This document shows, piece by piece, positions 1 to 64,000 of a stretch of DNA of 64,000 bases; position 1 is the stretch's first letter; each line of letters starts with the position of its first letter. The notes beneath the pieces were generated by a model, which ran no database searches, was not told where the DNA came from, and saw nothing but the letters and a program-made list of their open reading frames with translations. Position numbers and translations under genes: made by a program. This DNA comes from an uncultured Anaerolineae bacterium (GTDB lineage Bacteria; Chloroflexota; Anaerolineae; Anaerolineales; Villigracilaceae), in assembly GCA_903875215.1 (NCBI GenBank), contig CAIQVH010000031.1:434001-498000 (forward strand), written 5' to 3'.

Positions 1-477
1 AAAATGTCTGCGCCGAAATATCAGGAATTTAACGCCAGCGCCATCCCTGAGGTGGAACGCAATGGTGTGAAAGTGCGCGTGGTAGCGGGTGAATTCTTCG
101 GGGTACGCGGACCAGTGACAGAAATCGCTGCCGAACCGTTGTATGCCGAGGTGTTGATCCAGCCGGGGGTGGAGTTCTGCCAGGCCGTGCCACAAGACCA
201 CACCGTAGTGGCGTATGTGTTCGAGGGCCGCGGACTTTTCGCAAACAGTGGAACCGATTCGGCGGTGGGCGTGGAAGCAGTTTCAATGGTAGATTTCGGC
301 CCGGGGGACGAGATCCGCATCCAGGCAGGGTCTGATCAGCCCCTGCGCATGATGTTAATGGCCGGCGCGCCGTTCAACGAACCGATTGTCCCTTATGGGC
401 CGTTTGTGATGAACACGGTGGAGGAAATTCAGCAGGCGCTGGTGGAGTTGCGAAATGGTACTTTTGTGCGTGACTAA
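1..477 (+). CDS. Pirin-like cupin protein, C-terminal part (5' end outside window)
   Basis: The frame is open from the first base. The Met at base 4 lies inside the motif K-M-x-x-P-K-Y-Q that joins the two cupin domains of pirins, so it is not a start. The 158 visible residues hold an IPEV segment, the glycine-rich GVRGPV stretch and the second cupin barrel with PYGPFVMNT near the end. Pirins are about 280 to 300 residues, so roughly half is missing. Family members include quercetinase-like enzymes and redox-sensing regulators; nothing here separates these. The metal-binding N-terminal cupin is outside the window. The family call is fairly firm and the function open. Confidence 0.75.
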   Translation, partial: KMSAPKYQEFNASAIPEVERNGVKVRVVAGEFFGVRGPVTEIAAEPLYAEVLIQPGVEFCQAVPQDHTVVAYVFEGRGLFANSGTDSAVGVEAVSMVDFGPGDEIRIQAGSDQPLRMMLMAGAPFNEPIVPYGPFVMNTVEEIQQALVELRNGTFVRD

Positions 478-575
478 GCACAGATGATTTCACCGGCGCT
501 GCCCGCCCGGCAAACCAGAGAAGGTGAATTATGGTATGATAATCGCAGAGATTACATACATTAAGGAAGATACTC

Positions 576-1673
576 ATGGTAGACATTAATACTCCAGATG
601 GTCATTTACGCTCTGAGTTTGAAGAAAAACAGGCTCTGTTTACCGCACAGCCGGCCATTGTGCAACGTTTTCTCGAAGCGCAGGCACGCATCCTGGCCAC
701 GGCACTGATTGAACATCAGCACCTGGTGAAATTTTCCCTGCCCGACCGGATTGTTGCTGAACTGCCGCAGATTGACCAGCCTGCACCGATCACGGTGGCT
801 GCCACCTTGCGGGAACAAACCGTGGGCGGAATTCGTAACCGGTTGACTCATAAGGATATCCACGAAGAACTACGTCACCGCTTAAACGAGCTGGAGCAAT
901 CTCCCGATCATTCGATTTCCACCAGCGCCGGGCTGCTGCGCTTTGCCGCTGCTCAGCACCTGGTCTATAACATGTTGCCATCCGGCCGCTCAGTGGAATA
1001 CCGGGCAGACGAAGGCGAGGATACACCCAGCATCCCAGTGGCAGATTTGGAGCCGGAATCTGCCATCACTCAGGCCAGCGATGCCATCGCGGAGGAAGAT
1101 AAAGGCGAGGCAGGCCGCGGCAACTTGCAGGTACCGTTCGTCCCCGCGGCGCGGCGTTTTTATCTGCCACAATGGGTGGCTTTTGATGAAAACGACAAGC
1201 TCTTGATCGGCAGCATGCGCGAGGCCGAGGCGCATGTGACCTCCATGCAGCGCTACATCAATATTTTGCATGCGGCCTCTTCGATCGCGCCGTACATCAC
1301 TGCGGACGAGGAATATCAGAAAAAACGCTACGGCATGCTTGGGCAGCTGATCAACCAGGGCCGGGCGCTGGCGCGCGCCAAGGCGCAGGAAATCATCCAG
1401 ACCATCCGCGAAAGGTCGGCAGCGGGCAGTCTGAACCGCGGTTTGAGCCTGAGCCTGCCCTACTTTGATGACCAGTACCTGCGCATGGAGTTTGCCAATT
1501 TTGAAGTCATCCCCGCCGGACGCATTATGTTTGTGCCAGCCTTTGTCGTTCGGGCAGCCCGCGAGGAAGCCGCCAAGCGCATCCAGGATACGCGGTTCAA
1601 CAGCTCCACGCGCAAACACCTGATCGGGATCTTGAAAACGCTCGAAAAAGCCTTCGAAAACCCCGTAAAATGA
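576..1673 (+). CDS. Hypothetical protein, 365 residues, unrecognised
   Basis: I do not recognise this family. The start ATG follows an AAGGAAG ribosome-binding site eight bases upstream. The protein has no signal peptide and no evident membrane segment, so it is probably cytoplasmic. Residues 1 to 130 are mostly helical and charged. Residues about 150 to 185 form a low-complexity acidic linker rich in Ala, Glu and Ser. The C-terminal half (195 to 365) has long predicted helices, a Phe/Tyr-rich segment around 290 to 315 and a basic C-terminus. It stands alone: a hairpin with a T run follows before the ATPase gene. There is no basis for a function. Confidence 0.7.
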   Translation: MVDINTPDGHLRSEFEEKQALFTAQPAIVQRFLEAQARILATALIEHQHLVKFSLPDRIVAELPQIDQPAPITVAATLREQTVGGIRNRLTHKDIHEELRHRLNELEQSPDHSISTSAGLLRFAAAQHLVYNMLPSGRSVEYRADEGEDTPSIPVADLEPESAITQASDAIAEEDKGEAGRGNLQVPFVPAARRFYLPQWVAFDENDKLLIGSMREAEAHVTSMQRYINILHAASSIAPYITADEEYQKKRYGMLGQLINQGRALARAKAQEIIQTIRERSAAGSLNRGLSLSLPYFDDQYLRMEFANFEVIPAGRIMFVPAFVVRAAREEAAKRIQDTRFNSSTRKHLIGILKTLEKAFENPVK

Positions 1674-1762
1674 ACTGATTCCACAAGGCGGGCGCCAAGC
1701 CCTCATTGTACAACCCACTCCTGGCGCGCATTCCGCATCCCGGCATTTGTTTCGCCTTGATT

Positions 1763-1803
1763 AAGCAGGTTGTAGTGGCCCAAACCCGCAGCCTGCTTTT
1801 GAT
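1763..1803 (+). terminator. Rho-independent terminator or leader hairpin ending 5 bases before the next ATG
   Basis: AAGCAGG pairs with CCTGCTT across a 24-base loop and is followed by TTGATTT. It fits a terminator for the gene ending at 1673, but it almost touches the ATPase start codon, which lacks a visible Shine-Dalgarno sequence, so a leader role is also possible. Confidence 0.5.
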
Positions 1804-1808
1804 TTATT

Positions 1809-4604
1809 ATGAGTTCGAAACCAATTTACAGTCTCCGCATCACGGAAGTCTACCAGTCGCTTGAAACCAGCGCCGAGGGCCTGACAACGGTCGAGGCTGG
1901 CTTGCGGCGTTCGCTGTATGGTGACAACCTGCTGAACGAACCGCAACACCTGACACTTTTCGAAAAAATCACCCCTCACATCATCCACCTGCAGGCTGGC
2001 ATACTGCTCCTGGCGGCACTGCTGGCCTTTCTCGGCCGGGATGCCATCCTGGGGCTGGTCATTCTGGCGCTGATCATCTTTAACGGGATTTTCTCCTACT
2101 GGCGCGAATTCCGCGCCGAACAGGCCGTGGAAAAACTGAAGGAAATCCTACCTTCCTTTGCCCACATTTTACGTGACGGCCAGGATGTCCACATTCCCGC
2201 CCGGGAAGTTGTCCCCGGTGACGTGCTGATCCTGGCCGAAGGCGACAACATCCCCGCCGACGCGCGCGTGGTGGAAGAATACGGCCTGCGCACCAACAAC
2301 GCCACCCTGACCGGTGAATCCATCCCGGCCCGAAAAACCTCGGACAGTTCGCACCAACAGGGCATCAGCGAACTGGAACAACCCAACCTGATATTCGCTG
2401 GCACCTCGGTCGCCGCCGGCACCGGGCGCGCTGTGGTTTACGCCACCGGCATGTTGACCCAATTTGGCCGCATCGCGCATCTGACCCAGACCATCGAAGA
2501 AGGCCCCAGCCCATTACAAAAGGAGCTGCGCCAGGTCACAAAATTGATTACCCTGGCCGCCCTTGGTATCGGTCTGCTCGTGCTGCTGGTCGGGTTCACC
2601 ACTGTACTCGGCCTCGAACGACGGGATTTCCTTTTCTTCACCCTAGGCATCATCGTGGCAGTGATTCCCGAAGGGTTGCCTGCTACCCTGACGCTCTCAC
2701 TGGCCACCGCCGTACAACGCCTGGCACAGAAAGGCGTGCTGGCCAAAAAATTGAACATTGTGGAAACCCTCGGCACCGTCTCAGTCATCTGCACCGACAA
2801 AAGCGGCACCCTGACCCAAAACCAGATGACTGTGCGCGAAATCTGGACCTCGCAACAACGGATCAAGGTTTCCGGCGTTGGCTACGAACCAAAAGGTAAT
2901 TTTAACCCTCCAGCCCAGGGCCAACCCTGGGAGGAAACCCTGCTTGCCCTCCTCGAAGCCGCCGACTGTTGCAACAATGCCCGGCTCAATCCACCCACAC
3001 CCGAGCATCCCGTCTGGTCCAGCCTGGGAGACCAGACCGAAGCGGCCATGAAAGTCGCCGCACTAAAAGCCAACCTGAACGAACAAACCCTCAGCCTGCT
3101 TTATCCGCGCGTCCACGAAATCCCCTTCGACGCCCGCCGCAAAAGGATGACAACCATTCACCGCGGCAGCCACGATGAAGTCGCTTTTGTAAAAGGCGCG
3201 CCGCGCGAAGTTCTTCAACTGTGCACCCACGTTGAAATCAACAATCAAGAAATTCCCCTTGAAAACAGCCTGCGCGCCGAAATCATGGGCGCCAACGACG
3301 AGTATGCGCGCAATGCCCTGCGTGTTCTGGCTGTTGCCCGCCGCAACCTGCCCAAGAAATTCGGCACCTATACCGCCGAAAACATCGAACGCGAGCTGAC
3401 CTTTCTCGGCCTGATTGCCATGATGGACCCGCCGCGCCCCGAGGTGGAAGCCGCCATCAAAATCTGCCGCCAGGCCGGCATTCGCATCGTCATGATCACC
3501 GGCGACTATGGCCTGACCGCCGAATCGTTCGCCCGGCGCGTTAATATGCTCGTCACACCCAATCCGCGCATCATCACCGGCGCAGAATTGGACGAGATGA
3601 GCGAAATTGAGCTCCAACGAGTACTCGAGAACGAAGCCCTCTTCGCACGCATGGCCCCGGAGCACAAAATGCGCCTGGTAGCCGCCTTCCAAAACCGCAA
3701 CGAAGTAGTCGCCGTGACAGGAGATGGCGTCAACGACGCTCCAGCCCTGCGCAAGGCCGATGTCGGCGTTGCGATGGGCATCGTCGGTACCGATGTAGCC
3801 AAAGAGGCCGCCGACATCATCCTGACCAACGACAACTTTGGCGCTATCGTCGCAGCCATTGAAGAAGGCCGCGCCATATACGACAATGTGCGCAAATTCG
3901 TCACTTATATTTTTTCCAGTAACGTGCCCGAAGTCATGCCCTTTTTGGTCAGCGCCAGCTTCACCAACATTCCACTGGCGTTGAACGCCCACCAGATCCT
4001 GGCTATTGACCTCGGTACCGACCTGGTCCCCGCCCTGGCGCTTGGCATGGAAAAACCCGAGCCAGACGTGATGAAACATCCGCCCCGAAAACGCGGCATT
4101 CCACTGATCGACAACAACCTGCTGCTGCGCTCCTTCTTCTGGCTTGGAATGATCGAAGCCGCGCTGTGTTACCTCGGCTTTTTCTCTGTTTATCTTTTTT
4201 CTGGAAACACAGCCCGATTGGGTCTGGCCTGGTTGACAAACCTACCCTTCCCGGCTTTTTTTGCCTTCTCGATTGCTCCGGAATATGTAGATTTGATGGC
4301 CGCCACTGTCTTCCATGCCGGGGTGATCATGGCCCAGGTTGGAAATGCCTTCGCCTGCCGCTCCAGCAAAACCCGGAATACCCGCCTGGGCTGGAGCAGC
4401 AACCGCCTCTTGATCTACGGTGCGCTCTTCGAAATTTCCAGCATCGCAACGATCATCTATCAACCCGGTTTGGCCAACTATTTTAACCACATCAGCCTGC
4501 CCATCCGTTATTGGATCGGCCTGTTGTTTTTCCCGATCATCTTATACGGGCTGGAATGGATCCGTAAACAATTCGTGCGCATGACCGAAGCGAGTTCTGA
4601 GTAA
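1809..4604 (+). CDS. P-type cation ATPase resembling Na+/K+-ATPase alpha subunits (P2C-like)
   Basis: A 931-residue P2-type ATPase that should pump cations across the membrane by forming an aspartyl phosphate. It has an N-terminal cation-ATPase domain (residues 1-60), the actuator domain with TGES, the phosphorylation site at Asp330, the hinge TGDGVNDAP and about ten membrane segments. The phosphorylation motif reads DKSGTLT, with Ser for the usual Thr. M4 has PEGLPATLTL (Glu288), M5 has SSNVPEVMPF (Ser704, Asn705, Glu708) and M6 has IDLGTDLVPA (Asp734, Asp738). The SN-PE-PFL and DLGTD signatures are those of Na+/K+- and H+/K+-ATPases; Ca2+ pumps usually have NLVTD in M6. Two RCK proteins follow, consistent with K+/Na+ homeostasis. 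No beta subunit is visible. Ca2+ transport is not excluded. Confidence 0.85.
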   Translation: MSSKPIYSLRITEVYQSLETSAEGLTTVEAGLRRSLYGDNLLNEPQHLTLFEKITPHIIHLQAGILLLAALLAFLGRDAILGLVILALIIFNGIFSYWREFRAEQAVEKLKEILPSFAHILRDGQDVHIPAREVVPGDVLILAEGDNIPADARVVEEYGLRTNNATLTGESIPARKTSDSSHQQGISELEQPNLIFAGTSVAAGTGRAVVYATGMLTQFGRIAHLTQTIEEGPSPLQKELRQVTKLITLAALGIGLLVLLVGFTTVLGLERRDFLFFTLGIIVAVIPEGLPATLTLSLATAVQRLAQKGVLAKKLNIVETLGTVSVICTDKSGTLTQNQMTVREIWTSQQRIKVSGVGYEPKGNFNPPAQGQPWEETLLALLEAADCCNNARLNPPTPEHPVWSSLGDQTEAAMKVAALKANLNEQTLSLLYPRVHEIPFDARRKRMTTIHRGSHDEVAFVKGAPREVLQLCTHVEINNQEIPLENSLRAEIMGANDEYARNALRVLAVARRNLPKKFGTYTAENIERELTFLGLIAMMDPPRPEVEAAIKICRQAGIRIVMITGDYGLTAESFARRVNMLVTPNPRIITGAELDEMSEIELQRVLENEALFARMAPEHKMRLVAAFQNRNEVVAVTGDGVNDAPALRKADVGVAMGIVGTDVAKEAADIILTNDNFGAIVAAIEEGRAIYDNVRKFVTYIFSSNVPEVMPFLVSASFTNIPLALNAHQILAIDLGTDLVPALALGMEKPEPDVMKHPPRKRGIPLIDNNLLLRSFFWLGMIEAALCYLGFFSVYLFSGNTARLGLAWLTNLPFPAFFAFSIAPEYVDLMAATVFHAGVIMAQVGNAFACRSSKTRNTRLGWSSNRLLIYGALFEISSIATIIYQPGLANYFNHISLPIRYWIGLLFFPIILYGLEWIRKQFVRMTEASSE

Positions 4605-4635
4605 GAATACCTCATCCATTTATAAAGGAGGCACT

Positions 4636-5295
4636 ATGAAGGTAATTGTCATGGGCTGCGGCAGGGTGGGCTCACAACTGAGCAACCTACTCGCCAGCCG
4701 CGGCCACAAAGTGACGGTGATAGACCATCGCGACGCGGATGCCCTGACCCGTCTGGGCCCCGGCTTCAAAGGTCAGGTCATCAACGGGCTCGGTTTTGAC
4801 CAGCAAATCCTGCTCGAAGCCGGCATCAAAACCGCAGACGCATTTGTTGCCGCCAGTTCATCGGATAACGCCAATATCGTAGGAGCCCGGATCGCGCGAA
4901 ACATCTTCCACGTCCCGCGCGTGGTCGCTCGAATGTACGATCCCCGCCGGGCAGAAATTTACCAGCGCCTCGGCCTGATGACCATTTCCAGCACAGATTT
5001 GGGCGTCCGGCAAATCTATGAAATGGTCACCCACTCCGATTTCGACGTGCTTCACAAATTTGGGCGTGGTGATGTATCGATGATCGCCATCGATGCCCCC
5101 TACACCCTGAATGGCCACACCGTACGCGAGCTGAACATCCCCGGAGAAGTGACCGTCATTACCATCACCCGCAACGACCAGGCCTTCATCCCTTCCAGTG
5201 GAACGGAATTTCAGGAAGGCGACATCATACACATGGCAGTACTGGCCACTGCCATGACCCGCCTCGAACAATTATTGGGTTTGGAACGGAGGTAA
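4636..5295 (+). CDS. TrkA/KtrA-type RCK potassium-uptake regulator (first copy)
   Basis: A 219-residue cytosolic protein made of one RCK_N Rossmann domain (GCGRVGSQLSNLLASRG at 7-23, with an acidic residue after the second strand) and one RCK_C domain from about residue 135. Such proteins form rings that gate Trk/Ktr K+ channels in response to nucleotides. It starts after a strong AAAGGAGG site. The gap to the preceding ATPase is 31 bases, and the next gene begins five bases after its stop, so the three are probably one operon. No TrkH/KtrB membrane subunit is present in the window. Confidence 0.88.
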   Translation: MKVIVMGCGRVGSQLSNLLASRGHKVTVIDHRDADALTRLGPGFKGQVINGLGFDQQILLEAGIKTADAFVAASSSDNANIVGARIARNIFHVPRVVARMYDPRRAEIYQRLGLMTISSTDLGVRQIYEMVTHSDFDVLHKFGRGDVSMIAIDAPYTLNGHTVRELNIPGEVTVITITRNDQAFIPSSGTEFQEGDIIHMAVLATAMTRLEQLLGLERR

Positions 5296-5299
5296 CAGC

Positions 5300-5983
5300 A
5301 TGCATGTCATCATCGTTGGCGGAGGCAATACCGGGTCTTACCTGGCCAAAATCCTGCTCGAAGAACATCACAGCGTTCATGTCATCGAAGAACGCCCGGC
5401 CCTGCTGGACAAGCTGGCCCATGAATTGCCGCCTGAGGCCATCATCTCCGGGGACGGCAGCGCTCCGGCCATCCTTGAAAGAGCCAATATCCAAAAAGCC
5501 AATGTGCTGGCCGCTGTCACAGGCAGCGACGAGACCAATCTGGTCATCACCTCGCTGGCGCGCTTCGAATTTAGCGTCCCCCGTATCATTGCGCGTGTCA
5601 ATAACCCCAAGAACGCCTGGCTGTTCACCACCGAAATGGGCGTGGACGTGGCTCTTAACCAGGCCGATATCCTCGCCCACCTCGTCGCGGAAGAAATGTC
5701 CCTGGGCGATATGATGACCCTGCTCAAACTCAAACGCGGGGAATATTCTCTCGTTGAAGAAAAAGTGCATCCCCAATCGACGGCAGTGAACAAACCGGTC
5801 AAAGACCTTGCCCTACCCGAGGAATGCACCATCGCAGCAGTCATCCGCAACCACCAGCTCATCATTCCGCGTGGAAATATCCAGTTGGAAGCCTATGATG
5901 AAGTGCTGGCCCTGGTGCATGGCAAACATCTGGCCGAATTTGCAGCACTGCTCGCCCCACCCTACCCGGTTGAACGAAAATAA
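5300..5983 (+). CDS. TrkA/KtrA-type RCK potassium-uptake regulator (second copy)
   Basis: A 227-residue RCK protein with the N-terminal nucleotide-binding loop GGGNTGSYLAKIL and a C-terminal RCK_C domain. It is a diverged paralogue of the preceding gene, starting after GGAGGTAA with only four intervening bases. Proteobacterial TrkA fuses two RCK_N/RCK_C units in one chain; here the two halves are separate genes, so they may form a hetero-oligomeric ring. A strong perfect hairpin follows, which probably ends the operon that starts with the ATPase. Confidence 0.88.
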   Translation: MHVIIVGGGNTGSYLAKILLEEHHSVHVIEERPALLDKLAHELPPEAIISGDGSAPAILERANIQKANVLAAVTGSDETNLVITSLARFEFSVPRIIARVNNPKNAWLFTTEMGVDVALNQADILAHLVAEEMSLGDMMTLLKLKRGEYSLVEEKVHPQSTAVNKPVKDLALPEECTIAAVIRNHQLIIPRGNIQLEAYDEVLALVHGKHLAEFAALLAPPYPVERK

Positions 5984-5989
5984 CCCCAC

Positions 5990-6028
5990 AGCCGGGGCAG
6001 GTTTCTCCTCTGGAAACCTGCCCCGGCT
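5990..6028 (+). terminator. Strong hairpin terminator after the ion-transport operon
   Basis: Perfect 16 to 17 bp stem (AGCCGGGGCAGGTTTC and its complement) with a short loop, followed by a modest T-rich stretch. It lies seven bases after the stop codon. Confidence 0.75.
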
Positions 6029-6034
6029 ATTTGG

Positions 6035-6062
6035 TTGACTCGCAAACGAACTCTGCTATAAT
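6035..6062 (+). promoter_or_regulatory. Sigma-70 type promoter of the beta-glucan operon
   Basis: TTGACT (6035-6040), a 16-base spacer and TATAAT (6057-6062). The first operator copy starts at the last base of the -10 element, where a bound repressor would block RNA polymerase. Confidence 0.75.
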
Positions 6063-6075
6063 GAGAGCGCTCCCA
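6062..6075. promoter_or_regulatory. LacI-family operator O1 (CelR-like)
   Basis: TGAGAGCGCTCCCA, with the perfect core GAGCGCTC. It is close to TGGGAGCGCTCCCA, the site known for the actinobacterial cellobiose regulator CelR. It overlaps the -10 box and likely transcription start. Confidence 0.75.
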
Positions 6076-6117
6076 GCAATCCCTGCCGTTCACAACGGCG
6101 TTTTTTTCTCATCTGAA

Positions 6118-6131
6118 TGAGAGCGCTCCCA
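6118..6131. promoter_or_regulatory. LacI-family operator O2, identical copy of O1
   Basis: The same 14 bases as O1, 56 bp downstream, immediately before the regulator start codon. Two identical sites at this spacing would allow cooperative binding or looping by a LacI-type tetramer or dimer pair. Confidence 0.75.
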
Positions 6132-6137
6132 ATACTC

Positions 6138-7151
6138 ATGTCTCTAACCCTGGAAGATATCGCCCAACTGAGCAGCGTTTCCCGTTCCACCGTCTCACGT
6201 GTCATCAACGGTGACGCAAATGTGCGCGAGGAGACCCGCCGCCGCGTGCTGGAGGTCATTCAGCGCAATAATTACCAGCCCAACCTGGCCGCCCGCCAAC
6301 TGGCAGCCGGCCATACCAAGGTCATCGGTCTGGTTATCCCGGCTGGCGTGGGCACAATCTTCAGCGACCCGTATTTCGCGCAATTCACCCAGGGCCTTTC
6401 AGACGCTTGCAGCGAAAAAGAATACTCCATCATGCTCTGGCTGGCTTCGCCGGAATATGAGCGGCGCATGATCCGGCGCATCCTGGGAAGCAGCCTGGTG
6501 GATGGCATCGTGGTGCTTTCTACCCTGGTGGATGATCCGCTGGTCAGCGCCTTACACGAAAGCCAGATGCCCTTCATCCTGATTGGAAGCCACCCCAGCC
6601 TGGAGGTCAATTCGGTCGACGTTGATAACATCGAAGGTGCGCGCCTGGCCACCCGACACCTGCTCAGCACCTCCCCGTCAAAAATCGCCACCATCACCGG
6701 GCCACAAAATATGATGGTCGGAAGGGAGCGCTACCAGGGCTTTGCACAAGCTGTGACCGAAAACGGCAGAAAACTGGAAGATACGCTGGCCGTGGAAGGT
6801 GATTTCACCGAAATGGGCGGTTACACCGCCATGAAATCATTGCTGGCCGCTCAACCACAGGCTGTCTTTGCCGCCAGCGATTTGATGGCTACCGGAGCTA
6901 TGCGCGCCATCCGCGAAGCCGGGCTACGCATCCCCGCCGATATTGCCATTGCCGGGCATGACGACATGCCCATCGCCAGCCAGACCAACCCGGCTCTGAC
7001 AACCGTCCGCCAGCCGCTTGGGCAAATGGGGCTGCTGACGATTGAAACCCTGATCGAGCTGATCCATCACCCCGGGCAGCCCACCCGCCGGATCGTCTTG
7101 AAACCCGAATTAATTATCCGCGCCTCATGCGGAAGTTCACCTGCCAATTGA
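6138..7151 (+). CDS. LacI-family transcriptional regulator, probably of beta-glucoside use
   Basis: A 337-residue LacI/GalR regulator. The ATG at 6138 is chosen because [23 protein letters not shown], the helix-turn-helix and hinge region, begins right after it; the ATG at 6117 would place extra residues over operator O2. Residues 60 to 337 form the periplasmic-binding-protein-like effector domain, ending with the usual [19 protein letters not shown] stretch. It is the first gene of a cluster with GH3, GH94 and GH3 genes and two CelR-like operators lie just upstream, so autoregulation and induction by cellobiose or a similar disaccharide is inferred. The effector itself cannot be read from sequence. 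Confidence 0.88.
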
Positions 7152-7178
7152 ACCATCCAATTCCCCAAGGAGTTTCCC

Positions 7179-9815
7179 ATGTCCCGAATTGATTCTCTGC
7201 TTTCCCAACTCACCCTTGATGAAAAGATCTCCATGCTCGCCGGAGCCGATTTATGGCACAGCGTGGCCGTGCCGCGCCTGGGCATCCCCCAGTTCAAAGT
7301 CACTGACGGGCCGAATGGCGCGCGTGGCGCGTGGGGCAGCATGGGCCCGCAATCCGTCTGCACCCCGGTCGGGATTGCCCTGGGCGCCACCTGGAACCCG
7401 GAACTGGTTCACAAAGTCGGCGAAGTGCTGGCGGATGAGTTAAAAGCCAAAGGCGCGCACATCCTGCTCGCCCCGACCGTCAACATCCACCGCACGCCCA
7501 TCGCCGGGCGCAACTTTGAGTGCTACAGTGAAGACCCCTTCCTGAGCGGCATGATGGCGGCTGCTTATATCAACGGCATCCAGAGCCAGGGTATGGGCGC
7601 GTGCATCAAGCACTTCGTCGCCAACGACCAGGAATACGAACGCTTTTCGATGTCATCCGAGGTCGATGAACGCACCCTGCGCGAAATCTACCTCGAACCG
7701 TTCCGGCTCGCCATCCGCGCCTCCAACCCGTGGGCGGTCATGTCGGCCTATAACCGTGTCAACGGCACCTACGCCTGCGAAAACGACCACACGCTCAAGG
7801 AAATTCTCAAGGGCGAGTGGGGCTTCGAAGGTATCGTGATGTCGGATTGGTTCGGGACGTATGATACGAATGTCCCGGCGGGCGGGCTGGATTTGGAGAT
7901 GCCCGGCCCGGCGCGCTGGATGGCGACCGAGGTGGTGAAAAAGGCTCTCGATACCGGAAGCCTGACCGAGAGCGGTCTCGATAACAAGGTGCGGCGTCTG
8001 CTTGGGGTGTTGGAAAAAGCCGGGTTGTTTGAGAATCCCACTCTTCATCCCGAAAAAGGCGAAGACCGCCCCGAACACCGCGCTGTGATGCTCGAAGCGG
8101 CGCGCGAGGCGATTGTCTTGCTCAAAAATGATGGCGTTTTGCCATTCAAAGGTGTCAAGAAGGTGGCTGTGGTGGGGCCTTATGCCCGCAAGGCGCAAAT
8201 TCTTGGCGGCGGAAGTTCCAGCGTTACCCCGCATTACGCCGTTTCGCCATTTGCCGGGATCGATGCGAAAGATGTGTTGGCGGAAGGCGCCACCGGGACT
8301 CACATCCACAAGAATTTGCCGGCGCCTGCCCCCGAAACCTTGTCCACACCTGGCGGAGAACGCGGCCTCAAGCTGAGTCTGTTTGCCGGTCACGAGTTTG
8401 CCGGCCCGGCTCTATACGAGGAAACCACCACCCGCGTGCAGCATGGTTGGTTTGAGAATACAGTTCCGGCGGTGCCCCAAAACGACTTCTCTTTGCGCAT
8501 GGAAGGTCTGTTCACTCCCGTCGAAAGCGGCAGCCACACCCTGGCGCTGGCCGCAGTCGGCTGGGCGCGCCTGTACCTGGACGGCAAGCTGGTGATAGAC
8601 CACTGGCAAGCCTCCGACATGGGCCAACAGAAAACGGTCGAATTGGAACTGACCGGCGGAAAGGCTTATGCACTGAAAGTGGAATATTACTGGCAGGGCA
8701 ATCCGCGCTGGCGCTCAATCTCGATCGGCCACCTGCCGCCCCATTCTGCCGATCTGATCGCCGAAGCCGTCGAGCTGGCCAAACGCGCCGACGTGGCCGT
8801 GGTAGTGGTCGGCCTGAACGGCGAATGGGAGTCGGAGGGTTTTGACCGGGTGGACATGAAACTGCCCGGCCAGCAGGACGAACTGATCCGCGCCGTGCGC
8901 GCCGCCAACCCGAAGACCGTGGTGGTGGTGAACAGCGGTTCGGCGGTTGAAATGCCCTGGGCTGATGAAGTCCCGGCCATTCTCCAGCTCTGGTACAACG
9001 GCCAGGAGCAGGGCAACGCGCTGGCGGATGTACTGTTTGGCGACGTCAACCCAAGCGGCAAACTGCCAACCACCTTCCCGGTGCGTTTGCAGGATAACCC
9101 GGCTTACACCAACTACCCCGGCGAGAATGGCAAAGTCCGCTACGGCGAGGGCGTTTTTGTGGGCTACCGCTACTACGACAAAAAAGAACTCGCCCCGCTG
9201 TTCCCGTTTGGGCATGGGCTGTCGTATACCAGCTTTGCCTACTCCAACTTGCAACTGAGTGCCGATAAAATCACCGCCACCGATAAGCTGACCGTGACCC
9301 TCGACCTGACCAACAGCGGCGCGGTCGCCGGGCAGGAAGTCGTTCAGCTTTACGTGCGCGATGTCAAAGCGGTGGTTGCCCGCCCGGAGAAGGAACTCAA
9401 AGCCTTCCAAAAAGTCGCGCTGGCGGCTGGCGAGACCAAAACCGTCAGCTTTACGCTCGACCAGGAAGCCTTCTGGTATTTCGATTTGGCAAAAAACAGT
9501 TTCACTGTCGAACCCGGCGACTTTGAGATTCTCGTCGGCAGTTCCAGCCGCGACCTGCGCCTGGCCTCCACTTTGACGGTGCAGCCGCCCGCCCGTCCCG
9601 GACTGCGCCTGCACACCGGCCTGACCTTCCAGACGCTTCTCGATGATCCGGATGCCAAAGCCATCATCGCCAAATATCTGGGCGGATTCATGATGATGGC
9701 CGACATGGCAATGGTGCTCGATATGACCGTTGAACAGGTCGCGTCCAATCACCCCACCTACATTTCCGCCGAGGTTCTGAAAGCCATTGATTCAGATTTG
9801 GCGTCTGTTAAGTAA
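7179..9815 (+). CDS. Glycoside hydrolase family 3 beta-glucosidase with PA14 insert
   Basis: An 878-residue GH3 enzyme that cleaves terminal beta-linked glucose. Order: N-terminal TIM barrel with KHFVANDQE and the nucleophile Asp223 in VMSDWFG, an alpha/beta sandwich domain interrupted by a PA14 carbohydrate-binding insert (about residues 390 to 520), a fibronectin III-like domain (about 690 to 790) and an extra helical tail of about 80 residues. The layout is that of BglB/BglX enzymes with PA14. There is no signal peptide, so it should act in the cytoplasm, in contrast to the lipoprotein GH3 two genes on. It starts after AAGGAG. Substrate could also be a xyloside or sophorose/laminaribiose. 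Confidence 0.92.
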   Translation: MSRIDSLLSQLTLDEKISMLAGADLWHSVAVPRLGIPQFKVTDGPNGARGAWGSMGPQSVCTPVGIALGATWNPELVHKVGEVLADELKAKGAHILLAPTVNIHRTPIAGRNFECYSEDPFLSGMMAAAYINGIQSQGMGACIKHFVANDQEYERFSMSSEVDERTLREIYLEPFRLAIRASNPWAVMSAYNRVNGTYACENDHTLKEILKGEWGFEGIVMSDWFGTYDTNVPAGGLDLEMPGPARWMATEVVKKALDTGSLTESGLDNKVRRLLGVLEKAGLFENPTLHPEKGEDRPEHRAVMLEAAREAIVLLKNDGVLPFKGVKKVAVVGPYARKAQILGGGSSSVTPHYAVSPFAGIDAKDVLAEGATGTHIHKNLPAPAPETLSTPGGERGLKLSLFAGHEFAGPALYEETTTRVQHGWFENTVPAVPQNDFSLRMEGLFTPVESGSHTLALAAVGWARLYLDGKLVIDHWQASDMGQQKTVELELTGGKAYALKVEYYWQGNPRWRSISIGHLPPHSADLIAEAVELAKRADVAVVVVGLNGEWESEGFDRVDMKLPGQQDELIRAVRAANPKTVVVVNSGSAVEMPWADEVPAILQLWYNGQEQGNALADVLFGDVNPSGKLPTTFPVRLQDNPAYTNYPGENGKVRYGEGVFVGYRYYDKKELAPLFPFGHGLSYTSFAYSNLQLSADKITATDKLTVTLDLTNSGAVAGQEVVQLYVRDVKAVVARPEKELKAFQKVALAAGETKTVSFTLDQEAFWYFDLAKNSFTVEPGDFEILVGSSSRDLRLASTLTVQPPARPGLRLHTGLTFQTLLDDPDAKAIIAKYLGGFMMMADMAMVLDMTVEQVASNHPTYISAEVLKAIDSDLASVK

Positions 9816-9962
9816 TTGGCGATTGGTAAATCGTAATTCGTCAGGTTTCTATCCGACAAATTTTTTAGCAGGCCTCTTTATCGCGGATTACGCCAATTTT
9901 GCAGATTTCGCTTGCTAGAATTTCGCCAATTACCATTTACCAATTACCACCCACGAGGTTCT
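9816..9962. repeat. Intergenic repeat with CCAATTACC words before the GH94 gene
   Basis: Contains TTGGCGATTGGTAAAT near 9834 and CGCCAATTACCATTTAC near 9924, an imperfect inverted arrangement. The second 17-mer recurs inside the alpha-mannosidase gene near 55679. There is no promoter I can support here, so the GH94 gene is probably read from upstream. Confidence 0.5.
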
Positions 9963-12470
9963 ATGAAATACGGTCACTTCGACGACCAAGCCCGCGAATA
10001 TGTCATCACCCGCCCCGATACGCCCCTGCCGTGGATCAACTACCTCGGCTCCGAAGCCTATTTCGGACTGATTTCCAACACCGCGGGCGGATACTCCTTC
10101 TATAAGGATGCCCGCCTGCGCCGCCTGACCCGTTACCGCTACAACAACTCCCCGCTGGATATGGGTGGCCGTTATCTCTACCTGCGCGACAACGACGCCG
10201 GCCGCAAGGAAGGCGTCCAGCGCCCATACTGGTCGCCATCGTGGATGCCAACGCGCGGCAAACTGGATGAGTACGAGTGCCGTCACGGACAGGGCTACAC
10301 CATCATCAAGTCGCTGGCGCATGGGATTCAATCCCAGACCCGCTATTTCGTTCCGCTCGGAGAAAGTCTCGAAGCCTGGGAGTTGACCCTGACCAACCAG
10401 CGCAAAAATGACGCGGATTTGTCCGTTTTCTCGGCCATTGAGTTCTGCCTGTGGGACGCCAACGACGACGCGACCAATTTCCAGCGCAATTTCAGCACCG
10501 GACAGGTCGAAATCGAGGATGGCGTCATCTATCACAAAACCGAATACCGCGAGCGCCGCGACCACTTTGCCTATTTCGCCTGCTCCGAACCGCTGGATGG
10601 CTACGACACTCAGCGCGAAGCCTTCCTCGGCCCGTATCACGGCTGGAATGACCCGCTGGCAGTGGCGAAGGGCGAATCGAGCAACAGCGAAGCCCACGGC
10701 TGGCAGCCGATTGGCAGTCACCACATCCGGGTGGCGCTCAAGCCCGGCGAACAGAAAAAGATCATTTTCCTGCTGGGCTATCACGAAAATCCCAGGGATG
10801 ACAAATTCGACCCGCCCGGCACCCAAACCATCAACAAGCGGACGGTGCGCCCCATCATCGACAAATATCTCGAGCCCGAATCCGTGGATGCCGCTTTCGA
10901 GGCCCTGCGCAACTACTGGACGGATTTGCTCGGCAAAATGCAGGTCACTACGCCTGACAGCGACACCAACCGCATGGTCAATATCTGGAATGCCTACCAG
11001 TGCATGGTGACCTTCAACATGAGCCGTTCGGCCTCGTATTTTGAGAGCGGAATCGGGCGTGGCATGGGTTTCCGCGATTCGAACCAGGATTTGCTCGGCT
11101 TCGTGCATATGATCCCAGAACGCGCCAAAGAGCGCATCCTCGATTTGGCGGCCACCCAGCTCCCGAGCGGCGGCGCGTATCACCAGTACCAGCCGCTGAC
11201 CAAGCGCGGCAACAACGATGTCGGCTCGGGCTTCAACGACGACCCGGCCTGGCTGGTGCTGGGCGTCTCGGCCTACATCAAGGAAACCGGCGACTGGAGC
11301 ATTCTCGACGCCCCGGTGGCTTACGACAACCAACCCGGCAGCGAAACGCCGCTTTATGAGCATCTCCGGCGCTCGATCCAGTACACGCTCGACCGGCTTG
11401 GCCCGCATGGCCTGCCGCTGATTGGCCGCGCCGACTGGAACGACTGCCTGAACCTGAACTGCTTCTCCGACACCCCCGGACAGAGCTTCCAGACCACCAC
11501 CAACAAAGACGGCAAAGTGGCGGAATCGGTGTTTATTGCCGGGTTGTTTGTGCTGGCCTGCAAGGAAATGGTTCAACTAACCAAAGCATTGAGCGAAAGC
11601 AGCCACTTGTCCGACAATAAACTCCATTCTGAATACATGTATCATATCGATAACGAGTTTTTCCAGAAAGCCGCCGCCAGCATGGAAAAAACCGTCTGGG
11701 CGCATGGTTGGGATGGCAAATGGTTCAAGCGCGCGTATGATGATTTTGGCAAAGCCATCGGGTCGAAGGAAAATAAGGAAGGCAGCATTTTCATCGAGCC
11801 GCAGGGAATCTGCATCATGGCCGGACTCGGCCTCGATAACGGGAACGCCGCCCTGGCGCTGGATTCCGTCAGTGAGCATCTCGCCACCCCGCACGGGATC
11901 GTGCTCCAGCAGCCCGCGTACAGCCAGTATTACCTGCACCTGGGCGAAATCTCATCGTACCCGCCCGGTTACAAGGAAAACGCCGGGATTTTCTGCCACA
12001 CCAACCCATGGATCATGGCCGCCGAAGCACTGGCCGGGCGCGGGGACAAGGCGTTCGACTATTACAAGCGCATCAACCCCTCAGCGCGTGAAAATATCAG
12101 TGAATTGCACAAGTGCGAGCCGTTCGTCTATGCCCAGATGATCGCGGGCAAGGATGCCCCGACCCACGGCGAAGCCAAAAACTCATGGCTGAGCGGCACC
12201 GCCGCCTGGAATTATGCCGCCATCACCCAGTACATCCTCGGCATCCGCCCGGAGCTTAATGGGCTGCGGGTCGCGCCGGTTGTTCCAGCGGCGTGGACCG
12301 GTTTCGAAGTGGTACGCCACTTCCGGGGCGGTCGGTATGAAATCTCGGTGAAACGGGCAGGGCCGGGGAATGCGGTATCGCTCACGGTTAACGGAAAATC
12401 CATCAGCGGAGACATTATCCCGATGATTGCTGCGGGTGAAACTGTGAAAGTAGAGTGTATTCTCAAATGA
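9963..12470 (+). CDS. Glycoside hydrolase family 94 phosphorylase (cellobiose phosphorylase-like)
   Basis: An 835-residue cytoplasmic enzyme that splits a beta-linked glucose disaccharide with phosphate to give alpha-glucose 1-phosphate and glucose. The ATG at 9963 is used because MKYGHFDD matches the family N-terminus; the longer frame only adds repeat-encoded residues. The N-terminal beta-sandwich covers roughly residues 1 to 280, followed by a helical linker and the (alpha/alpha)6 barrel. The catalytic acid is Asp491 in GRADWNDCLN, and a His-Thr-Asn-Pro-Trp segment lies near residue 680. Length and motifs fit cellobiose phosphorylase, but chitobiose or laminaribiose phosphorylases are relatives. 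Its stop overlaps the next start (ATGA), so the two are translationally coupled. Confidence 0.9.
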   Translation: MKYGHFDDQAREYVITRPDTPLPWINYLGSEAYFGLISNTAGGYSFYKDARLRRLTRYRYNNSPLDMGGRYLYLRDNDAGRKEGVQRPYWSPSWMPTRGKLDEYECRHGQGYTIIKSLAHGIQSQTRYFVPLGESLEAWELTLTNQRKNDADLSVFSAIEFCLWDANDDATNFQRNFSTGQVEIEDGVIYHKTEYRERRDHFAYFACSEPLDGYDTQREAFLGPYHGWNDPLAVAKGESSNSEAHGWQPIGSHHIRVALKPGEQKKIIFLLGYHENPRDDKFDPPGTQTINKRTVRPIIDKYLEPESVDAAFEALRNYWTDLLGKMQVTTPDSDTNRMVNIWNAYQCMVTFNMSRSASYFESGIGRGMGFRDSNQDLLGFVHMIPERAKERILDLAATQLPSGGAYHQYQPLTKRGNNDVGSGFNDDPAWLVLGVSAYIKETGDWSILDAPVAYDNQPGSETPLYEHLRRSIQYTLDRLGPHGLPLIGRADWNDCLNLNCFSDTPGQSFQTTTNKDGKVAESVFIAGLFVLACKEMVQLTKALSESSHLSDNKLHSEYMYHIDNEFFQKAAASMEKTVWAHGWDGKWFKRAYDDFGKAIGSKENKEGSIFIEPQGICIMAGLGLDNGNAALALDSVSEHLATPHGIVLQQPAYSQYYLHLGEISSYPPGYKENAGIFCHTNPWIMAAEALAGRGDKAFDYYKRINPSARENISELHKCEPFVYAQMIAGKDAPTHGEAKNSWLSGTAAWNYAAITQYILGIRPELNGLRVAPVVPAAWTGFEVVRHFRGGRYEISVKRAGPGNAVSLTVNGKSISGDIIPMIAAGETVKVECILK

Positions 12471-14404
12471 AACGTATTGCTTATTTTGTTTTGATGTTCA
12501 GCCTGCTGCTTTCAGCCTGCGCCACGCCGACTTCCGTTCCCCCAACGGCTGTTCCCGCCCCGACGGTGGACGCGATGATTTACAAAGACCCCGCCCAGCC
12601 GGTGGAGGCGCGTGTGGATGATTTGCTGGCGCGCATGACGCTCGATGAAAAAATCGGGCAGATGACGCAGGTGGAGAAGGGCAGCATCCAGCCGGGCGAC
12701 ATTACGAAATATTACATCGGTTCGATTTTGAGCGGTGGGGGCGGTTCGCCCGCCGAGAACACGCCCGCAGGCTGGACCGCGATGGTGAAGGGCTTCCAGG
12801 ACGAAGCGCTGGCTACCGAGTTGGGCATCCCACTGATTTATGGCGTCGATGCGGTACACGGGCACGGCAACCTGCTGAATGCGACCATTTTCCCTCACAA
12901 TATCGGCCTGGGCGCGGCCAATGACCCGGCACTGGTGGAAAAAATCGGCCGGGCGACTGCCGAAGAGATGCTGGCGACCGGCATCCCGTGGAATTTTGCG
13001 CCGGTGGTGGCTGTTGTGCAGGATGTGCGCTGGGGCCGAACCTACGAAGGTTATAGCGAAAATACCGCGCTGGTTTCATCGCTGGGAACGGCCTACATCA
13101 ACGGGCTGCAAACCCTGCCGGATGGCTACCAGCCTGCGCCGGGACAAACCCTGTTCACGCTGGCAACGCCCAAGCACTTTGTCGGCGATGGCGCGACGGT
13201 GTGGGGCAGCTCCAAATCTGGCGATTACAAAATTGACCAGGGCGATATGCAGGTGGATGAAGCCACCCTGCGCAAGCTGTTCCTGCCGCCATATAAAGCC
13301 GCGGTGGATGCGGGCGCGCTGAGCGTGATGGCCTCGTTCAGCAGTTGGAACGGCGTCAAAATGCACGCCCAAAAGGGTTTGCTGACCGATGTGCTCAAGG
13401 GCGAGTTTGGTTTTAGTGGTTTCATCGTCTCCGACTGGCAGGCGATTGACCAGATTGACCTGGATTATTACAAAGCGGTGGTCACGTCCATTAATGCCGG
13501 TGTGGATATGAACATGGTGCCGTACGATTACATCAAGTTCATCACCACGATGAAAAAAGCCGTCTCAAGCGGCGACATCCCCCAGGCGCGGGTGGATGAC
13601 GCCGTGCGGCGCATCCTGCGGGTCAAGTTCGCGCTCGGGCTGTTCGACCACCCGCTGCCGGATTCCAACTACCAGCAGACGGTGCGCTCCCCCGAACACC
13701 TGGCGCTGGCGCGCGAAGCGGTCAGCAAATCACTGGTGCTGTTGACCAATCAGAACCAGGCGCTGCCGCTTTCCAAAGATACCCAAACCATCTTCCTTTC
13801 CGGCTCCGGCGCCGATAATATCGGGATGCAAACCGGCGGCTGGACTCTCCAGTGGCAGGGCGTCAGCGGAAATTCCACTGCCGGGACGAGTGTCCTGGCG
13901 GCGCTCCAATCGGCGGTTGGGCCAGGCACAAAACTGGTGTACGATCCCGCGGGCGTGTTCAAAGACCAATCAGCCAAAGCCGAGATCGGCATTGTCGTGG
14001 TCGGCGAGCAGCCGTATGCCGAAGGCGTGGGAGATTCAGCCGATTTACTCTTGAATTACAAGGATGTCACCAAGGTCAGTAACATGCGCGACCATGCCGA
14101 AAAAGTGGTCGTAATCATTCTTTCGGGGCGTCCGGTCAATCTCAACGGCATCCTGCCTTATACCGATGCGATTATCGCCGCCTGGTGGCCCGGCACCGAA
14201 GCCGCCGGCATCACCGATGTGCTTTTTGGCGACAAACCCTTCACCGGCAAACTGCCCTACACCTGGCCGCGTGCTGCCAGCCAGCTTCCGCTCAACAGCA
14301 ACAACGCGGATGGCAAAACCGGCTGCGATGGCCCGCTCTTCCCGTTTGGCTATGGGCTGACAACATCCGATCCATCACCCAAATTACCAGAGTGCAATCC
14401 CTGA
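12467..14404 (+). CDS. Glycoside hydrolase family 3 beta-glucosidase, lipoprotein
   Basis: A 645-residue GH3 enzyme carrying a type II signal peptide: basic start, hydrophobic core and lipobox LLSAC with Cys18, followed by a Pro/Thr/Val-rich linker typical of Chloroflexi lipoproteins. The two-domain GH3 core has KHFVGDG and the nucleophile Asp323 in VSDWQAID. It should act outside the cell on beta-glucans, releasing short sugars. The ATG at 12467 overlaps the GH94 stop codon. Together with the cytoplasmic GH3 and GH94 enzymes it forms an outside-to-inside beta-glucan pathway, although no sugar transporter is encoded in this cluster. Confidence 0.92.
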   Translation: MKRIAYFVLMFSLLLSACATPTSVPPTAVPAPTVDAMIYKDPAQPVEARVDDLLARMTLDEKIGQMTQVEKGSIQPGDITKYYIGSILSGGGGSPAENTPAGWTAMVKGFQDEALATELGIPLIYGVDAVHGHGNLLNATIFPHNIGLGAANDPALVEKIGRATAEEMLATGIPWNFAPVVAVVQDVRWGRTYEGYSENTALVSSLGTAYINGLQTLPDGYQPAPGQTLFTLATPKHFVGDGATVWGSSKSGDYKIDQGDMQVDEATLRKLFLPPYKAAVDAGALSVMASFSSWNGVKMHAQKGLLTDVLKGEFGFSGFIVSDWQAIDQIDLDYYKAVVTSINAGVDMNMVPYDYIKFITTMKKAVSSGDIPQARVDDAVRRILRVKFALGLFDHPLPDSNYQQTVRSPEHLALAREAVSKSLVLLTNQNQALPLSKDTQTIFLSGSGADNIGMQTGGWTLQWQGVSGNSTAGTSVLAALQSAVGPGTKLVYDPAGVFKDQSAKAEIGIVVVGEQPYAEGVGDSADLLLNYKDVTKVSNMRDHAEKVVVIILSGRPVNLNGILPYTDAIIAAWWPGTEAAGITDVLFGDKPFTGKLPYTWPRAASQLPLNSNNADGKTGCDGPLFPFGYGLTTSDPSPKLPECNP

Positions 14405-14439
14405 TCAGGGCTGCGCAATCAGGTGCGTAAGCGTGTTTT

Positions 14440-14486
14440 ATCGGCTGTACCAGAAATTTAATCCCTGGTGCAGCCGATGTTTTTTC
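14440..14486 (+). terminator. Rho-independent terminator of the beta-glucan operon
   Basis: ATCGGCTG pairs with CAGCCGAT, with an inner CCAG/CTGG stem, and the hairpin is followed by GTTTTTTC. It lies 36 bases after the GH3 stop. Confidence 0.85.
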
Positions 14487-14564
14487 TTAAAGCTTAACCA
14501 AATATTAATTTTCCTGCCCCGACGGCGTACCCTGGGCATCGCAGCAGTGTTGTATTTACAATAT

Positions 14565-14589
14565 TTTGTTTTTCCTTGTGTAAAACAAA
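14565..14589. promoter_or_regulatory. Inverted repeat in the permease leader
   Basis: TTTGTTTT and AAAACAAA form perfect 8-base arms around a 9-base loop, about 85 bases before the permease start and in an AT-rich patch. It could be a regulator site or a leader hairpin for the permease/microcompartment run. No clear -35/-10 pair was found. Confidence 0.35.
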
Positions 14590-14673
14590 GGAGGATTTCC
14601 TGCCCCAGAGAACTCATTCCCGCCATATCGATCCTCGTTAACTATCGTTTTCAATCCAAAGGAGAGTATCAAA

Positions 14674-16242
14674 ATGAGCAAGGAAGATAAGGTCCAAGAA
14701 CACGACAAGAAGATTCTTCACAATATGGGCTACGCCCAGGAACTCGCCCGCCGCATGAGCGGATTCTCCAACTTCGCCATTTCCTTCTCGATCATCTGCA
14801 TCCTGGCCGGTGGCATTACGACCTTCCCCGTTGCCCTAAGCACCGGCGGCGGGTTTTCTGTTGCCATGGGCTGGATCTTCGGCGGCCTGATCGCCATGAT
14901 CGTCGCCCTGGGCATGGGACAGATCGCATCCTCCTTCCCCACCGCTGGCGGCCTGTATCACTGGAGCTCCCACCTGGGCGGCAAGGCCTGGGGCTGGGCC
15001 ACCGCCTGGTTCAACCTGCTCGGCCTGATTTTTGTGGTTTCCTCGGTGGATGTGGGCGTTTACATCCTGTTCCGCGAATTGATCACAAAACCCATGTTTG
15101 GAGTGGCGCTGGACAACTGGATGTTGACATTATCCCCAGCATTCACCGTGGATATGTGGCAGCTGACCATCGTCAGTCTGTTCCTGATCTCGCAAGCCTT
15201 GTTTAATCACTACGGCATCAAAGTCACCACCATCCTGACCGACTTCAGCGGTTATCTGATCTTTGCTGTGGCGGCCATCCTGATTGTCAGTCTGCTGGCT
15301 TTCTCTCCGGTCAAACTCGATTTCTCCCGCCTGATCACCTTCCAGAACTTCACCGGAGACTCCGGAGGCGGAGTCTATCCTGCGCATCCCAGCGCGGCCT
15401 TTGCCTTCCTTCTCAGCCTGCTGTTTGTGCTGTACACCCTGACCGGCTACGACGCCTCCGCCCACACTTCCGAAGAAACGCATGACGCCCAGGTCAATGT
15501 TCCCAAGGGCATGTGGCAGGCGGTCATGTGGTCCTGGATTTCCGGCTTCATCATGGTGGCCACATTCGTCCTGGTGCTGCCCAGCGTCTCCGAAGGCGCC
15601 GCCCAAGGTTGGAACTCCTTCTATTTCATGTACGGCAGCTCTCTGATGCCCAATATCCTGCGTGTGGTTTTAAGCGTGGGCATCGTGCTCGCCAACTACC
15701 TGTGCGCCTTGGCCGGGTTGACCTCCTGCTCGCGCATGATGTTCGCCTTCTCGCGCGATGGCGGCCTGCCCTTCTCCAAGACCCTCTCGCACGTCAGCAC
15801 CCAGTACCGCACCCCAACCTATGCGATCTGGACCAGCGCCGTGATCGCCGTGCTCTCCACCATCTACGGCAACGCCTTCGTGGTGCTCTCCACCGCCTGC
15901 GCGGTCTTCCTGTACCTGTCCTACGTCATGCCCATCGCGGCCGGTTTCTTTGCCGAAGGCAAAGTTTGGAAAGAAAAAGGCCCGTTCAATCTCGGCGCGT
16001 GGTCAAAACCCAATGCCGTGATCGCGGTTTTGGGCGGCATCGTGCTGGCCATCACCGGCTTCTTCCCTCCCAACGAAAAGGTTTTCTACCTCACCGCAGC
16101 AATGGTGGTTGTGATGGTGGTGCTCTGGTACGCAGTTGAACGCAACCGCTTTGAAGGCGTTCCCGAAGGCGATAAAATCAAGCAGCTCCAGAAAACAATC
16201 GCCGAGATCGAAGCAAAATACGACGGAAGTCCCGCCGACTAA
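14674..16242 (+). CDS. APC-superfamily amino acid/amine permease
   Basis: A 522-residue integral membrane transporter with about 12 hydrophobic segments from residue 28 on. The N-terminal GYAQELARRMSGFSNFAISFS and the glycines of the first helix (ILAGGITTFP) match the amino acid/choline transporter branch of the APC superfamily, which includes GABA, choline and ethanolamine permeases. It starts after AAAGGAG. It is the first gene of the run leading to the ethanolamine microcompartment genes, so ethanolamine or a glycerophospho- or amino-alcohol substrate is inferred. It is not an EutH homologue, which the operon lacks. The polar C-terminal tail is probably cytoplasmic. Confidence 0.85.
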   Translation: MSKEDKVQEHDKKILHNMGYAQELARRMSGFSNFAISFSIICILAGGITTFPVALSTGGGFSVAMGWIFGGLIAMIVALGMGQIASSFPTAGGLYHWSSHLGGKAWGWATAWFNLLGLIFVVSSVDVGVYILFRELITKPMFGVALDNWMLTLSPAFTVDMWQLTIVSLFLISQALFNHYGIKVTTILTDFSGYLIFAVAAILIVSLLAFSPVKLDFSRLITFQNFTGDSGGGVYPAHPSAAFAFLLSLLFVLYTLTGYDASAHTSEETHDAQVNVPKGMWQAVMWSWISGFIMVATFVLVLPSVSEGAAQGWNSFYFMYGSSLMPNILRVVLSVGIVLANYLCALAGLTSCSRMMFAFSRDGGLPFSKTLSHVSTQYRTPTYAIWTSAVIAVLSTIYGNAFVVLSTACAVFLYLSYVMPIAAGFFAEGKVWKEKGPFNLGAWSKPNAVIAVLGGIVLAITGFFPPNEKVFYLTAAMVVVMVVLWYAVERNRFEGVPEGDKIKQLQKTIAEIEAKYDGSPAD

Positions 16243-16258
16243 ACGGGCGACATCAATC

Positions 16259-16301
16259 AAATGGAATGCGGCATCTCAACATGAGCTGCCGCATTCCATT
16301 T
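16259..16301 (+). terminator. Hairpin between permease and kinase genes
   Basis: AAATGGAATGCGGCA pairs with its complement around a short loop. It ends directly before the GGAGG site of the next gene and lacks a T run, so it may be an mRNA processing or partial attenuation site more than a full terminator. Confidence 0.5.
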
Positions 16302-16311
16302 CGGAGGCCGG

Positions 16312-17775
16312 ATGAACTATCTGCTCGGCATTGACCAGGGCACCACGCAAACCACCGCCGTCGTTTTGGATGAGATGGGGAATTTCATCGCCCGCAACTC
16401 GGTTGCGCTCCCGGCACATTTTCCCCGCCCCGGCTGGGTGGAGCAGGATCCGCACGACATCCTGCGCACCGTCAAAGAGGCCGCCGCGCCCCTGATTAAA
16501 CAGTATAACATCGCCGCCGTCGGGTTCGACAACCAGGGTGAAACCTTCGTCGTCTGGGACCGGGAAACCGGTCAGCCGCTGACGCCTGCCATCGTCTGGC
16601 AAGACAAGCGCGGCGTCGAAGTCTGCGACGCAGTCTCCAGCCAGGTCGATCATGCCGGGCTGCGTCAAAAAACCGGCCTGCTGCTGGATAGTTACTTTTC
16701 CGCCCCTAAATTGCGCTACGCCTGGGAGCATGACCCGCAACTGAAACAGGTCATTGACGCAGGGCGGGCCTGCTTCGGCACCACCGAAACCTGGGTCATC
16801 TGGAACCTGAGCGGGCGCAAACTGCACATCACCGACCCTTCCACCGCCTCCCGCACCCTGCTGTTTGACATCAACACCTTCGACTGGGATGACGACCTGT
16901 TGGCCCTGTTCGGGGCCACACGCGCCATGCTGCCCGAAATCCGTCCATCCGCCGGTTACGCGGGCGATCTGGATTTTGGAGACGGAAAGCCACTCGCGCT
17001 GCATGCCCTGCTGGTGGATCAACAGGCCGCCCTGTTCGGCCAGGCCTGCTTCAAGCCCGGCGAAATGAAATGCAGTTTCGGCACCGGCAGTTTCTTGCTG
17101 ATGAACATTGGCGGCGAGATGCGTCTCTCCATGAATGGCTTGCTGACAACCATGGCCTGGCACTGGCCGGGCCAGACTGCCTACGCGCTGGATGGCGGAA
17201 TTTTCGTCACCGGCGCGGCGGTGCAATGGGTGACGGAAAGCCTGGGCTTTTTACCCAGCCCAGCCGCCAGTGCCGAGGTGGCCGCCCAATCGACCGACGA
17301 CGAAGTGGTCTTTATCCCGGCCTTGCAGGGCTTGGCGGCTCCGCACTGGCTGTCCGAAGCGCGCGGCGCCATCTTTGGATTGAGCCGGGGCAGCACCCGC
17401 GCCGATATTGTCCGCGCCACGCTGGACGGGATTGCTTTCCGTGTCTACGAAGTCGTCAATGCCATGGCGCAGGATGCCGGACAGGCGCCGCTGTATCTCA
17501 AGGTGGATGGCGGCCCATCCGGAAATCCGTACTTGATGCAGTACATCGCCGACCTGCTCAATCTTGAAGTCCATGTTGCCGCGGCGCAAGAAGCGACCGC
17601 GATTGGCATTGCCCAACTGGCCGGACATTCCGCGCTGGGCATTCCGCTTCAGGCGCTGGCGGCAATCTGGAAGTCGGAAGCCGTTTACCAGCCGCGTATC
17701 GACAGCCTCGAGCGGGAAAAGCGCCTGGGCAAATGGAACCGCGCGCTCGCCGCGCTCAAACACTATCACCAGTAA
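16312..17775 (+). CDS. FGGY-family carbohydrate kinase, glycerol kinase-like
   Basis: A 487-residue ATP-dependent kinase. It carries the glycerol kinase landmarks DQGTTQTTAV at the N-terminus, GWVEQDP, AIVWQDKR, SYFSAPKLR, DQQAALFGQ, CSFGTGSFL and the second FGGY signature GLSRGSTRADIVRATLDGIAF. In glycerol kinases the second motif reads N-Q-R-E-T and its Arg and Glu hold the glycerol hydroxyls. Here it is NQGET, with Gly76 for Arg, while the Glu, the Tyr of SYFSA and the Asp-Gln of DQQ are kept. The substrate may therefore be glycerol or a related polyol. It starts after GGAGG and is followed six bases on by a glycerol-3-phosphate-dehydrogenase-like gene, which supports a glycerol-type pathway. 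Confidence 0.85.
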   Translation: MNYLLGIDQGTTQTTAVVLDEMGNFIARNSVALPAHFPRPGWVEQDPHDILRTVKEAAAPLIKQYNIAAVGFDNQGETFVVWDRETGQPLTPAIVWQDKRGVEVCDAVSSQVDHAGLRQKTGLLLDSYFSAPKLRYAWEHDPQLKQVIDAGRACFGTTETWVIWNLSGRKLHITDPSTASRTLLFDINTFDWDDDLLALFGATRAMLPEIRPSAGYAGDLDFGDGKPLALHALLVDQQAALFGQACFKPGEMKCSFGTGSFLLMNIGGEMRLSMNGLLTTMAWHWPGQTAYALDGGIFVTGAAVQWVTESLGFLPSPAASAEVAAQSTDDEVVFIPALQGLAAPHWLSEARGAIFGLSRGSTRADIVRATLDGIAFRVYEVVNAMAQDAGQAPLYLKVDGGPSGNPYLMQYIADLLNLEVHVAAAQEATAIGIAQLAGHSALGIPLQALAAIWKSEAVYQPRIDSLEREKRLGKWNRALAALKHYHQ

Positions 17776-17781
17776 ATCAAT

Positions 17782-19200
17782 ATGCCTGAACTCTTTGATG
17801 TCGCTGTCATTGGTGCGGGAGCAGTTGGCGCGGCCATCGCCCGCGAATTGGCGCGTTACGAGCTGAGCGTGGTATTGCTCGAAGCCGCGCCGGATGTGGG
17901 CATGGGCACCTCGAAGGCCAGCACCGCCATCTGGCACACTGGCTTCGACGCCAGGCCTGGTTCACTCGAAGCGACCCTAATGCGGCGCAGCTACACCCTG
18001 ATGGAATCCTTCCTGCCCGAAGCCGGCGTGCCGCACGAACTGCTGGGCGGCCTGCTGATCGCCTGGAATACCGATCAGCTCGAAGTTCTCCCCAAATTGC
18101 TCGAAAAAGCCCACCAGAACGGCGTGCTGGATGTCCACCTGATCAGCGCGGAGGAAGTCTACCAGCGCGAGCCGCGGCTGGCTCCCGGCGCGCTGGGCGG
18201 CATGTTCGTCCCCGGCGAGGGGATTTTGTGCACCTACACGGTTCCACTGGCCTGCGCAACACAAGCGGTCATCAATGGAGTCACGCTCAAGGTCAATTTC
18301 CCGGTCGAGCAAGTTTCCAGCCGGGAAAATTTCCACAGCCTTTCAGGAAAAGGCGGCAGCCTGCAGGCGCGCTGGGTCATCAATGCCGCCGGGCTGTTTT
18401 CCGACGAGATCAACGCCTGTTTCGGGCACCACAACTTCACAGTCACGCCCCGCCGCGGAGAGTTGATCGTCTACGACAAGCTGGCCAGGCCGCTCGTTAA
18501 GCATGTGCTGCTGCCGGTGCCTACCGCGATCACCAAGGGCGTTCTGATCAGCCCGACGGTGTACGGAAATATCCTGCTCGGCCCGACCGCGGAAGATTTG
18601 CCCGATAAAACCGCCACCGATACCAGCACCGACGGGATTCAAATGCTGCTAGAAAAAGGCCGCAAGATCCTGCCGCAGCTGCTGTCCGAGGAAGTGACCG
18701 CCACCTATGCCGGGCTGCGTGCTGCCACCGAACACAGCGACTATCAGATCGCCCTGCACCCGGAGCAGCGCTACCTGTGCGTGGGCGGGATCCGCTCGAC
18801 GGGCATTTCGGCCTCGCTCGGCCTCGCGGAATACGCCGTAGAACTACTTAAACAGGCCGGAGTGGTGTTGACGCCCAAAGCGGAATTCAAACCCTTCAAG
18901 ATGCCGAACATCGGCGAGGCGACAGAACGGCCCTACCAGTCCGCCGAAATGATCGCGTCCAACCCGGATTACGGGCGGATTGTCTGCCACTGTGAGCGCG
19001 TAACGCTCGGCGAACTGCTCGACGCAATGCGCGCCCCCATCCCGGCCCGCACGCTGGATGGTTTGCGCCGCCGGACGCGCGCCTTGCAAGGCCGCTGTCA
19101 GGGCTTTAACTGCCAGGCTTCGCTGGTCCATCTGCTGGCACAGGAAACCCGCCAAAATCCAAGCTCCTTGCTCGGTCTGGAGGCTGCCCATGCTGCCTGA
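17782..19200 (+). CDS. GlpA-like FAD-dependent dehydrogenase with [2Fe-2S] domain
   Basis: A 472-residue flavoprotein. Residues 1 to 370 form a DAO/GlpA-type FAD domain, with the dinucleotide loop VIGAGAVGAAIAREL at 9-23 and GTSKASTAIWHTGFD, as in anaerobic glycerol-3-phosphate dehydrogenases of thermophiles. The C-terminal part is a BFD-like domain with four cysteines, Cys402 and Cys404 in a CxC and Cys439 and Cys444 in CQGFNC, expected to hold a [2Fe-2S] cluster. The next gene, a second flavoprotein, overlaps its end by 11 bases, suggesting one complex. Oxidation of glycerol 3-phosphate or the product of the neighbouring kinase is inferred; other 2-hydroxy acids are possible. Confidence 0.83.
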   Translation: MPELFDVAVIGAGAVGAAIARELARYELSVVLLEAAPDVGMGTSKASTAIWHTGFDARPGSLEATLMRRSYTLMESFLPEAGVPHELLGGLLIAWNTDQLEVLPKLLEKAHQNGVLDVHLISAEEVYQREPRLAPGALGGMFVPGEGILCTYTVPLACATQAVINGVTLKVNFPVEQVSSRENFHSLSGKGGSLQARWVINAAGLFSDEINACFGHHNFTVTPRRGELIVYDKLARPLVKHVLLPVPTAITKGVLISPTVYGNILLGPTAEDLPDKTATDTSTDGIQMLLEKGRKILPQLLSEEVTATYAGLRAATEHSDYQIALHPEQRYLCVGGIRSTGISASLGLAEYAVELLKQAGVVLTPKAEFKPFKMPNIGEATERPYQSAEMIASNPDYGRIVCHCERVTLGELLDAMRAPIPARTLDGLRRRTRALQGRCQGFNCQASLVHLLAQETRQNPSSLLGLEAAHAA

Positions 19201-20434
19201 AAAAGCGGATGTGCTTATCGTTGGCGCCGGGCCAGCCGGGCTGGCTGCCGGGCTGGAGCTGAAACGCCTGGGCATTCAGGATGTCAGGCTGGTGGAACGG
19301 GAAGCAGTTGCCGGCGGGATTCCGCGTCTGTGTCACCATACCGGTTTCGGGCTGGGCGACCTGCGCCGCATCTTTTCCGGGCCGGAATATGCCCGCCGTT
19401 ACCGGGAGCTTGCCTCAGCCGCCGGGCTAACCATCCACACCGAAACGACCGTCACCGGCTGGAATCAGGCCCTGCAAGCCGAAATCACCAGTCCGCACGG
19501 CGTAGGAACGCTCAGCGCCAAGGCCGTATTGCTGGCCACCGGCGTACGCGAACGACCGCGCTCCGCGCGCCTGGTACCCGGAACCCGTCCGCAGGGAGTG
19601 TTCACCACTGGTTCGCTGCAGCGTTTTGTTTTTGAGCAGCAACTTCCGGTTGGCAAACGCGCCGTCATCGTTGGCGCGGAAACTGTCAGCCTGTCGGTAG
19701 TGCTGACGCTCCAGCAGGCCGGAGTCAGCGTGGTGGGAATGCTGACCGAGCTGCCCCGTCACCAGGTTTACTTTCCCTTCCTGCCTGTCAAATGGCTGTT
19801 CGCTGACCTATTGGGACGTGTGCCGCTGAAAGTCAACAGCCATGTCACGCAGATTTTTGGCCATCAGCGCGTCGAAGGCCTGGAGTTCGAGAACACAGAG
19901 TCGGGACGGATGGAAACCCTGGCCTGCGATGCCGTCATCTTCACCGGCGGCTGGATCCCCGAACATGAAATGGCGCGCAAGGCCGGTCTGGAGCTTTCCC
20001 CGGCTTCCCTCGGCCCGCAGGTAGACCCGGCTTTCCGTACCTCCCGCACCGGATTTTTCGCCGCCGGAAACCTGCTGCGCGGCGCAGAAACCGCCGACTG
20101 GTCGGCTCTCGAAGGGCAGCGCGCGGCACTGTTCATTCGCGAATACCTGCAAACAAAGCGCTGGCCCGACCAGACGGTTCCGGTTCAGGTGGAAGCGCCA
20201 CTGGCCTGGGCCATTCCCACCCTGCTGAGACCGGATGAGCTTCCCGCCAGTTTCCGCATCCGCTCGCAGGCCTTCCGCGAACAAACCACCCTGCAAATTT
20301 CCCAGGGTGGGCAGCTTCTGTTCAGCCGGAAATTCTCCCGCCTGCCTGCGAATACATCCATCAACCTGCCCGTTGACTGGATCAGACACATCAGCCTGTC
20401 TGACAAACCGATTAGGCTTGCCGTTCAGCCCTGA
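19190..20434 (+). CDS. Pyridine nucleotide-disulfide-type FAD oxidoreductase, partner of the GlpA-like protein
   Basis: A 414-residue flavoprotein. The ATG at 19190, preceded by GGAGGCTGCCC, gives a start just before VLIVGAGPAGLAAGLEL, the FAD-binding loop; a longer frame upstream is an artefact of overlap. A second dinucleotide loop lies near residue 155 (AVIVGAETVSLS, with the usual glycines partly replaced) and an ATG-like ATGVRERPRSARLVPG segment precedes it. Similar proteins pair with GlpA-like or opine/hydrogen cyanide-type dehydrogenases and pass electrons to NAD or an acceptor. The second nucleotide-binding loop lacks the full GxGxxG, so NAD(P) binding is uncertain. Confidence 0.78.
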   Translation: MLPEKADVLIVGAGPAGLAAGLELKRLGIQDVRLVEREAVAGGIPRLCHHTGFGLGDLRRIFSGPEYARRYRELASAAGLTIHTETTVTGWNQALQAEITSPHGVGTLSAKAVLLATGVRERPRSARLVPGTRPQGVFTTGSLQRFVFEQQLPVGKRAVIVGAETVSLSVVLTLQQAGVSVVGMLTELPRHQVYFPFLPVKWLFADLLGRVPLKVNSHVTQIFGHQRVEGLEFENTESGRMETLACDAVIFTGGWIPEHEMARKAGLELSPASLGPQVDPAFRTSRTGFFAAGNLLRGAETADWSALEGQRAALFIREYLQTKRWPDQTVPVQVEAPLAWAIPTLLRPDELPASFRIRSQAFREQTTLQISQGGQLLFSRKFSRLPANTSINLPVDWIRHISLSDKPIRLAVQP

Positions 20435-20496
20435 TTTGTGGTAAAGTATTGCATTCTTTGAAATGGATCATCCAGCCTAACACTGATGGAGATAGT

Positions 20497-20787
20497 ATGA
20501 AATTAGCGCTCGTCATCGGTTCAACCATTGCCACCATCAAAGACGATAACCTGAGTGGGCGCAAACTGCTCATCGTGCGCGAAGCGGACGACACCGGCAA
20601 ACCGGTCGGCAATCCATTTGTAGCAGTGGATACCGTCAGCGCCGGGACGGGCGACCTGGTGTTGGTCGTGACCGGCTCGTCGGCACGTTACACCGACATT
20701 ACACGTGATATTCCAACCGATGCCACCATCGTTGGGGTGATTGACTCGCTCGAACAAAGCGGCAAAGTGACTTTTCGTAAGAGTTAG
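20497..20787 (+). CDS. eutN: Microcompartment vertex protein EutN/CcmL family (BMC-P)
   Basis: A 96-residue beta-barrel protein that forms pentamers capping the vertices of the shell. MKLALVIGSTIATIKDDNLSGRKLLIV is the family N-terminus, followed by VAVDTVSAGTGDLVLVVTGSSAR and the closing IVGVIDS. The ATG at 20497 follows GGAG by the normal spacing; a longer frame adds unrelated residues. It is the first shell gene of the operon and follows the two flavoprotein genes by 62 bases. Confidence 0.93.
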   Translation: MKLALVIGSTIATIKDDNLSGRKLLIVREADDTGKPVGNPFVAVDTVSAGTGDLVLVVTGSSARYTDITRDIPTDATIVGVIDSLEQSGKVTFRKS

Positions 20788-20822
20788 ACCCTAAGGGTTT
20801 TGAAAACCCTTAGGGTCTTTTC
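20788..20822 (+). terminator. Palindromic repeat/terminator between eutN and eutA
   Basis: ACCCTAAGGGTTTT and its complement form a long perfect stem around GA, followed by CTTTTCG. It starts at the eutN stop. The same word family (ACCCTAAAGGTTTTC) recurs at 36938-37032, so it may be a repeat that also attenuates transcription. Confidence 0.6.
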
Positions 20823-20828
20823 GCAAAC

Positions 20829-22268
20829 ATGGCAGACACCCGCTCCCTGCTCTCCGTCGGCATCGACGTTGGCACCACCACCACCCAGATCATTTTCTCG
20901 CGCCTGAAGCTGGCGGATGTGGCCCGACCAGGGCAAATTCCGCGCATGGCGATTACCGGGCGCGAAGTTCTTTACCAAAGCCCAATCGTGTTCACCCCGC
21001 TTTCAGATCGCCAGACGGTGGATGCCGCCCGGCTGAATGAAATCGTCCGCAGCGAATATACCGCCGCAGGCGTGGACCCGGCGCAAGTCGAGACCGGGGC
21101 CGTTATCATCACTGGCGAAACCGCCAAAAAGAAAAACGCGGATGAAATCGTCCGCGCGCTGGCCGGGCTGGCCGGTGAGTTTGTGGTCAGCGTGGCCGGG
21201 CCGAACGTGGAAAGTCTCATCTCCGGGCGCGGCGCGGGCGCGGCGCAATATTCACAGTCGCGCTATACCACCGTCACTAACGTCGATATCGGCGGCGGCA
21301 GCGCCAACAGCGTCACTTTTCGCAGCGGAGCCTTCCTGGCGACCGCTGCGATGAACTACGGCGGGCGCATCCTGGAAGTGGAGCGTGCCACCGGGCGCAT
21401 CCGTCACCTCGCCGAACCGGCGAAACTGATTTTGGCCGATATCGGCCTGCACCTTGAAATAGGCTCATCACCCACGCTTTCGGATTTGCGCCGTTTCACC
21501 GACCGCATGGCCGATATGACGCTGGAATTGGTTGAAGGGACGGCCTCGCCGCTGGCGCAAAAGTTGTATCTCACCCCGCCGACGCCGGTTTCCGGCAAAG
21601 GCTCGGTGCTGATGTTCTCCGGCGGGATTGGGCATTACTACTACGCCCCGCCGACTCTGAATTCCGTCAGTGATGTGACCATCCACGATGACGTTGGCCC
21701 GCTGCTGGCCGAATCGCTCCGTCAGCACCCGGCACTCTCGGCGTATGAAATCCGCCAACCGGCTGAGACGCTGCGCGCCACAGTGTTGGGAGCCTCCACT
21801 CAAACGGTGACCCTTTCCGGGTCGACGATTTGGGCCGAGCGGGAAATTCTGCCGCTGAGAAATGTCCCGGTCATCCGGCCGCTGCTCGAAACGGAGTTGA
21901 ATCCCGAAAAAGTGGCCGCCGCCATCGCCGAAGCCGTCCGCCGTTGGGATGTGGACACCAGCGGTGATAATTTCGCAGTGGCGCTCGACCTGCACCGCTC
22001 ATTGGACTACACCGCCCTTTTACAACTTTCAACCGGCCTGAGCGAATTCGCCAAAGCCCTTCCGCCCGAGAAAGCGCTGATCGTCATCATCGAGCGTGAC
22101 TATGCCCAGGCGCTCGGCCAGACCGTCAAAGGTCTGATGCCCAAACGCTCGCTGCTGGTCATTGACCAGGTCGGCCTGCTGGAAGGCGATTACATCGACG
22201 TTGGCACCCCGCTCATGGATGGTCGCGTCGTTCCGTTGAGCGTCAAAACGCTGGTCTTTTATCATTAA
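20829..22268 (+). CDS. eutA: Ethanolamine ammonia-lyase reactivating factor EutA
   Basis: A 479-residue ATPase of the actin/Hsp70-like fold that exchanges damaged adenosylcobalamin from ethanolamine ammonia-lyase. The phosphate-1 loop VGIDVGTTTTQIIFSRL lies at residues 10-26, a second nucleotide loop NVDIGGGSANSVTF near 155, and the length matches EutA (about 470). It sits directly before eutB and eutC, as in classical eut operons. No Shine-Dalgarno site is evident because the upstream repeat ends just before the ATG. Confidence 0.93.
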   Translation: MADTRSLLSVGIDVGTTTTQIIFSRLKLADVARPGQIPRMAITGREVLYQSPIVFTPLSDRQTVDAARLNEIVRSEYTAAGVDPAQVETGAVIITGETAKKKNADEIVRALAGLAGEFVVSVAGPNVESLISGRGAGAAQYSQSRYTTVTNVDIGGGSANSVTFRSGAFLATAAMNYGGRILEVERATGRIRHLAEPAKLILADIGLHLEIGSSPTLSDLRRFTDRMADMTLELVEGTASPLAQKLYLTPPTPVSGKGSVLMFSGGIGHYYYAPPTLNSVSDVTIHDDVGPLLAESLRQHPALSAYEIRQPAETLRATVLGASTQTVTLSGSTIWAEREILPLRNVPVIRPLLETELNPEKVAAAIAEAVRRWDVDTSGDNFAVALDLHRSLDYTALLQLSTGLSEFAKALPPEKALIVIIERDYAQALGQTVKGLMPKRSLLVIDQVGLLEGDYIDVGTPLMDGRVVPLSVKTLVFYH

Positions 22269-22275
22269 AATCAAA

Positions 22276-22400
22276 AATATAACCGCGAAGGCCGCAAAGA
22301 ACGCCAAGAAAACAAAAAAATCCGCGTAACTCCGCGTAATCCGCATCCAAAAAGGTTTTCCTTCGCGCTCTTAGCGCCCTTCACGGTTCGAAACAATTTT
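22276..22400. repeat. Imperfect palindromic intergenic repeat between eutA and eutB
   Basis: AACCGCGAAGG near 22280 faces CCTTCACGGTT near 22378, with internal CGTAACTCCGCGTAATCCGC. Related CCGCAAAG/CACGAAG-type repeats lie at 27955 and 44218. It fills most of the gap before the eutB ribosome-binding site. Confidence 0.6.
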
Positions 22401-22440
22401 ACGCAATTCGAAAAATTCTGTAGCAAGCAAGGAGATTTTC

Positions 22441-23808
22441 ATGCTCCTACGAACCAAACTGCACGGCAAAACCTACGAATTCCCCGACATCCGCCTGCTG
22501 ATGGGCAAGGCCAACGAGGAAAAATCCGGCGATCGCCTGGCCGGAGTCGCCGCCGAGACCGCCGCCGAGCGCATCGCTGCGCGCCTGGTGCTGGCCGAAG
22601 TCCCGCTCTGGGTGCTGCGCGAGAATCCCGCCGTGCCCTATGCGGACGACGAAGTCACGCGCGTCATCCAGGATGGGGTCAACGAGACCGTCTACAGCGA
22701 AATCAAGGACTGGAGCGTTGGCCAATTCCGCGAGTGGCTGCTGGCCGACACCACCACGCCCGAGATGATTCGCCGCATCTCCAACGGCCTGACCGCCGAG
22801 ATGATTTCCGCGGTCACCAAGCTGATGTCGAACCTGGACCTGATGTACGGCGCCAGCAAAATCCGCGTCATGGCGCACTGCAACAACACCATCGGCGCGC
22901 CGGGCACGCTCTCCAGCCGCCTGCAGCCCAACCACCCCACCGACTCGCCCGAAGGCATTCGCGCCGAAATCTACGAAGGCCTGGCCTACGGCTCCGGCGA
23001 CTCGGTCATCGGCATCAACCCGGTCGACGACTCGTACTCCTCCGTCGCGCGCCTGCTCGACATGACTTACGATGTCATCAAAACCTGGCAAATCCCCACC
23101 CAAAACTGCGTCCTGGCACACGTCACCACGCAGATGAAATGCATGCAGTCCGGATCGCCGGTCGGCCTGGTTTTCCAGTCCATCTCCGGCTCGCAAAAAG
23201 GCAATGACTCCTTCGGCATTTCCGTGGGCATGCTCGACGAAGCCTACGCCCTCGCCAAAAAACACTGCTTCCCCGCTGGCCCCAACTTCATGTACTTTGA
23301 AACCGGCCAGGGCTCCGCCCTTTCCGCCGAAGCCCACAACGGCTGGGATCAGCTCACACTCGAAGCGCGCAACTACGGCCTGGCCAAACGCTGGAACCCC
23401 TTCCAGGTCAACACCGTGGTCGGCTTCATCGGCCCCGAGTACCTCTACGACGCCCGCCAGATCCAGCGCGCCGGTCTTGAAGACCACTTCATGGGCAAAC
23501 TGACCGGCATCCCGATGGGCGTTGACGCCTGTTACACCAACCACGCCCGCGCCGATCAAAACGCCATCGAAAACCTGGCCGTCATGCTGACCGCCGCGGG
23601 CTGCAATTACTTCATGGGCGTCCCGATGGGCGACGACTCGATGCTCTCCTACCAGTGCACCTCCTACCACGATGCGCCCACCCTGCGCCAACTGTTCAAG
23701 GCCCGCCCCGCCGCCGAGTTCGAATCCTGGCTGGTCTCGCTCGGCCTGATGAAAGACGGCGTCCTGACCGAAAAAGCCGGCGACCCGACCTTTTTCTTGA
23801 AACGTTAA
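22441..23808 (+). CDS. eutB: Ethanolamine ammonia-lyase large (catalytic) subunit EutB
   Basis: A 455-residue TIM-barrel subunit. With EutC and adenosylcobalamin it converts ethanolamine to acetaldehyde and ammonia. The length equals that of the E. coli protein (about 453) and the whole chain is recognisable, including VMAHCNNTIGAPGTLSSRLQPNHP, GDSVIGINPVDDS and MGVPMGDDSMLSYQCTSYHD. It starts after AAGGAG and ends 13 bases before eutC. GC content is high and matches the neighbouring genes. Confidence 0.96.
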   Translation: MLLRTKLHGKTYEFPDIRLLMGKANEEKSGDRLAGVAAETAAERIAARLVLAEVPLWVLRENPAVPYADDEVTRVIQDGVNETVYSEIKDWSVGQFREWLLADTTTPEMIRRISNGLTAEMISAVTKLMSNLDLMYGASKIRVMAHCNNTIGAPGTLSSRLQPNHPTDSPEGIRAEIYEGLAYGSGDSVIGINPVDDSYSSVARLLDMTYDVIKTWQIPTQNCVLAHVTTQMKCMQSGSPVGLVFQSISGSQKGNDSFGISVGMLDEAYALAKKHCFPAGPNFMYFETGQGSALSAEAHNGWDQLTLEARNYGLAKRWNPFQVNTVVGFIGPEYLYDARQIQRAGLEDHFMGKLTGIPMGVDACYTNHARADQNAIENLAVMLTAAGCNYFMGVPMGDDSMLSYQCTSYHDAPTLRQLFKARPAAEFESWLVSLGLMKDGVLTEKAGDPTFFLKR

Positions 23809-23821
23809 TTGGAGATGGAAA

Positions 23822-24760
23822 ATGGATGACGCCAAACTGAACGAAATCGTGGAATCCGTTGTCCGGCAGTTAATCGCCGCCGGAGCCGTCTCCGGGATTC
23901 AACCCGCTGGAGCCGCTGTTCCGTTAAATCAGCCTGCTCCCGCCCCCATCTCCGCCCCTCCGACCTCCAACCTCGGCCTGACCATCGATCTCCCCGACCC
24001 GACCAGCGAAGACCTGCGCTACAAAGCGCGCGTGAAAAACCCATGCGACCCCGCCGCGCTGACGGAATTGATCAACTCCACCACCGCCCGCATCGGCGTC
24101 GGACGCGCCGGGCCGCGCTACAATACCGCCTCGCTGCTGCTCTTCCAGGGCGACCACGCTGTCACGCAAGACGCCCTTTACCGCGATATTGACCAGAAAT
24201 TGCTCGACGAATTCGGCCTGTTCACCGTCCAGACCAACGTCACCGGCGGCAAGGAACAATTCCTGCTGCGCCCCGATCTCGGCCGCCAGCTGAGTGACGA
24301 AGCCAAACGCACCCTGGCCGACAAATGCATCAAAAAGCCCAATGTCCAGCTCGTCGTCGGGGATGGCCTCAGCGCCGCGGCCATCGAGGCCAACCTGCGC
24401 CAGATTTTCCCGGTCATCAAACAGGGCGTCCAGGCCGCCGGGCTGACGATGGGCACGCCTTTCCACATCAAATACTGCCGCGTCGGCGTGATGAACGACA
24501 TCGGCGACGCCATCCAGCCGGACGTGGTCCTGCTGCTGATTGGCGAGCGCCCCGGCCTGGGCCGCGCCGAGTCGATGAGCGTTTACATGGGCTTCAAGCC
24601 CAAATCCGGCGAAACCGATGCTGACCGCGATGTCGTCTGTAACATCTTTGAAAACGGCGGCACCAATCCGCTCGAAGCCGGCGCCTTTGTGGTGCAGATT
24701 GCCCAGAAAATGAGACAGAATCAGGCCTCGGGCGTGAAATTGAAACTGGCAACACAATAG
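23822..24760 (+). CDS. eutC: Ethanolamine ammonia-lyase small subunit EutC
   Basis: A 312-residue cobalamin-binding subunit, slightly longer than the E. coli protein (295). Residues 4 to 20 (AKLNEIVESVVRQLIAA) form an amphipathic helix followed by a Pro/Ala-rich linker to about residue 55, the layout of an encapsulation peptide that directs enzymes into the shell. The core from DLPDPTSEDLRYKARVKNP on is typical, with GRAGPRYNT, DGLSAAAIEANL and LIGERPGLG. It starts after TTGGAGATGGAAA. The next canonical eut gene is displaced by a four-helix-bundle cassette. Confidence 0.95.
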   Translation: MDDAKLNEIVESVVRQLIAAGAVSGIQPAGAAVPLNQPAPAPISAPPTSNLGLTIDLPDPTSEDLRYKARVKNPCDPAALTELINSTTARIGVGRAGPRYNTASLLLFQGDHAVTQDALYRDIDQKLLDEFGLFTVQTNVTGGKEQFLLRPDLGRQLSDEAKRTLADKCIKKPNVQLVVGDGLSAAAIEANLRQIFPVIKQGVQAAGLTMGTPFHIKYCRVGVMNDIGDAIQPDVVLLLIGERPGLGRAESMSVYMGFKPKSGETDADRDVVCNIFENGGTNPLEAGAFVVQIAQKMRQNQASGVKLKLATQ

Positions 24761-25215
24761 AGGCGACAAGTTAGAGGCTAGAGGTCAGAGATGGCGATCA
24801 CGACGTATCGAGATTTGGAAGTTTATCAACTTTCGATGCAAGCGTTGGTCAAAGTTCACAAGATTGTACTGAGTTTCCCCGATTTCGAACGTTTCGCGCT
24901 GGCTGACCAACTGCGCCGGGCAAGCAAATCCATCCCGGCCAAGATCGCAGAAGGCGACGGACGGCGCAAATCGGCTAAGGAGTTCAAGCATTTTCTGTCA
25001 ATCTCGCTTGGTTCGGCCAATGAAATGGTTGTGCATCTGGAAATCACCCGTCAACTCGAGTACGCTAAAGTTGACACCTGCAACGAACTGATTGAGGAGT
25101 ACACACTCATCTGCAAAAAACTCTACCGGCTGATGGAAAACTGGCACACCATACCCACATCCCAGCCGCCTCCGACCTGCGACTTCTAACCTCCGACCTC
25201 CAAACAGGAGCCCTT
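24761..25215. repeat. Inserted cassette with inverted flanks between eutC and eutL
   Basis: Left flank (24761-24790) carries TTAGAGGCTAGAGGTCAGAG. The right flank (25165-25209) carries CGACCTGCGACTTCTAACCT and CTCCGACCTCC, whose complement repeats the AGGTCGGAG theme. The only gene between is the four-helix-bundle protein. The 15-mer CCGACCTGCGACTTC at 25172 recurs at 52441 inside the end of minE. Confidence 0.5.
24791..25189 (+). CDS. Four-helix-bundle protein (23S rRNA intervening-sequence / bAvd-like family)
   Basis: A 132-residue basic helical protein of the family first found in intervening sequences of 23S rRNA genes and related to the accessory protein Avd of diversity-generating retroelements. 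Diagnostic parts are YRDLEVYQLSMQALVKVHKI at 6-25, FALADQLRRASKSIPAKIAEG and KEFKHFLSISLGSANEM. Its last residues, PPPTCDF, are encoded by the flanking repeat. No rRNA, reverse transcriptase or template repeat is nearby. It has no known role in ethanolamine use, so it is most likely a small mobile-like cassette that settled in the operon. It could instead bind RNA of the operon; this is untested. Confidence 0.88.
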   Translation: MAITTYRDLEVYQLSMQALVKVHKIVLSFPDFERFALADQLRRASKSIPAKIAEGDGRRKSAKEFKHFLSISLGSANEMVVHLEITRQLEYAKVDTCNELIEEYTLICKKLYRLMENWHTIPTSQPPPTCDF

Positions 25216-25872
25216 ATGGCAATTCTCGATCCCATCTACGCCAACCCGCTCTCGGTTCGCATGATCCCCAACGTGGACGCGAACTTTGCCGAACAGTTAA
25301 AACTGCGTCCCGACCAGCGCTCCATCGGCCTGATCACCGCCGACAACGATGACGCCACCTACGTCTCGGTCGACGAAGCCACCAAAATGGCCGATGTTGA
25401 AGTCGTTTATGCGCGCTCGTTCTACGCTGGTGCGGCGCACGCCTCCGGGCTGCTTTCCGGCGAGATTATGGCGATCATCGCCGGGCCAAATCCTGCCGAA
25501 GTGCGCGCCGGGTTGAACGCGGCACTAAACTACATGAAAACAGAAGCCATCTGGTATTCGGCCAACGAGAATGCTTCGATCGCCTTTTTCCCGCACCTGA
25601 TCTCGCGCACCGGATCGTACCTTTCCACAGTTTGCAACATTCCGCTGGGAGCGCCGATCGCTTACCTGGTTGCGCCGCCGATGGAAGGCCTGGTCGCGCT
25701 GGATGCGGCGCTCAAGGCTTCGGCCACACAAATCTGCTCGCTGACCATGCCGCCATCCGAAACCAACTACATGGGCGTCATGCTGACCGGCGACCAGCCC
25801 GCCTGCAAAGCCGCGACGATTGCCTTCCGCGAGATGGTGCTCGAAATCGCCCGCGACCCAATAAAATACTAG
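25216..25872 (+). CDS. eutL: Microcompartment shell protein EutL (tandem BMC)
   Basis: A 218-residue shell protein with two BMC domains in tandem that forms pseudohexameric trimers, in E. coli with a gated pore. The opening IYANPLSVRMIPNVDANFAEQL and the segments IGLITADNDDATYVSVDEATKMADVEVVYA and ENASIAFFPHLISRTGSYLS are typical of EutL. It starts after AACAGGAG. It follows the inserted cassette and precedes a pair of head-to-head repeats. Confidence 0.94.
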   Translation: MAILDPIYANPLSVRMIPNVDANFAEQLKLRPDQRSIGLITADNDDATYVSVDEATKMADVEVVYARSFYAGAAHASGLLSGEIMAIIAGPNPAEVRAGLNAALNYMKTEAIWYSANENASIAFFPHLISRTGSYLSTVCNIPLGAPIAYLVAPPMEGLVALDAALKASATQICSLTMPPSETNYMGVMLTGDQPACKAATIAFREMVLEIARDPIKY

Positions 25873-25880
25873 AAAACCGT

Positions 25881-25979
25881 TGGTCGAGTAGCCCTGAACG
25901 TTCTTGGTGAAGGGCGTATCGAGACCAACAATATTACCGGGTCTCGATACGGCGGCAAAATTCGCCGCCTACTCGACCC
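25881..25979. repeat. Head-to-head pair of GGTCGAGTA...GTATCGAGACC repeats before eutE
   Basis: One copy spans about 25881-25926 and a second, inverted, 25939-25979. A further copy lies at 29390-29455 before eutJ. It occupies nearly the whole gap and leaves eutE with only a weak AAGG ribosome-binding site. Confidence 0.65.
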
Positions 25980-25999
25980 TCGTACAAAAAGGCAAACCT

Positions 26000-27496
26000 A
26001 TGCCCGAACTCGATAACGATCTGCTTTCCATCCAAGAAGCCCGCACACTGGCTGTCGCCGCGCGCGAGGCGCAGAAACAATTTGTCCACGCCTCGCAAGC
26101 CGAGGTCGACCGTATCTGCCAGGCCATGGCCGAAGCCGCCTATGCCGCATCCGAACGCCTAGGCCGCATGGCCGCCGAAGAAACCGGCTACGGCGTCCCG
26201 GAGCATAAAACGCTCAAAAACGTGCTCTCATCCAAACTGCTTTGGGAAGCCATCAAGGACATTCCCACGGTCGGCGTGGTCCGACACGATATCAAAAAGA
26301 AAATCTACGACATCGCCTGGCCGATGGGCGTGGTGGCGGCACTGACTCCCAGCACCAACCCGACTTCGACCACCATGTTCAAGACGCTGATCTCGGTCAA
26401 GGCGCGCAATGGCATCGTCGTTGCGCCGCACCCGTATGCGGCGAAATGTTCCGCAGAAACCTCGCGCCTGATGGCAGAAGCCGGGGAACGCGCCGGGATG
26501 CCCAAAGGGCTGGTTTCGTGCATGACGAAGGTCACTTTGCCGGGCACGCAGGAATTGATGAAGCACAAATATGTGGCCGTCATCCTGGCCACCGGCGGCT
26601 CGGATATGGTGCGCGCAGCGCATTCAGTCGGGAAACCGGCTTACGGCGTCGGCCCCGGCAATGTGCCGGTCTACGTCGACCGGTCGGCGGATCTGGCGCG
26701 AGCGGCGAAATATATCGTCGCTTCGAAGGCCTTCGATCATTCCGTGATTTGCGCCACTGAGCAGGCCGTCGTGGCCGATAAACCGATCGCGGCGCAGCTC
26801 GAAGAGTTGATGAAGGCTGAAGGCGCGTACTTCGTCAATGACGAGCAGGCCCGCGCCCTGGGCGAAATCCTGTTTGTCGGGCACCTGCCCAACCCGAAAT
26901 CGGTTGGCAAGAGTCCGCAGCAGCTGGCGCAGATGTGCGGGATCAGCGTCCCGGCTACCGCGCGGATTCTCGTCGCGAAGCTAAAAGGCGTCGGCCCGAG
27001 TGAACCGCTCTCCGGCGAGAAATTGACCACCGTCCTCGGCTGGTACGAGACTGACGGCTGGGAATCCGGCTGCGAGCGCAGTCTCGAACTGATCAATTAT
27101 GGCGGACGCGGCCACTCGCTGGTCATCCACGCCCAGGATGAAAAAGTCATCATGCAGTTCGGGTTGGAGAAACCGGTTTTCCGCATCCTGGTCAACACTT
27201 TTGGTACACTGGGCGCGACCGGATACACAACCGGTGTGATGCCGTCGATGACGCTCGGCTCTGGCGGGGTGGGCGGCGCAATTACGGGTGACAACATCAC
27301 CGTGCATCACCTGTACAATATCAAGCGCCTGGCCTATGAAATCAACCCGCCGCCGGAGGCTGCCATGCAGCCCGGTTCCACTGACGACCCGGCCCAGCTG
27401 GCCGGAAAAATATCCGCCGCCCCCGTTTCGGTCGGCGCGGCAGATGTTCAAATCGAGGAGATTGTCCGCCGCGTGCTGGCGGAGCTCAAAAAGTAA
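26000..27496 (+). CDS. eutE: CoA-acylating acetaldehyde dehydrogenase EutE
   Basis: A 498-residue enzyme that oxidises acetaldehyde to acetyl-CoA with NAD+ inside the shell. The ATG at 26000 is chosen because MPELDNDLLSIQEARTLAVAA starts the family core; the longer frame only translates the repeat. The core has APHPYAAKCSAET, the Rossmann region GGSDMVRAAHS and the catalytic cysteine in HSVICATEQ. E. coli EutE carries its shell-targeting helix at the N-terminus, but here a Gln/Pro/Ala-rich linker ends in IEEIVRRVLAELKK at the extreme C-terminus, an encapsulation-peptide-like amphipathic helix. Length exceeds E. coli EutE (467) because of this tail. Confidence 0.94.
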   Translation: MPELDNDLLSIQEARTLAVAAREAQKQFVHASQAEVDRICQAMAEAAYAASERLGRMAAEETGYGVPEHKTLKNVLSSKLLWEAIKDIPTVGVVRHDIKKKIYDIAWPMGVVAALTPSTNPTSTTMFKTLISVKARNGIVVAPHPYAAKCSAETSRLMAEAGERAGMPKGLVSCMTKVTLPGTQELMKHKYVAVILATGGSDMVRAAHSVGKPAYGVGPGNVPVYVDRSADLARAAKYIVASKAFDHSVICATEQAVVADKPIAAQLEELMKAEGAYFVNDEQARALGEILFVGHLPNPKSVGKSPQQLAQMCGISVPATARILVAKLKGVGPSEPLSGEKLTTVLGWYETDGWESGCERSLELINYGGRGHSLVIHAQDEKVIMQFGLEKPVFRILVNTFGTLGATGYTTGVMPSMTLGSGGVGGAITGDNITVHHLYNIKRLAYEINPPPEAAMQPGSTDDPAQLAGKISAAPVSVGAADVQIEEIVRRVLAELKK

Positions 27497-27497
27497 G

Positions 27498-27590
27498 GGC
27501 GACCCGCCCTGCCCGAACAAGCACCCCTACAAACGGGATGGTTCGGCAAATCGTGGCGACTGATATCCCTGAAGGGTCGCCCCTACACAC
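27498..27590. repeat. Inverted GGGCGACCC/GGGTCGCCC intergenic repeat before eutM
   Basis: GGGCGACCC at 27498 and GGGTCGCCC at 27573 face each other across the gap, with a CCCTAC word beside the second arm. The AAGGAG site of eutM lies after it. Confidence 0.5.
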
Positions 27591-27622
27591 CACAACATTT
27601 TTTGTAACAAGGAGAGATTCCC

Positions 27623-27943
27623 ATGCCAGTAGACGTTTCCATGATTGCTCTCGGAATGGTCGAGACCAAAGGCCTGATCGGCTCCATCGAAGCCGCGGAT
27701 GCGATGGTCAAAGCCGCCAATGTGACCCTGATCGGCAGTGAATATGTCGGCGGCGGGTTTGTGACCGTGATGGTGCGCGGTGATGTCGGCGCTGTAAAAG
27801 CCGCCACAGATGCCGGTGCCGCTGCGGCCAAGCGCGTTGGCGAGCTGGTGTCGGTGCACGTCATTCCTCGCCCGCATGCGGATGTCGAGATGATCCTGCC
27901 CCAACAGAGCAAAGGCTCCTTCGGCGGCAAATCCGGCAAGTAA
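27623..27943 (+). CDS. eutM: Major hexameric microcompartment shell protein (BMC-H, EutM-like)
   Basis: A 106-residue single BMC-domain protein that forms the hexameric tiles of the shell. [30 protein letters not shown], the G-G-G-F-V-T pore-side loop, [35 protein letters not shown] and the short C-terminal tail are all standard. It starts after AAGGAGAG. It is the only single-domain BMC-H gene of the locus, so it probably makes up most of the facets. Confidence 0.95.
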
Positions 27944-27954
27944 AAAGACCTTTT

Positions 27955-28031
27955 AACCACAAAGTGCACGACGGACACAAAATTTAAGTGCTCCTTCGTG
28001 AGACTTTGTGTCCGTCGTGGTAAAAGGTTTT
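27955..28031. repeat. Imperfect palindrome ACCACAAAG...GTCGTGGT before eutQ
   Basis: ACCACAAAGTGCACGACGGACAC faces its near-complement ending in GTGTCCGTCGTGGT around 28018. The element ends at the eutQ start, supplying AAAGG as its ribosome-binding site. Confidence 0.6.
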
Positions 28032-28595
28032 ATGCCGAGACAACTCTTTACTGCTGCCGACATTCGACGTGTCGCGCGTGAGCAGCTATCTGACCTGCTG
28101 ATTCTCAGCCCGGACGATCTTATCACCCCCGAGGCTGTGGATGTCGCGCGCGAATTAGGCGTCCGGCTGGTAAGGGAAGCTCCCTCCAGCCCGGCAGCGG
28201 CCGACCCTCCGACACGGCCTGCCCTTCCAGTGGCGCTCCCGCCGCTGAAAATGGTGCTTGGCGCCTCGGTCGTTTTGGATCCTTTCGGCGAGGGGCTGGC
28301 AACGCCCGGCACCAATGTCCGCCTGAAGGATGTGGTCAGCTCCGCAGATGGTTCCTCGATGGCAGCCGGTTACATGGCGCTCGAAAAGGGCGAATTTCCC
28401 TGGACGCTGACCTACGACGAGGTCGATATCGTGCTTGAAGGCGAGCTGGTCATCACGCGCGGCGAGGTCGCCGTACATGGTGGCCCCGGTGACGTGATTT
28501 TTATACCCAAAGGCTCAAGCATCACCTTTGGCACACCCAGCCAGGTGCGCTTCATTTATGTCGCCTTCCCGGCCAACTGGAACGAACTCGGATGA
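28032..28595 (+). CDS. eutQ: EutQ-like cupin protein of the microcompartment
   Basis: A 187-residue protein. The ATG at 28032 is preferred because MPRQLFTAADIRRVAREQ begins the family N-terminus and AAGG lies at the right distance. Residues 1 to 50 are a small module shared with the next gene and with the gene at 31007, then a Pro/Ala linker to about 72, then a cupin barrel (LKDVVSSADGSSMAAGYMAL to the end). E. coli EutQ (233) is essential for ethanolamine use under anoxia and Salmonella EutQ has acetate kinase activity. The C-terminus overlaps the eutT start (ATGA), so the two are coupled. The acetate kinase role here is inferred from family alone. Confidence 0.85.
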   Translation: MPRQLFTAADIRRVAREQLSDLLILSPDDLITPEAVDVARELGVRLVREAPSSPAAADPPTRPALPVALPPLKMVLGASVVLDPFGEGLATPGTNVRLKDVVSSADGSSMAAGYMALEKGEFPWTLTYDEVDIVLEGELVITRGEVAVHGGPGDVIFIPKGSSITFGTPSQVRFIYVAFPANWNELG

Positions 28596-29380
28596 GCTTC
28601 ATCACCGAAAGCGAACTGCGCGAACTCTGGCAGAATGGGCGCGGGCAACTGCCGCCCTTTCCGCCTGGCACACGTTTTTCGACCGCCGCGCAGGATTTTC
28701 TCAAGACCAACCGCGTTGAAGTCCGTTTTGATGCCACGCCGACCGTTCAAGCCAATTCAAATCCTGATTGGAACAAGCCAGGAACATTCCCGGTCGTGCT
28801 GACTGGCCCCATGCCGGTCTGTAGTGAGTGCGGCCAACCGCTGCATGCCAAGCCGGAACATTTGACGCAAATCGACGCCGGGCATTTTGCCCCGAAAACG
28901 AGCCCGCGGCTGGTGTTTCGCGGCCGCATGGACAGCTTGAACGCCCTGGTAATGTTGACCGCCTCAACGGCGCGGCGTTGTGAACTACCCGAACTGGCCC
29001 AGCAACTCGACACGCTGGCCGCTTATTGTCGCGAGATTATGAGCGCCGAATACAACCTGCGCCCGGTCGCTGCGCTGACTCTGCTCGGAAAAAGCGAGGC
29101 CGAACTGCACGAGATCTCGCACTGGCCCGACCGTCACCTCGGCATCCCGCATCTCGTCCCTGGCCCGCATGACCACGAGATGCTGCACTGGCTGAACGTG
29201 CTACGAACCCAGTCACGCGAGGTGGAAGTCGTCGCCCTGCAGGCTTTTCCATCCGATTCGTTCGACCCGGCGGGCATCGGTGCGGGTCTAGCCCGCGCAT
29301 TAAACCGTCTTTCCTCGGCCGTCTACGTGCTTGAACTGTATTTTCAGGCCGGGAAGCTGAGCTGGAAAGTAAAAGGATAG
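28592..29380 (+). CDS. eutT: Corrinoid ATP:co(I)rrinoid adenosyltransferase EutT
   Basis: A 262-residue enzyme that makes adenosylcobalamin from ATP and reduced cobalamin, as required by ethanolamine ammonia-lyase. It aligns along its length with E. coli EutT (267): N-terminal MSFITESELRELW module, the metal-binding Cys77 and Cys80 in PVCSECGQPL, the RLVFRGRMDSLNALVML helix and the closing ALNRLSSAVYVLELYF. EutT-type enzymes use this cysteine motif to hold Fe(II) or Zn(II). It overlaps the eutQ end by four bases. Confidence 0.9.
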   Translation: MSFITESELRELWQNGRGQLPPFPPGTRFSTAAQDFLKTNRVEVRFDATPTVQANSNPDWNKPGTFPVVLTGPMPVCSECGQPLHAKPEHLTQIDAGHFAPKTSPRLVFRGRMDSLNALVMLTASTARRCELPELAQQLDTLAAYCREIMSAEYNLRPVAALTLLGKSEAELHEISHWPDRHLGIPHLVPGPHDHEMLHWLNVLRTQSREVEVVALQAFPSDSFDPAGIGAGLARALNRLSSAVYVLELYFQAGKLSWKVKG

Positions 29381-29389
29381 TTAAAACGG

Positions 29390-29455
29390 TAGACGAGTAG
29401 GCGGCGTGACTTCGGTACGCCAGGAACGCTACTCAACCGCCGCCGTATCGAGACC
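29390..29455. repeat. GACGAGTAGGCGG...GTATCGAGACC repeat abutting eutJ
   Basis: It shares its ends and orientation with the copy at 25881 and has an internal CGGTACGCC. It ends at the base before the eutJ ATG, which therefore has no visible Shine-Dalgarno sequence. Confidence 0.6.
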
Positions 29456-30304
29456 ATGAACCCAAACCTGACCGAACTCCTTTCCCGCACCGACGCTGTG
29501 ATGAACGGCCGCTCCAACGGCTGGCATCCTGACCCTGAGCTGATTTCGCCGCTGGGCGAATATCGCGGCACTTTGCATGTCGGCGTGGATTTGGGCACCG
29601 CATATACCGTATTAATCGTATTGGACGAAACCTACCAGCCGATCGCCGGGGCTTACCAGTTCGCGCAAATCGTCCGCGACGGGTTGGTGGTGGACTTTGT
29701 CGGTGCGGTGGCGCTTTTGCGCGAGATGAAGGCTCGTGTGGAGTCAAAACTCGGTTTCGAGTTAAAATCCGCAGCGTCCTCTTATCCGCCCGGCGTGGCG
29801 CAGGCTGAAGTCCGCGCCACGGCGAATGTGCTGTATGCCGCCGGGCTGGAATGTTCCGGGCTGGTGGACGAACCGACCGCTGCCAATAACGTTCTGAAAA
29901 TCGAGGACGGCGCGATTGTGGATGTCGGCGGCGGCACAACCGGCATTGCCATCTTGGAAAATGGCAAGGTCGTTTATACTGCCGACGAGCCAACCGGCGG
30001 AACGCATTTCTCGCTGGTAATTGCAGGCGCAAAAAACATCAGTTTTGAACAGGCTGAGGAACTCAAGAAAAACCCCGTCGAGCAGCCGCGCCTGCTGCCG
30101 GTTATCCGCCCGGTGATGGAAAAAGTTGGAAGTATTGTCGGGCGTCACATCCGCGGCTATAACGTTAAAAAACTGTATCTGGTCGGCGGAACGTGCGCGT
30201 ACCCCGGCATGGATCGAGTCATTCAAGAATACACTGACATTGAAACCGTGGTTCCCGGCAGCCCGTTATTCGTCACCCCGCTGGGGATTGCCATGCACAA
30301 CTAA
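29456..30304 (+). CDS. eutJ: EutJ, Hsp70-like chaperonin of the ethanolamine operon
   Basis: A 282-residue protein of the actin/Hsp70-like ATPase fold, matching EutJ (about 278). GVDLGTAYTVLIVLDE near residue 43 is the phosphate-1 loop, VDEPTAANNVL and DVGGGTTGIAIL form the next nucleotide-binding elements, and GGTCAYPGM is the adenosine loop. The precise role of EutJ is not known; a chaperone or reactivation function is assumed. It ends nine bases before the next shell gene. Confidence 0.92.
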   Translation: MNPNLTELLSRTDAVMNGRSNGWHPDPELISPLGEYRGTLHVGVDLGTAYTVLIVLDETYQPIAGAYQFAQIVRDGLVVDFVGAVALLREMKARVESKLGFELKSAASSYPPGVAQAEVRATANVLYAAGLECSGLVDEPTAANNVLKIEDGAIVDVGGGTTGIAILENGKVVYTADEPTGGTHFSLVIAGAKNISFEQAEELKKNPVEQPRLLPVIRPVMEKVGSIVGRHIRGYNVKKLYLVGGTCAYPGMDRVIQEYTDIETVVPGSPLFVTPLGIAMHN

Positions 30305-30312
30305 GGAGAAAT

Positions 30313-30936
30313 ATGGGCGACCAATTTTCATTACGCTGTTACTCTTACATCGACCGTATGCAGCCGCAATACGCGGCTTTTGTGGGCACCGTGACCCAGG
30401 GCGACCTGCCCACCGAGGGCATGGCCGCGCTGTATATCGAGGTTGCGCCGGGCAACGAAGTTTTCCGCCTGGTGGATATCGCCGTCAAAGCGACGGAAGC
30501 CAAACCAGGCGCGCAGATCGTCGAGCGCGAATTTGGCATGTTCGAAATCCACTCCCGCTCGCAGTCGGAAGTGCTGGAAGCCGGGCGGATCGTGCTGGAA
30601 CGGATCGGGCTAAAAATCGAAGATCGCGTCAAACCGGAAATCGCATCGGTACAAATCATCACCAACATTGACCCGTATCAATCCCAACTGCTGAATCGTT
30701 TTCGGCGCGGCTCAATGCTCGTGCCCGGTGAAACCATGCTGGTGCTGGAATGCGCCCCGGCGGCGTATATCAACTACGCCCTGAATGAAGCCGAAAAAGG
30801 CGCGAACATCAAGGTGCTGCATGTCTCCTCGGTGGGACGGTTTGGCCGCATGTGGCTTTCCGGCTCCGAAGCAGAGATTTTAACGGCGCGCAACGCCGCG
30901 GTAACAGCCATTGAAAACATGGAAGGCAAAGGCTAG
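30313..30936 (+). CDS. Tandem shell protein with two EutS/PduU-like (permuted) BMC domains
   Basis: A 207-residue protein. Residues about 33 to 100 (MAALYIEVAPGNEVFRLVDIAVKATEAKPG...EAGRIVLERIGL) follow the EutS pattern in which a P-G-E/N-E loop leads into a D-x-A-x-K-A helix, the permuted BMC fold. Residues about 108 to 200 repeat a diverged version (VPGETMLVLECAPAAYINYALNEAEKGANI). EutS and PduU are single-domain hexamers; a tandem version would form trimers with pseudohexameric shape, perhaps at bent shell edges. It starts after AAGGAGA. Which shell position it fills is an inference. Confidence 0.8.
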   Translation: MGDQFSLRCYSYIDRMQPQYAAFVGTVTQGDLPTEGMAALYIEVAPGNEVFRLVDIAVKATEAKPGAQIVEREFGMFEIHSRSQSEVLEAGRIVLERIGLKIEDRVKPEIASVQIITNIDPYQSQLLNRFRRGSMLVPGETMLVLECAPAAYINYALNEAEKGANIKVLHVSSVGRFGRMWLSGSEAEILTARNAAVTAIENMEGKG

Positions 30937-30951
30937 TAGCCCCCCTTTGCT

Positions 30952-30982
30952 CCCCACCTTTGCGTTAATAGCGCAAAAGGGG
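30952..30982 (+). repeat. Hairpin before the small microcompartment-associated gene
   Basis: CCCC-A-CCTTTGCG faces GCGCAAAAGGGG around TTAATA. It has no T run and lies 25 bases before the next start, so it is probably an mRNA hairpin. Confidence 0.4.
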
Positions 30983-31006
30983 TAAAAGCCAGAAAGAAAG
31001 GTCAAC

Positions 31007-31297
31007 ATGCCAAAAATCTTTTACACCGAACGCGATATTGATGACTTGTACGCCCGCGGCGTAACCTGTCTCGACGTCCACGATGGCGTGGTACTGACCG
31101 ATCTGGCGCGCGAGCGGATGTTCAAATATGGCATGGCGCCCAACCGGGTCGATCCCAAAAAGCACGTCGAGGATGACCCATCTGCAGTGATCATTCACCG
31201 GGTCAAGGCGGCGGTGCTGGCTCGGCTGGACGGTCAGGTGGATGCGGCCATCCTGGAGGCTGTGGTGGCCCGCGTGGTAAGCGAAATGATGAAATAA
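31007..31297 (+). CDS. Small microcompartment-associated protein, unknown function
   Basis: A 96-residue protein I cannot assign to a named Eut or Pdu family. Residues 1 to 45 (YTERDIDDLYARGVTCLDVHDGVVLTDLARERMFKYGM) match in pattern the N-terminal modules of the EutQ and EutT proteins of this operon: aromatic, Thr/Ile, two residues, acidic-aliphatic, then G...L.., then L/F-T/S..A and a helix. Residues 60 to 96 form an amphipathic helix (VIIHRVKAAVLARLDG and AILEAVVARVVSEMMK) that resembles shell-targeting helices. It starts after AAAGG and is the last gene before a strong terminator. It may be an adaptor joining enzymes and shell. Confidence 0.75.
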   Translation: MPKIFYTERDIDDLYARGVTCLDVHDGVVLTDLARERMFKYGMAPNRVDPKKHVEDDPSAVIIHRVKAAVLARLDGQVDAAILEAVVARVVSEMMK

Positions 31298-31307
31298 CAG
31301 TAGAAGC

Positions 31308-31355
31308 AAAAAGCCCCCCGGCGCTGATCAACCTTCCAGTGCCGGGGGGCTTTCG
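31308..31355. terminator. Strong bidirectional terminator ending the microcompartment run
   Basis: AAAGCCCCCCGGC pairs perfectly with GCCGGGGGGCTTT. A and T tracts on both sides let it end the plus-strand eut run and the minus-strand aminotransferase gene. Confidence 0.85.
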
Positions 31356-31368
31356 ATTTAATTCGCCA

Positions 31369-32526
31369 TCACAGCACCTTACGGATGCGCTCCAGACCTA
31401 TTTCGATGTTGGCGATCGAGTTGGCGTATGAGAGGCGCAGATAGCCTTCTCCAAATTTTCCAAACGACGAGCCGGGTAGCAGCGCAACACCGGCCTTTTC
31501 AAGGATGAGATTGGCCAGTTCGTCGGAGCTTCTGCCGGTGCCGGTAATGTTGGGGAAGGCGTAAAACGCTCCCTGCGGAATCTGGCAGGAAAATCCGGGC
31601 AGGGAATTCAAACCGGAGACGATCACATTGCGGCGGCGCTGGTATTCTTCCACCATTTCATCCACTTTGTCTTGCGGCCCACTGATCGCCTCAATGCCGG
31701 CGAACTGGGTGAAATGCGCCGTCGAACCGATGGAATGTGTCAACAATAGACCAACGCGATCTGCCAGTTCGCGCGGCATGATGCCATAACCCAGGCGCCA
31801 GCCGGTCATGGAATAGGTTTTGGAAAACCCATCCACAATGATGGAGCGCGACTGCATACCCGGCAAAGCGGCGATGGAAGGCGCTTCCAGACCATCGTAA
31901 ACAATGCGGGTGTACAGCTCATCGGTCATCACCCAGGCATCAAATTTTTGCGCCTGCGCGGCAATATGTTCCAGATCGGCGAGCGGAATCACGCCGCCCG
32001 TGGGGTTGCTGGGCGAGTTCAGGATGATCATTTTCGTGCGTGAATTGATCATCCGGTCAAAAACCGCCAGGTCAAATGAAAACTGATTATGCTCCAGCAG
32101 CGGAACCGCCACCGGAACCCCGCCCGCCACACGAATCATGGCTTCGTAGGTTGGAAAGCCCGGGTCGGGGTAGATCACTTCGTCGCCCGGCTCGATTAGC
32201 GCCAGCGTAGGGAAGAAAAGATTCGGTTTCCCGCCCGGGCTGACCACCACTTCTTCCGGGTGGATCTGCATCCCGCGCCGCCGGCCGGCATCTGCTGCGA
32301 TTACCTCGCGCAGCGCCGGCATACCGGCCGGGGATGTATAGCGGGTTTTGCCTTGATTGATGGCCTGGATGCCGGCCTGGCTCACATTGCTGAACGTTTC
32401 ATAATCGGGCTGGCCAATTTCAAGATGGACGATTTCTTTCCCGGCAGCCTCGAGCTGGTTGGCTTTGGCCAGCACAGCATAAGCGCCTTCCGGCTTAAGA
32501 TGACTGGTGCGTTGTGCGTAACTCAT
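31369..32526 (-). CDS. PLP-dependent class I/II aminotransferase
   Basis: A 385-residue fold-type I aminotransferase of the aspartate aminotransferase group. It has the N-terminal LEIGQPDYETF, the SPSNPTGGV loop, DELYTRIVYDG and the PLP-lysine motif VDGFSKTYSMTGWRLGYG, with a conserved Arg near the end (YLRLSYANS). The gene lies 108 bases after the methyltetrahydrofolate methyltransferase gene on the same strand, and a weak inverted repeat sits between them. It may remove the amino group of the demethylated product of the methyltransfer system, but it could also be an unrelated housekeeping enzyme. Confidence 0.88.
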   Translation of the reverse strand: MSYAQRTSHLKPEGAYAVLAKANQLEAAGKEIVHLEIGQPDYETFSNVSQAGIQAINQGKTRYTSPAGMPALREVIAADAGRRRGMQIHPEEVVVSPGGKPNLFFPTLALIEPGDEVIYPDPGFPTYEAMIRVAGGVPVAVPLLEHNQFSFDLAVFDRMINSRTKMIILNSPSNPTGGVIPLADLEHIAAQAQKFDAWVMTDELYTRIVYDGLEAPSIAALPGMQSRSIIVDGFSKTYSMTGWRLGYGIMPRELADRVGLLLTHSIGSTAHFTQFAGIEAISGPQDKVDEMVEEYQRRRNVIVSGLNSLPGFSCQIPQGAFYAFPNITGTGRSSDELANLILEKAGVALLPGSSFGKFGEGYLRLSYANSIANIEIGLERIRKVL

Positions 32527-32634
32527 ACATTCTCCTGTGAGCTCAATTTTCTCAATTGTATGCCAGATTTAACCAAACAGGCCAGAGACAGTTTTTCAAC
32601 TGCCCCCGGCCTGAGAAATACACTGCGCGGATGT

Positions 32635-33507
32635 CTACTGGGCGGCCAGCGCGGCAGCCGCTTTTTCACGTTTGCGAAAAGCCTTGATCCAGCGCCCGGA
32701 GTATTCATCCCTGCCCATCAATAGGTCACAAGCCAGAAGCGTGGTCTGAATCTCGGGCACGGTCACATCCGTGATGGCTGTCGTCAGCCCGCGTGAAATG
32801 GCCAGCGCCAGGTAAGCTACGTTGACGATTTTTCGGTCGGGCAACCCAAATGAGACATTGCTCGCGCCAAGGTTGATGTTGACGCCTAGTTCGCGGGTAA
32901 TCAGCGTCATGGCGTCGAGAGTGATGCGCCCGGCATGATGATCAGCACTGACGGTCAACGCCAGCGGGTCAATAATCACTTTTTCAGGCGGGACGCCAAG
33001 TTCCGCGGCGCGCTTAAGCAGTTTTTCGGCCACCCGCAGACGATCCTCAGCGGTGGCAGGCACACCCTTATCATCGGTAATCACGCCGATGACAGCTGCG
33101 CCATACTGGCTGGCCAACGGCAGGACGATATCCATCATATGCTGCTCGGCAGTCGTCGAGTTGATCAACGCCTGGCCGGGATAGATTTTAAGCGCGGCTT
33201 CCAGAGCTTTCGGATTGGCGCTGTCGAAACACAACGGGACATTGACCACTTCCAGGATGGCCTTGACCGCCCCGGACAGCATGGCTGGCTCATCCGCGCC
33301 AGGAACACCTGCGTTGACATCCAGCACCTGCGCCCCGGCCTCCACCTGGCTGCGGGCTTCTTCCTGCACCATGCTGAAATCGCCTTCGGCCAGCGATTGG
33401 GCCAGCTTCTTGCGGCGGGTTGGGTTGATACGCTCACCGATCACCACAAAGGGGTGATTGGGACTGATCGTGACGGTTTTTGAGTTGAGGGTCAGCTTGG
33501 TTTCCAT
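32635..33507 (-). CDS. Methyltetrahydrofolate:corrinoid methyltransferase (MtgA/AcsE/MetH pterin-binding type)
   Basis: A 290-residue TIM-barrel protein of the pterin-binding family. FVVIGERINPTRRKK, AGAQVLDVNAGVPGADEPAML, LCFDSANPKALEAAL and GVNINLGASNVSFGLPDR match methyltransferases that exchange a methyl group between a corrinoid protein and tetrahydrofolate, as opposed to dihydropteroate synthases. In this locus it is expected to receive the methyl group removed by the MttB-family proteins and pass it to tetrahydrofolate. It starts five bases after the corrinoid protein gene, so the pair is co-translated. Direction of the reaction is inferred. Confidence 0.9.
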   Translation of the reverse strand: METKLTLNSKTVTISPNHPFVVIGERINPTRRKKLAQSLAEGDFSMVQEEARSQVEAGAQVLDVNAGVPGADEPAMLSGAVKAILEVVNVPLCFDSANPKALEAALKIYPGQALINSTTAEQHMMDIVLPLASQYGAAVIGVITDDKGVPATAEDRLRVAEKLLKRAAELGVPPEKVIIDPLALTVSADHHAGRITLDAMTLITRELGVNINLGASNVSFGLPDRKIVNVAYLALAISRGLTTAITDVTVPEIQTTLLACDLLMGRDEYSGRWIKAFRKREKAAAALAAQ

Positions 33508-33512
33508 ACAGC

Positions 33513-34139
33513 TTACCCAATCAGCTGGCGGGCAACCCGCGTCGCGCTGGAAGCATCCGGAGCAAAACCATCCGCGCCGATCTTGGTGGCGTAATCCTGA
33601 GTGACAGGCGCGCCACCGATGAAAACCTTGACTTTGTCACGCAGACCGGCAGCTTTAAGCGACTGGACGGTGACTTCCATATTGCTCATCGTGGTAGTCA
33701 AAAGCGCCGACATACCCACCAGCTGGTACCCTTCCTGGGCAGCGCGGACAAAAGCTTCCGGGGCGACATCCACACCCAGATCTTTGACATCGAACCCGGC
33801 TCCTTCGAGCATCATCGCCACCAGGTTTTTGCCGATATCGTGCAAATCACCCTTTACTGTGCCGATCGCTACCCGGCCAGCCGCTTTCACTTCCGCCTTA
33901 ATGAGCAGTGGTTTGAGCAGATTCAGGCCGGCCTGCATGGCGCGCGCGGCAATCAACATTTCGGGCACAAATAGTTCACCTTCTTCAAACTGCCGGCCGA
34001 CTTCGTCCATGGCAGCAATCAGGGCTTTGGCAAGGATTTCATCCGCCGGAATACCCTCTGCCAGGGCGGCCTTGACGCCAGACTGAACTTCATCGGCTTC
34101 CCCATCGACGACATGTTGATAGATTTGTTGCAGATCCAT
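33513..34139 (-). CDS. Corrinoid protein of a methyltransfer system (MttC/MtgC-like)
   Basis: A 208-residue cobalamin carrier. Residues 1 to 85 form the helical cap (DEILAKALIAAMDEVGRQFEEGELFVPEMLIAARAM), and residues 88 to 208 the Rossmann-like B12 domain with the base-off motif Asp98-x-His100-x-x-Gly103 in GDLHDIGKN and the GGAPVTQDYA loop. It shuttles methyl groups between substrate methyltransferases and the neighbouring methyltetrahydrofolate enzyme. No reductive activator (RamA-like) gene is in the window. It lies downstream of the GntR gene on the same strand. Confidence 0.94.
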   Translation of the reverse strand: MDLQQIYQHVVDGEADEVQSGVKAALAEGIPADEILAKALIAAMDEVGRQFEEGELFVPEMLIAARAMQAGLNLLKPLLIKAEVKAAGRVAIGTVKGDLHDIGKNLVAMMLEGAGFDVKDLGVDVAPEAFVRAAQEGYQLVGMSALLTTTMSNMEVTVQSLKAAGLRDKVKVFIGGAPVTQDYATKIGADGFAPDASSATRVARQLIG

Positions 34140-34208
34140 AGTGGTTTACCTCTTTACTTGGTTGGTTGGAAATTTTGTTTAATCGCTTCCGATCCTGCCG
34201 GAAACAAA

Positions 34209-34871
34209 TCAGACTTGCCAGGTAGCTTCTTCATCGCGCAAGACTTTATCGATGATCGAATCGTGCGAACGCTCGATGTCATCCAGCAGCGCATCACGGG
34301 CTGCTTCAGGGTTATGGGTTTCAAGAGCGTCGATGATTTTCTTGTGGGTTTCCGCCTGGGTGCGACCGCCATGACGCATGACCATGAATCGAGCCAGCCT
34401 GTCATGCAAGCGCCCCATCAGTTGGGTAAGCTCAATATTACCGGAAGCATGAGCCAGCAAGTAGTGAAACCGGCGGTTTTCGTCCGTGTAGCGGTCGTAA
34501 GACACGTCATCATCGCCGGTGTAGCCGGCATGGACTGAACGCAGTTCAGCGATTTGTTCAGGAGAGGCATGCAACGCAGCGCGTTCCACCGCGGCAACTT
34601 CTAGAATGTGACGCAAATCCAGTAAATCCCGCAGTTGTTTAAGCGTGGTACGCGTCACAAAATACCCAGATCGCGGTTTGATCGTAACCAATCCATCGTG
34701 CCGGAGCATTTGCAAAGCGTCACGCACCGGCGTGATGCTGGTATTGTATTGTAGCGCAATCCCATCCACATCCAGCCGCTCACCGGGCTTTAAGTGATCC
34801 ATAATGATTGCGCGCCGTAATTCAACATATATGGCATTTTGGGAGGTTTGTTCATCCCAGATTGGGAACAT
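34209..34871 (-). CDS. GntR-family (FCD/FadR subfamily) transcriptional regulator of the methyltransfer locus
   Basis: A 220-residue regulator. Residues 8 to 72 are the winged helix (AIYVELRRAIIMDHLKPGERLD, ALQYNTSITPVRDALQMLRHDGLV, the recognition helix), and residues 80 to 215 the all-helical FCD effector domain with Asp and His residues that usually bind a metal and an organic ligand. The divergent promoter region carries two near-identical TGATATATCA-type palindromes, one inside each promoter, so it probably controls itself and the plus-strand operon. The inducer is unknown, presumably the imported methylated compound. Confidence 0.9.
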   Translation of the reverse strand: MFPIWDEQTSQNAIYVELRRAIIMDHLKPGERLDVDGIALQYNTSITPVRDALQMLRHDGLVTIKPRSGYFVTRTTLKQLRDLLDLRHILEVAAVERAALHASPEQIAELRSVHAGYTGDDDVSYDRYTDENRRFHYLLAHASGNIELTQLMGRLHDRLARFMVMRHGGRTQAETHKKIIDALETHNPEAARDALLDDIERSHDSIIDKVLRDEEATWQV

Positions 34872-34892
34872 ACGATCACCTCTACTATAAAA

Positions 34893-34921
34893 ATCTTACC
34901 ATATGATATATCAGTTTGCAA
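34893..34921 (-). promoter_or_regulatory. Promoter of the gntR-corrinoid-methyltransferase operon
   Basis: On the minus strand TTGCAA (34916-34921), 17 bases and TAAGAT (34893-34898). The palindrome TGATATATCA lies within the spacer. Confidence 0.6.
34904..34913. promoter_or_regulatory. Putative GntR operator, copy 1
   Basis: Perfect palindrome TGATATATCA inside the minus-strand promoter spacer. Confidence 0.6.
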
Positions 34922-34948
34922 GTTCTGATATTTTTATCCATGCGTTTA

Positions 34949-34977
34949 TTGACTTCTGATATATTAGATGCTATGAT
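34949..34977 (+). promoter_or_regulatory. Promoter of the ABC transporter / MttB operon
   Basis: TTGACT (34949-34954), a 17-base spacer and TATGAT (34972-34977), a good sigma-70 match. The predicted leader before the first gene is about 170 bases, with no other feature I can support. Confidence 0.75.
34956..34967. promoter_or_regulatory. Putative GntR operator, copy 2
   Basis: CTGATATATTAG, a 10-of-12 palindrome sharing CTGATATAT with copy 1 and lying inside the plus-strand promoter spacer. Confidence 0.6.
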
Positions 34978-35156
34978 ATTGATGACAATCATTATAAGTG
35001 ATTACTCCTGGCTTTTCATCTTGCCGAAATACCGCTTAAGCACTTTCCTGTTTACCAGCGACTCAATGGAGGTGATCCGGTCAGAATTCTGCCACTCTCT
35101 ACAAATCTGTTCATTGACTAATCCGATTTCAACAACTACTAAGGAGTGAAAGTACC

Positions 35157-36854
35157 ATGGAGAAGAAAATCCACCCGCTCGTTACCAGCGCTCAGGAACA
35201 ACTCAGCCAGGGAAAAATCTCCCGGCGCGATTTCCTGAAGTTTTCCACACTGCTGGGCGCATCTCTGGCAACTGCGCAATTCCTGGCGTCCTGCGCCGCC
35301 CCGACTGAAGCCCCGGCTGAACCCACCGCCGTGCCCGCCACCGCTGTGCCCCCCACTGCCGTGCCTGCCACCGAAGCGCCCAAGTCCTCCATCACGCGCG
35401 GGGGTACACTGACCTGCGCCACCCGCGTCGAGCGCGTTGACAACCCGGCGACCTTCTCGCTGGTGAGCGCCTCGCACCCCTGGCGGCACGTGATCGAATA
35501 CCTGACCCACACCGATCCGCAGGGCATCACCCACCCGTACCTGCTCGAAAGCTGGAAAGCCAGCGACGACCTGCTGACCTGGACGCTGATCCTGCGCAAG
35601 GGCATTAAGTTTAACAATGGCCAGGATTTCACCGCCGACGATGTCATGTTCAACTTCAAGCAGTGGCTGACCGAATCGGTCAAATCTTCGATGTATGGCG
35701 CCATGAGTTACCTCTCCATGGACGGCGTCGAAAAAACCGACGATTACACTGTGACCCTGCACCTCAAATCCCCCTCGATCTTCATCCCCGAACACCTGGC
35801 GCAGTACCCCGCTGGTATCGTCCCGGCCAATTTCGGCGGCGACCTGACCAAGGAACCGATCGGCACCGGCGCTTTCACCATGGAAGAATATGTCGTCGGC
35901 GAGCGCTGCCGCTTGAAGGCCCGCAAAGACTACTGGCGCATGGGCGAAGACGGACAACCCCTGCCCTACCTCGACGAAATTGTCATGGTTCAGCTTGGCG
36001 AAGACCGCTCAGCCGACCTTTCAGCCTACCAGAGCGGCCAGGTCGATACCATCCTGGAACCCAGCGTTGCCATTTGGGAAGCACTCAAAGATGATGCCAA
36101 CTCCACCATCGTAGCCACCCCCACCACCGCCACGCGCGTCCTGCGCCTGCGCGTTGACCAGGAACCCTGGACCAAGAACGAAGTGCGCCAGGCCCTCAAG
36201 CACTGCCACAACCGTGAAAAAATCCTCGCGCTGGCTCTGCAGGGTCAGGGCACCATCGGCAACGACAGCCACGTCGGCCAGGCCAACCCCGAATATGTGG
36301 ATGTCGCTCCATATCCGTTTGACACTGCCAAATCCCTGGAACTGCTCAAAGCCGCCGGATATCCGGATGGCGTGACCGTGGAACTTTCAGTAGCCAGCGA
36401 CTGGCCTGAAACCATGGCATATGTCCAGGCCCTCAAGGAAGATGCCGCAGCCGGCGGTTTCACCATCAACCTGAAACCGATGCCTGCTACTGAGTATTGG
36501 AATGTCTGGACAACAGCCAATATGGGCGTCACCTGGTGGTCGCACCGCACCCTGGCTCCGATGACACTGGCCGTGGCCTACACCGCGGGCGAAGATGGCA
36601 AACCCGGCGCTTGGAACGAATCTGGCTGGGTGGATGAGGAATTCAGCACCATCCTGACCGAGGCCATCGGTACCCTTGACCTGACCAAACGCAAAGAACT
36701 GGTCGGCAAGTTGGAAGTCATCCAGAAGGAACGTGGTTCAATCTGCCTGCCGTTCTTCATGAGCGTCTGGAAGATTTACACGAAGAAGGTGCACGGCATC
36801 GAACCCACTCCGGATGAATACGCCATCTTCTACGAAACCTGGAAAGAAGCGTAG
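35157..36854 (+). CDS. Dipeptide/oligopeptide-type ABC substrate-binding lipoprotein with Tat signal
   Basis: A 565-residue SBP_bac_5 (DppA/OppA-type) protein. The N-terminus has the twin-arginine motif SRRDFLKFS (Arg23, Arg24) and a lipobox LASC with Cys46, so it should be exported folded and anchored by lipid. A Pro/Thr/Ala-rich linker runs to about residue 80, then the two-lobed binding domain (GGTLTCATRVER, LTWTLILRKGIKFNNGQDFTADDV). It starts after AAGGAG and heads the operon with the permease and ATPase genes. In this context the ligand is more likely the methylated substrate than peptides. Confidence 0.92.
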   Translation: MEKKIHPLVTSAQEQLSQGKISRRDFLKFSTLLGASLATAQFLASCAAPTEAPAEPTAVPATAVPPTAVPATEAPKSSITRGGTLTCATRVERVDNPATFSLVSASHPWRHVIEYLTHTDPQGITHPYLLESWKASDDLLTWTLILRKGIKFNNGQDFTADDVMFNFKQWLTESVKSSMYGAMSYLSMDGVEKTDDYTVTLHLKSPSIFIPEHLAQYPAGIVPANFGGDLTKEPIGTGAFTMEEYVVGERCRLKARKDYWRMGEDGQPLPYLDEIVMVQLGEDRSADLSAYQSGQVDTILEPSVAIWEALKDDANSTIVATPTTATRVLRLRVDQEPWTKNEVRQALKHCHNREKILALALQGQGTIGNDSHVGQANPEYVDVAPYPFDTAKSLELLKAAGYPDGVTVELSVASDWPETMAYVQALKEDAAAGGFTINLKPMPATEYWNVWTTANMGVTWWSHRTLAPMTLAVAYTAGEDGKPGAWNESGWVDEEFSTILTEAIGTLDLTKRKELVGKLEVIQKERGSICLPFFMSVWKIYTKKVHGIEPTPDEYAIFYETWKEA

Positions 36855-36871
36855 TCTTTTCTGATTGACCG

Positions 36872-37032
36872 GGGGCGGGTCTGGCCCAACATCATCGCAA
36901 GCCACGCACAGACCCGCCCCTCACCTTCCCATTTATGGAAACCCTAAAGGTTTTCGGCAACACCGGATTAAATTGCTGCCAGAATAGCGCGCATTCAAAG
37001 ACAAATCGACCAGCAAGGAAAACCTTTAGGGT
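36872..37032 (+). repeat. Two hairpins between the binding protein and mttB-like genes
   Basis: GGGGCGGGTCTG at 36872 pairs with CAGACCCGCCCC at 36909, a stable stem without T run. Then ACCCTAAAGGTTTTC near 36940 faces GAAAACCTTTAGGGT ending near 37032, a member of the CCTAAGGGTTTT repeat family. The first may protect the binding-protein mRNA and reduce read-through. Confidence 0.55.
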
Positions 37033-37067
37033 ATTTCCCTCATTTCACTCAATAAAGAGGCACCACC

Positions 37068-38516
37068 ATGATTCAAACTCACGGTTCGAGCATAACCTCT
37101 GCTCACTACTCCCGCCTTGGCCCGCAGGAATGTGAACAGATTCACCTCGCCAGCCTGGAAATCCTGGAACGAATCGGCGTAGATGTTCACGATGAAAAAG
37201 CACGCAAAATCCTGGTTCAGGGCGGCGCAAAGGCTGACGGGTTGCGGGTTCGCCTGCCAGCCTACATGGTCGCCCGCGCCCTGGAAACTGCTCCCAAAGT
37301 GCTGACGCTCTACGACCGGCTGGGCAAGGTTGCCATGCGGGCCGGAAAATACAATTCCTATTACGGCGGCGGCTCCGACTGCCTGAACATCCTGGATCAT
37401 CACACCGGGCTGCGACGGCGGCCCAACCTGGAAGATGTACGCCAGGCTTCGACGCTGATGGACGCCCTGCCAGAAATCGACTTCGTCATGTCGGCTTTTC
37501 TGCCCGAAGATGTCGATCAGCGCATCTACGACCGCTATCAGATGGAAGTGATGCTCAACACCACCACCAAACCGATCGTTTTTGTCACACCTGATTTCGA
37601 AGGCTGTGTGGCAGCGATTGAGATGTGCGAAGCGGTAGCGGGTAGTGCCGAAGCTTTCCAGAAAAAACCGTTCGCCACCTGCTACATCAACGTCACCGCC
37701 GGGTTGATTGCTAACGCGGAAGCCCTGCAAAAATGCATGTTCCTGGCCGAAAAAGGCCTGCCGATGCTCTACATCCCGCTCAACGCCGGCGGCGTCAACT
37801 CACCGCACACCACTGCCGGCTGCATGGCTTCCATGAATGCCGGTATCCTGTTGGGGATTGTGCTCGCCCAGCTGGTCAATCCAGGCGTGCCGGTGGCTGT
37901 TCCCGGCTGGAATGGCGGCCCGTACAACCTGCAAACCATGGTGGGGAACTACGTTCTGGCAGACGAGCAGGGTGTGCCCACTTCCATGGGAAAATATTAC
38001 GATTTACCAGTCTTTGGCCTGGGCGGTTCCACCGACTCAAAAGTACTGGATCAGCAATCCGGGTTTGAAGCCACTCTCAGCCTGATGACTTCACTGCTGC
38101 ACGGCGCCAATATTGTCCACGATGTCGGATTCATGGATGCAGGGTTGCAAGGCAGCATGCAGATGATGGCCATTTGTAACGAAATCCTCGGCTTCTTGCG
38201 CGCCACGACCAAGGGCGTCGAAGTCAACCAGGAAACCCTGGCGCTGGATGTGATCGAAGAACTCGGCCCGACCGGCAATTACATGGGCCACGATCACACC
38301 ATCCGTCATTACAAAGAGCCGTTTTACTCAAAGCTGATCGACAAAAATCCCTACTCCGTCTGGCAGAAGCGCGGTAGCCTGACAATGGAACAACGTGCCA
38401 CGAAAATGGTGGATGACCTGCTGGCAAAGCACAAAACCGTACCGCTGCCAGAAGATGTTCAGAAAGCCATCCACGCAATTGTTGAACGCGAACAGGCGTG
38501 GATCAATTCAAAATAA
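37068..38516 (+). CDS. MttB-family (trimethylamine methyltransferase-like) corrinoid methyltransferase, first copy, without pyrrolysine
   Basis: A 482-residue protein of the MttB superfamily, which moves a methyl group from a quaternary amine or similar donor to a corrinoid protein. Archaeal trimethylamine MttB (about 495) carries pyrrolysine encoded by UAG. Here the frame runs full length with no in-frame amber codon, so it belongs to the non-pyrrolysine branch known for glycine betaine, proline betaine and carnitine. LASLEILERIGVDVHDEKARKIL, YYGGGSDCLNILD, TAGCMASMNAGILLGIVLAQL, GLGGSTDSKVLDQQSGFEATLS and HGANIVHDVGFMDAG are visible. It sits between the binding protein and the permeases, a direct substrate link. 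The substrate itself is unknown. Confidence 0.9.
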   Translation: MIQTHGSSITSAHYSRLGPQECEQIHLASLEILERIGVDVHDEKARKILVQGGAKADGLRVRLPAYMVARALETAPKVLTLYDRLGKVAMRAGKYNSYYGGGSDCLNILDHHTGLRRRPNLEDVRQASTLMDALPEIDFVMSAFLPEDVDQRIYDRYQMEVMLNTTTKPIVFVTPDFEGCVAAIEMCEAVAGSAEAFQKKPFATCYINVTAGLIANAEALQKCMFLAEKGLPMLYIPLNAGGVNSPHTTAGCMASMNAGILLGIVLAQLVNPGVPVAVPGWNGGPYNLQTMVGNYVLADEQGVPTSMGKYYDLPVFGLGGSTDSKVLDQQSGFEATLSLMTSLLHGANIVHDVGFMDAGLQGSMQMMAICNEILGFLRATTKGVEVNQETLALDVIEELGPTGNYMGHDHTIRHYKEPFYSKLIDKNPYSVWQKRGSLTMEQRATKMVDDLLAKHKTVPLPEDVQKAIHAIVEREQAWINSK

Positions 38517-38528
38517 AGCGTCAAAGGT

Positions 38529-38570
38529 GAAAAGTCGAAGGTGGAATAACTTTTGACCTTCGACTTTCGA
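38529..38570 (+). repeat. Inverted AAGTCGAAGGT / ACCTTCGACTTTC repeat
   Basis: The arms face each other across 13 bases in the gap before the permease gene and end before its TGGAGGAAA ribosome-binding site. Confidence 0.5.
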
Positions 38571-38590
38571 CGCCCTATCCTGGAGGAAAA

Positions 38591-39901
38591 ATGGCACGTT
38601 ACATCGTCCGGCGCTTGATGACGATGCTTCTGACCATGGTGATTGTCTCAATGCTGGTTTTCGCCATCGTTGAGATAGCCCCTGGCAACGTGGCACGAAA
38701 CATCCTCGGCGCATATGCCACCCCCGAGCAGGAAGCCTCCATGTCCATGCAGTTAGGGCTGACCCGCCCGGTTGCCATCCGGTATATTTCCTGGCTGTGT
38801 GGTTCCGACTGGCAAGCCAGCCCGGAAATTAACCTGCCCCTGACTGAAACTGTCAGTAAGCAGGGCCTTGTGGAAAAATCCCAGCAATGGTGGGCGATCA
38901 AGCCTAATGGCGATCTGGCGCAATGGGAAATGAAGGACGGTCAGATGTATGCCTTTATCCGCCAGCCCGACGGCACGACACTCGAGGTTCTGGATGATAA
39001 CGTTTGGAAGGTGGATGCCAGCGGGCAGGAATATTTCTGGGGCGTCGACACAGGCAATCGCGCGGCAAAATGGATCCGAGGCCAGGGCGGAGTCGAATAT
39101 CAGTTGGATTATTCCGGTTGGGTGCAAAAGAATGATGCACCGGCTGAGTATATTCCACTCAACAAGGGACTGCTGCGAGGTGAGGCGGGCATGTCGCTGC
39201 GCTACAACACCCCCGTGGCCGATGTCATCCAACGCAGGATATTGAACTCCGTCATCCTGGCTTCGCTGGCGATGCTCTTTTCCATACCGATTGCAGTGGC
39301 CCTCGGCCTGTTGGCAGGTCTTAATGAAGGAAAACTGGTCGACCGGTTGATTTCAATGGGCGGCCTGATCACGGCCGGGTCACCGGATTTTGCAACTGGC
39401 ATTTTGCTGATCATGGTCTTTGCTCTTTGGCTAAAACTTTTACCAGGCGCGGCTGTTTTTACATCAGAAAATGCCGTTCTGAAGGACCCTCACCTGCTAA
39501 TCCTGCCGGTGTTGACAGCCAGCCTGGTGGAAATCGGCTACATTTTACGCATCACCCGCTCCAGCGTGGTGGAAGTAATGAACAGCGCCTATGTGCGCAC
39601 TGCCATCCTGAAAGGCCTGTCTTACCAGCAGGTGGTGATGAGACACGTCCTGCGGAATGCCATGATGGCACCGATTACGGTCATCATGTTACACATCAAC
39701 TGGTTCATCGGCGGCCTGGTGGTGGTCGAATCGGTATTTGGCTATCCCGGCCTGGGTAATTTCATTCTGAACGCTGCGCTCTACAAGGATGTCTACTCCA
39801 TCGAAGCAGGTGCCATGGTGCTAATCGTCCTGGCGGTCGGAACCCAATTGGTGGCCGACGTGATCTACTCGCTGATCAATCCGCGCATCCGGTATTCCTA
39901 G
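38591..39901 (+). CDS. ABC transporter permease, DppB-like, with large extracytoplasmic insert
   Basis: A 436-residue permease against about 310 to 340 for the family. It has the N-terminal MARYIVRRLMTMLLTMVIVSMLVFAIVEIAPG first helix, then after WLCG near residue 70 an insert of roughly 120 residues rich in Trp, Gly, Asp and Gln (repeats such as LAQWEMKDGQMYAFIRQPDGTT), then the usual LLRGEAGMSLRYNTPVADVI and five more helices with the EAA loop near RTAILKGLSYQQVV. The insert lies in the extracytoplasmic loop between helices 1 and 2 and could contact the binding protein. It starts after TGGAGG. Confidence 0.9.
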   Translation: MARYIVRRLMTMLLTMVIVSMLVFAIVEIAPGNVARNILGAYATPEQEASMSMQLGLTRPVAIRYISWLCGSDWQASPEINLPLTETVSKQGLVEKSQQWWAIKPNGDLAQWEMKDGQMYAFIRQPDGTTLEVLDDNVWKVDASGQEYFWGVDTGNRAAKWIRGQGGVEYQLDYSGWVQKNDAPAEYIPLNKGLLRGEAGMSLRYNTPVADVIQRRILNSVILASLAMLFSIPIAVALGLLAGLNEGKLVDRLISMGGLITAGSPDFATGILLIMVFALWLKLLPGAAVFTSENAVLKDPHLLILPVLTASLVEIGYILRITRSSVVEVMNSAYVRTAILKGLSYQQVVMRHVLRNAMMAPITVIMLHINWFIGGLVVVESVFGYPGLGNFILNAALYKDVYSIEAGAMVLIVLAVGTQLVADVIYSLINPRIRYS

Positions 39902-39909
39902 GAACCGCC

Positions 39910-40809
39910 ATGTCCACTGCACAATCCACAACCAATCAAGTACCTTCAAGCCTGGCCCGCTCACTTTCAGGACTTTGGAGTGGTCTGAAGGAATTGGCTG
40001 AACTGATCTGGTCCTCACCCACGGCGGTCATCGGGTTGACCATTGTCCTGGCCTGGGTGTTCGTGGCAATTTTTGCGCCAGTCATCAGCGCACACACCCC
40101 GTTGGAACAAGACTATAAAAATGTGAACAAGGGCCCAAGCCCCACTCATATCCTGGGCACTGACCAGCTGGGACGCGATGTCTGGGCGCGGGTTGCCTTT
40201 GGCGCCCGGACAATACTCTCGCTGGGGCCTATCTCCGTTTTCGTGGCTTTTCTCGTCGGTCTGGCGCTCGGCTTGCCAGCCGGATATTATCGCGGCTGGG
40301 TGGATGAAGTTGTCATGCGCGTGCTCGACTCGCTGATGGCCTTTCCTACCATCCTGCTCTACATGATCATCATCTCTGCGCTGGGCGCTTCTCCCATCAA
40401 CGTAGTAATCGCGATTGCAATTGGCGGCGCACCTGGCATTGCACGCCTCGTCCGCGCCTTGACCATGGACATCCGCACCCGCGAATACGTAGCCGCCGCG
40501 AAACTGCGCGGCGATAATGACCTGATCATCATGCTGCGCGAAATCCTGCCGAACTGCCGCGGCCCTCTGATCGTGGATTTCCTGCTGCGCATCGGCTACG
40601 CGGCGTTTTACATTGGCACGCTCGGCTTTTTGGGACTGGGCCTGCCGCCGCCAACGCCAGATTGGGGCGGCATGGTACAGGAAGGTCACAGCCGCATGAC
40701 GGCCAATATCTGGCCGGTACTTTCGGCCACCCTGGCCATCGTCACCCTGGTCATCGGCCTGAACCTGTTCGCCGACGGCGTCCGCGAAGAGAGTATGCGG
40801 TATCAGTAG
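39910..40809 (+). CDS. ABC transporter permease, DppC-like
   Basis: A 299-residue inner membrane protein with the N-terminal OppC-type helix (AVIGLTIVLAWVFVAIFAPVIS), then the HILGTDQLGRDVWARVAFGARTIL motif and a five-helix core with the EAA loop EYVAAAKLRGDNDLIIMLREILPNC. Eight bases separate it from the DppB-like gene. It pairs with that protein to form the pore of the importer. Confidence 0.93.
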   Translation: MSTAQSTTNQVPSSLARSLSGLWSGLKELAELIWSSPTAVIGLTIVLAWVFVAIFAPVISAHTPLEQDYKNVNKGPSPTHILGTDQLGRDVWARVAFGARTILSLGPISVFVAFLVGLALGLPAGYYRGWVDEVVMRVLDSLMAFPTILLYMIIISALGASPINVVIAIAIGGAPGIARLVRALTMDIRTREYVAAAKLRGDNDLIIMLREILPNCRGPLIVDFLLRIGYAAFYIGTLGFLGLGLPPPTPDWGGMVQEGHSRMTANIWPVLSATLAIVTLVIGLNLFADGVREESMRYQ

Positions 40810-40847
40810 CGAGAATTGGCATAAATTAGCGGATAAAGGTTTTCACT

Positions 40848-42908
40848 ATGGATGAATCTCCCATCTTATCGGTCAAAAACCTGGCCGTCTCGTACAAAAC
40901 CCGCAAAGGCGAGGTGGATGCCGTGCGCGATGTCACCTTTGACATCCAGCGCGGTGAAAACCTGGGTCTGGTAGGAGAATCTGGCTGCGGGAAAAGCACA
41001 GCGGCCTATTCACTGGTTAATTTTCTCGGGCCAAATGGACACATTACGCGAGGCGAAGTCCTGTTCAAGGGCGAATCGCTGAGAGGCCGCTCCGAATCCG
41101 ACTTACGAAAACTGCGCGGCGCAGATATCTCGATGGTTTACCAGGAACCGATGTCGGCGCTGAATCCATCCATGCGCATCCAGGATCAGCTGGCCGAAAG
41201 CCTGATCACGCATCGTGGGGTTGGCAAAAAAAACGCCTACGCCGAATCGCTTGAGGCGCTCAAGAAAGTTTATATGCCCGACGCCGAAGGTGTGATGACC
41301 CGCTACCCGCACCAGCTTTCGGGCGGCCAGCAGCAGCGCGTGGTCATCGCCATGGCTATGCTCAACAATCCGTCGCTTCTGATCATGGACGAGCCTACCA
41401 CCGCTCTCGACGTGACGGTAGAGGCCGCCGTACTCGACCTGATTGCAGAACTGCAGCGCAAGTACAACACCGCCGCACTGTACATCAGCCACAACCTGGG
41501 CGTGGTGGCCAGAGTTTCAGACAAAGTCGCCGTCATGTACGCTGGTGAGATTGTTGAACTGGCCTCGACACGCGAAATTTTCCATAACCCGATGCATCCC
41601 TACACGATGGGCCTGATGCGCTGCCTGCCAGATGTAGACGCGCCGAAAGGCACCCGCACCCTTTACCCAATTCCGGGGCGCGTTCCCTCCCCGGCCAACC
41701 TGCCGCATGGCTGCATCTTTGCCCCGCGCTGCGAACAGGTACGCGGCGAATGCACCGTCGACCACCCCTCACTAATCGAAATGGAACCCGGGCACCAGGT
41801 GCGTTGCCTGCGCCGCCCCCAGGATTGGCAGGAAGTGCGCCGGCTGTGGTCAATTTCCGCTGAAACCAGCCTGAACCTCGCCACCGGGCCCGAACGCGAA
41901 AAACCCGCCCCTGAAACCGTTTTGAACCTCGAAGCTGCCAAAGTCTACTATCCCGTGCCCTTTGAGACGATCGGCGGGCTGTTCGGGTTGGAAAAGCGCC
42001 GTTTCGTGCGCGCCGCCGATGAGGTCAGTTTTTCGGTGCAGCGCGGACGTACACTCGGGATTGTGGGCGAATCCGGCTGCGGAAAAAGTACCGTCGCCAA
42101 GGCCATTGTCGGCCTGGAACCGCTCCATCAGGGCAAGATCGATTTTCTTAACGTGGATATTTCTCACCCGCTGCACAAGCGCGGGATTGAATCCATCCGA
42201 GAACTGCAAATGGTTTTCCAGGATCCCAATGGCGTCCTGAATCCATCCTACACCATCGGCGAACAAATTGCCTTTTCACTGCGACGCTTTCATACAGTCC
42301 CGCCACACCAGGTGCGCGCCGAGGTCGAGCGCCTGCTCCATGCCGTCAAGCTGGATGAAAGCTACTACAACCGCCTGCCACGCCAGCTGAGCGGAGGAGA
42401 GAAACAGCGCGTCGGCATCGCCCGCGCCATATCGACCAATCCGGCCATGATCGTCTGCGACGAACCCGTCTCCGCGCTGGATGTTTCGGTACAGGCCGCA
42501 GTGCTAAACCTGCTGCTCGAAATCCAGAACACGCAAAACACCACCATGATCCTGATCTCTCATGACCTGAGCTCGGTGCGCTTCTTCTCCGACGAGGTGG
42601 CGGTGATGTACCTCGGGCGAATCGTCGAGATCGGCCCGTGCGAAGCAATCTACGCACCGCCCAACCACCCGTATACGACTGCCCTTTTAGCAGCAGTCCC
42701 CCGCCCCGACCCCGAGGCTCCGGCCTCAACCGTGCGCCTGGGCGGACGTGTTCCAAGCGCCGTCAATCCGCCTTCGGGCTGCCGCTTCCACACGCGCTGC
42801 CCTTTCAAGATCGGCGCGATTTGTGAACAAGAAGAACCGGCCTGTCTGGATCTCGGCCACGGCCATCGCATCTACTGTCATCTGACCCCGGACAAATTGA
42901 TTCACTAG
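40848..42908 (+). CDS. Fused ABC transporter ATPase, DppD-DppF type
   Basis: A 686-residue chain with two complete nucleotide-binding domains, which in E. coli are separate proteins. Domain 1 (about residues 1 to 335) has Walker A GESGCGKSTA, signature LSGGQQQRV and Walker B LLIMDEPTTALDV; domain 2 (about 365 to 686) has GESGCGKSTV, LSGGEKQRVGIARAI and MIVCDEPVSALDV. Both end with the oligopeptide-ABC C-terminal cysteine-containing extension (GCIFAPRCEQVRGEC and GCRFHTRCPFKIGAIC). It drives import through the two preceding permeases. Confidence 0.94.
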   Translation: MDESPILSVKNLAVSYKTRKGEVDAVRDVTFDIQRGENLGLVGESGCGKSTAAYSLVNFLGPNGHITRGEVLFKGESLRGRSESDLRKLRGADISMVYQEPMSALNPSMRIQDQLAESLITHRGVGKKNAYAESLEALKKVYMPDAEGVMTRYPHQLSGGQQQRVVIAMAMLNNPSLLIMDEPTTALDVTVEAAVLDLIAELQRKYNTAALYISHNLGVVARVSDKVAVMYAGEIVELASTREIFHNPMHPYTMGLMRCLPDVDAPKGTRTLYPIPGRVPSPANLPHGCIFAPRCEQVRGECTVDHPSLIEMEPGHQVRCLRRPQDWQEVRRLWSISAETSLNLATGPEREKPAPETVLNLEAAKVYYPVPFETIGGLFGLEKRRFVRAADEVSFSVQRGRTLGIVGESGCGKSTVAKAIVGLEPLHQGKIDFLNVDISHPLHKRGIESIRELQMVFQDPNGVLNPSYTIGEQIAFSLRRFHTVPPHQVRAEVERLLHAVKLDESYYNRLPRQLSGGEKQRVGIARAISTNPAMIVCDEPVSALDVSVQAAVLNLLLEIQNTQNTTMILISHDLSSVRFFSDEVAVMYLGRIVEIGPCEAIYAPPNHPYTTALLAAVPRPDPEAPASTVRLGGRVPSAVNPPSGCRFHTRCPFKIGAICEQEEPACLDLGHGHRIYCHLTPDKLIH

Positions 42909-42962
42909 AAACACCTTTGCCCAAAAAGAGATCCTTGCTGGGCTTCACATTGGAGAAATGCC

Positions 42963-44210
42963 ATGCATACCGACGACGAACTGTTTTTCATGCGCAAGCC
43001 CTGGGTCTTTGACCCGAATTACAAGCGCCCCGCCCGCCCCAACGATGGACAGGGTTTCGAAACCAAGGCCCTGCACGCCGGTTTTCGCCCCTCCGACAGC
43101 CTGGAGCGCTTCCGCGCATTTGTCCCGCCGCTCGTCCCCTCGATGACCTACCCTTACGAGCACTTCGACAAGATTCCTTATCCAGTCTACGGGCGCACCA
43201 AAACCCCGACTGCCGACCTGCTCGAACAGCGCCTGGCCGCGCTGGAAGGCGGCGAGGCCGCCGTGACGGCTGGTTCCGGCTCACAGGCCTTGTTCAACCT
43301 GATTTTCACCATCGCCCGCCCCGGCGACAACATCGTCACCACACTTAATATCTTTGGCGAAGGCTACAAACAGGCCGCCAGCATTTTCCCCGAACGCTGC
43401 GGCATCCACTTCCGCTTTGTGGATGACCCCGCCGACCCCCAATCCTGGGATAAGGAAATCGACAGCCGCACCAGGCTGGTCTGGGTCGAAACCCCCTCCA
43501 ACCCGACATTGTTCGTCACCGATATCAAAGCCATCGCCGATGTCGCCCACGCTCACAACGTCCCGCTGATGGTCGATAACACCACTGCCACCGCCGCCGT
43601 CCAAAAGCCGATGGAACTGGGCGCGGACATCATCCTGCTCAGCATCACCAAGTTCCTGGCTGGCAACGCCACCGTGCTGGGCGGCGCCATCGTCGGCCCC
43701 GAGGCCCTGACCGAGGACATCCGCTGGAACACCACCGAATTTGTCGGCGCGATTATGCAGCCCTTCGACTCGTGGCTGACGCTCCAGTATCTCGAAACCC
43801 TGCCCTTGCGCATGGAAAAGCACAACAGCAACACCCAGAAGGTCGCCGAATTCCTGGCCGCGCACCCGAAGGTGAAACGGGTCAACTACCCGGGGCTGAA
43901 AACCCATCCGCAGTATGAACTGGCCAGTCGCCAGATGAACGGCGGCGGCGGGATGATGTCGTTTGTCGTCCCAGGCGGCATCGACTCGGCCCGGACGGTG
44001 ATGAACGCTTTCGAGTTGGTCATCCATGCTGTCACATTTGGCACCAGCCGCACGATTTGCATGCACCCGCGCACCATTACCCACGAGCACATGACCCAGC
44101 CAGAGCGCGACAAGGCCGGCATCGACGACGGCCTGATTCGCCTGTCGGTCGGGCTCGAAAACCCCAACGACATTATTGCTGACCTCGATAAAGCCTTATC
44201 GAAGTTATAG
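42963..44210 (+). CDS. Cys/Met-metabolism PLP-dependent enzyme (methionine gamma-lyase / cystathionine gamma-synthase-like)
   Basis: A 415-residue fold-type I PLP enzyme of the Cys/Met metabolism family. ETKALHAGFRPSD, VYGRTKTPTADLLEQRLAALEGGEAAV, WVETPSNPTLFVTDI and DNTTATAAVQKPMELGADIILLSITKFLAGN (PLP-binding lysine in SITKF) are diagnostic. Members cleave or replace the gamma substituent of homoserine-type amino acids, releasing for example methanethiol. It starts after TTGGAGAA. Its presence in a methyltransfer operon suggests that the substrate or its product is a sulfur amino acid or an O-acyl homoserine derivative, but this is only an inference. Confidence 0.88.
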   Translation: MHTDDELFFMRKPWVFDPNYKRPARPNDGQGFETKALHAGFRPSDSLERFRAFVPPLVPSMTYPYEHFDKIPYPVYGRTKTPTADLLEQRLAALEGGEAAVTAGSGSQALFNLIFTIARPGDNIVTTLNIFGEGYKQAASIFPERCGIHFRFVDDPADPQSWDKEIDSRTRLVWVETPSNPTLFVTDIKAIADVAHAHNVPLMVDNTTATAAVQKPMELGADIILLSITKFLAGNATVLGGAIVGPEALTEDIRWNTTEFVGAIMQPFDSWLTLQYLETLPLRMEKHNSNTQKVAEFLAAHPKVKRVNYPGLKTHPQYELASRQMNGGGGMMSFVVPGGIDSARTVMNAFELVIHAVTFGTSRTICMHPRTITHEHMTQPERDKAGIDDGLIRLSVGLENPNDIIADLDKALSKL

Positions 44211-44214
44211 TTAA

Positions 44215-44318
44215 ACCCTTAACCACGAAGGACACCAAGGGCACGAAGGAACAAAAAGATTTTTAAAACTTCGTGCCCCTTTGTGTTCTTTGTGCCCTTC
44301 GTGGTGAAAAGATTTTGA
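44215..44318. repeat. Imperfect palindromic ACCACGAAGG-type repeat
   Basis: AACCACGAAGGACACCAAGGGCACG faces near-complements at 44266-44308 ending CCCTTCGTGGT. It fills the gap before the racemase gene, which has no evident Shine-Dalgarno site. Confidence 0.65.
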
Positions 44319-44319
44319 T

Positions 44320-45105
44320 ATGACCCTCCCCCACGACCCCGGCATCACCCGCATTACCGCCCGCCCCGGCCAGCAGGCCTATGGCATGGGATTGGGCGTC
44401 ATCCTGCTCGATGACATTTACCCCGGCTTTCCCGGCGATGTGCGCAACGCCAGCGCATATCCCTTCCCCATCCAGTACGAAATCGTCAGCGGCGTGGATA
44501 TTAAAAAACTGGTGGTGGACGACAACAAAATCATGTGCCTGCCGCCGCTGATCCGCGCCGCGCAAAAACTGGAGAAACTCGGCTGCCGCGCCATCGCCGC
44601 CGAGTGCGGCTACTTCGCCTACTTCCAGCGCGAGGTGGCCGCCAGCGTCAAGGTGCCGGTTTTTATGTCCAGTCTGTTACAGGTGCCGATGGCGCAGCAG
44701 TTGGTCGGCGCGGCGCGGATGGTCGGTATCCTGATGGCGAATTCCAAATATCTCACCGACCACCATCTCGAATCGGTCGGCATCAAACTCGGCTCGAACT
44801 ACGTCATCGGCGGCGCGATGGACGATAGCCGCTGCCCCGAATTCGACCACCTGTGGACAGCTGGCCTGCGCACCGACCCGCCCTCCGCCGACTACGCCAC
44901 CGCCGAAGCCGAATTCCTGGCCGTGGCGACCGAATTTGTCCGCGCCCACCCCAAAATGGGCGCGCTGGTGCTAGAATGCACCGGTTTCCCGCCATTCGCC
45001 CGCGCCTTGCAGCGCCAAATCAACCTCCCCATCTTTAGCTGGGGCACGCTGCTGGATTATGCCTACTCGGTCGTCGTCCATCGCGATTATTACGGACATG
45101 TCTAA
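44320..45105 (+). CDS. Aspartate/glutamate racemase family protein
   Basis: A 261-residue member of the Asp/Glu/hydantoin racemase superfamily. The family uses two cysteines as acid and base; both are visible in AAECGYFAYF near residue 91 and LECTGFPPF near residue 217, with GVILLDDIYPGFPGDV at the N-terminus. It lies between the PLP enzyme and the second MttB-like gene. It could racemise an amino acid or open a ring or C-N bond in the methylated substrate. There is no sequence basis for choosing the substrate. Confidence 0.85.
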   Translation: MTLPHDPGITRITARPGQQAYGMGLGVILLDDIYPGFPGDVRNASAYPFPIQYEIVSGVDIKKLVVDDNKIMCLPPLIRAAQKLEKLGCRAIAAECGYFAYFQREVAASVKVPVFMSSLLQVPMAQQLVGAARMVGILMANSKYLTDHHLESVGIKLGSNYVIGGAMDDSRCPEFDHLWTAGLRTDPPSADYATAEAEFLAVATEFVRAHPKMGALVLECTGFPPFARALQRQINLPIFSWGTLLDYAYSVVVHRDYYGHV

Positions 45106-45192
45106 ATTTAAAACCTGGACACGGATTACACGGAATCTCACGGAATTTTATAAAGAAAAATCCGTGTACGCAGGTTTTTCTTTCGGAGAAAA
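45106..45192. repeat. Imperfect palindromic CCGTGT/ACACGG repeat before the second mttB-like gene
   Basis: ACCTGGACACGGATTACACGG faces CCGTGTACGCAGGTT near 45161. TCGGAG precedes the ATG. Confidence 0.5.
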
Positions 45193-46656
45193 ATGATTCG
45201 TACCCCCCAATCCAACCCGCTCGCCCCGCGTTTCCAGGTTCTCTCGAACGAACAATGTAACGAAATTTTCAGCGCCACGCTGGAATGTCTCCAGCGCGTC
45301 GGCGTCAAAGTGCAAAATGCCACCGGGCGGGATTTGCTCGCCGCGGCGGGTGCCACCGTTAATGGGGAAATTGTCCACATCCCGGCGGAGGCCGTTAAAC
45401 GGGCAATTTCCACCACCCCGCGCCAGTTTACCGTTTACGGGCGCGACCCCAGCCGCGAAATGCGCGTTTCGCTCGAGCACGTTTACTTTGGCCCCGGGCC
45501 GACCTGCACCTACTTCCTTGACCCCGCCAGCGGCGAGCGCCGCAAAGCCCGGCGCGGCGATGCCGGTCTGACCGCCAAAGTCTGCGATGCGCTGCCGAAC
45601 ATCGACTACATCATGGGCTTGAGCCTGTTCGACGATGTCCCGCCGGTGCTGTCGCCAGTCTACGAGTTTGCCGAGGAACTGGAAAACACCACCAAGCCGA
45701 TTATCTGCTGGGCCAACACCCCTGCGACGATGAATGACATCTACCAGATGGCGGTGGCCGTGGCTGGCAGCCAATCCGCCTTCCGCGAGAAGCCCAACAC
45801 CATCTTTTTCACCACCTACGAATCGCCGCTGAAACTGGCGCATGACCCGATTGCCAACCTGTTATTTGCCGCCGACCACGGCATCCCCGCAATTTGCCTG
45901 GGCGGACCGACGGTTGGCTCGGAAGCGCCGTTTACGGGCGCGAGTGCGCTGGTCATCCATCTGGCCGCCGCGCTGGCCGCCCTGACGCTGGTGCAGCTCA
46001 AATATCCCGGCGCGCCGTTCGTGATTGGCGGCGTCCCCTCGATGATGGATGTTCGTTCCGGGCGTCCGGCCTACGGTTCGCCGGAGATGAGCCTGCACAG
46101 CGCCGCCGCGATGGATGTGGCCCGCTGGCTGGGAATCCCGTTCATGGGCACGGCTGGCGCCTCCGAAGCCAAACAACTCGACGCCCAGGCCGGGGTGGAG
46201 GGCACGCTCGAAGTGCTGCTTTCCGCGCTCAGCGGGGCCTCGCTGGTGCATGATGTCGGCTTTTTCGACTGCGCGGATATTGGCTCGCTGGAATATCTCG
46301 TTTTGACGGATGAAATCATCAGCATGGCGGCGCGCGTCATGCGCGGCATCAAGATCGACGCTGAGACCATTATGATGGATTTGATTGCAAAGGTCGGCCC
46401 AGGCGGCTCCTTCATGGCGGAGGGAAAATCCGCCGGGTTGTGCCGCGCCGAAGCCTGGGTGCCGACGGTGCTCGACCGCAATCCGTATGCGGTCTGGGAG
46501 AAGAAAGGCGCCAAAACAACGGCAGCCATAGTCGGGGAGAAATTGCAGAAGATACTCTCTAATCACCGGCCAGCGCCCCTCGCCGCGGAAGTTGTCTCTC
46601 AGATTGATCAAATCCTGAAAGCCGCGGAAAAACGCGAAAATGAGCGGCGGGGATAA
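45193..46656 (+). CDS. MttB-family corrinoid methyltransferase, second copy, without pyrrolysine
   Basis: A 487-residue MttB-superfamily protein, clearly diverged from the copy at 37068. It shows ATLECLQRVGVKVQNATGRDLL, YFGPGPTCTYFLDPASG, TKPIICWANTPATM, GTAGASEAKQLDAQAGVEGTLEVL and GASLVHDVGFFDCADIG. The frame is uninterrupted, so no pyrrolysine. The region after GTAGAS, where archaeal MttB has pyrrolysine, carries an Ala/Ser/Glu segment. Two such enzymes in one operon may demethylate different substrates or remove successive methyl groups; both presumably share the corrinoid protein encoded at 33513. Confidence 0.9.
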   Translation: MIRTPQSNPLAPRFQVLSNEQCNEIFSATLECLQRVGVKVQNATGRDLLAAAGATVNGEIVHIPAEAVKRAISTTPRQFTVYGRDPSREMRVSLEHVYFGPGPTCTYFLDPASGERRKARRGDAGLTAKVCDALPNIDYIMGLSLFDDVPPVLSPVYEFAEELENTTKPIICWANTPATMNDIYQMAVAVAGSQSAFREKPNTIFFTTYESPLKLAHDPIANLLFAADHGIPAICLGGPTVGSEAPFTGASALVIHLAAALAALTLVQLKYPGAPFVIGGVPSMMDVRSGRPAYGSPEMSLHSAAAMDVARWLGIPFMGTAGASEAKQLDAQAGVEGTLEVLLSALSGASLVHDVGFFDCADIGSLEYLVLTDEIISMAARVMRGIKIDAETIMMDLIAKVGPGGSFMAEGKSAGLCRAEAWVPTVLDRNPYAVWEKKGAKTTAAIVGEKLQKILSNHRPAPLAAEVVSQIDQILKAAEKRENERRG

Positions 46657-46758
46657 ACCTATCCCCCTATCTTCCAACCTGCGCCAGCCAAATGAGCCTG
46701 TCTCCACCCGGGAATTACATCCATTCGCACAAATTGACCGGTGAGGGACTGACTGAAC

Positions 46759-46788
46759 AAAAAAAAATCTCCCGTTTCCGGGAGATTT
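46759..46788 (-). terminator. Rho-independent terminator of tRNA-Gln
   Basis: On the minus strand AAATCTCCCGGAAACGGGAG is followed by a run of eight or more T. It lies six bases after the tRNA 3' end. Confidence 0.88.
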
Positions 46789-46794
46789 CGGCAG

Positions 46795-46865
46795 CTGGGG
46801 GCAATGGATTCGAACCACTACTAATTGATCCAGAGTCAATCGTCCTGCCGTTAGACGAGCCCCCA
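46795..46865 (-). tRNA. tRNA-Gln, anticodon CUG
   Basis: 71 nt on the minus strand. Acceptor TGGGGGC pairs with GCCCCCA. The D arm has CTCGTCTAACGGCAGGAC. The anticodon arm ATTGA-CTCTGGA-TCAAT has anticodon CTG. The T arm is GTGG-TTCGAATC-CCAT (imperfect). The 5' T-G start is typical of tRNA-Gln. CCA is not encoded. The matching synthetase gene lies close by in the opposite direction, separated by one small gene. Confidence 0.92.
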
Positions 46866-46923
46866 ATATTATTTGAGCGGGCGGTATTTTAACACGCGCT
46901 GCGCGATACGGCAAGGGAAAAAG

Positions 46924-47262
46924 TTACTTTTCGCGCAAATTGGTTTGCAACCCCACCCGTCGGGTGTTGTGTTCTATTTCCAGAAAGATCAAAAACGCTT
47001 TTCCGGCGGCCTGGAGCCCGATAAAGTAAATAAAGCCCGGGATCGGCTGTTCAATCAGCAGAATCAGGCTTTGCACATAATCGGTAAAAGCCATGCCAGC
47101 CAAATAGCCGTTTACACCCTGCATGATGAAACCGCCAATTGAAACCAGGAGTTGCAGGCCATAGAGTCCCAGCAGCACCCACGAAAAAATATTGAGCGCC
47201 GCGGCCAGCTTAAGTACGCCTTCACGGTCAAAATATGTTCCAAGAAAAGCATCGTTTTTCAT
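46924..47262 (-). CDS. Small hydrophobic membrane protein, unknown
   Basis: A 112-residue protein I do not recognise. It has hydrophobic segments at about residues 18 to 44, 62 to 72 and 77 to 96, with Gly and aromatic residues, and charged ends (MKNDAFLGTYFDREG; RRVGLQTNLREK). It is probably an integral membrane protein with two or three helices. It lies between the tRNA and glnS on the minus strand. Its start codon is about 30 bases from the glnS -10 element, so the two share a divergent promoter region. Confidence 0.6.
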   Translation of the reverse strand: MKNDAFLGTYFDREGVLKLAAALNIFSWVLLGLYGLQLLVSIGGFIMQGVNGYLAGMAFTDYVQSLILLIEQPIPGFIYFIGLQAAGKAFLIFLEIEHNTRRVGLQTNLREK

Positions 47263-47290
47263 CGCCAGCTCCTGAGAACCCGGATGGGTT

Positions 47291-47299
47291 TGTTATAAT
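47291..47299 (+). promoter_or_regulatory. Extended -10 promoter for glnS
   Basis: TGTTATAAT, an extended -10 (TGN followed by TATAAT), with the start codon about 42 bases later. No good -35 is needed or seen. An AAGGACAG site precedes the ATG. Confidence 0.65.
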
Positions 47300-47340
47300 A
47301 CATTTATCTCTGTGAAATTATACGCGAAAAGGACAGTCCT

Positions 47341-49050
47341 ATGGAAGCCAACGAGAAGACCACCCGCCTGCCAAGATTTATCCATGAGGCGGTAAAAGAA
47401 GACCTGACCAACGGCCGTTTTAACTACGTCCGCACCCGCCTGCCGCCCGAACCGAACGGTTACCTGCACATTGGGCACGTCAAAGCCTTCCTGATTGATT
47501 ACTTCACCGCCCAGGAATTTGGCGGCGAATTGTACCTGCGGTTTGATGACACCAACCCATCCAAGGAAGGTACCGAGTTTGTGGAAGCCATTGAATCGGA
47601 TGCCGCCTGGCTGGGAATCCGCTGGGCCAAAGTGACTTTTGCATCCGATTATTTTGATCTGCTGTATGAATGGGCTCAGCGTCTGATCCAGCAGGGACTG
47701 GCCTATGTGGATGACCAGACCCAGGAAGAGATGAGCGCCAGCCGCGGCACCATGCCGAAGGGCACCAAATGGAGCGAAACGGAATCTGCGCTCAGGCCAG
47801 GAGTCGATTCACCCTGGCGCAACCGCCCGGTGGAAGAAAATCTTGATCTGCTGGAGCGCATGAAAAATGGGGAATTCCCCGAAGGCAGCCGCGTGCTGCG
47901 CGCCAAAATAGATATGGCTCATCCAAATATCTTGCTGCGCGACCCGGTGATGTACCGCATCATGCACGTCCACCACCATCGCACCGGCGACCGCTGGCAC
48001 ATCTATCCGATGTATGATTGGTCGCACGGTCAGAACGACTCGATGGAAGGCGTGACCCATTCGCTCTGCTCCAACGAATACATCATCCACCGCCCGCTCT
48101 ATGAGTGGTTCCTGCAACAGCTGGGCGCTTTCCCCACCCGCCAGATCGAATTTTCGCGCCTGAACCTGACCTACGCGATGATGAGCAAGCGCAAGGTGCG
48201 CAAACTGGTCGAATCCGGCATCGTGCGCGGCTGGGACGATCCGCGCCTGACCACCCTGCGCGGAATGCGGCGGCGCGGCGTGACCCCCGAAGCAATCATC
48301 AACTTCATCACCAGCACCGGCGAGACAAAAAACGACAGCTGGGTCGAAATGGCGCAATTCGAGGCATGTGTGCGGGATGATCTGAACAAACGGGCTTTGC
48401 GGCGGCTAGGGGTTTTGAAACCGCTCAAATTGGTGATTGATAACTACCCCGAGGCGCAAACCGAGGAACTGGAAGCGGTCAACAATCCCGAGGATCCCGC
48501 CGCCGGGACGCGCAAACTCCCGTTTAGCCGGGAACTCTACATCGAACAGGACGATTTCCGCGAAACCCCGCCGCCCAAGTATTTCCGCATGTACCCGGGC
48601 AACGAGGTGCGCCTGCGCTACGCGTACCTGGTCACATGCACCGGCTTGGTAAAGGATGAGGCCGGGAATGTGGTCGAAGTCCACGCCACGTATGACCCGG
48701 CTACGCGCGGCGGCGACGCCCCGGACGGGCGCAAGGTCAAATCCACGATTCACTGGGTTTCGGCGCAACATGCCATCAAAGCCGAGGTGCGGCTGTACGA
48801 GCAGCTGTTCACGGTCGAAAACCCGGATGTGGGCGACGACCTGCAAAGCATCGTCAACCCCCACTCGCTGGAAGTGCTGGACAATTGCTATCTTGAGCCG
48901 AGTTTGGGCGACGCGCAGCCCAGCGACAAGTTCCAATTCGAGCGCACCGGCTATTTCTGCGCGGATTTGGATACCCAGCCCGGCAAGCCGGTCTTCAACC
49001 GCACGGTGGGCTTGCGGGATAGTTGGGCGAAGATTGAGGGCAAGAAATAA
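47341..49050 (+). CDS. glnS: Glutaminyl-tRNA synthetase
   Basis: A 569-residue class I synthetase. The N-terminal catalytic core has the HIGH motif in [11 protein letters not shown] near residue 42 and the KMSKS variant MSKRK at 281-285. [17 protein letters not shown] and the beta-barrel anticodon-binding C-terminal part ([20 protein letters not shown]) follow the E. coli enzyme (about 554). It charges tRNA-Gln directly, so the organism does not depend only on the transamidation route. The adjacent tRNA-Gln gene supports the call. Confidence 0.96.
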
Positions 49051-49064
49051 GGTTCTGCAAAACC

Positions 49065-49099
49065 AGGAGCCAGCCACTTTGAAAATGACTGGCTCCTTT
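49065..49099 (+). terminator. Rho-independent terminator of glnS
   Basis: AGGAGCCAG pairs with CTGGCTCCT and is followed by TTGCTTT. It lies 14 bases after the stop codon. Confidence 0.8.
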
Positions 49100-49149
49100 G
49101 CTTTAAACCTGCGCATGCTGGCGCTTCACAAGCGCAAGTCTCGAGCCGC

Positions 49150-49683
49150 CTAAATGACTCGCGCCATCAACAGTTCATCGTACCTTTTGCCGTCGTAATA
49201 CAGCGCCTGTGGTTCCACGCCATAGACACTAAAGCCACAGCGGGCATAACAACGAATCGCGGCAGTGTTGGTGGTGACTACTGCCAACTTGATAATCTTG
49301 ACCCCGTGTGCCTGCGCCCACTCGGTACATTTGGTGATCAACCCGGCGGTAATTTGCAGACCGCGCCATTCCGGACGGACGTATACGCCAAAAATGGTAG
49401 CGCTGTGCGCCGTCTTGGGCGAATCGCCCCGGCTGATGCCACACATTCCAAGCAAGTCATCATTTTGGGCAGCAAAAAAGATCATGCTTTCAGGGCCGAG
49501 GGACTGCAATCTCCCGGCCCAATAGGCCAGCGGCCTTTCGCAATAGGCGGCATAATCGGAACTGAAGACTTCAGGGTGATTGCGCAAGGCTTCCAAACGT
49601 AAATCACGGAAGGCTTGCGCATCGGTGGCCTGCGCCGGGCGGATGGATATATTGCCGCGAGGGGTTGTGAGTTGTGCGTCCAT
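49150..49683 (-). CDS. GNAT-family acetyltransferase
   Basis: A 177-residue GCN5-related N-acetyltransferase. The N-terminal ISIRPAQATDAQAFRDLRLEAL, the central VYVRPEWRGLQITAGLI, which is the acetyl-CoA pyrophosphate loop (R-x-x-G-x-G/A), and TNTAAIRCYARCGFSVYG at the C-terminus are typical. Substrate unknown; ribosomal protein or small-molecule acetylation are both possible. It lies downstream of gltX on the minus strand, separated by a strong hairpin. Confidence 0.9.
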   Translation of the reverse strand: MDAQLTTPRGNISIRPAQATDAQAFRDLRLEALRNHPEVFSSDYAAYCERPLAYWAGRLQSLGPESMIFFAAQNDDLLGMCGISRGDSPKTAHSATIFGVYVRPEWRGLQITAGLITKCTEWAQAHGVKIIKLAVVTTNTAAIRCYARCGFSVYGVEPQALYYDGKRYDELLMARVI

Positions 49684-49701
49684 CTTTTTCTGTATCCGGG
49701 A

Positions 49702-49730
49702 GTCGGGGCGAGTCTGAGACTCGCCCCGAC
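49702..49730. terminator. Hairpin between gltX and the GNAT gene
   Basis: GTCGGGGCGAGTC pairs perfectly with GACTCGCCCCGAC around a 3-base loop. No T run follows on the minus strand, so it may be a weak terminator or a processing site. Confidence 0.55.
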
Positions 49731-49734
49731 AGTT

Positions 49735-51219
49735 TTACAGCGTTTTCAACACCTGGATGGCCTTTTGAACCCGCGCCAGCACCTTCGCGCGCCCGATGAT
49801 TTCCAGGCTCTCGAAGAGCGGCGGGCTGACCTTTTGGCCGGTCACGGCGACGCGCAGGATGCCAAAGACCTGGTTGATATTCAGCCCGGATTCTTCCACC
49901 AATTGGCGCAGGGGCGGCTCGGCAGCGGCGTGAGTCAGTTCGGGGAGGCCGGCCAGGAGGGTGTAGGCTTTGTGGGCCACCTCCGCGGATTGGGCGGGGG
50001 TCAAATCCTTGCCGACCAGGTCGGCGGGAGCCGGATCAACCGTGTCGTTGAAGAAAAAGCCCGCAAACGGGATGCAGTCATCCAACGTGACCAGCCGCTC
50101 GCGGATCAACGGGGTGACTTTCAGCAGCATGTCGTTATCCACTGCGTAATTGGCGGCCACAAAAAACGGCTTGAGGCGCGCGGCCAGGTCTTCGATGGGC
50201 AACAGGCGGATGTGGGTGCCGTTGAAGTGATCGAGCTTGGAAAAATTGATCGCGGCGGGAGATGCGGTCAGATGGTGGATGTCGAAGCGTTCGACCATCT
50301 GATCGAGGGTCATCACATCGTCTTCGGCCACGCCCCAGCCCATCAACACAATCCAGTTGAGCACGCCTTCGGGGGTGTAACCCAGGTCAATCAGGTCTTT
50401 GACGAAGATAGAATGACCGTCTTTGAGCGCTTCGGCTGTTTCGCGCTTGGACATTTTGCCCTTTCCGCTCGGTTTGAGAAAAACCGAGAGATGCATCCAG
50501 GCTGGTTCGGGCCAGCCCAGGGCGCGGACGATATTGACATGCAGGGGAAAAGTGGAGAGCCACTCTGAGCCGCGGATGACATGGGTAATTTTCATCTCGT
50601 AGTCATCGGCCATGGCGGCGAGGTGGTAGGTGGGCAGGCCATCCGATTTGAGCAGGACGGCATCATCGAGTTCCTTGTTGTCCCAAGTGATTTCGCCGCG
50701 CATCATATCTACGGCCCGGGTCTGACCTTCGCGGGGCATTTTGAAGCGCACCACGAATTTTTCTCCGGCGGCGATGCGGCTGCGGGCTTCACTCAATTGC
50801 AGGGCGCGGCAGGTGCCGTCGTAGCGGGTGGATAACTTCTGTTTTTGTTGTTCCTGGCGGACTTTTTCGAGACGCTCGGGCGTGCAGAAACAATAATAAG
50901 CATGACCGCGCTCAACGAGTTCGGTGGCCCATTTCTGGTAAATGGATTGGCGCTCGGTCTGGCGATAAGGCCCATAGGGGCCTCCAATGTCCGGGCCTTC
51001 GTCAAATTCGAGGCCAAGCCAGCGCAGGCCGTCAATCAGTTCCTGTTCGGCGCCTGCAACAAAGCGTTTTCGATCGGTGTCTTCAATGCGTAAAATAAAT
51101 TTTCCGCCAGTGCGGCGGGCGAGCAGATAATCATATAGGGCAGTGCGGGCACTGCCGAGGTGCATGCGCCCGGTGGGCGAAGGTGCAAAGCGGACGCGAA
51201 CGGGAGTGGGTGAATCCAA
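49735..51219 (-). CDS. gltX: Glutamyl-tRNA synthetase
   Basis: A 494-residue class I synthetase. The start is taken as TTG at 51219 because GGAGG lies at the right distance before it and the coding sequence begins DSPTPVRVRFAPSPTGRMHLGSARTALYDYL, the family N-terminus; a longer frame would read into the preceding gap. The HIGH-type motif is HLGSA and the KMSKS-type motif is GKMSKRETAEAL. It lacks a Gln-specific end region and is distinct from glnS. It is the last gene of the minC-minD-minE-rodA-gltX series, with 61 bases after rodA. Confidence 0.95.
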   Translation of the reverse strand: MDSPTPVRVRFAPSPTGRMHLGSARTALYDYLLARRTGGKFILRIEDTDRKRFVAGAEQELIDGLRWLGLEFDEGPDIGGPYGPYRQTERQSIYQKWATELVERGHAYYCFCTPERLEKVRQEQQKQKLSTRYDGTCRALQLSEARSRIAAGEKFVVRFKMPREGQTRAVDMMRGEITWDNKELDDAVLLKSDGLPTYHLAAMADDYEMKITHVIRGSEWLSTFPLHVNIVRALGWPEPAWMHLSVFLKPSGKGKMSKRETAEALKDGHSIFVKDLIDLGYTPEGVLNWIVLMGWGVAEDDVMTLDQMVERFDIHHLTASPAAINFSKLDHFNGTHIRLLPIEDLAARLKPFFVAANYAVDNDMLLKVTPLIRERLVTLDDCIPFAGFFFNDTVDPAPADLVGKDLTPAQSAEVAHKAYTLLAGLPELTHAAAEPPLRQLVEESGLNINQVFGILRVAVTGQKVSPPLFESLEIIGRAKVLARVQKAIQVLKTL

Positions 51220-51280
51220 AATATTCCTCCAGGGAAAGTGAAGCCCAGGCTGGCTGCATCTGCGCAGGCCGGGGCTGAGA

Positions 51281-52405
51281 TTATATTTCCAGCGCCTTGT
51301 GGCGCATGATGACGCTTTCCACCAGGCCAATGGCGATCATGTTGGCGACGATTGAACTGCCGCCATAACTGACGAAAGGCAAGGTCAGGCCGGTGGCGGG
51401 CATAAGTTTCAGATTAACGCCGATATTGACCAGCGCCTGAAAGGCGATCAGCGTGGCCACGCCGTAGCAAATAAAAGCGCCATAAGAGTCACGGGAGACG
51501 GAGGCAGCCCAGAGACAGCGATACACAATGAAGACGAGCAGCGCAATAACCAGCACTGCCCCGACAAAACCCAATTCATGCGAGATGGTGGAAAAGATAA
51601 AATCTGACCAGCGCACCTTGAGAAAACGCAGCTGCACCTGGGTACCATGACCGTATCCCTGCCCAAACAGTCCGCCTGAACCGATGGAGATCAGCGCTTG
51701 CTGAATGTTATACAGGTCGCCATAAGTGGCATTGGGATCGGGTGCGATAAAGTTCAGAATGCGCTTGAGCTGGTATTGCTGAATAATCCCGACTTCGACA
51801 AGGATCGGAAATGAAATCCCAATCGCCAGAGCCCCCGCCCCCACGTAGGTGAACAACTGCTTAAGCGGCAAGCCCGCCATCCACAGCAGAACCGCCCACA
51901 ACACGATCAACACGATGGATGTGCTCAAGTTGGGTTGTAAAATCACCCAAACTGTGATGCCCATCGCCATCAGGAAGCTGCGAATGGTCCACTTGGGATC
52001 ATCCATTTCGTGCATGTGCTTTACGAAATAACTGGACATGACCAGGATCAGCACCAGCTTGGCAAATTCGGAAGGCTGAATGTTCACCAGCGCTGTCTGG
52101 AACCAGCGGGCCGAACCAAATAGCGCACCACCGATAACATTCAACGCGAACAAGACCAGGATGATTCCATAATACAAAAGCTGCTGGAGCGAAGCCCACA
52201 TACGATAATCTATCGCCGCAGTAACCAGCATAATCACGAACGCAATCGCGGCGAAGATGATCTGTCGGGAGACCAGCGGCGTAGTGGTGGTTAGTTCGAT
52301 ATTCCCAGCCAGTGCTGAACGGATCATGGTAATTCCAATAATTACCAGAATTGTCACCGCCCCCATCAACCAGAAATCAAAGTATCGCCAGAAACCTCCG
52401 CGCAT
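51281..52405 (-). CDS. rodA: Rod-shape determining protein RodA (SEDS glycosyltransferase)
   Basis: A 374-residue polytopic protein with about ten helices, a SEDS-family peptidoglycan glycosyltransferase of the elongation machinery. Diagnostic are GSARWFQTALVNIQPSEFAKLVLILVMSSYF, the LQPNLSTSIVLIVLWAVLLW loop and the closing TGLTLPFVSYGGSSIVANMIAIGLV. It lies just downstream of minE on the same strand, an arrangement that links division-site placement and cell elongation. FtsW is the main alternative; the context favours RodA. Confidence 0.92.
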   Translation of the reverse strand: MRGGFWRYFDFWLMGAVTILVIIGITMIRSALAGNIELTTTTPLVSRQIIFAAIAFVIMLVTAAIDYRMWASLQQLLYYGIILVLFALNVIGGALFGSARWFQTALVNIQPSEFAKLVLILVMSSYFVKHMHEMDDPKWTIRSFLMAMGITVWVILQPNLSTSIVLIVLWAVLLWMAGLPLKQLFTYVGAGALAIGISFPILVEVGIIQQYQLKRILNFIAPDPNATYGDLYNIQQALISIGSGGLFGQGYGHGTQVQLRFLKVRWSDFIFSTISHELGFVGAVLVIALLVFIVYRCLWAASVSRDSYGAFICYGVATLIAFQALVNIGVNLKLMPATGLTLPFVSYGGSSIVANMIAIGLVESVIMRHKALEI

Positions 52406-52435
52406 TAATTTTTCAACCTTTGAAAAACCAAAATT

Positions 52436-52696
52436 TTAGCCCGACCTGCGACTTCCAATCACACGTAAAGGGATATCCGCTATCAGGCGCTGGGAGCGAC
52501 CCTCGCGTTCGATATCAATATGCATACTGGCCGGGTCAATATCAATGTGGCGTGAAATCGTCGCAATCAAGTCATCTCTCAAGGCATCCAACGCAGCCGG
52601 AGAAAGATCGGTACGGTCATGAATCAGTACCAATTGCAGCCGTTCTTTTGCACTCTTGGCACTTTTTTTCCCGGAGAGATGCTCAAGAATACTCAT
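52436..52696 (-). CDS. minE: Cell division topological specificity factor MinE
   Basis: An 86-residue MinE with the N-terminal helix MSILEHLSGKKSAKSAKERLQLVLIHDR, which senses the membrane and contacts MinD, and the C-terminal dimer domain ending in HIDIEREGRSQRLIADIPLRV. It starts one base after the minD stop. The final residues IGSRRSG are encoded by a 15-mer (CCGACCTGCGACTTC on the plus strand) also present in the cassette near 25172, so the tail may have come from a repeat. Confidence 0.92.
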   Translation of the reverse strand: MSILEHLSGKKSAKSAKERLQLVLIHDRTDLSPAALDALRDDLIATISRHIDIDPASMHIDIEREGRSQRLIADIPLRVIGSRRSG

Positions 52697-52697
52697 C

Positions 52698-53492
52698 TTA
52701 CCTGCCCCTTGTCAGTTTTGTTAAACGCTCCCAAATACTGCGCGCCTCGAGATCCATAAAAGGAACTTCCTCGCCATTCAAGCGGTGGGCAATATTTCGA
52801 AACGCCTGTCCGGCGCGGCCTTTCCCATCGAGTGCCAACGGTGTGCCTCTGTTCGAGGCAATAATGACATTCTCATCTTCTGGAACAATCCCAATCACGT
52901 TGATACGGAGGAGATCGTAGACATCCTCCACAGACAGCATATCGCCACGCTTAACCATATCAGGATTCATGCGGTTGATAATGAGCGACGGCGCTGGCTT
53001 TTCTTCAGCTTCCAAGAGGCCGATGACCCGGTCAGCATCGCGTACCGCCGACATTTCCGGGTTGGTGACGATCAGAATTTCATCGGCCGGGGCAATCGAA
53101 TTTCGAAAACCGCGTTCGATGCCAGCCGGAGAATCGATCAAGATCCAGTCAGCTTCTTCACGTAATTCATTGCACAGGCGAACCATGTCGCTGGGAGAAA
53201 CGGCGTTCTTATCCCGCGTCTGGGCAGCTGGAATCAGAAAAAGGTCAGGCAGACGTTTATCGCGGATCATGGCCTGTCGTGTACGACAACGGCCTTCAAC
53301 TATATCCACCACGTCATAGACGATGCGATTTTCGAGACCCATGATGACATCCAGGTTACGCAAGCCAATATCGCCATCGATGCAGACCACCTTTTTTCCA
53401 TCTGCCGCCAGGGCGGCTGCCAGGTTGGCCACAGTTGTCGTCTTCCCTACGCCACCTTTTCCAGAAGTCACAGTAATAACTTTAGAAGTCAT
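52698..53492 (-). CDS. minD: Septum site-determining ATPase MinD
   Basis: A 264-residue ParA/MinD ATPase. The ATG at 53492 is preferred since GGAG lies six bases before it and MTSKVITVTSGKGGVGKTTT is the family N-terminus; the ATG at 53504 overlaps the minC stop and would place the GGAG inside the coding region. The deviant Walker A GKGGVGKTT, switch I DGDIGLRNLDV and Walker B LIDSPAGIERGF are clear, and the C-terminus (FMDLEARSIWERLTKLTRGR) carries a membrane-targeting amphipathic helix. Partner of MinC and MinE. Confidence 0.94.
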   Translation of the reverse strand: MTSKVITVTSGKGGVGKTTTVANLAAALAADGKKVVCIDGDIGLRNLDVIMGLENRIVYDVVDIVEGRCRTRQAMIRDKRLPDLFLIPAAQTRDKNAVSPSDMVRLCNELREEADWILIDSPAGIERGFRNSIAPADEILIVTNPEMSAVRDADRVIGLLEAEEKPAPSLIINRMNPDMVKRGDMLSVEDVYDLLRINVIGIVPEDENVIIASNRGTPLALDGKGRAGQAFRNIAHRLNGEEVPFMDLEARSIWERLTKLTRGR

Positions 53493-53503
53493 CATTTTCT
53501 CCA

Positions 53504-54181
53504 TCAATCAAAGTTCCAGGTCTCAGCCTGTATTTGACCATTAATAATCCGTACCACTTCAGGTTGAGACTTGCCCTGCCGCTTGGGAGCCAGGGCAATT
53601 TCATCGGCCAGACGTAGTTGGGTTGGCGAGAGATCGAGCGCGCAGACCATGGCTTCCTTGTTGCCCTGTGCCCCGGCATGAACAAAGCCGCGCAATCGTC
53701 CCCAAATAATGACGCTGCCACCAGCCACGATCTCCGCGCCTGGATTGACATCGCCAAACACGATCACATGCCCTGCAAACTCAATGCGCGTTCCAGAACG
53801 CAACGTTTTATTGACCCACAAGGCGGTCTCATCCTCAATTCCTTTGGCCACCGGAAGAGTCTCAACTTGAGGGGTCGGCTTAAACAAACGGGTCGCCAAC
53901 CCCAACAGTTGGGCAGCATTTTCGGTCACTGATGAACTGCCAACCACCGCCCACAACCGAATTCCGCGCTCCGAGAGAAAATCTCGCAAAGAAATTAAAT
54001 CGGAGACTTCCAACACCCGGCTGCCTACATCCAGAGACAGATTGGCGCCCTGAAAAAAAACGGGCTGTTGCTCAATCCGCTCTTGCAACGCCGAACGCAA
54101 TTCCGGCCAGCTGGCCTCGCCAAGCGAAACCAGCAGACCGTCGCGTATCCCCTTGATTTGGATGAGAGAAGTATCTGACAT
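53504..54181 (-). CDS. minC: Septum site-determining protein MinC
   Basis: A 225-residue division inhibitor. The ATG at 54181 starts MSDTSLIQIKGIRDGLLVSLG, the MinC N-terminal domain; a GTG upstream would add unrelated residues. The C-terminal beta-helix (GTRIEFAGHVIVFGDVNPGAEIVAGGSVIIWGRLRGFVHAGAQG) is the MinD- and septum-binding part. The stop overlaps the first possible minD start. It is the first gene of the min-rodA-gltX series. Confidence 0.93.
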   Translation of the reverse strand: MSDTSLIQIKGIRDGLLVSLGEASWPELRSALQERIEQQPVFFQGANLSLDVGSRVLEVSDLISLRDFLSERGIRLWAVVGSSSVTENAAQLLGLATRLFKPTPQVETLPVAKGIEDETALWVNKTLRSGTRIEFAGHVIVFGDVNPGAEIVAGGSVIIWGRLRGFVHAGAQGNKEAMVCALDLSPTQLRLADEIALAPKRQGKSQPEVVRIINGQIQAETWNFD

Positions 54182-54371
54182 ATCGTGGGTTAACCTTCCC
54201 ACTTTTTTACCATACCATCAACGGGATGCACGTTAAGAATTGATTGTAAATCAAAATCACTGTGCCAATTATAATGCCTGCGCTGAAAAATACTTTCAGA
54301 TTGGGTTTAGACCGCATTGATTTGCTTCGTTGACCGATTTCAACCAGATTTAGATCAATGACTGAAACAAA

Positions 54372-54398
54372 TTGGGACTATTCCGAAAATAGTCCCAA
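54372..54398. terminator. Perfect 11-bp hairpin between minC and the mannosidase gene
   Basis: TTGGGACTATT pairs with AATAGTCCCAA around a 5-base loop. It lies 65 bases after the mannosidase stop on the minus strand, so it may end that gene; no clear T run. Confidence 0.5.
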
Positions 54399-54462
54399 GG
54401 TCACTCAGCAAAACCAGCATAAATCCAGGCAGAAGTGATTGGAATTTTTTTCCAGCCTGCTC

Positions 54463-57400
54463 CTACCGTGGCTGGATGCGCAACGTACAAATCTGGTAGG
54501 GCTTGATTTCTAGAACAATTATATCATTTTCTACGCGCAGGGTCGATTCGTTCTCTTCAAGCAGATTCGTCACCCAGGCGTTTTCCAACGCGAATGCGAA
54601 TCTCACCGTCACAGGCCCCCGTTTTCGGTGGCTTTCGTACAATCTGACAATGATCCCGTCCCCATCCTCAGCCATTTTGACCGTTTCGATGATGACGTTG
54701 GCGGCTGAAGCAGAGATGAAAGATGAAGGATGAAAGATTTCTTTCTTTTCTCTTTCTTCTTTCGTCTGATACACAATGATCGGGTCATTCAGCGCATACG
54801 CCTCCCGCTGCGTGTTTTCTTCCCAAGAACCCGAGTGTGGCAGCAAGCTGTAGACGAAATGATGCTCGCCAAAATCCGCCATCGGGTCGGGCAGGGTCGG
54901 GGAGCGCAGCAGTGTCAGACGCATAACGTTATCGTGGATGTCATGCCCGTATTTGCAATCGTTCAACAGGCTGACGCCATAGCCGCCCTCCGACAAATCT
55001 ACCCATTTGTGGGCGCAGGTCTCGAAACGTGCCCAGTCCCAGCTGGTGTTTTTGTGCGTCGGGCGCTGGACGTTACCCCACTGGATTTCATAGGTCGCCA
55101 CCGGCGAGAATACTTCCACCGGGAAGGCCACTTTGAGCATGGTGTGGCGTTCCATCCAGTTGATGTTGGTCTCAAAATCGAGCCGCGGCGAGTTGTGGCG
55201 CAGGGAAATGCGCTGGGTGATCTCGCTGTTCAGGATTTTGCGGGTCACTTCGACTGTCCAGCGCAGCGGGCCGGATTCGACCAATTTGACGGAGGAAGCT
55301 GGTTCGGCAAAATAGGTTTTGTCGTCGTAGTAGATGTCGATGTCCCAGGCGTCGAAATCTTTGGGGCGATCCTCGAAGGCCTGGAACTGGTTGCCAACCT
55401 TTCCGCTGGCGAGGACTTCGCGATTGGCGGTTTTGTCGAAGATGCGGGTGATATCGCCAGTAGGAGAGAAGGAGACGAGGAGAAAATCGTTTTCCAACTC
55501 CAATCCCCCTCTCCCCCCGGGAGAGGAGTTAGGGGTGAGGGAAAGCTCCCCTCCATCCGACTTCTCCGCTGGGGAAACTCCCTCACCCTCCGCCCTCTCC
55601 CATAGGGAGAGGGGACTCACACTGTATGGTGGAAGTTCGCCAGCATCGATTAACATGCCGCCTTGCACCGGCTGGACGCGCCAATTACCATTTACTACTC
55701 GCCAATTACCGGGTATGAATGCCAAATCGTTCCGCGAAAACGGCGTCGGGTTGACGAGTAGCATGTCCCCGCCCAGGGACGCGGCAATGGCCGCTAAAGC
55801 GGCATCCCGCTCGCGGGTGATGGATTCTGTCAAATCCGCATATTGCTGGAGCGATTCCTCGTACACCGGGCCTATGCTCGAGCCGGGGATGATGTCGTGG
55901 AACTGGTTTAAGCAAATGGTGCGCCAGGCGGATTGGAATTGGGTAATTGGATATTGGTAATCTTGCCCTGAGCCTGGTCGAAGGGTGGTAATTTGGGCGG
56001 CGAAGGCGGCGAGGAATTCGGCGTCGTGGAGCAGGAATTCGCTTTTGCGGTTGGCGCGTTTGTTGCGGGCCTGGGTGGTGTAGGTGCCGCGATGGTATTC
56101 GAGGTAGAGCTCGCCGTTCCAGACCGGCATTTTGGGGCCGGGTGTCGAGTTCATCGAGACATCGGCGGCCAGCGGTTCTAGGGTCTCAAAGAACTTTTTG
56201 GCGCTGGATTGCTGTACTTTTGGCAGGCCGGGCATCTCGCCCATCACTTCGATGTTTTCGAGCATCTCACGGGTCGGGCCGCCGCCGCCGTCGCCGTAGC
56301 CGTAGGACATGAGCAGGTCGCGCTGGAGTTCCTTTTGCTGGAAGTTGCTCCACGCGCCGAGCGACTCGGTGGCGTTGGCCATCGAGTTGTAGGTGGCGAA
56401 ATACGGGCTGCCCAGTTCCATGACCGTGCTGAAATGGGTCAGGATTTGCGTGCCGTCGAGCCCCTGCCACAAGAAGGTGTCGTAGGGCAGGCGGTTGTAC
56501 TGGCTCCAGCCGATTTTGATGGTCATGAAATATTTCAGCCCGGCCTGTTTGATGAGCTGCGGCAGCGCCCAGGCGTAGCCGAACACATCCGGCAGCCACA
56601 AAACCGGGGTTTCGGCATCTTTGCCAAAGTGTTCGCGGAAGAAACTGCGCCCGAGCAGGAACTGGCGTGCGAGCGATTCTGCGCCGGATAGGTTGCAGTC
56701 GGCCTCGACCCACATCCCGCCCATCGGTTCCCAACGGCCTTCGGCGATGCGCTGGCGGATGGCTTCAAACAATTCCGGGCGATCCTGGCGGATGAACTCA
56801 TACAACTGCGGCTGGCTCTGGCTGAAATGGTAATCGGGGAACTGCTCCATGTAGCGCAGGACGTTGTAGAAGGTGCGTTCTGACTTGCGGCGGGTCTGGC
56901 CGAGCGTCCACAGCCAGGCCACGTCGATGTGGGCGTGGCCGGTGGCGTGGATGGTGACATCTAGCGGCGGGCCGGCTTTTTCGAGGCCGGTTTTCAGGGC
57001 CGCGGTGGCGGCTTCCACGCTGGGGTAGAAGGTGTCGGGGAAAATCTCCACGCTGCGGGTTTCGAGCAGGTTGAAAGCCTCGTTAAGCGCGTTCAGGATG
57101 CCGTGGCGGGCGGGATTGTTCTCGTCCAGTTTGGCGGCGGTTTCGTGGGCGATGCGCGCCAAAACGATGAAATCGCGCGTGGGCTGGTGAATTTGGACGA
57201 CCTGGCACTGGCGCATGTAGAGCTTGGTGAACAAATCGCCGTTGGCGTAGCCGCCGAGACCGGTCCAGCCGTGCAGGGCCAGGGTGTGAGATTGCCCGTC
57301 AGACCAATCAGGCTTGAGCAAAATCTCCTGGTGGTGGCGGTCGGCGGCGGCGTAGGGCAAACCGTCGATGTAGGCCAGCGTTTCCGGGTGGGAAAAGTCT

Positions 57401-57699
57401 TCAGCATCGCCGAGCGGCAGGTACAGGGCGGTTGGCGCGGACTTGTCCCAATCATCGGGTACGGTAAAGGTCGTCCGCAGGACAAAATCTTGCATCCAGA
57501 AGCCCCAGTATTCGCTGGCGTTGATCTCTTTCCAGGCGGAATCGTCCACGTCCGGGGCGATGGGGGGAGCGGACAGGGGACTATCCAATTCTTTATAACG
57601 GAAGGCAGGCAAAGGGGCGGTTTTTTGATACACGAGCGGGGTAATCAGCCCGAGGCGTTGTTTAATCTTTTCGAGTGTCCAGCGTTGGCGATGGTACAT
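54463..57699 (-). CDS. Glycoside hydrolase family 38 alpha-mannosidase
   Basis: A 1078-residue retaining alpha-mannosidase, at the upper end of bacterial lengths (about 1000 to 1050). The zinc site is in GHAHIDVAWLWTLGQTRRKSERTF, and the nucleophile Asp in GGMWVEADCNLSGAESLARQFL; the C-terminal beta domains follow from about 650. No signal peptide, so it acts in the cytoplasm on imported oligosaccharides. Three repeat-derived stretches are embedded in frame, near residues 570-590, 660-673 and 690-737; the last reads GEGVSPAEKSDGGELSLTPN. They lie at the border between domains and keep the frame. It is divergent from the min cluster and upstream of galT. Confidence 0.92.
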   Translation of the reverse strand: MYHRQRWTLEKIKQRLGLITPLVYQKTAPLPAFRYKELDSPLSAPPIAPDVDDSAWKEINASEYWGFWMQDFVLRTTFTVPDDWDKSAPTALYLPLGDAEDFSHPETLAYIDGLPYAAADRHHQEILLKPDWSDGQSHTLALHGWTGLGGYANGDLFTKLYMRQCQVVQIHQPTRDFIVLARIAHETAAKLDENNPARHGILNALNEAFNLLETRSVEIFPDTFYPSVEAATAALKTGLEKAGPPLDVTIHATGHAHIDVAWLWTLGQTRRKSERTFYNVLRYMEQFPDYHFSQSQPQLYEFIRQDRPELFEAIRQRIAEGRWEPMGGMWVEADCNLSGAESLARQFLLGRSFFREHFGKDAETPVLWLPDVFGYAWALPQLIKQAGLKYFMTIKIGWSQYNRLPYDTFLWQGLDGTQILTHFSTVMELGSPYFATYNSMANATESLGAWSNFQQKELQRDLLMSYGYGDGGGGPTREMLENIEVMGEMPGLPKVQQSSAKKFFETLEPLAADVSMNSTPGPKMPVWNGELYLEYHRGTYTTQARNKRANRKSEFLLHDAEFLAAFAAQITTLRPGSGQDYQYPITQFQSAWRTICLNQFHDIIPGSSIGPVYEESLQQYADLTESITRERDAALAAIAASLGGDMLLVNPTPFSRNDLAFIPGNWRVVNGNWRVQPVQGGMLIDAGELPPYSVSPLSLWERAEGEGVSPAEKSDGGELSLTPNSSPGGRGGLELENDFLLVSFSPTGDITRIFDKTANREVLASGKVGNQFQAFEDRPKDFDAWDIDIYYDDKTYFAEPASSVKLVESGPLRWTVEVTRKILNSEITQRISLRHNSPRLDFETNINWMERHTMLKVAFPVEVFSPVATYEIQWGNVQRPTHKNTSWDWARFETCAHKWVDLSEGGYGVSLLNDCKYGHDIHDNVMRLTLLRSPTLPDPMADFGEHHFVYSLLPHSGSWEENTQREAYALNDPIIVYQTKEEREKKEIFHPSSFISASAANVIIETVKMAEDGDGIIVRLYESHRKRGPVTVRFAFALENAWVTNLLEENESTLRVENDIIVLEIKPYQICTLRIQPR
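55490..55625. repeat. In-frame palindromic repeat within the mannosidase gene
   Basis: CCCCTCTCCCCCCGGGAGAGG near 55504 and CTCCCATAGGGAGAGGGG near 55596 flank a GGGTGAGGGAAAG/CTCCCTCACCC pair. The words are typical of mobile intergenic repeats, but here they are translated in frame. Confidence 0.65.
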
Positions 57700-57757
57700 G
57701 GTTCATCCTTTTTGGAATCTGGAAATGAAGAGCAAGTTGAATTATATAGGAGAGATG

Positions 57758-57785
57758 AAAAAAACGGACGAAATGATTTCGTCCG
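57758..57785 (-). terminator. Rho-independent terminator of galT
   Basis: On the minus strand CGGACGAAAT and its complement around a short loop are followed by TTTTTTTC. It lies 70 bases after the galT stop. Confidence 0.75.
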
Positions 57786-57854
57786 GTCTGGAACTTCGTC
57801 CACCTGAGTGGGTTTTGAAACCACGCCCAGCGTAGCCTGCGGCAGGCCCGCGGA

Positions 57855-58901
57855 TCAGGAGCGCTGCTTGTAATGGACCAGCGGCAGGCTGAGCAGGCGT
57901 TCAGCGGCTGTTTCAGGGGTGATATCGCGCTGGGGCATGGCAAGCATCTCGTAGCCAACCATGAATTTGCGCACGGTGGCCGAGCGCAGCAACGGCGGGT
58001 AGAAATGAGCATGCAGCACCCATTCGGGATGCGGCGCGCCTGCGGGGCTTGCTGGGGCCTGGTGAAAACCCATGGAGTAGGGAAAGGAAATTTCGAACAG
58101 GTTGTCGTAACGGGTGGTGACCTGTTTGAAAACGTCGGCCAGGGCGCTGACCTCGGCGGGATTCAGGTCAGAAAGCGCAGCGGCAGGACGATGACCAACC
58201 ACCATGACTTCAAACGGCCAGACCGCCCAGAACGGCACCATCGCGGTGAAATGATCGTTCGAGGCCAGGATTCGTTCTTTGCGTTTGTGTTCTTCGCGGA
58301 CATAATCCAGCAGCATAGGGCGACCATGCTCGTTGAAGTACGCAGTTTGGGTGGCAAGTTCCTTGGCAATCTCGGTGGGAATCAGTGACTGGGACCAGAG
58401 CTGGCTGTGCGGATGGGGGTTCGAGCAACCCATGGCGGCGCCTTTGTTTTCAAAGACCTGAACGTATTGAATGAAATTTTTGGATGCCAGATCAGCGGAT
58501 TCACGCGTCCAGGTGGAGATCACGTTTTCGATCTGGTAAAGTTCCAACTCGGGCAGAGTCAGGTCGTGGCGGGGAGAAAAACAAACCACCCGGCAGATAC
58601 CACGCTCGGAAACGGCAATCATAAGCGGGTGACCGGATTCGGTCGGATTGGATGGTTCTTCCTGCGGCAGCAGCGCGGCAAAATCGTTATCGAAAACAAA
58701 AGTTTCACGGTAATCAGGATTGACCACCCCGCCCGCCCGCTCATTGCGCGGACACAGATAACAGGTCGGGTCGTAGTGTGGCAGGCTGGCGGTGAGTGAC
58801 TTTTCGACCTGTCCCTGCCAGGGGCGTTTGGCGCGATGTGGAGAAACAAGCACCCATTCAGCAGTCAACGGATTGAAACGACGATGGGGAGAGTTGAACA
58901 T
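57855..58901 (-). CDS. galT: Galactose-1-phosphate uridylyltransferase
   Basis: A 348-residue HIT-superfamily enzyme that swaps UMP between UDP-glucose and galactose 1-phosphate in the Leloir pathway. The zinc site CYLCPRN is near residue 47, [13 protein letters not shown] near 105, and the active-site histidine motif [11 protein letters not shown] near 160; GFHQAP and [13 protein letters not shown] close the fold. E. coli GalT has 348 residues. It is divergent from the LacI gene and next to the sugar importer, so the imported sugar may contain galactose. Confidence 0.95.
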
Positions 58902-58980
58902 GAAACACCTCGTATAAAAAGAAAGGAATGCTCCATTCTACGCAATTTGCAGCAAAACGGAGAAAGTGACAAATTACCTC

Positions 58981-59008
58981 TTGACAGAGAGGCTAACAAT
59001 CTTGTAAA
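58981..59008 (+). promoter_or_regulatory. Sigma-70 type promoter of the lacI-ABC operon
   Basis: TTGACA (58981-58986), a 16-base spacer and TGTAAA (59003-59008). Confidence 0.65.
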
Positions 59009-59010
59009 CT

Positions 59011-59040
59011 AATGTTACCGGTCACATGACCGGTAACATT
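59011..59040. promoter_or_regulatory. LacI-family operator, 14-bp perfect inverted repeat
   Basis: AATGTTACCGGTCA and its exact complement flank the bases CA. It covers the expected transcription start, just after the -10 element, and lies 33 bases before the preferred regulator start. Confidence 0.85.
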
Positions 59041-59073
59041 ATACACCAGTCACCAGAATATTCATCGAGCCTC

Positions 59074-60078
59074 ATGCCGCCTTCGAGACCTACTATCCGT
59101 GATGTCGCCCACCTGGCGGGTGTTTCTCACCAGACGGTTTCGCGCGTCATCAATGGAAGTACGGACGTCACAGCGGAAACCCGCGATCGGGTCGAAGCTG
59201 CCATTCTGGAGCTTGGCTACCACCCCAGCGCCATCGCCCGCTCAATGGCCCGCGGGCAGACTCACACGCTGGCTTGCATCTCGCCAAATCTGACAGATTA
59301 CACGCTGGCAAGCATCATCGAAGGAGCGGAGCTGGAAGCCCGCAACCAGGGCTACTTCCTGCTCTCCACCTCGGCGCAAAACGCAGTCGATTTTAATGAG
59401 TTGATCAAGGAGCTGGTAGGTCATGGACGGGTGGATGGCCTGCTGGTGATCAACCCCTACGCAGATGAACGTTATCAGCTCATTCCCGAGAATTTTCCCC
59501 TGGTTTTTGTGGGCGCGCACTCACGGGGCGCACCCATCGCCAGTGTCTGCCTGGACGATGAAGACGCAGCCCGCGCGGCAACCGAGCACCTGCTGGCTCG
59601 TGGACATCGTCGCATCGCCCTGATTACCGGGCCCATGGCTGAAGATTGCTGCGTAGATCGCCGCGCCGGGTTTATCCAGGCTCTCGAAAACGCAGAGGTT
59701 CCATTTGACAAGTCGCTGGTGTACGAAGGCGATTGGTCGGCCAGCTCAGGGCGCGAAGCTCTGCTAACTCTGGCGCGACGCGGCAACCTGCCTGAAGCAG
59801 TTTTTGCACAAAATGATCGCATGGCGCTGGGTGTTCTACACGCCGCCCGTGATTTAGGCATACGCGTGCCAGAACAACTGGCCGTCATAGGCGTTGACGA
59901 TATGCCACTGGCAAGCCATTTTGACCCACCGCTGACCACCATGCGCCAGGATATGCCCAGGATCGGTCGTGAAGCAGCGCGCCTGCTGCTGGAAAACATT
60001 CAAAACCCGCAGGCGGCACTGCTGCACATCAAACTAAGAGCGGAACTAATTGTCCGACAATCGACACGGAAAGAATAG
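59074..60078 (+). CDS. LacI-family transcriptional regulator of the sugar importer
   Basis: A 334-residue LacI/GalR regulator. The ATG at 59074 starts just before [22 protein letters not shown], the helix-turn-helix; the ATG at 59026 falls inside the operator and is unlikely. The effector domain runs to the end with AVIGVDDMPLASHFDPPLTTMRQ. The perfect palindrome upstream is the likely autoregulatory and operon operator. The inducer should be the sugar imported by the following genes. Confidence 0.92.
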   Translation: MPPSRPTIRDVAHLAGVSHQTVSRVINGSTDVTAETRDRVEAAILELGYHPSAIARSMARGQTHTLACISPNLTDYTLASIIEGAELEARNQGYFLLSTSAQNAVDFNELIKELVGHGRVDGLLVINPYADERYQLIPENFPLVFVGAHSRGAPIASVCLDDEDAARAATEHLLARGHRRIALITGPMAEDCCVDRRAGFIQALENAEVPFDKSLVYEGDWSASSGREALLTLARRGNLPEAVFAQNDRMALGVLHAARDLGIRVPEQLAVIGVDDMPLASHFDPPLTTMRQDMPRIGREAARLLLENIQNPQAALLHIKLRAELIVRQSTRKE

Positions 60079-60174
60079 GAAGGAGGTGGTTTGACCCACC
60101 CAAGTACTTCATGTCAATCTCTTCAAAATCCAACTGTCCACCATTTTGAAACCTTTTTTTTCAGGAGAAGCTGA

Positions 60175-61575
60175 ATGAACCGCAAGATTTGGAAACTCAT
60201 CAATTTGCTCGTCCTCGCTGCCCTGGCACTCGCGGCCTGCGGCGCACCCGCCACGGAAGCCCCGGCGGCTGAAGCCCCCGCCCAACCCGCGGCAACCGAA
60301 GCGCCTGCTCAAGCAGTCGCAACCGAAGCCCCTGCCCAACCCGCTGCTGATGTACCGCTGCGCTGGCGCACTCGCCCGGATAACAAAGAAGAAATTGCCG
60401 TCTACACTCAGATCAGTCAGGACCTGGATAGCAGCCTCGAAGGCATCACACTGGCTTACGAGCCGGGTGGCACCGAAGGCGCGAACTATCAGGACCAGCT
60501 GAAGACCGAAGTTGCCGCTGGCACCGCCCCCGACGTCTTCTGGATCCCCGGAACCGACGTAGCCGATTTTGCCACCCGCGGCTTGATTCTCAACATCGCT
60601 CCGCTGGCCGCCAAGACCGAAGGGTTCGATGCCCAGGCCTTTTACTCTGGCCCAATGTATCACCTGACCTACAACCCCGAAGGCGCCAAGAGTGGTGCTG
60701 ATTCAGGCGCGCTGTGGGGTCTGCCTCGTGACGTTTCCACGTTTGCGCTCTATCTGAACCTGGACCTGATCAACGAAGCCGGCGCTCCCGATCCGCGCGA
60801 ACTGGCCAAAGAAGGCAAATGGGACTGGAATGCCTTCCTCGATGTCGCTCAGAAAACCCGCGCTCTCGGCTCCGACATTTACGGTTACGGCGCCAGCGCT
60901 TGGTGGGGCCCCTACGGTGTCTGGCTGAATGCCTCCGGTGGCGGTTTCTACAATGCTGACCGCACTGCTTGCGCCCTCAACACAGCAGAATCCCTCCAGG
61001 GTCTCGAATTCCAGCGCGCACTGTACCAGGATTACGATGTTGCCACGCCTTACGGCGAAGACCCCGAACCCCCCTTCCGCGCAGGAAAGGTTGCCATGTT
61101 CCAGAACGGCCGTTGGGCTACCCCCGGCGTTCGCACCGTCCCCTTCAACTGGGATGTTGTTGAACTGCCTACCGGCCCCAATGGCACGCCCGGTAACTGG
61201 CTGTTCTGGGGCGCATATGTAATCAATGCCAAGACCGCCCACCCCGAAGAAGCCTGGAAACTCGTTCAGGCTCTGACCACCGCTGAAACCCAGGGTAAAG
61301 TCGCGGCACTCGGCGCGAACATCCCCAGCCGCGTCAGCCAGGAAGCCCTCGACGCCTTCCTGACCTTCACCCCGCCCGCCAACAACCAGGCCTTCCTCTC
61401 GGGCATCACCGAGGCTGCCAAACCCACCGCTGAAGGTCCGCTATGGGCTGGCTCCTGGCCCGAATATGACAAAATCATGGGCCCGGCCATCCAGGCTGTT
61501 TTGACCGGCGGCAAGACCGTGGAAGATTTCGGCGCAACCATCTGCGACGAAGCCAACAAGGTCTTCACCAAGTAA
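60175..61575 (+). CDS. Sugar ABC transporter substrate-binding lipoprotein
   Basis: A 466-residue binding protein of the SBP_bac_1 (maltose/multiple-sugar) type. The signal peptide ends in LAACG with lipobox Cys22, followed by a linker repeating EAPAQPAATEAPAQ up to residue 60. The binding domain shows DQLKTEVAAGTAPDVFWIPGTDVADFATRG and the later GKVAMFQNGRWATPG. It starts after AGGAGAAGC. A stable hairpin lies between it and the permease gene, which would reduce downstream expression relative to the binding protein. Confidence 0.92.
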   Translation: MNRKIWKLINLLVLAALALAACGAPATEAPAAEAPAQPAATEAPAQAVATEAPAQPAADVPLRWRTRPDNKEEIAVYTQISQDLDSSLEGITLAYEPGGTEGANYQDQLKTEVAAGTAPDVFWIPGTDVADFATRGLILNIAPLAAKTEGFDAQAFYSGPMYHLTYNPEGAKSGADSGALWGLPRDVSTFALYLNLDLINEAGAPDPRELAKEGKWDWNAFLDVAQKTRALGSDIYGYGASAWWGPYGVWLNASGGGFYNADRTACALNTAESLQGLEFQRALYQDYDVATPYGEDPEPPFRAGKVAMFQNGRWATPGVRTVPFNWDVVELPTGPNGTPGNWLFWGAYVINAKTAHPEEAWKLVQALTTAETQGKVAALGANIPSRVSQEALDAFLTFTPPANNQAFLSGITEAAKPTAEGPLWAGSWPEYDKIMGPAIQAVLTGGKTVEDFGATICDEANKVFTK

Positions 61576-61589
61576 GCCACGTATTTTCA

Positions 61590-61626
61590 AAACACGGGCA
61601 GGCTGTAAAAATGCCTGCCCGTGTTT
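61590..61626 (+). terminator. Attenuator-like hairpin after the binding-protein gene
   Basis: AAACACGGGCAGGC pairs perfectly with GCCTGCCCGTGTTT. Since the permease gene follows in the same operon it is more likely a partial terminator or mRNA stabiliser. Confidence 0.65.
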
Positions 61627-61683
61627 CCAAAACAAACAATCCATTCCCTTCCTGCGTAGTTGCACCACAGTGGAGTGCAACCA

Positions 61684-63366
61684 ATGACTGAGATACCCAA
61701 CCAATCAAACAAAAATCCTGCTCGTCAGAATGAATTTATCCTTCGGCTACTCAGCCTGTGGAGAGGCTTGTTCAGTGTGCTCGCCGCGAGTGGCGCTATC
61801 GCGCCATGGTTGGGTATTTTCCCCAACCTGCGATTGTGGCAGGGCCTTCTGCTCACAACTACGCTCGGACTGGCATCCATTTTCAGCGCTATTGCCGCCG
61901 CCGAAATCATCAAACGCCGCCACAAGGGACGCACCATTTCCCTATTCATCGATTATCTCGGACTGGTGGCCTGTATTCTGATCATTCTCCAGGTCGGGGG
62001 CGTGTTTATCGGCATCGATGCGTTGGCGGAGGTCTTTGGCCGCAGCATCCTATTCCTGCTGGCAGCTTTCGTCGGTTATCTCATCAGCGCCGCAGGCGAC
62101 TATTTCGAATCCCGCTCCACTACCCAAAAAATCTTGCGCCAGGTCGGCAAATGGATCGTGCTGATTGGGATGGTCCTTTTTCTGCTCACCGCCAACATTT
62201 TTCAGGGTTTGCTGGCTATCATCAACAAACTCGCGAACCCAATGGGGATCACCGCCATTGTCAGTCTGATCATCTTCGGACTGGCACTCTGGGGCATGTG
62301 GCGTGAACCAACCGCCAGCGCTCTGAAAGCCAAGACCAATCACGAGCAAATGCTCAACGGCTGGCTGTTCCTCTCCCCGAACTTGCTCGGCTTCCTGATC
62401 TTCTTTGCCGGGCCGCTGCTGCTCTCGTTTTATTTTTCATTTACTGACTCCGATGCCTTCAATACCCCCAAATGGGTCGGGGTCGAAAATTACGCCAAAA
62501 TCCTGAACATCACCATCAAACCGCTGGCCGCACCCGACCAACTGGCGCGAGAAGCCCTCGACATTCAGGTATACGACGAGGTTGGTCGCATTAAATTCGG
62601 CAATGGCGGAATCTTATTCGGGGCTGAAGACAAATTGTTCTGGCTTGCGCTCAGAAATACGCTCGTTTATGCTCTCTTCGCCGTGCCCCTGAGCGTCATC
62701 CCCGCCCTGCTTCTCTCAAATATCTTGAATAGTAAACTACCCGGGATGAAATTTTTCAGGGCGGTCTATTTTATTCCCAGCATTGCCGCCATCGTCGGGA
62801 TCTCTCTCGTCTGGCAATGGCTCTATAATGCCACCATCGGATATATCAATTATTTCATCACAATCGGCGTCGAGTTCTGGAACAACCTGTTCAATACCGG
62901 CCTGATTGACCCCAAGATCAACTGGGTCTCGGATGAAAAAACCGCCTTGCTGGCAATCATCATCATCGCGGCCTGGCAAACCATGGGCTTCAACACCGTC
63001 CTATTCCTGGCTGGCCTGCAAAATATCCCTGGCGAACTTTATGAAGCCGCCACCGTCGACGGCGCAGGCCCCTGGGATAAATTCTGGCGCATCACCCTGC
63101 CTATGCTAGCCCCCACCACTTTCTACGTCGTATCGACCACAACCATCCAGGCAATGCAAGTCTTCGAACAGGTTTTTATCCTGATGAACCCACCAGAGGG
63201 CCCCAACAATTCCACAATTACGCTGGTTCTCTACCTTTATCGCAGCGGTTTTCAAAATTTCAAACAGGGCTATGCTTCTGCGCTGGCCTGGGTCCTCTTC
63301 ATCGTCATATTCGGATTAACGCTGATCCAGTTTCAGAATCAGCGTAAAAACAGTCTGTATGAATAG
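61684..63366 (+). CDS. Sugar ABC transporter permease, MalF-like, with extended N-terminus
   Basis: A 560-residue permease, longer than the usual 290 to 320. The ATG at 61684 follows GGAG by eight bases. Residues about 15 to 205 hold five or so extra hydrophobic segments, not seen in ordinary sugar permeases. From EQMLNGWLFLSPNLLGFLIFFAGPLLLSFYFSFTD the standard core begins, with an extra loop around residues 270 to 315 and the EAA motif YEAATVDGAGPWDKFWRITLPML near 450. It pairs with the next gene. Confidence 0.88.
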   Translation: MTEIPNQSNKNPARQNEFILRLLSLWRGLFSVLAASGAIAPWLGIFPNLRLWQGLLLTTTLGLASIFSAIAAAEIIKRRHKGRTISLFIDYLGLVACILIILQVGGVFIGIDALAEVFGRSILFLLAAFVGYLISAAGDYFESRSTTQKILRQVGKWIVLIGMVLFLLTANIFQGLLAIINKLANPMGITAIVSLIIFGLALWGMWREPTASALKAKTNHEQMLNGWLFLSPNLLGFLIFFAGPLLLSFYFSFTDSDAFNTPKWVGVENYAKILNITIKPLAAPDQLAREALDIQVYDEVGRIKFGNGGILFGAEDKLFWLALRNTLVYALFAVPLSVIPALLLSNILNSKLPGMKFFRAVYFIPSIAAIVGISLVWQWLYNATIGYINYFITIGVEFWNNLFNTGLIDPKINWVSDEKTALLAIIIIAAWQTMGFNTVLFLAGLQNIPGELYEAATVDGAGPWDKFWRITLPMLAPTTFYVVSTTTIQAMQVFEQVFILMNPPEGPNNSTITLVLYLYRSGFQNFKQGYASALAWVLFIVIFGLTLIQFQNQRKNSLYE

Positions 63367-63378
63367 CCGGAGGCTACT

Positions 63379-64000
63379 ATTAACCTAAAATCGTACCGCC
63401 TCATCCGATCGCTGAGCAATCTGGCCGTATACTTCGTGCTGACCTTTTTCGCGCTGGTGATGATCTTTCCATTTATCTACATGGTCGCCACCTCCCTAAA
63501 GATCCCAGCCGATACCTTCCGCTACCCTCCGCGCATCCTGCCGCGTGACCCGATAACCATTGCAGTGGAGGGCTTCAAGGATCCCTTGCCGCTTTACTAC
63601 GTTGAAATCCAGGGCCAAAAGCAAGAATATGCACTGGCCAAGAGCAATATCAAAGTGGGTCAATATGCCGACCCTGGCAACCCAACCATAACCGCGGAAC
63701 GCCGCCTGACAGAAGTGAAACCCACCGGCGGCGCAATGAATCAAAAAACAGCCACCATCAATGGAAAAGAAGAAAAACTGTTCGACGTAGAGGTGGATGG
63801 GAAAACCATCCCCATGTATCTCGCCAGCCAGACCACCGTGGGAGAATTCATCGACCCCAAAAATCCAAGCAGCAAAGTCTATCAAAACGTTCGTCTGAGC
63901 ACGCCCGTCGAAAACCTTAGCTCCCACCCCGAAAACTATACCAATGTCGTCGCTCTGCAAGGCATCGACCGCGCGCTGACCAACACCGCACTCGTCACCA
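63379..64000 (+). CDS. Sugar ABC transporter permease, MalG-like, 5' part (runs off the window)
   Basis: An open frame from 63379 to the window end encodes INLKSYRLIRSLSNLAVYFV then a strong helix (LTFFALVMIFPFIYMVATSLK) and a long extracytoplasmic region (TFRYPPRILPRDP onward). This is the N-terminus of a MalG-type permease with an unusually large loop after helix 1. No ATG, GTG or TTG stands before the first helix in frame; GGAGG lies five bases before the codon ATT at 63379, so an AUU start is proposed. A TAG lies in frame at 63364. Its partner is the preceding permease. Confidence 0.75.
   Translation, partial: MNLKSYRLIRSLSNLAVYFVLTFFALVMIFPFIYMVATSLKIPADTFRYPPRILPRDPITIAVEGFKDPLPLYYVEIQGQKQEYALAKSNIKVGQYADPGNPTITAERRLTEVKPTGGAMNQKTATINGKEEKLFDVEVDGKTIPMYLASQTTVGEFIDPKNPSSKVYQNVRLSTPVENLSSHPENYTNVVALQGIDRALTNTALVT

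Follow-up and report, generated by a model that had tools for sequence, protein, structure and literature searches.

Three ethanolamine-microcompartment proteins encoded in the window (the whole stretch of 64,000 nucleotides that was analysed) share an N-terminal segment of about 45 residues. The explanation that best covers the observations as a whole, and which we consider probably right, is that this segment is a mobile shell-docking module, that the 96-residue protein termed X96 is a stand-alone adaptor between shell and cargo, and that the EutQ of the window is only a tethered enzyme. In the proposed mechanism, this mobile microcompartment module, predicted to be beta-alpha-beta-beta-alpha-beta, would anchor at the shell whichever protein bears it, so that EutQ and EutT, which both have it, would be held there. 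X96, which has no catalytic domain, would dock through its module on BMC-H/BMC-T tiles and catch the encapsulation peptides of the cargo (EutC N-terminus, EutE C-terminus) with its flexible linker and two-helix tail. Through this combination of a docking module and a peptide-catching tail, X96 would do, as a separate protein, the job of residues 1-99 of Salmonella EutQ, and the EutQ of the window, without the cargo-binding helices, would be merely a tethered enzyme.

The three genes lie on the forward strand, where the sequence-only reading of the window had correctly placed them. EutQ (28032-28595) consists of the module (28035-28175), a short linker and a cupin (PF06249 at residues 90-185, E 1.3e-33), without H3/H4. 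EutT (28592-29380) joins the module (28595-28729) through a linker to a cobalamin adenosyltransferase domain (PF01923 at residues 92-250, above its cut-off); it also matches NF011595 over residues 2-249 with E 2.7e-34, although its 118.5 bits fall short of the curated threshold of 226. X96 (31007-31297), one of 80 X96-type proteins counted, is the proposed stand-alone adaptor, made of the module (31010-31147), a linker and the two-helix tail; it has no Pfam or NCBIfam match at E <= 1, and thus, having no Pfam match, it is no EutQ (PF06249). Profile A2 finds the three modules at E 6.7e-15 (EutQ, own genome), 4.9e-14 (EutT) and 1.9e-17 (X96). The remainders of the proteins (cupin, adenosyltransferase and two-helix tail) are unrelated, as the sequence-only reading had claimed. 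Its wording of the shared motif stood only approximately: EutT has I, and not an aromatic residue, before the T (FITESEL), and the second half of the motif is ITPEA in EutQ.

That a module of about 45 residues is common to the three N-termini is upheld by profiles, firmly for EutQ and X96 and more indirectly for EutT. Pairwise alignment of the N-termini of the window was considered as a proof and dropped. In Smith-Waterman comparisons of the first 50 residues against 5000 shuffles, the score was equalled in 410/5000 shuffles for EutQ-X96, in 66/5000 for EutT-X96 and in 4175/5000 for EutQ-EutT, which is not significant; the three sequences of the window alone are therefore no proof of a module, since shuffles score as high. 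The EutQ and X96 modules are homologous, and this relation is firm: hhalign gives 98.3%, and an iterative search seeded with the X96 modules alone recruited 15 of 15 EutQs together with the E. coli EutQ.

The homology of the EutT module to those of EutQ and X96 is less direct, and its segment could be a convergent look-alike motif, an alternative that we regard as distinctly improbable. Convergence would fit the EutQ-EutT score, which is no better than that of shuffles, as well as the similar stretch ITPAAREKL..GV that is found in glutamate dehydrogenase. Iteration from EutT alone recruited no EutQ, and iteration from the X96 modules recruited no EutT. The X96-seeded search did, however, also reach the C-terminal end of TIGR02536 from C. 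difficile, and the EutT-seeded one reached the same segment, the sole protein present in both sets, so that this C-terminus is attained from both sides, which argues against convergence. A profile built without EutTs divides the evidence. Of the 25,533 frames searched with it, the highest-ranking unrelated one has E 2.5; 14 of 23 EutT frames rank ahead of this frame (E 0.002-0.43) and the remaining nine behind it (two at 4.8 and 15, seven at 32-71); the EutT of the window was not recovered (E 32), which would again suit convergence. Profile-profile comparison of EutT against X96 gave only 18-22% with few sequences and rose to 97.5% on inclusion of the other carriers. Also against a mere look-alike, the NCBIfam EutT model matches, at EutT positions 15-46, the module that a flavoprotein-like BMC protein bears at its C-terminus (E 0.0012). 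A profile deprived of the three window rows, with other EutTs kept, finds all three (E 2e-14, 6e-13 for EutQ and 9e-10 for EutT).

The order of the predicted structural elements points to homology as well. In the AF2 models, X96 (block pLDDT 83-87, residues 1-40) and EutT (block pLDDT 83-88) show the same order and a similar spacing of elements, so that, for these two models, the structure prediction proposed as a check in the sequence-only reading gave agreement and not different folds. The X96 model is moderate overall (mean pLDDT 74, pTM 0.43). Searches of solved structures with the module, EutT and X96 returned nothing meaningful; the top match for the module, Tako8, amounted to eight stretches of 2-3 bits and was rejected. 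Foldseek and VIA-align gave no match for the X96 model at E <= 0.001; the highest Z values, 5.0 for the tail and 4.7 for the module, concerned unrelated proteins, and no fold is claimed. The virus integrases listed by Foldseek were regarded as chance matches. With two predicted helices and short strands, the module is not a single-helix encapsulation peptide, such peptides being described in PMC8217296 as single helices of about 15-20 residues.

The module is also found on RpiB, an aminotransferase, a BFD ferredoxin, EutD/PduL and the TIGR02536 proteins (function undescribed), and in some carriers it sits C-terminally and not only at the N-terminus. The sequence-only reading could see neither the module on other enzymes nor its C-terminal placement, nor that the rest of X96 is meaningful. 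In leave-out controls the C-terminal carriers hold: EutD/PduL of Acetoanaerobium at 1.2e-8, and TIGR02536 of Listeria, C. difficile and Cetobacterium at 3.3e-9, 8.3e-7 and 5.7e-5. The small proteins are weaker (Acetoanaerobium 3.5e-6, Cetobacterium 0.0042) and, with the four small proteins from outside Chloroflexota all omitted, fall to 0.0059 and 4.6, respectively; the two small proteins of Desulfobacterota give 0.42. PduM probably also carries the module: with the inclusive module profile, the C-terminus of a PduM from Listeria reaches 14.9 bits, a score attained by 0/5000 shuffles. This PduM was not found by profile A2 across the whole Listeria record at E <= 0.01.

The distribution of the module is restricted to microcompartments. 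Across the whole genome from which the window comes (3.77 Mb), the full module profile matches exactly three proteins at E <= 1, namely EutQ, EutT and X96, all of which are rows of the profile. In 301 Chloroflexota genomes, a module match over the cut-off occurs in 12 of the 23 with BMC genes and in 0 of the 278 without, the other 11 BMC-positive genomes having no match at E <= 1e-4. X96 is present in 48/57 BMC-positive close relatives vs 1/93 other close relatives, and Desulfobacterota have a module match in 8/12 BMC genomes vs 3/186 others. These three BMC-negative matches are half-modules in frames of the glutamate-dehydrogenase kind; such frames (L164-L166 and L170), one of the four (L164) having been scanned, were treated as decoys. 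In three foreign records searched whole, all module matches fall inside the eut locus, as do two of three in a fourth, that of Listeria, where the third is weak (E 0.0098). The sequence-only reading had made its proposal depend on an enrichment of the profile in microcompartment-bearing genomes, and this enrichment is strong.

Nine of the 57 BMC-positive relatives have no X96 match. RpiB carries the module in three of them (G106, G131, G143) and a TIGR02536-like protein is present in two others (G099, G124), the module E-values in G099, G131 and G124 (6e-4 to 3.5e-3) being weak on their own. The contig ends soon past the EutQ or BMC-H gene in G118, whose EutQ has the module, and in G029. G038 has a frame for the X96 linker and tail without the module, and in G141 neither X96 nor any substitute was found; G029, G038 and G141 have no module match at E <= 0.01.

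A common docking module, the function that the sequence-only reading had suggested, is the best-supported interpretation of the shared segment, and it is anchored by Salmonella EutQ. According to PMC12487888, H1/H2 (residues 9-41) attaches EutQ to the shell and H3/H4 binds cargo peptides. In PMC4827028, pull-downs with a EutQ truncated by its first 100 residues no longer retained EutM. Less in favour of the proposal, EutQ was argued there to lie on the cytosolic face of EutM, and the portion seen of an E. coli study (PMC11334477) leaves the place of EutQ open. We infer that the EutT and X96 modules also bind the shell. Candidate docking partners in the window are a BMC-H shell protein of the EutM type (27623-27943, forward strand; PF00936, E 4.3e-29) and a tandem BMC shell protein of the EutL type (25216-25872, forward strand; PF00936 in two stretches).

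The module could otherwise be a core-assembly domain that gathers EutT, EutQ, RpiB and others through cargo-cargo or module-module contacts, without touching the shell. Several carriers are indeed enzymes, the X96 tail and several carriers (e.g., RpiB and the TIGR02536 N-termini) can be read from their sequences as having encapsulation-peptide-like helices, and PduM, a probable carrier, stayed with the cargo and not with the shell in the absence of PduB 1-37 (PMC9132943). We nevertheless find core assembly quite unlikely given what PMC12487888 reports for Salmonella: EutQ lacking residues 62-99 remained with shell assemblies, EutQ lacking residues 9-41 remained with cargo, and the NMR signals of H1/H2 did not shift on addition of cargo peptide. 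That the module senses a ligand such as a corrinoid or a nucleotide, and not a protein, is barely credible; EutT handles B12 and ATP and acetate kinase activity is reported for EutQ (PMC12487888), but RpiB, the aminotransferase, the ferredoxin-like protein and PduL have no obvious ligand in common.

Returning to shell docking, the EutQ of the window has no counterpart of E. coli EutQ residues 61-121, which include H3/H4 (Salmonella numbering); 23 residues separate its module from its cupin. This gap is 15-32 residues in 21 of 22 EutQ-like frames, counted from 27 PF06249 matches in 25 genomes after five (L194-L198) that fell short of 1e-8 with the cupin profile were dropped. The missing part may be found on X96, whose N-terminal module is homologous to H1/H2 and is followed, according to the model, by a linker and a helix pair, as in EutQ 1-99. 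The tail (31178-31288, forward strand; residues 58-94) has predicted helices at residues 58-74 and 80-94 (block pLDDT 64-72), preceded by a predicted flexible linker (pLDDT 54). H3/H4 of E. coli EutQ reaches only a modest score with the tail profile (4/2000 shuffles as high), the corresponding counts being 3/2000 for Klebsiella, 14/2000 for L162 and 0/2000 for L167; the tails of the two small proteins from Desulfobacterota show no match to it (527/2000 and 591/2000). The relation of the tail to H3/H4 is thus only suggestive, and since its profile scores the EutC peptide (6/2000) about as well as H3/H4, the tail may be an encapsulation-peptide-like helix pair instead of a true homologue. The EutE peptide is at 35/2000.

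This similarity, together with a last helix that resembles the EutE and EutC peptides, would also be expected if the tail were itself an encapsulation peptide, that is, a cargo tag, and X96 a small passenger or spacer. We consider this unlikely: the tail is predicted as a helix pair after a linker, in the position of H3/H4, X96 has no further domain to serve as cargo, and a strong EutQ is absent from 30 of 49 X96 genomes, two of which (G077, G081) encode a divergent EutQ. Among the 20 genomes that do have a strong EutQ, 19 also encode X96. For X96 as an adaptor, we infer that the tail binds peptides; its candidate ligands, both recognised from sequence, would be the encapsulation-peptide-like N-terminus of EutC (23822-23884, forward strand; by analogy with Salmonella EutC 1-20) and the similar C-terminus of the EutE aldehyde dehydrogenase (27440-27493, forward strand). 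Directly upstream of X96 lies a conserved CcmP-like BMC-T shell protein (30313-30936, forward strand; NF053796, E 3.3e-77, under cut-off), and a BMC-T gene is found at most 300 bp upstream of X96 in 71 of 74 loci.

The recruitment of enzymes to the shell is an open question for most microcompartments. Tentatively, and with slightly less than even confidence, we propose that one mobile module, in at least eight families and at either terminus, is the basis on which proteins attach to the shell in many different catabolic microcompartments (Eut, SPU, Pdu and others) and unifies the EutQ, PduM and TIGR02536 linkers. Stand-alone adaptors like X96 (in Chloroflexota and, less securely, in Acetoanaerobium, Cetobacterium and Desulfobacterota) would make the bridge where EutQ lacks it or is absent. 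In the literature searched, which took in a minority of subscription journals and no preprints, we recognised no paper describing the shared module. Yang et al. 2025 observed that the first three helices are missing from EutQ in Enterococcus faecalis and Listeria, and concluded that these bacteria may assemble the compartment differently; the stand-alone adaptors and TIGR02536 are concrete candidates for the missing part. If true, the proposal would suggest a function for several microcompartment genes of "unknown function", a label given to CD1921 (PMC3483176), which, from its position in the operon, we take to be the TIGR02536 gene, and would point to a segment of about 45 residues as a transferable tag with which to load designed shells.

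Among known systems, the closest is Salmonella EutQ 1-99, as described in PMC12487888: H1/H2 matches the modules of the window, and the linker and helix pair follow in the same order as in X96. The difference is that Salmonella holds module, H3/H4 and cupin in one protein, whereas in the window X96 bears the helix pair, which the cupin protein lacks. PduM (TIGR04493), also a reported shell-cargo linker (PMC9132943), has its module at the C-terminus, with the first half not evident; X96 is not a PduM, as it has no NCBIfam match at E <= 1 and its resemblance is limited to the PduM C-terminus. TIGR02536 ("eut_hyp") similarly combines a C-terminal module with an encapsulation-peptide-like N-terminus, but it has a middle domain and is not a stand-alone adaptor. 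Encapsulation peptides resemble the X96 tail helices and differ from the module, being a single helix and not a 45-residue alpha/beta unit. Finally, the carboxysome linkers CcmN and CsoS2, named in PMC12487888, likewise join cargo to shell, a likeness in function.

The ethanolamine locus of the window encodes, in order, an EutN-type pentamer, EutA, EutB, EutC, an EutL-type tandem protein of the microcompartment shell (BMC), EutE, an EutM-type BMC-H, EutQ (28032-28595, +), EutT (28592-29380, +), EutJ, a CcmP-like BMC-T and a protein of 96 residues (31007-31297, +) that we term X96. By our reading of the 2021 catalogue (PMC8217296), it resembles the type EUT3, whose BMC-T(dp) is described there as a relative of the SPU6 one. 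A 23S rRNA-intervening-sequence-type protein (PF05635, E 1.6e-31) also lies inside the locus, between eutC and the EutL-type gene (24791-25189, +).

The sequence-only reading had proposed that EutQ, EutT and X96 begin with a common module of about 45 residues. As lone pairs, the three appear weakly similar, their scores being matched by 410 of 5000 shuffles for EutQ-X96, 4175 of 5000 for EutQ-EutT and 66 of 5000 for EutT-X96. We therefore collected the whole families, with EutQ and EutT taken from the X96-bearing loci and from E. coli, Klebsiella, Acetoanaerobium, Listeria, C. difficile and Cetobacterium records. The X96 and EutQ modules align with an hhalign probability of 98.3%, and iterative searches converge on one set of 155 proteins whether seeded with X96 alone or with EutQ alone. 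This set includes all 15 collected EutQs, E. coli EutQ and the C. difficile TIGR02536 protein, matched in its C-terminus; EutT is absent from it. The search seeded with EutT alone converges on 26 proteins: all 23 EutT frames, among which some are a single gene present in two loci, and the C-termini of three others, the Listeria and C. difficile TIGR02536 proteins and the Acetoanaerobium EutD/PduL. Only the C. difficile TIGR02536 protein is shared by both sets. A profile free of EutT ranks 14 of the 23 EutT frames (E 0.002-0.43) ahead of the best unrelated frame (E 2.5) among 25,533 frames; two more stand at 4.8 and 15, and seven at 32-71, including the window EutT at 32. Profile-profile comparison gives 97.5%, and a profile without the window rows but with the other EutTs recovers all three window proteins (2e-14 to 9e-10). 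We therefore regard the homology of the EutQ and X96 modules as firm; EutT belongs with them more indirectly, through a chain of intermediates and its predicted topology.

For the X96 module, AlphaFold2 predicts strands at residues 4-6, 21-24, 28-30 and 44-47 and helices at 8-16 and 32-40 (block pLDDT 83-87 across residues 1-40 and 77 across 41-50), followed beyond the module by helices 58-74 and 80-94. The EutT model has helices at 6-15 and 31-39 and bridges of one or two residues at 3-4, 23, 28-29 and 46 (block pLDDT 83-88, residues 1-40). These two predicted models agree by the order and similar spacing of their elements; differing folds were not seen in this check of X96 and EutT.

The module is real, mobile and linked to microcompartments. 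In the window's own genome, the three profile matches at E <= 1 are EutQ, EutT and X96. Enrichment in microcompartment genomes, as anticipated, was found in both phyla surveyed. Among 301 genomes drawn across the Chloroflexota, 12 match at E <= 1e-4, at least three of which (G000, G055, G148) contributed profile rows; all 12 belong to the 23 genomes with a BMC gene over the cut-off (Fisher p 1.5e-15), 11 of these 23 having no match at that threshold, and there are none in the other 278, one of which has a sub-cut-off BMC match. The four of the 12 that lie outside the window's order (G361, G483, G520, G564) match via other carriers, RpiB in three of them, and the profile contains no RpiB row. 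Of 198 Desulfobacterota genomes, 12 have BMC genes over the cut-off, and 8 of these match at E <= 1e-3 (one, G150, contributed a profile row). Three more genomes match, making 11 in all; their matches span half the module in frames resembling glutamate dehydrogenase (L164 was scanned, L165 and L166 were assigned by likeness). Matches in four foreign records searched whole, several segments of which are profile rows, fall in the eut locus for Acetoanaerobium (3/3), Cetobacterium (2/2) and Klebsiella (2/2); of the three Listeria matches, two do so and the third, at E 0.0098, lies outside it.

X96-like matches occur in 49 of 150 close relatives, 48 of the 57 BMC-positive ones against 1 of the 93 BMC-negative ones. 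This single exception, G019, has no BMC (PF00936) match; its assembly may be missing its shell genes, because it also encodes a class-III aminotransferase that bears an N-terminal module (L043:5252-6745, -), perhaps the sign of an unassembled amino-alcohol microcompartment. From 110 X96 relatives in named genomes, 80 loci were kept, 77 of them taken as Chloroflexota and three titled Desulfobacteraceae, Edwardsbacteria and Lokiarchaeota. The X96 of the Lokiarchaeota-titled record (L108:162-515) is nearly identical to the X96 found in an Anaerolineaceae bin (L111), and no BMC match was found in its genome (G152); this is probably a contaminating contig in an archaeal bin.

Besides EutQ, EutT and the X96-like small proteins, which bear it at the N-terminus, the module is found in varied carriers, where "encapsulation-peptide-like" is judged throughout by reading the sequences. 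RpiB sugar-phosphate isomerases (PF02502; L202, L203, L205, L230, L231, L232) of BMC-positive Chloroflexota have an encapsulation-peptide-like helix, then the module, then the catalytic domain. A BFD [2Fe-2S] protein of Desulfobacterota with BMC genes (L158:982-1638, -, scanned; L160:1441-2145, +, by likeness) combines an N-terminal module with such a helix, possibly as a redox protein tethered to the shell. The module is C-terminal in one EutD/PduL (L152) and in TIGR02536 proteins and weaker or flavoprotein-like relatives (L153-L155, L159, L161, L163, L169, L204); the flavoprotein-like proteins (PF02441; L204:1471-2328, -, scanned; L206 by likeness) start with an encapsulation-peptide-like helix, and the NCBIfam EutT model matches the L204 C-terminus (E 0.0012). 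PduM probably carries it C-terminally too, judging from one Listeria sequence (14.9 bits, 0/5000 shuffles as high). With their own row left out, the C-terminal carriers L152-L155 still match (3.3e-9 to 5.7e-5). Small proteins outside the Chloroflexota are less sure carriers: those of Acetoanaerobium and Cetobacterium score 3.5e-6 and 0.0042, falling to 0.0059 and 4.6 on leaving out all four non-Chloroflexota small proteins, and two Desulfobacterota ones score 0.42.

In the sections of Yang et al. 2025 on Salmonella EutQ 1-99, a stretch sufficient for targeting sfGFP, the helix pair H1/H2 (9-41) binds the shell, residues 42-61 are flexible and H3/H4 (62-99) bind EutC and EutE peptides (PMC12487888). 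The module corresponds to H1/H2 and would dock its carrier. We hold docking, as earlier suggested, to be the best explanation, and a reasonably probable one, shell docking by the window modules being our extrapolation. Sequence comparison found no counterpart of E. coli EutQ residues 61-121 in window EutQ, whereas X96 is made up solely of a module, a linker and a helix pair. Likewise, the module and the cupin are separated by only 15-32 residues in 21 of 22 EutQ-like frames of relatives, the remaining one (G148) having a 49-residue gap with one encapsulation-peptide-like helix. A strong EutQ is found in 20 genomes, and 19 of them have X96; in the exception, G118, the contig stops about 1.2 kb past EutQ. 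Contig ends may explain the apparent absence of X96 from BMC-positive G118 and G029, and a frame with linker and tail only (L213:6551-6784) that from G038. X96 is found in EutQ-free loci as well. One example is the Pelolinea submarina locus (L145), which reads DeoC, pentamer, aldehyde dehydrogenase, BMC-H, EutJ-like, BMC-T, X96, two pentamers and resembles the SPU type. Among 80 X96-type proteins, counting the window's, 74 are preceded by 900 bp or more of contig; a BMC-T gene ends within 300 bp upstream in 71 of these and within 1500 bp in 73. X96 is a testable candidate for a stand-alone shell-cargo adaptor.

The X96 tail (its helix pair) has a suggestive sequence relation to H3/H4. For four EutQs, the shuffles scoring as high number 4 (E. 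coli), 3 (Klebsiella), 14 (L162) and 0 (L167) of 2000. G148 EutQ gives 37, the EutC peptide 6, the EutE peptide 35, the small protein of Acetoanaerobium 90 and that of Cetobacterium 45, and two Desulfobacterota small proteins 527 and 591, with window EutQ (848) and EutT (780) as negative controls. Because shuffling loses amphipathy, the tail may be no more than a pair of encapsulation-peptide-like helices, which could still co-bundle with cargo peptides.

Yang et al. 2025 stress that the first three helices are missing from EutQ of Enterococcus faecalis and Listeria, where assembly may differ (PMC12487888). In the four loci of this kind that we read, those of Acetoanaerobium, Listeria, C. difficile and Cetobacterium, EutQ has no module and opens with a single encapsulation-peptide-like helix; the module is found in EutT (4/4), in TIGR02536 (3/4) and in the Acetoanaerobium EutD/PduL and, less surely, in the 88-89-residue X96-like protein of Acetoanaerobium and Cetobacterium. 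We found no report of a shared module in the literature searched: the passages of PMC12487888 that concern PduB, homologs and EutT make no mention of it, nor does the word PduM appear in that paper. CD1921 is given as of unknown function in the relevant passage of PMC3483176. PduM itself is reported, in the part of PMC9132943 that concerns it, to act in shell-cargo binding in Pdu microcompartments. As a stand-alone adaptor, X96 would represent a new form of an already known kind of linker.
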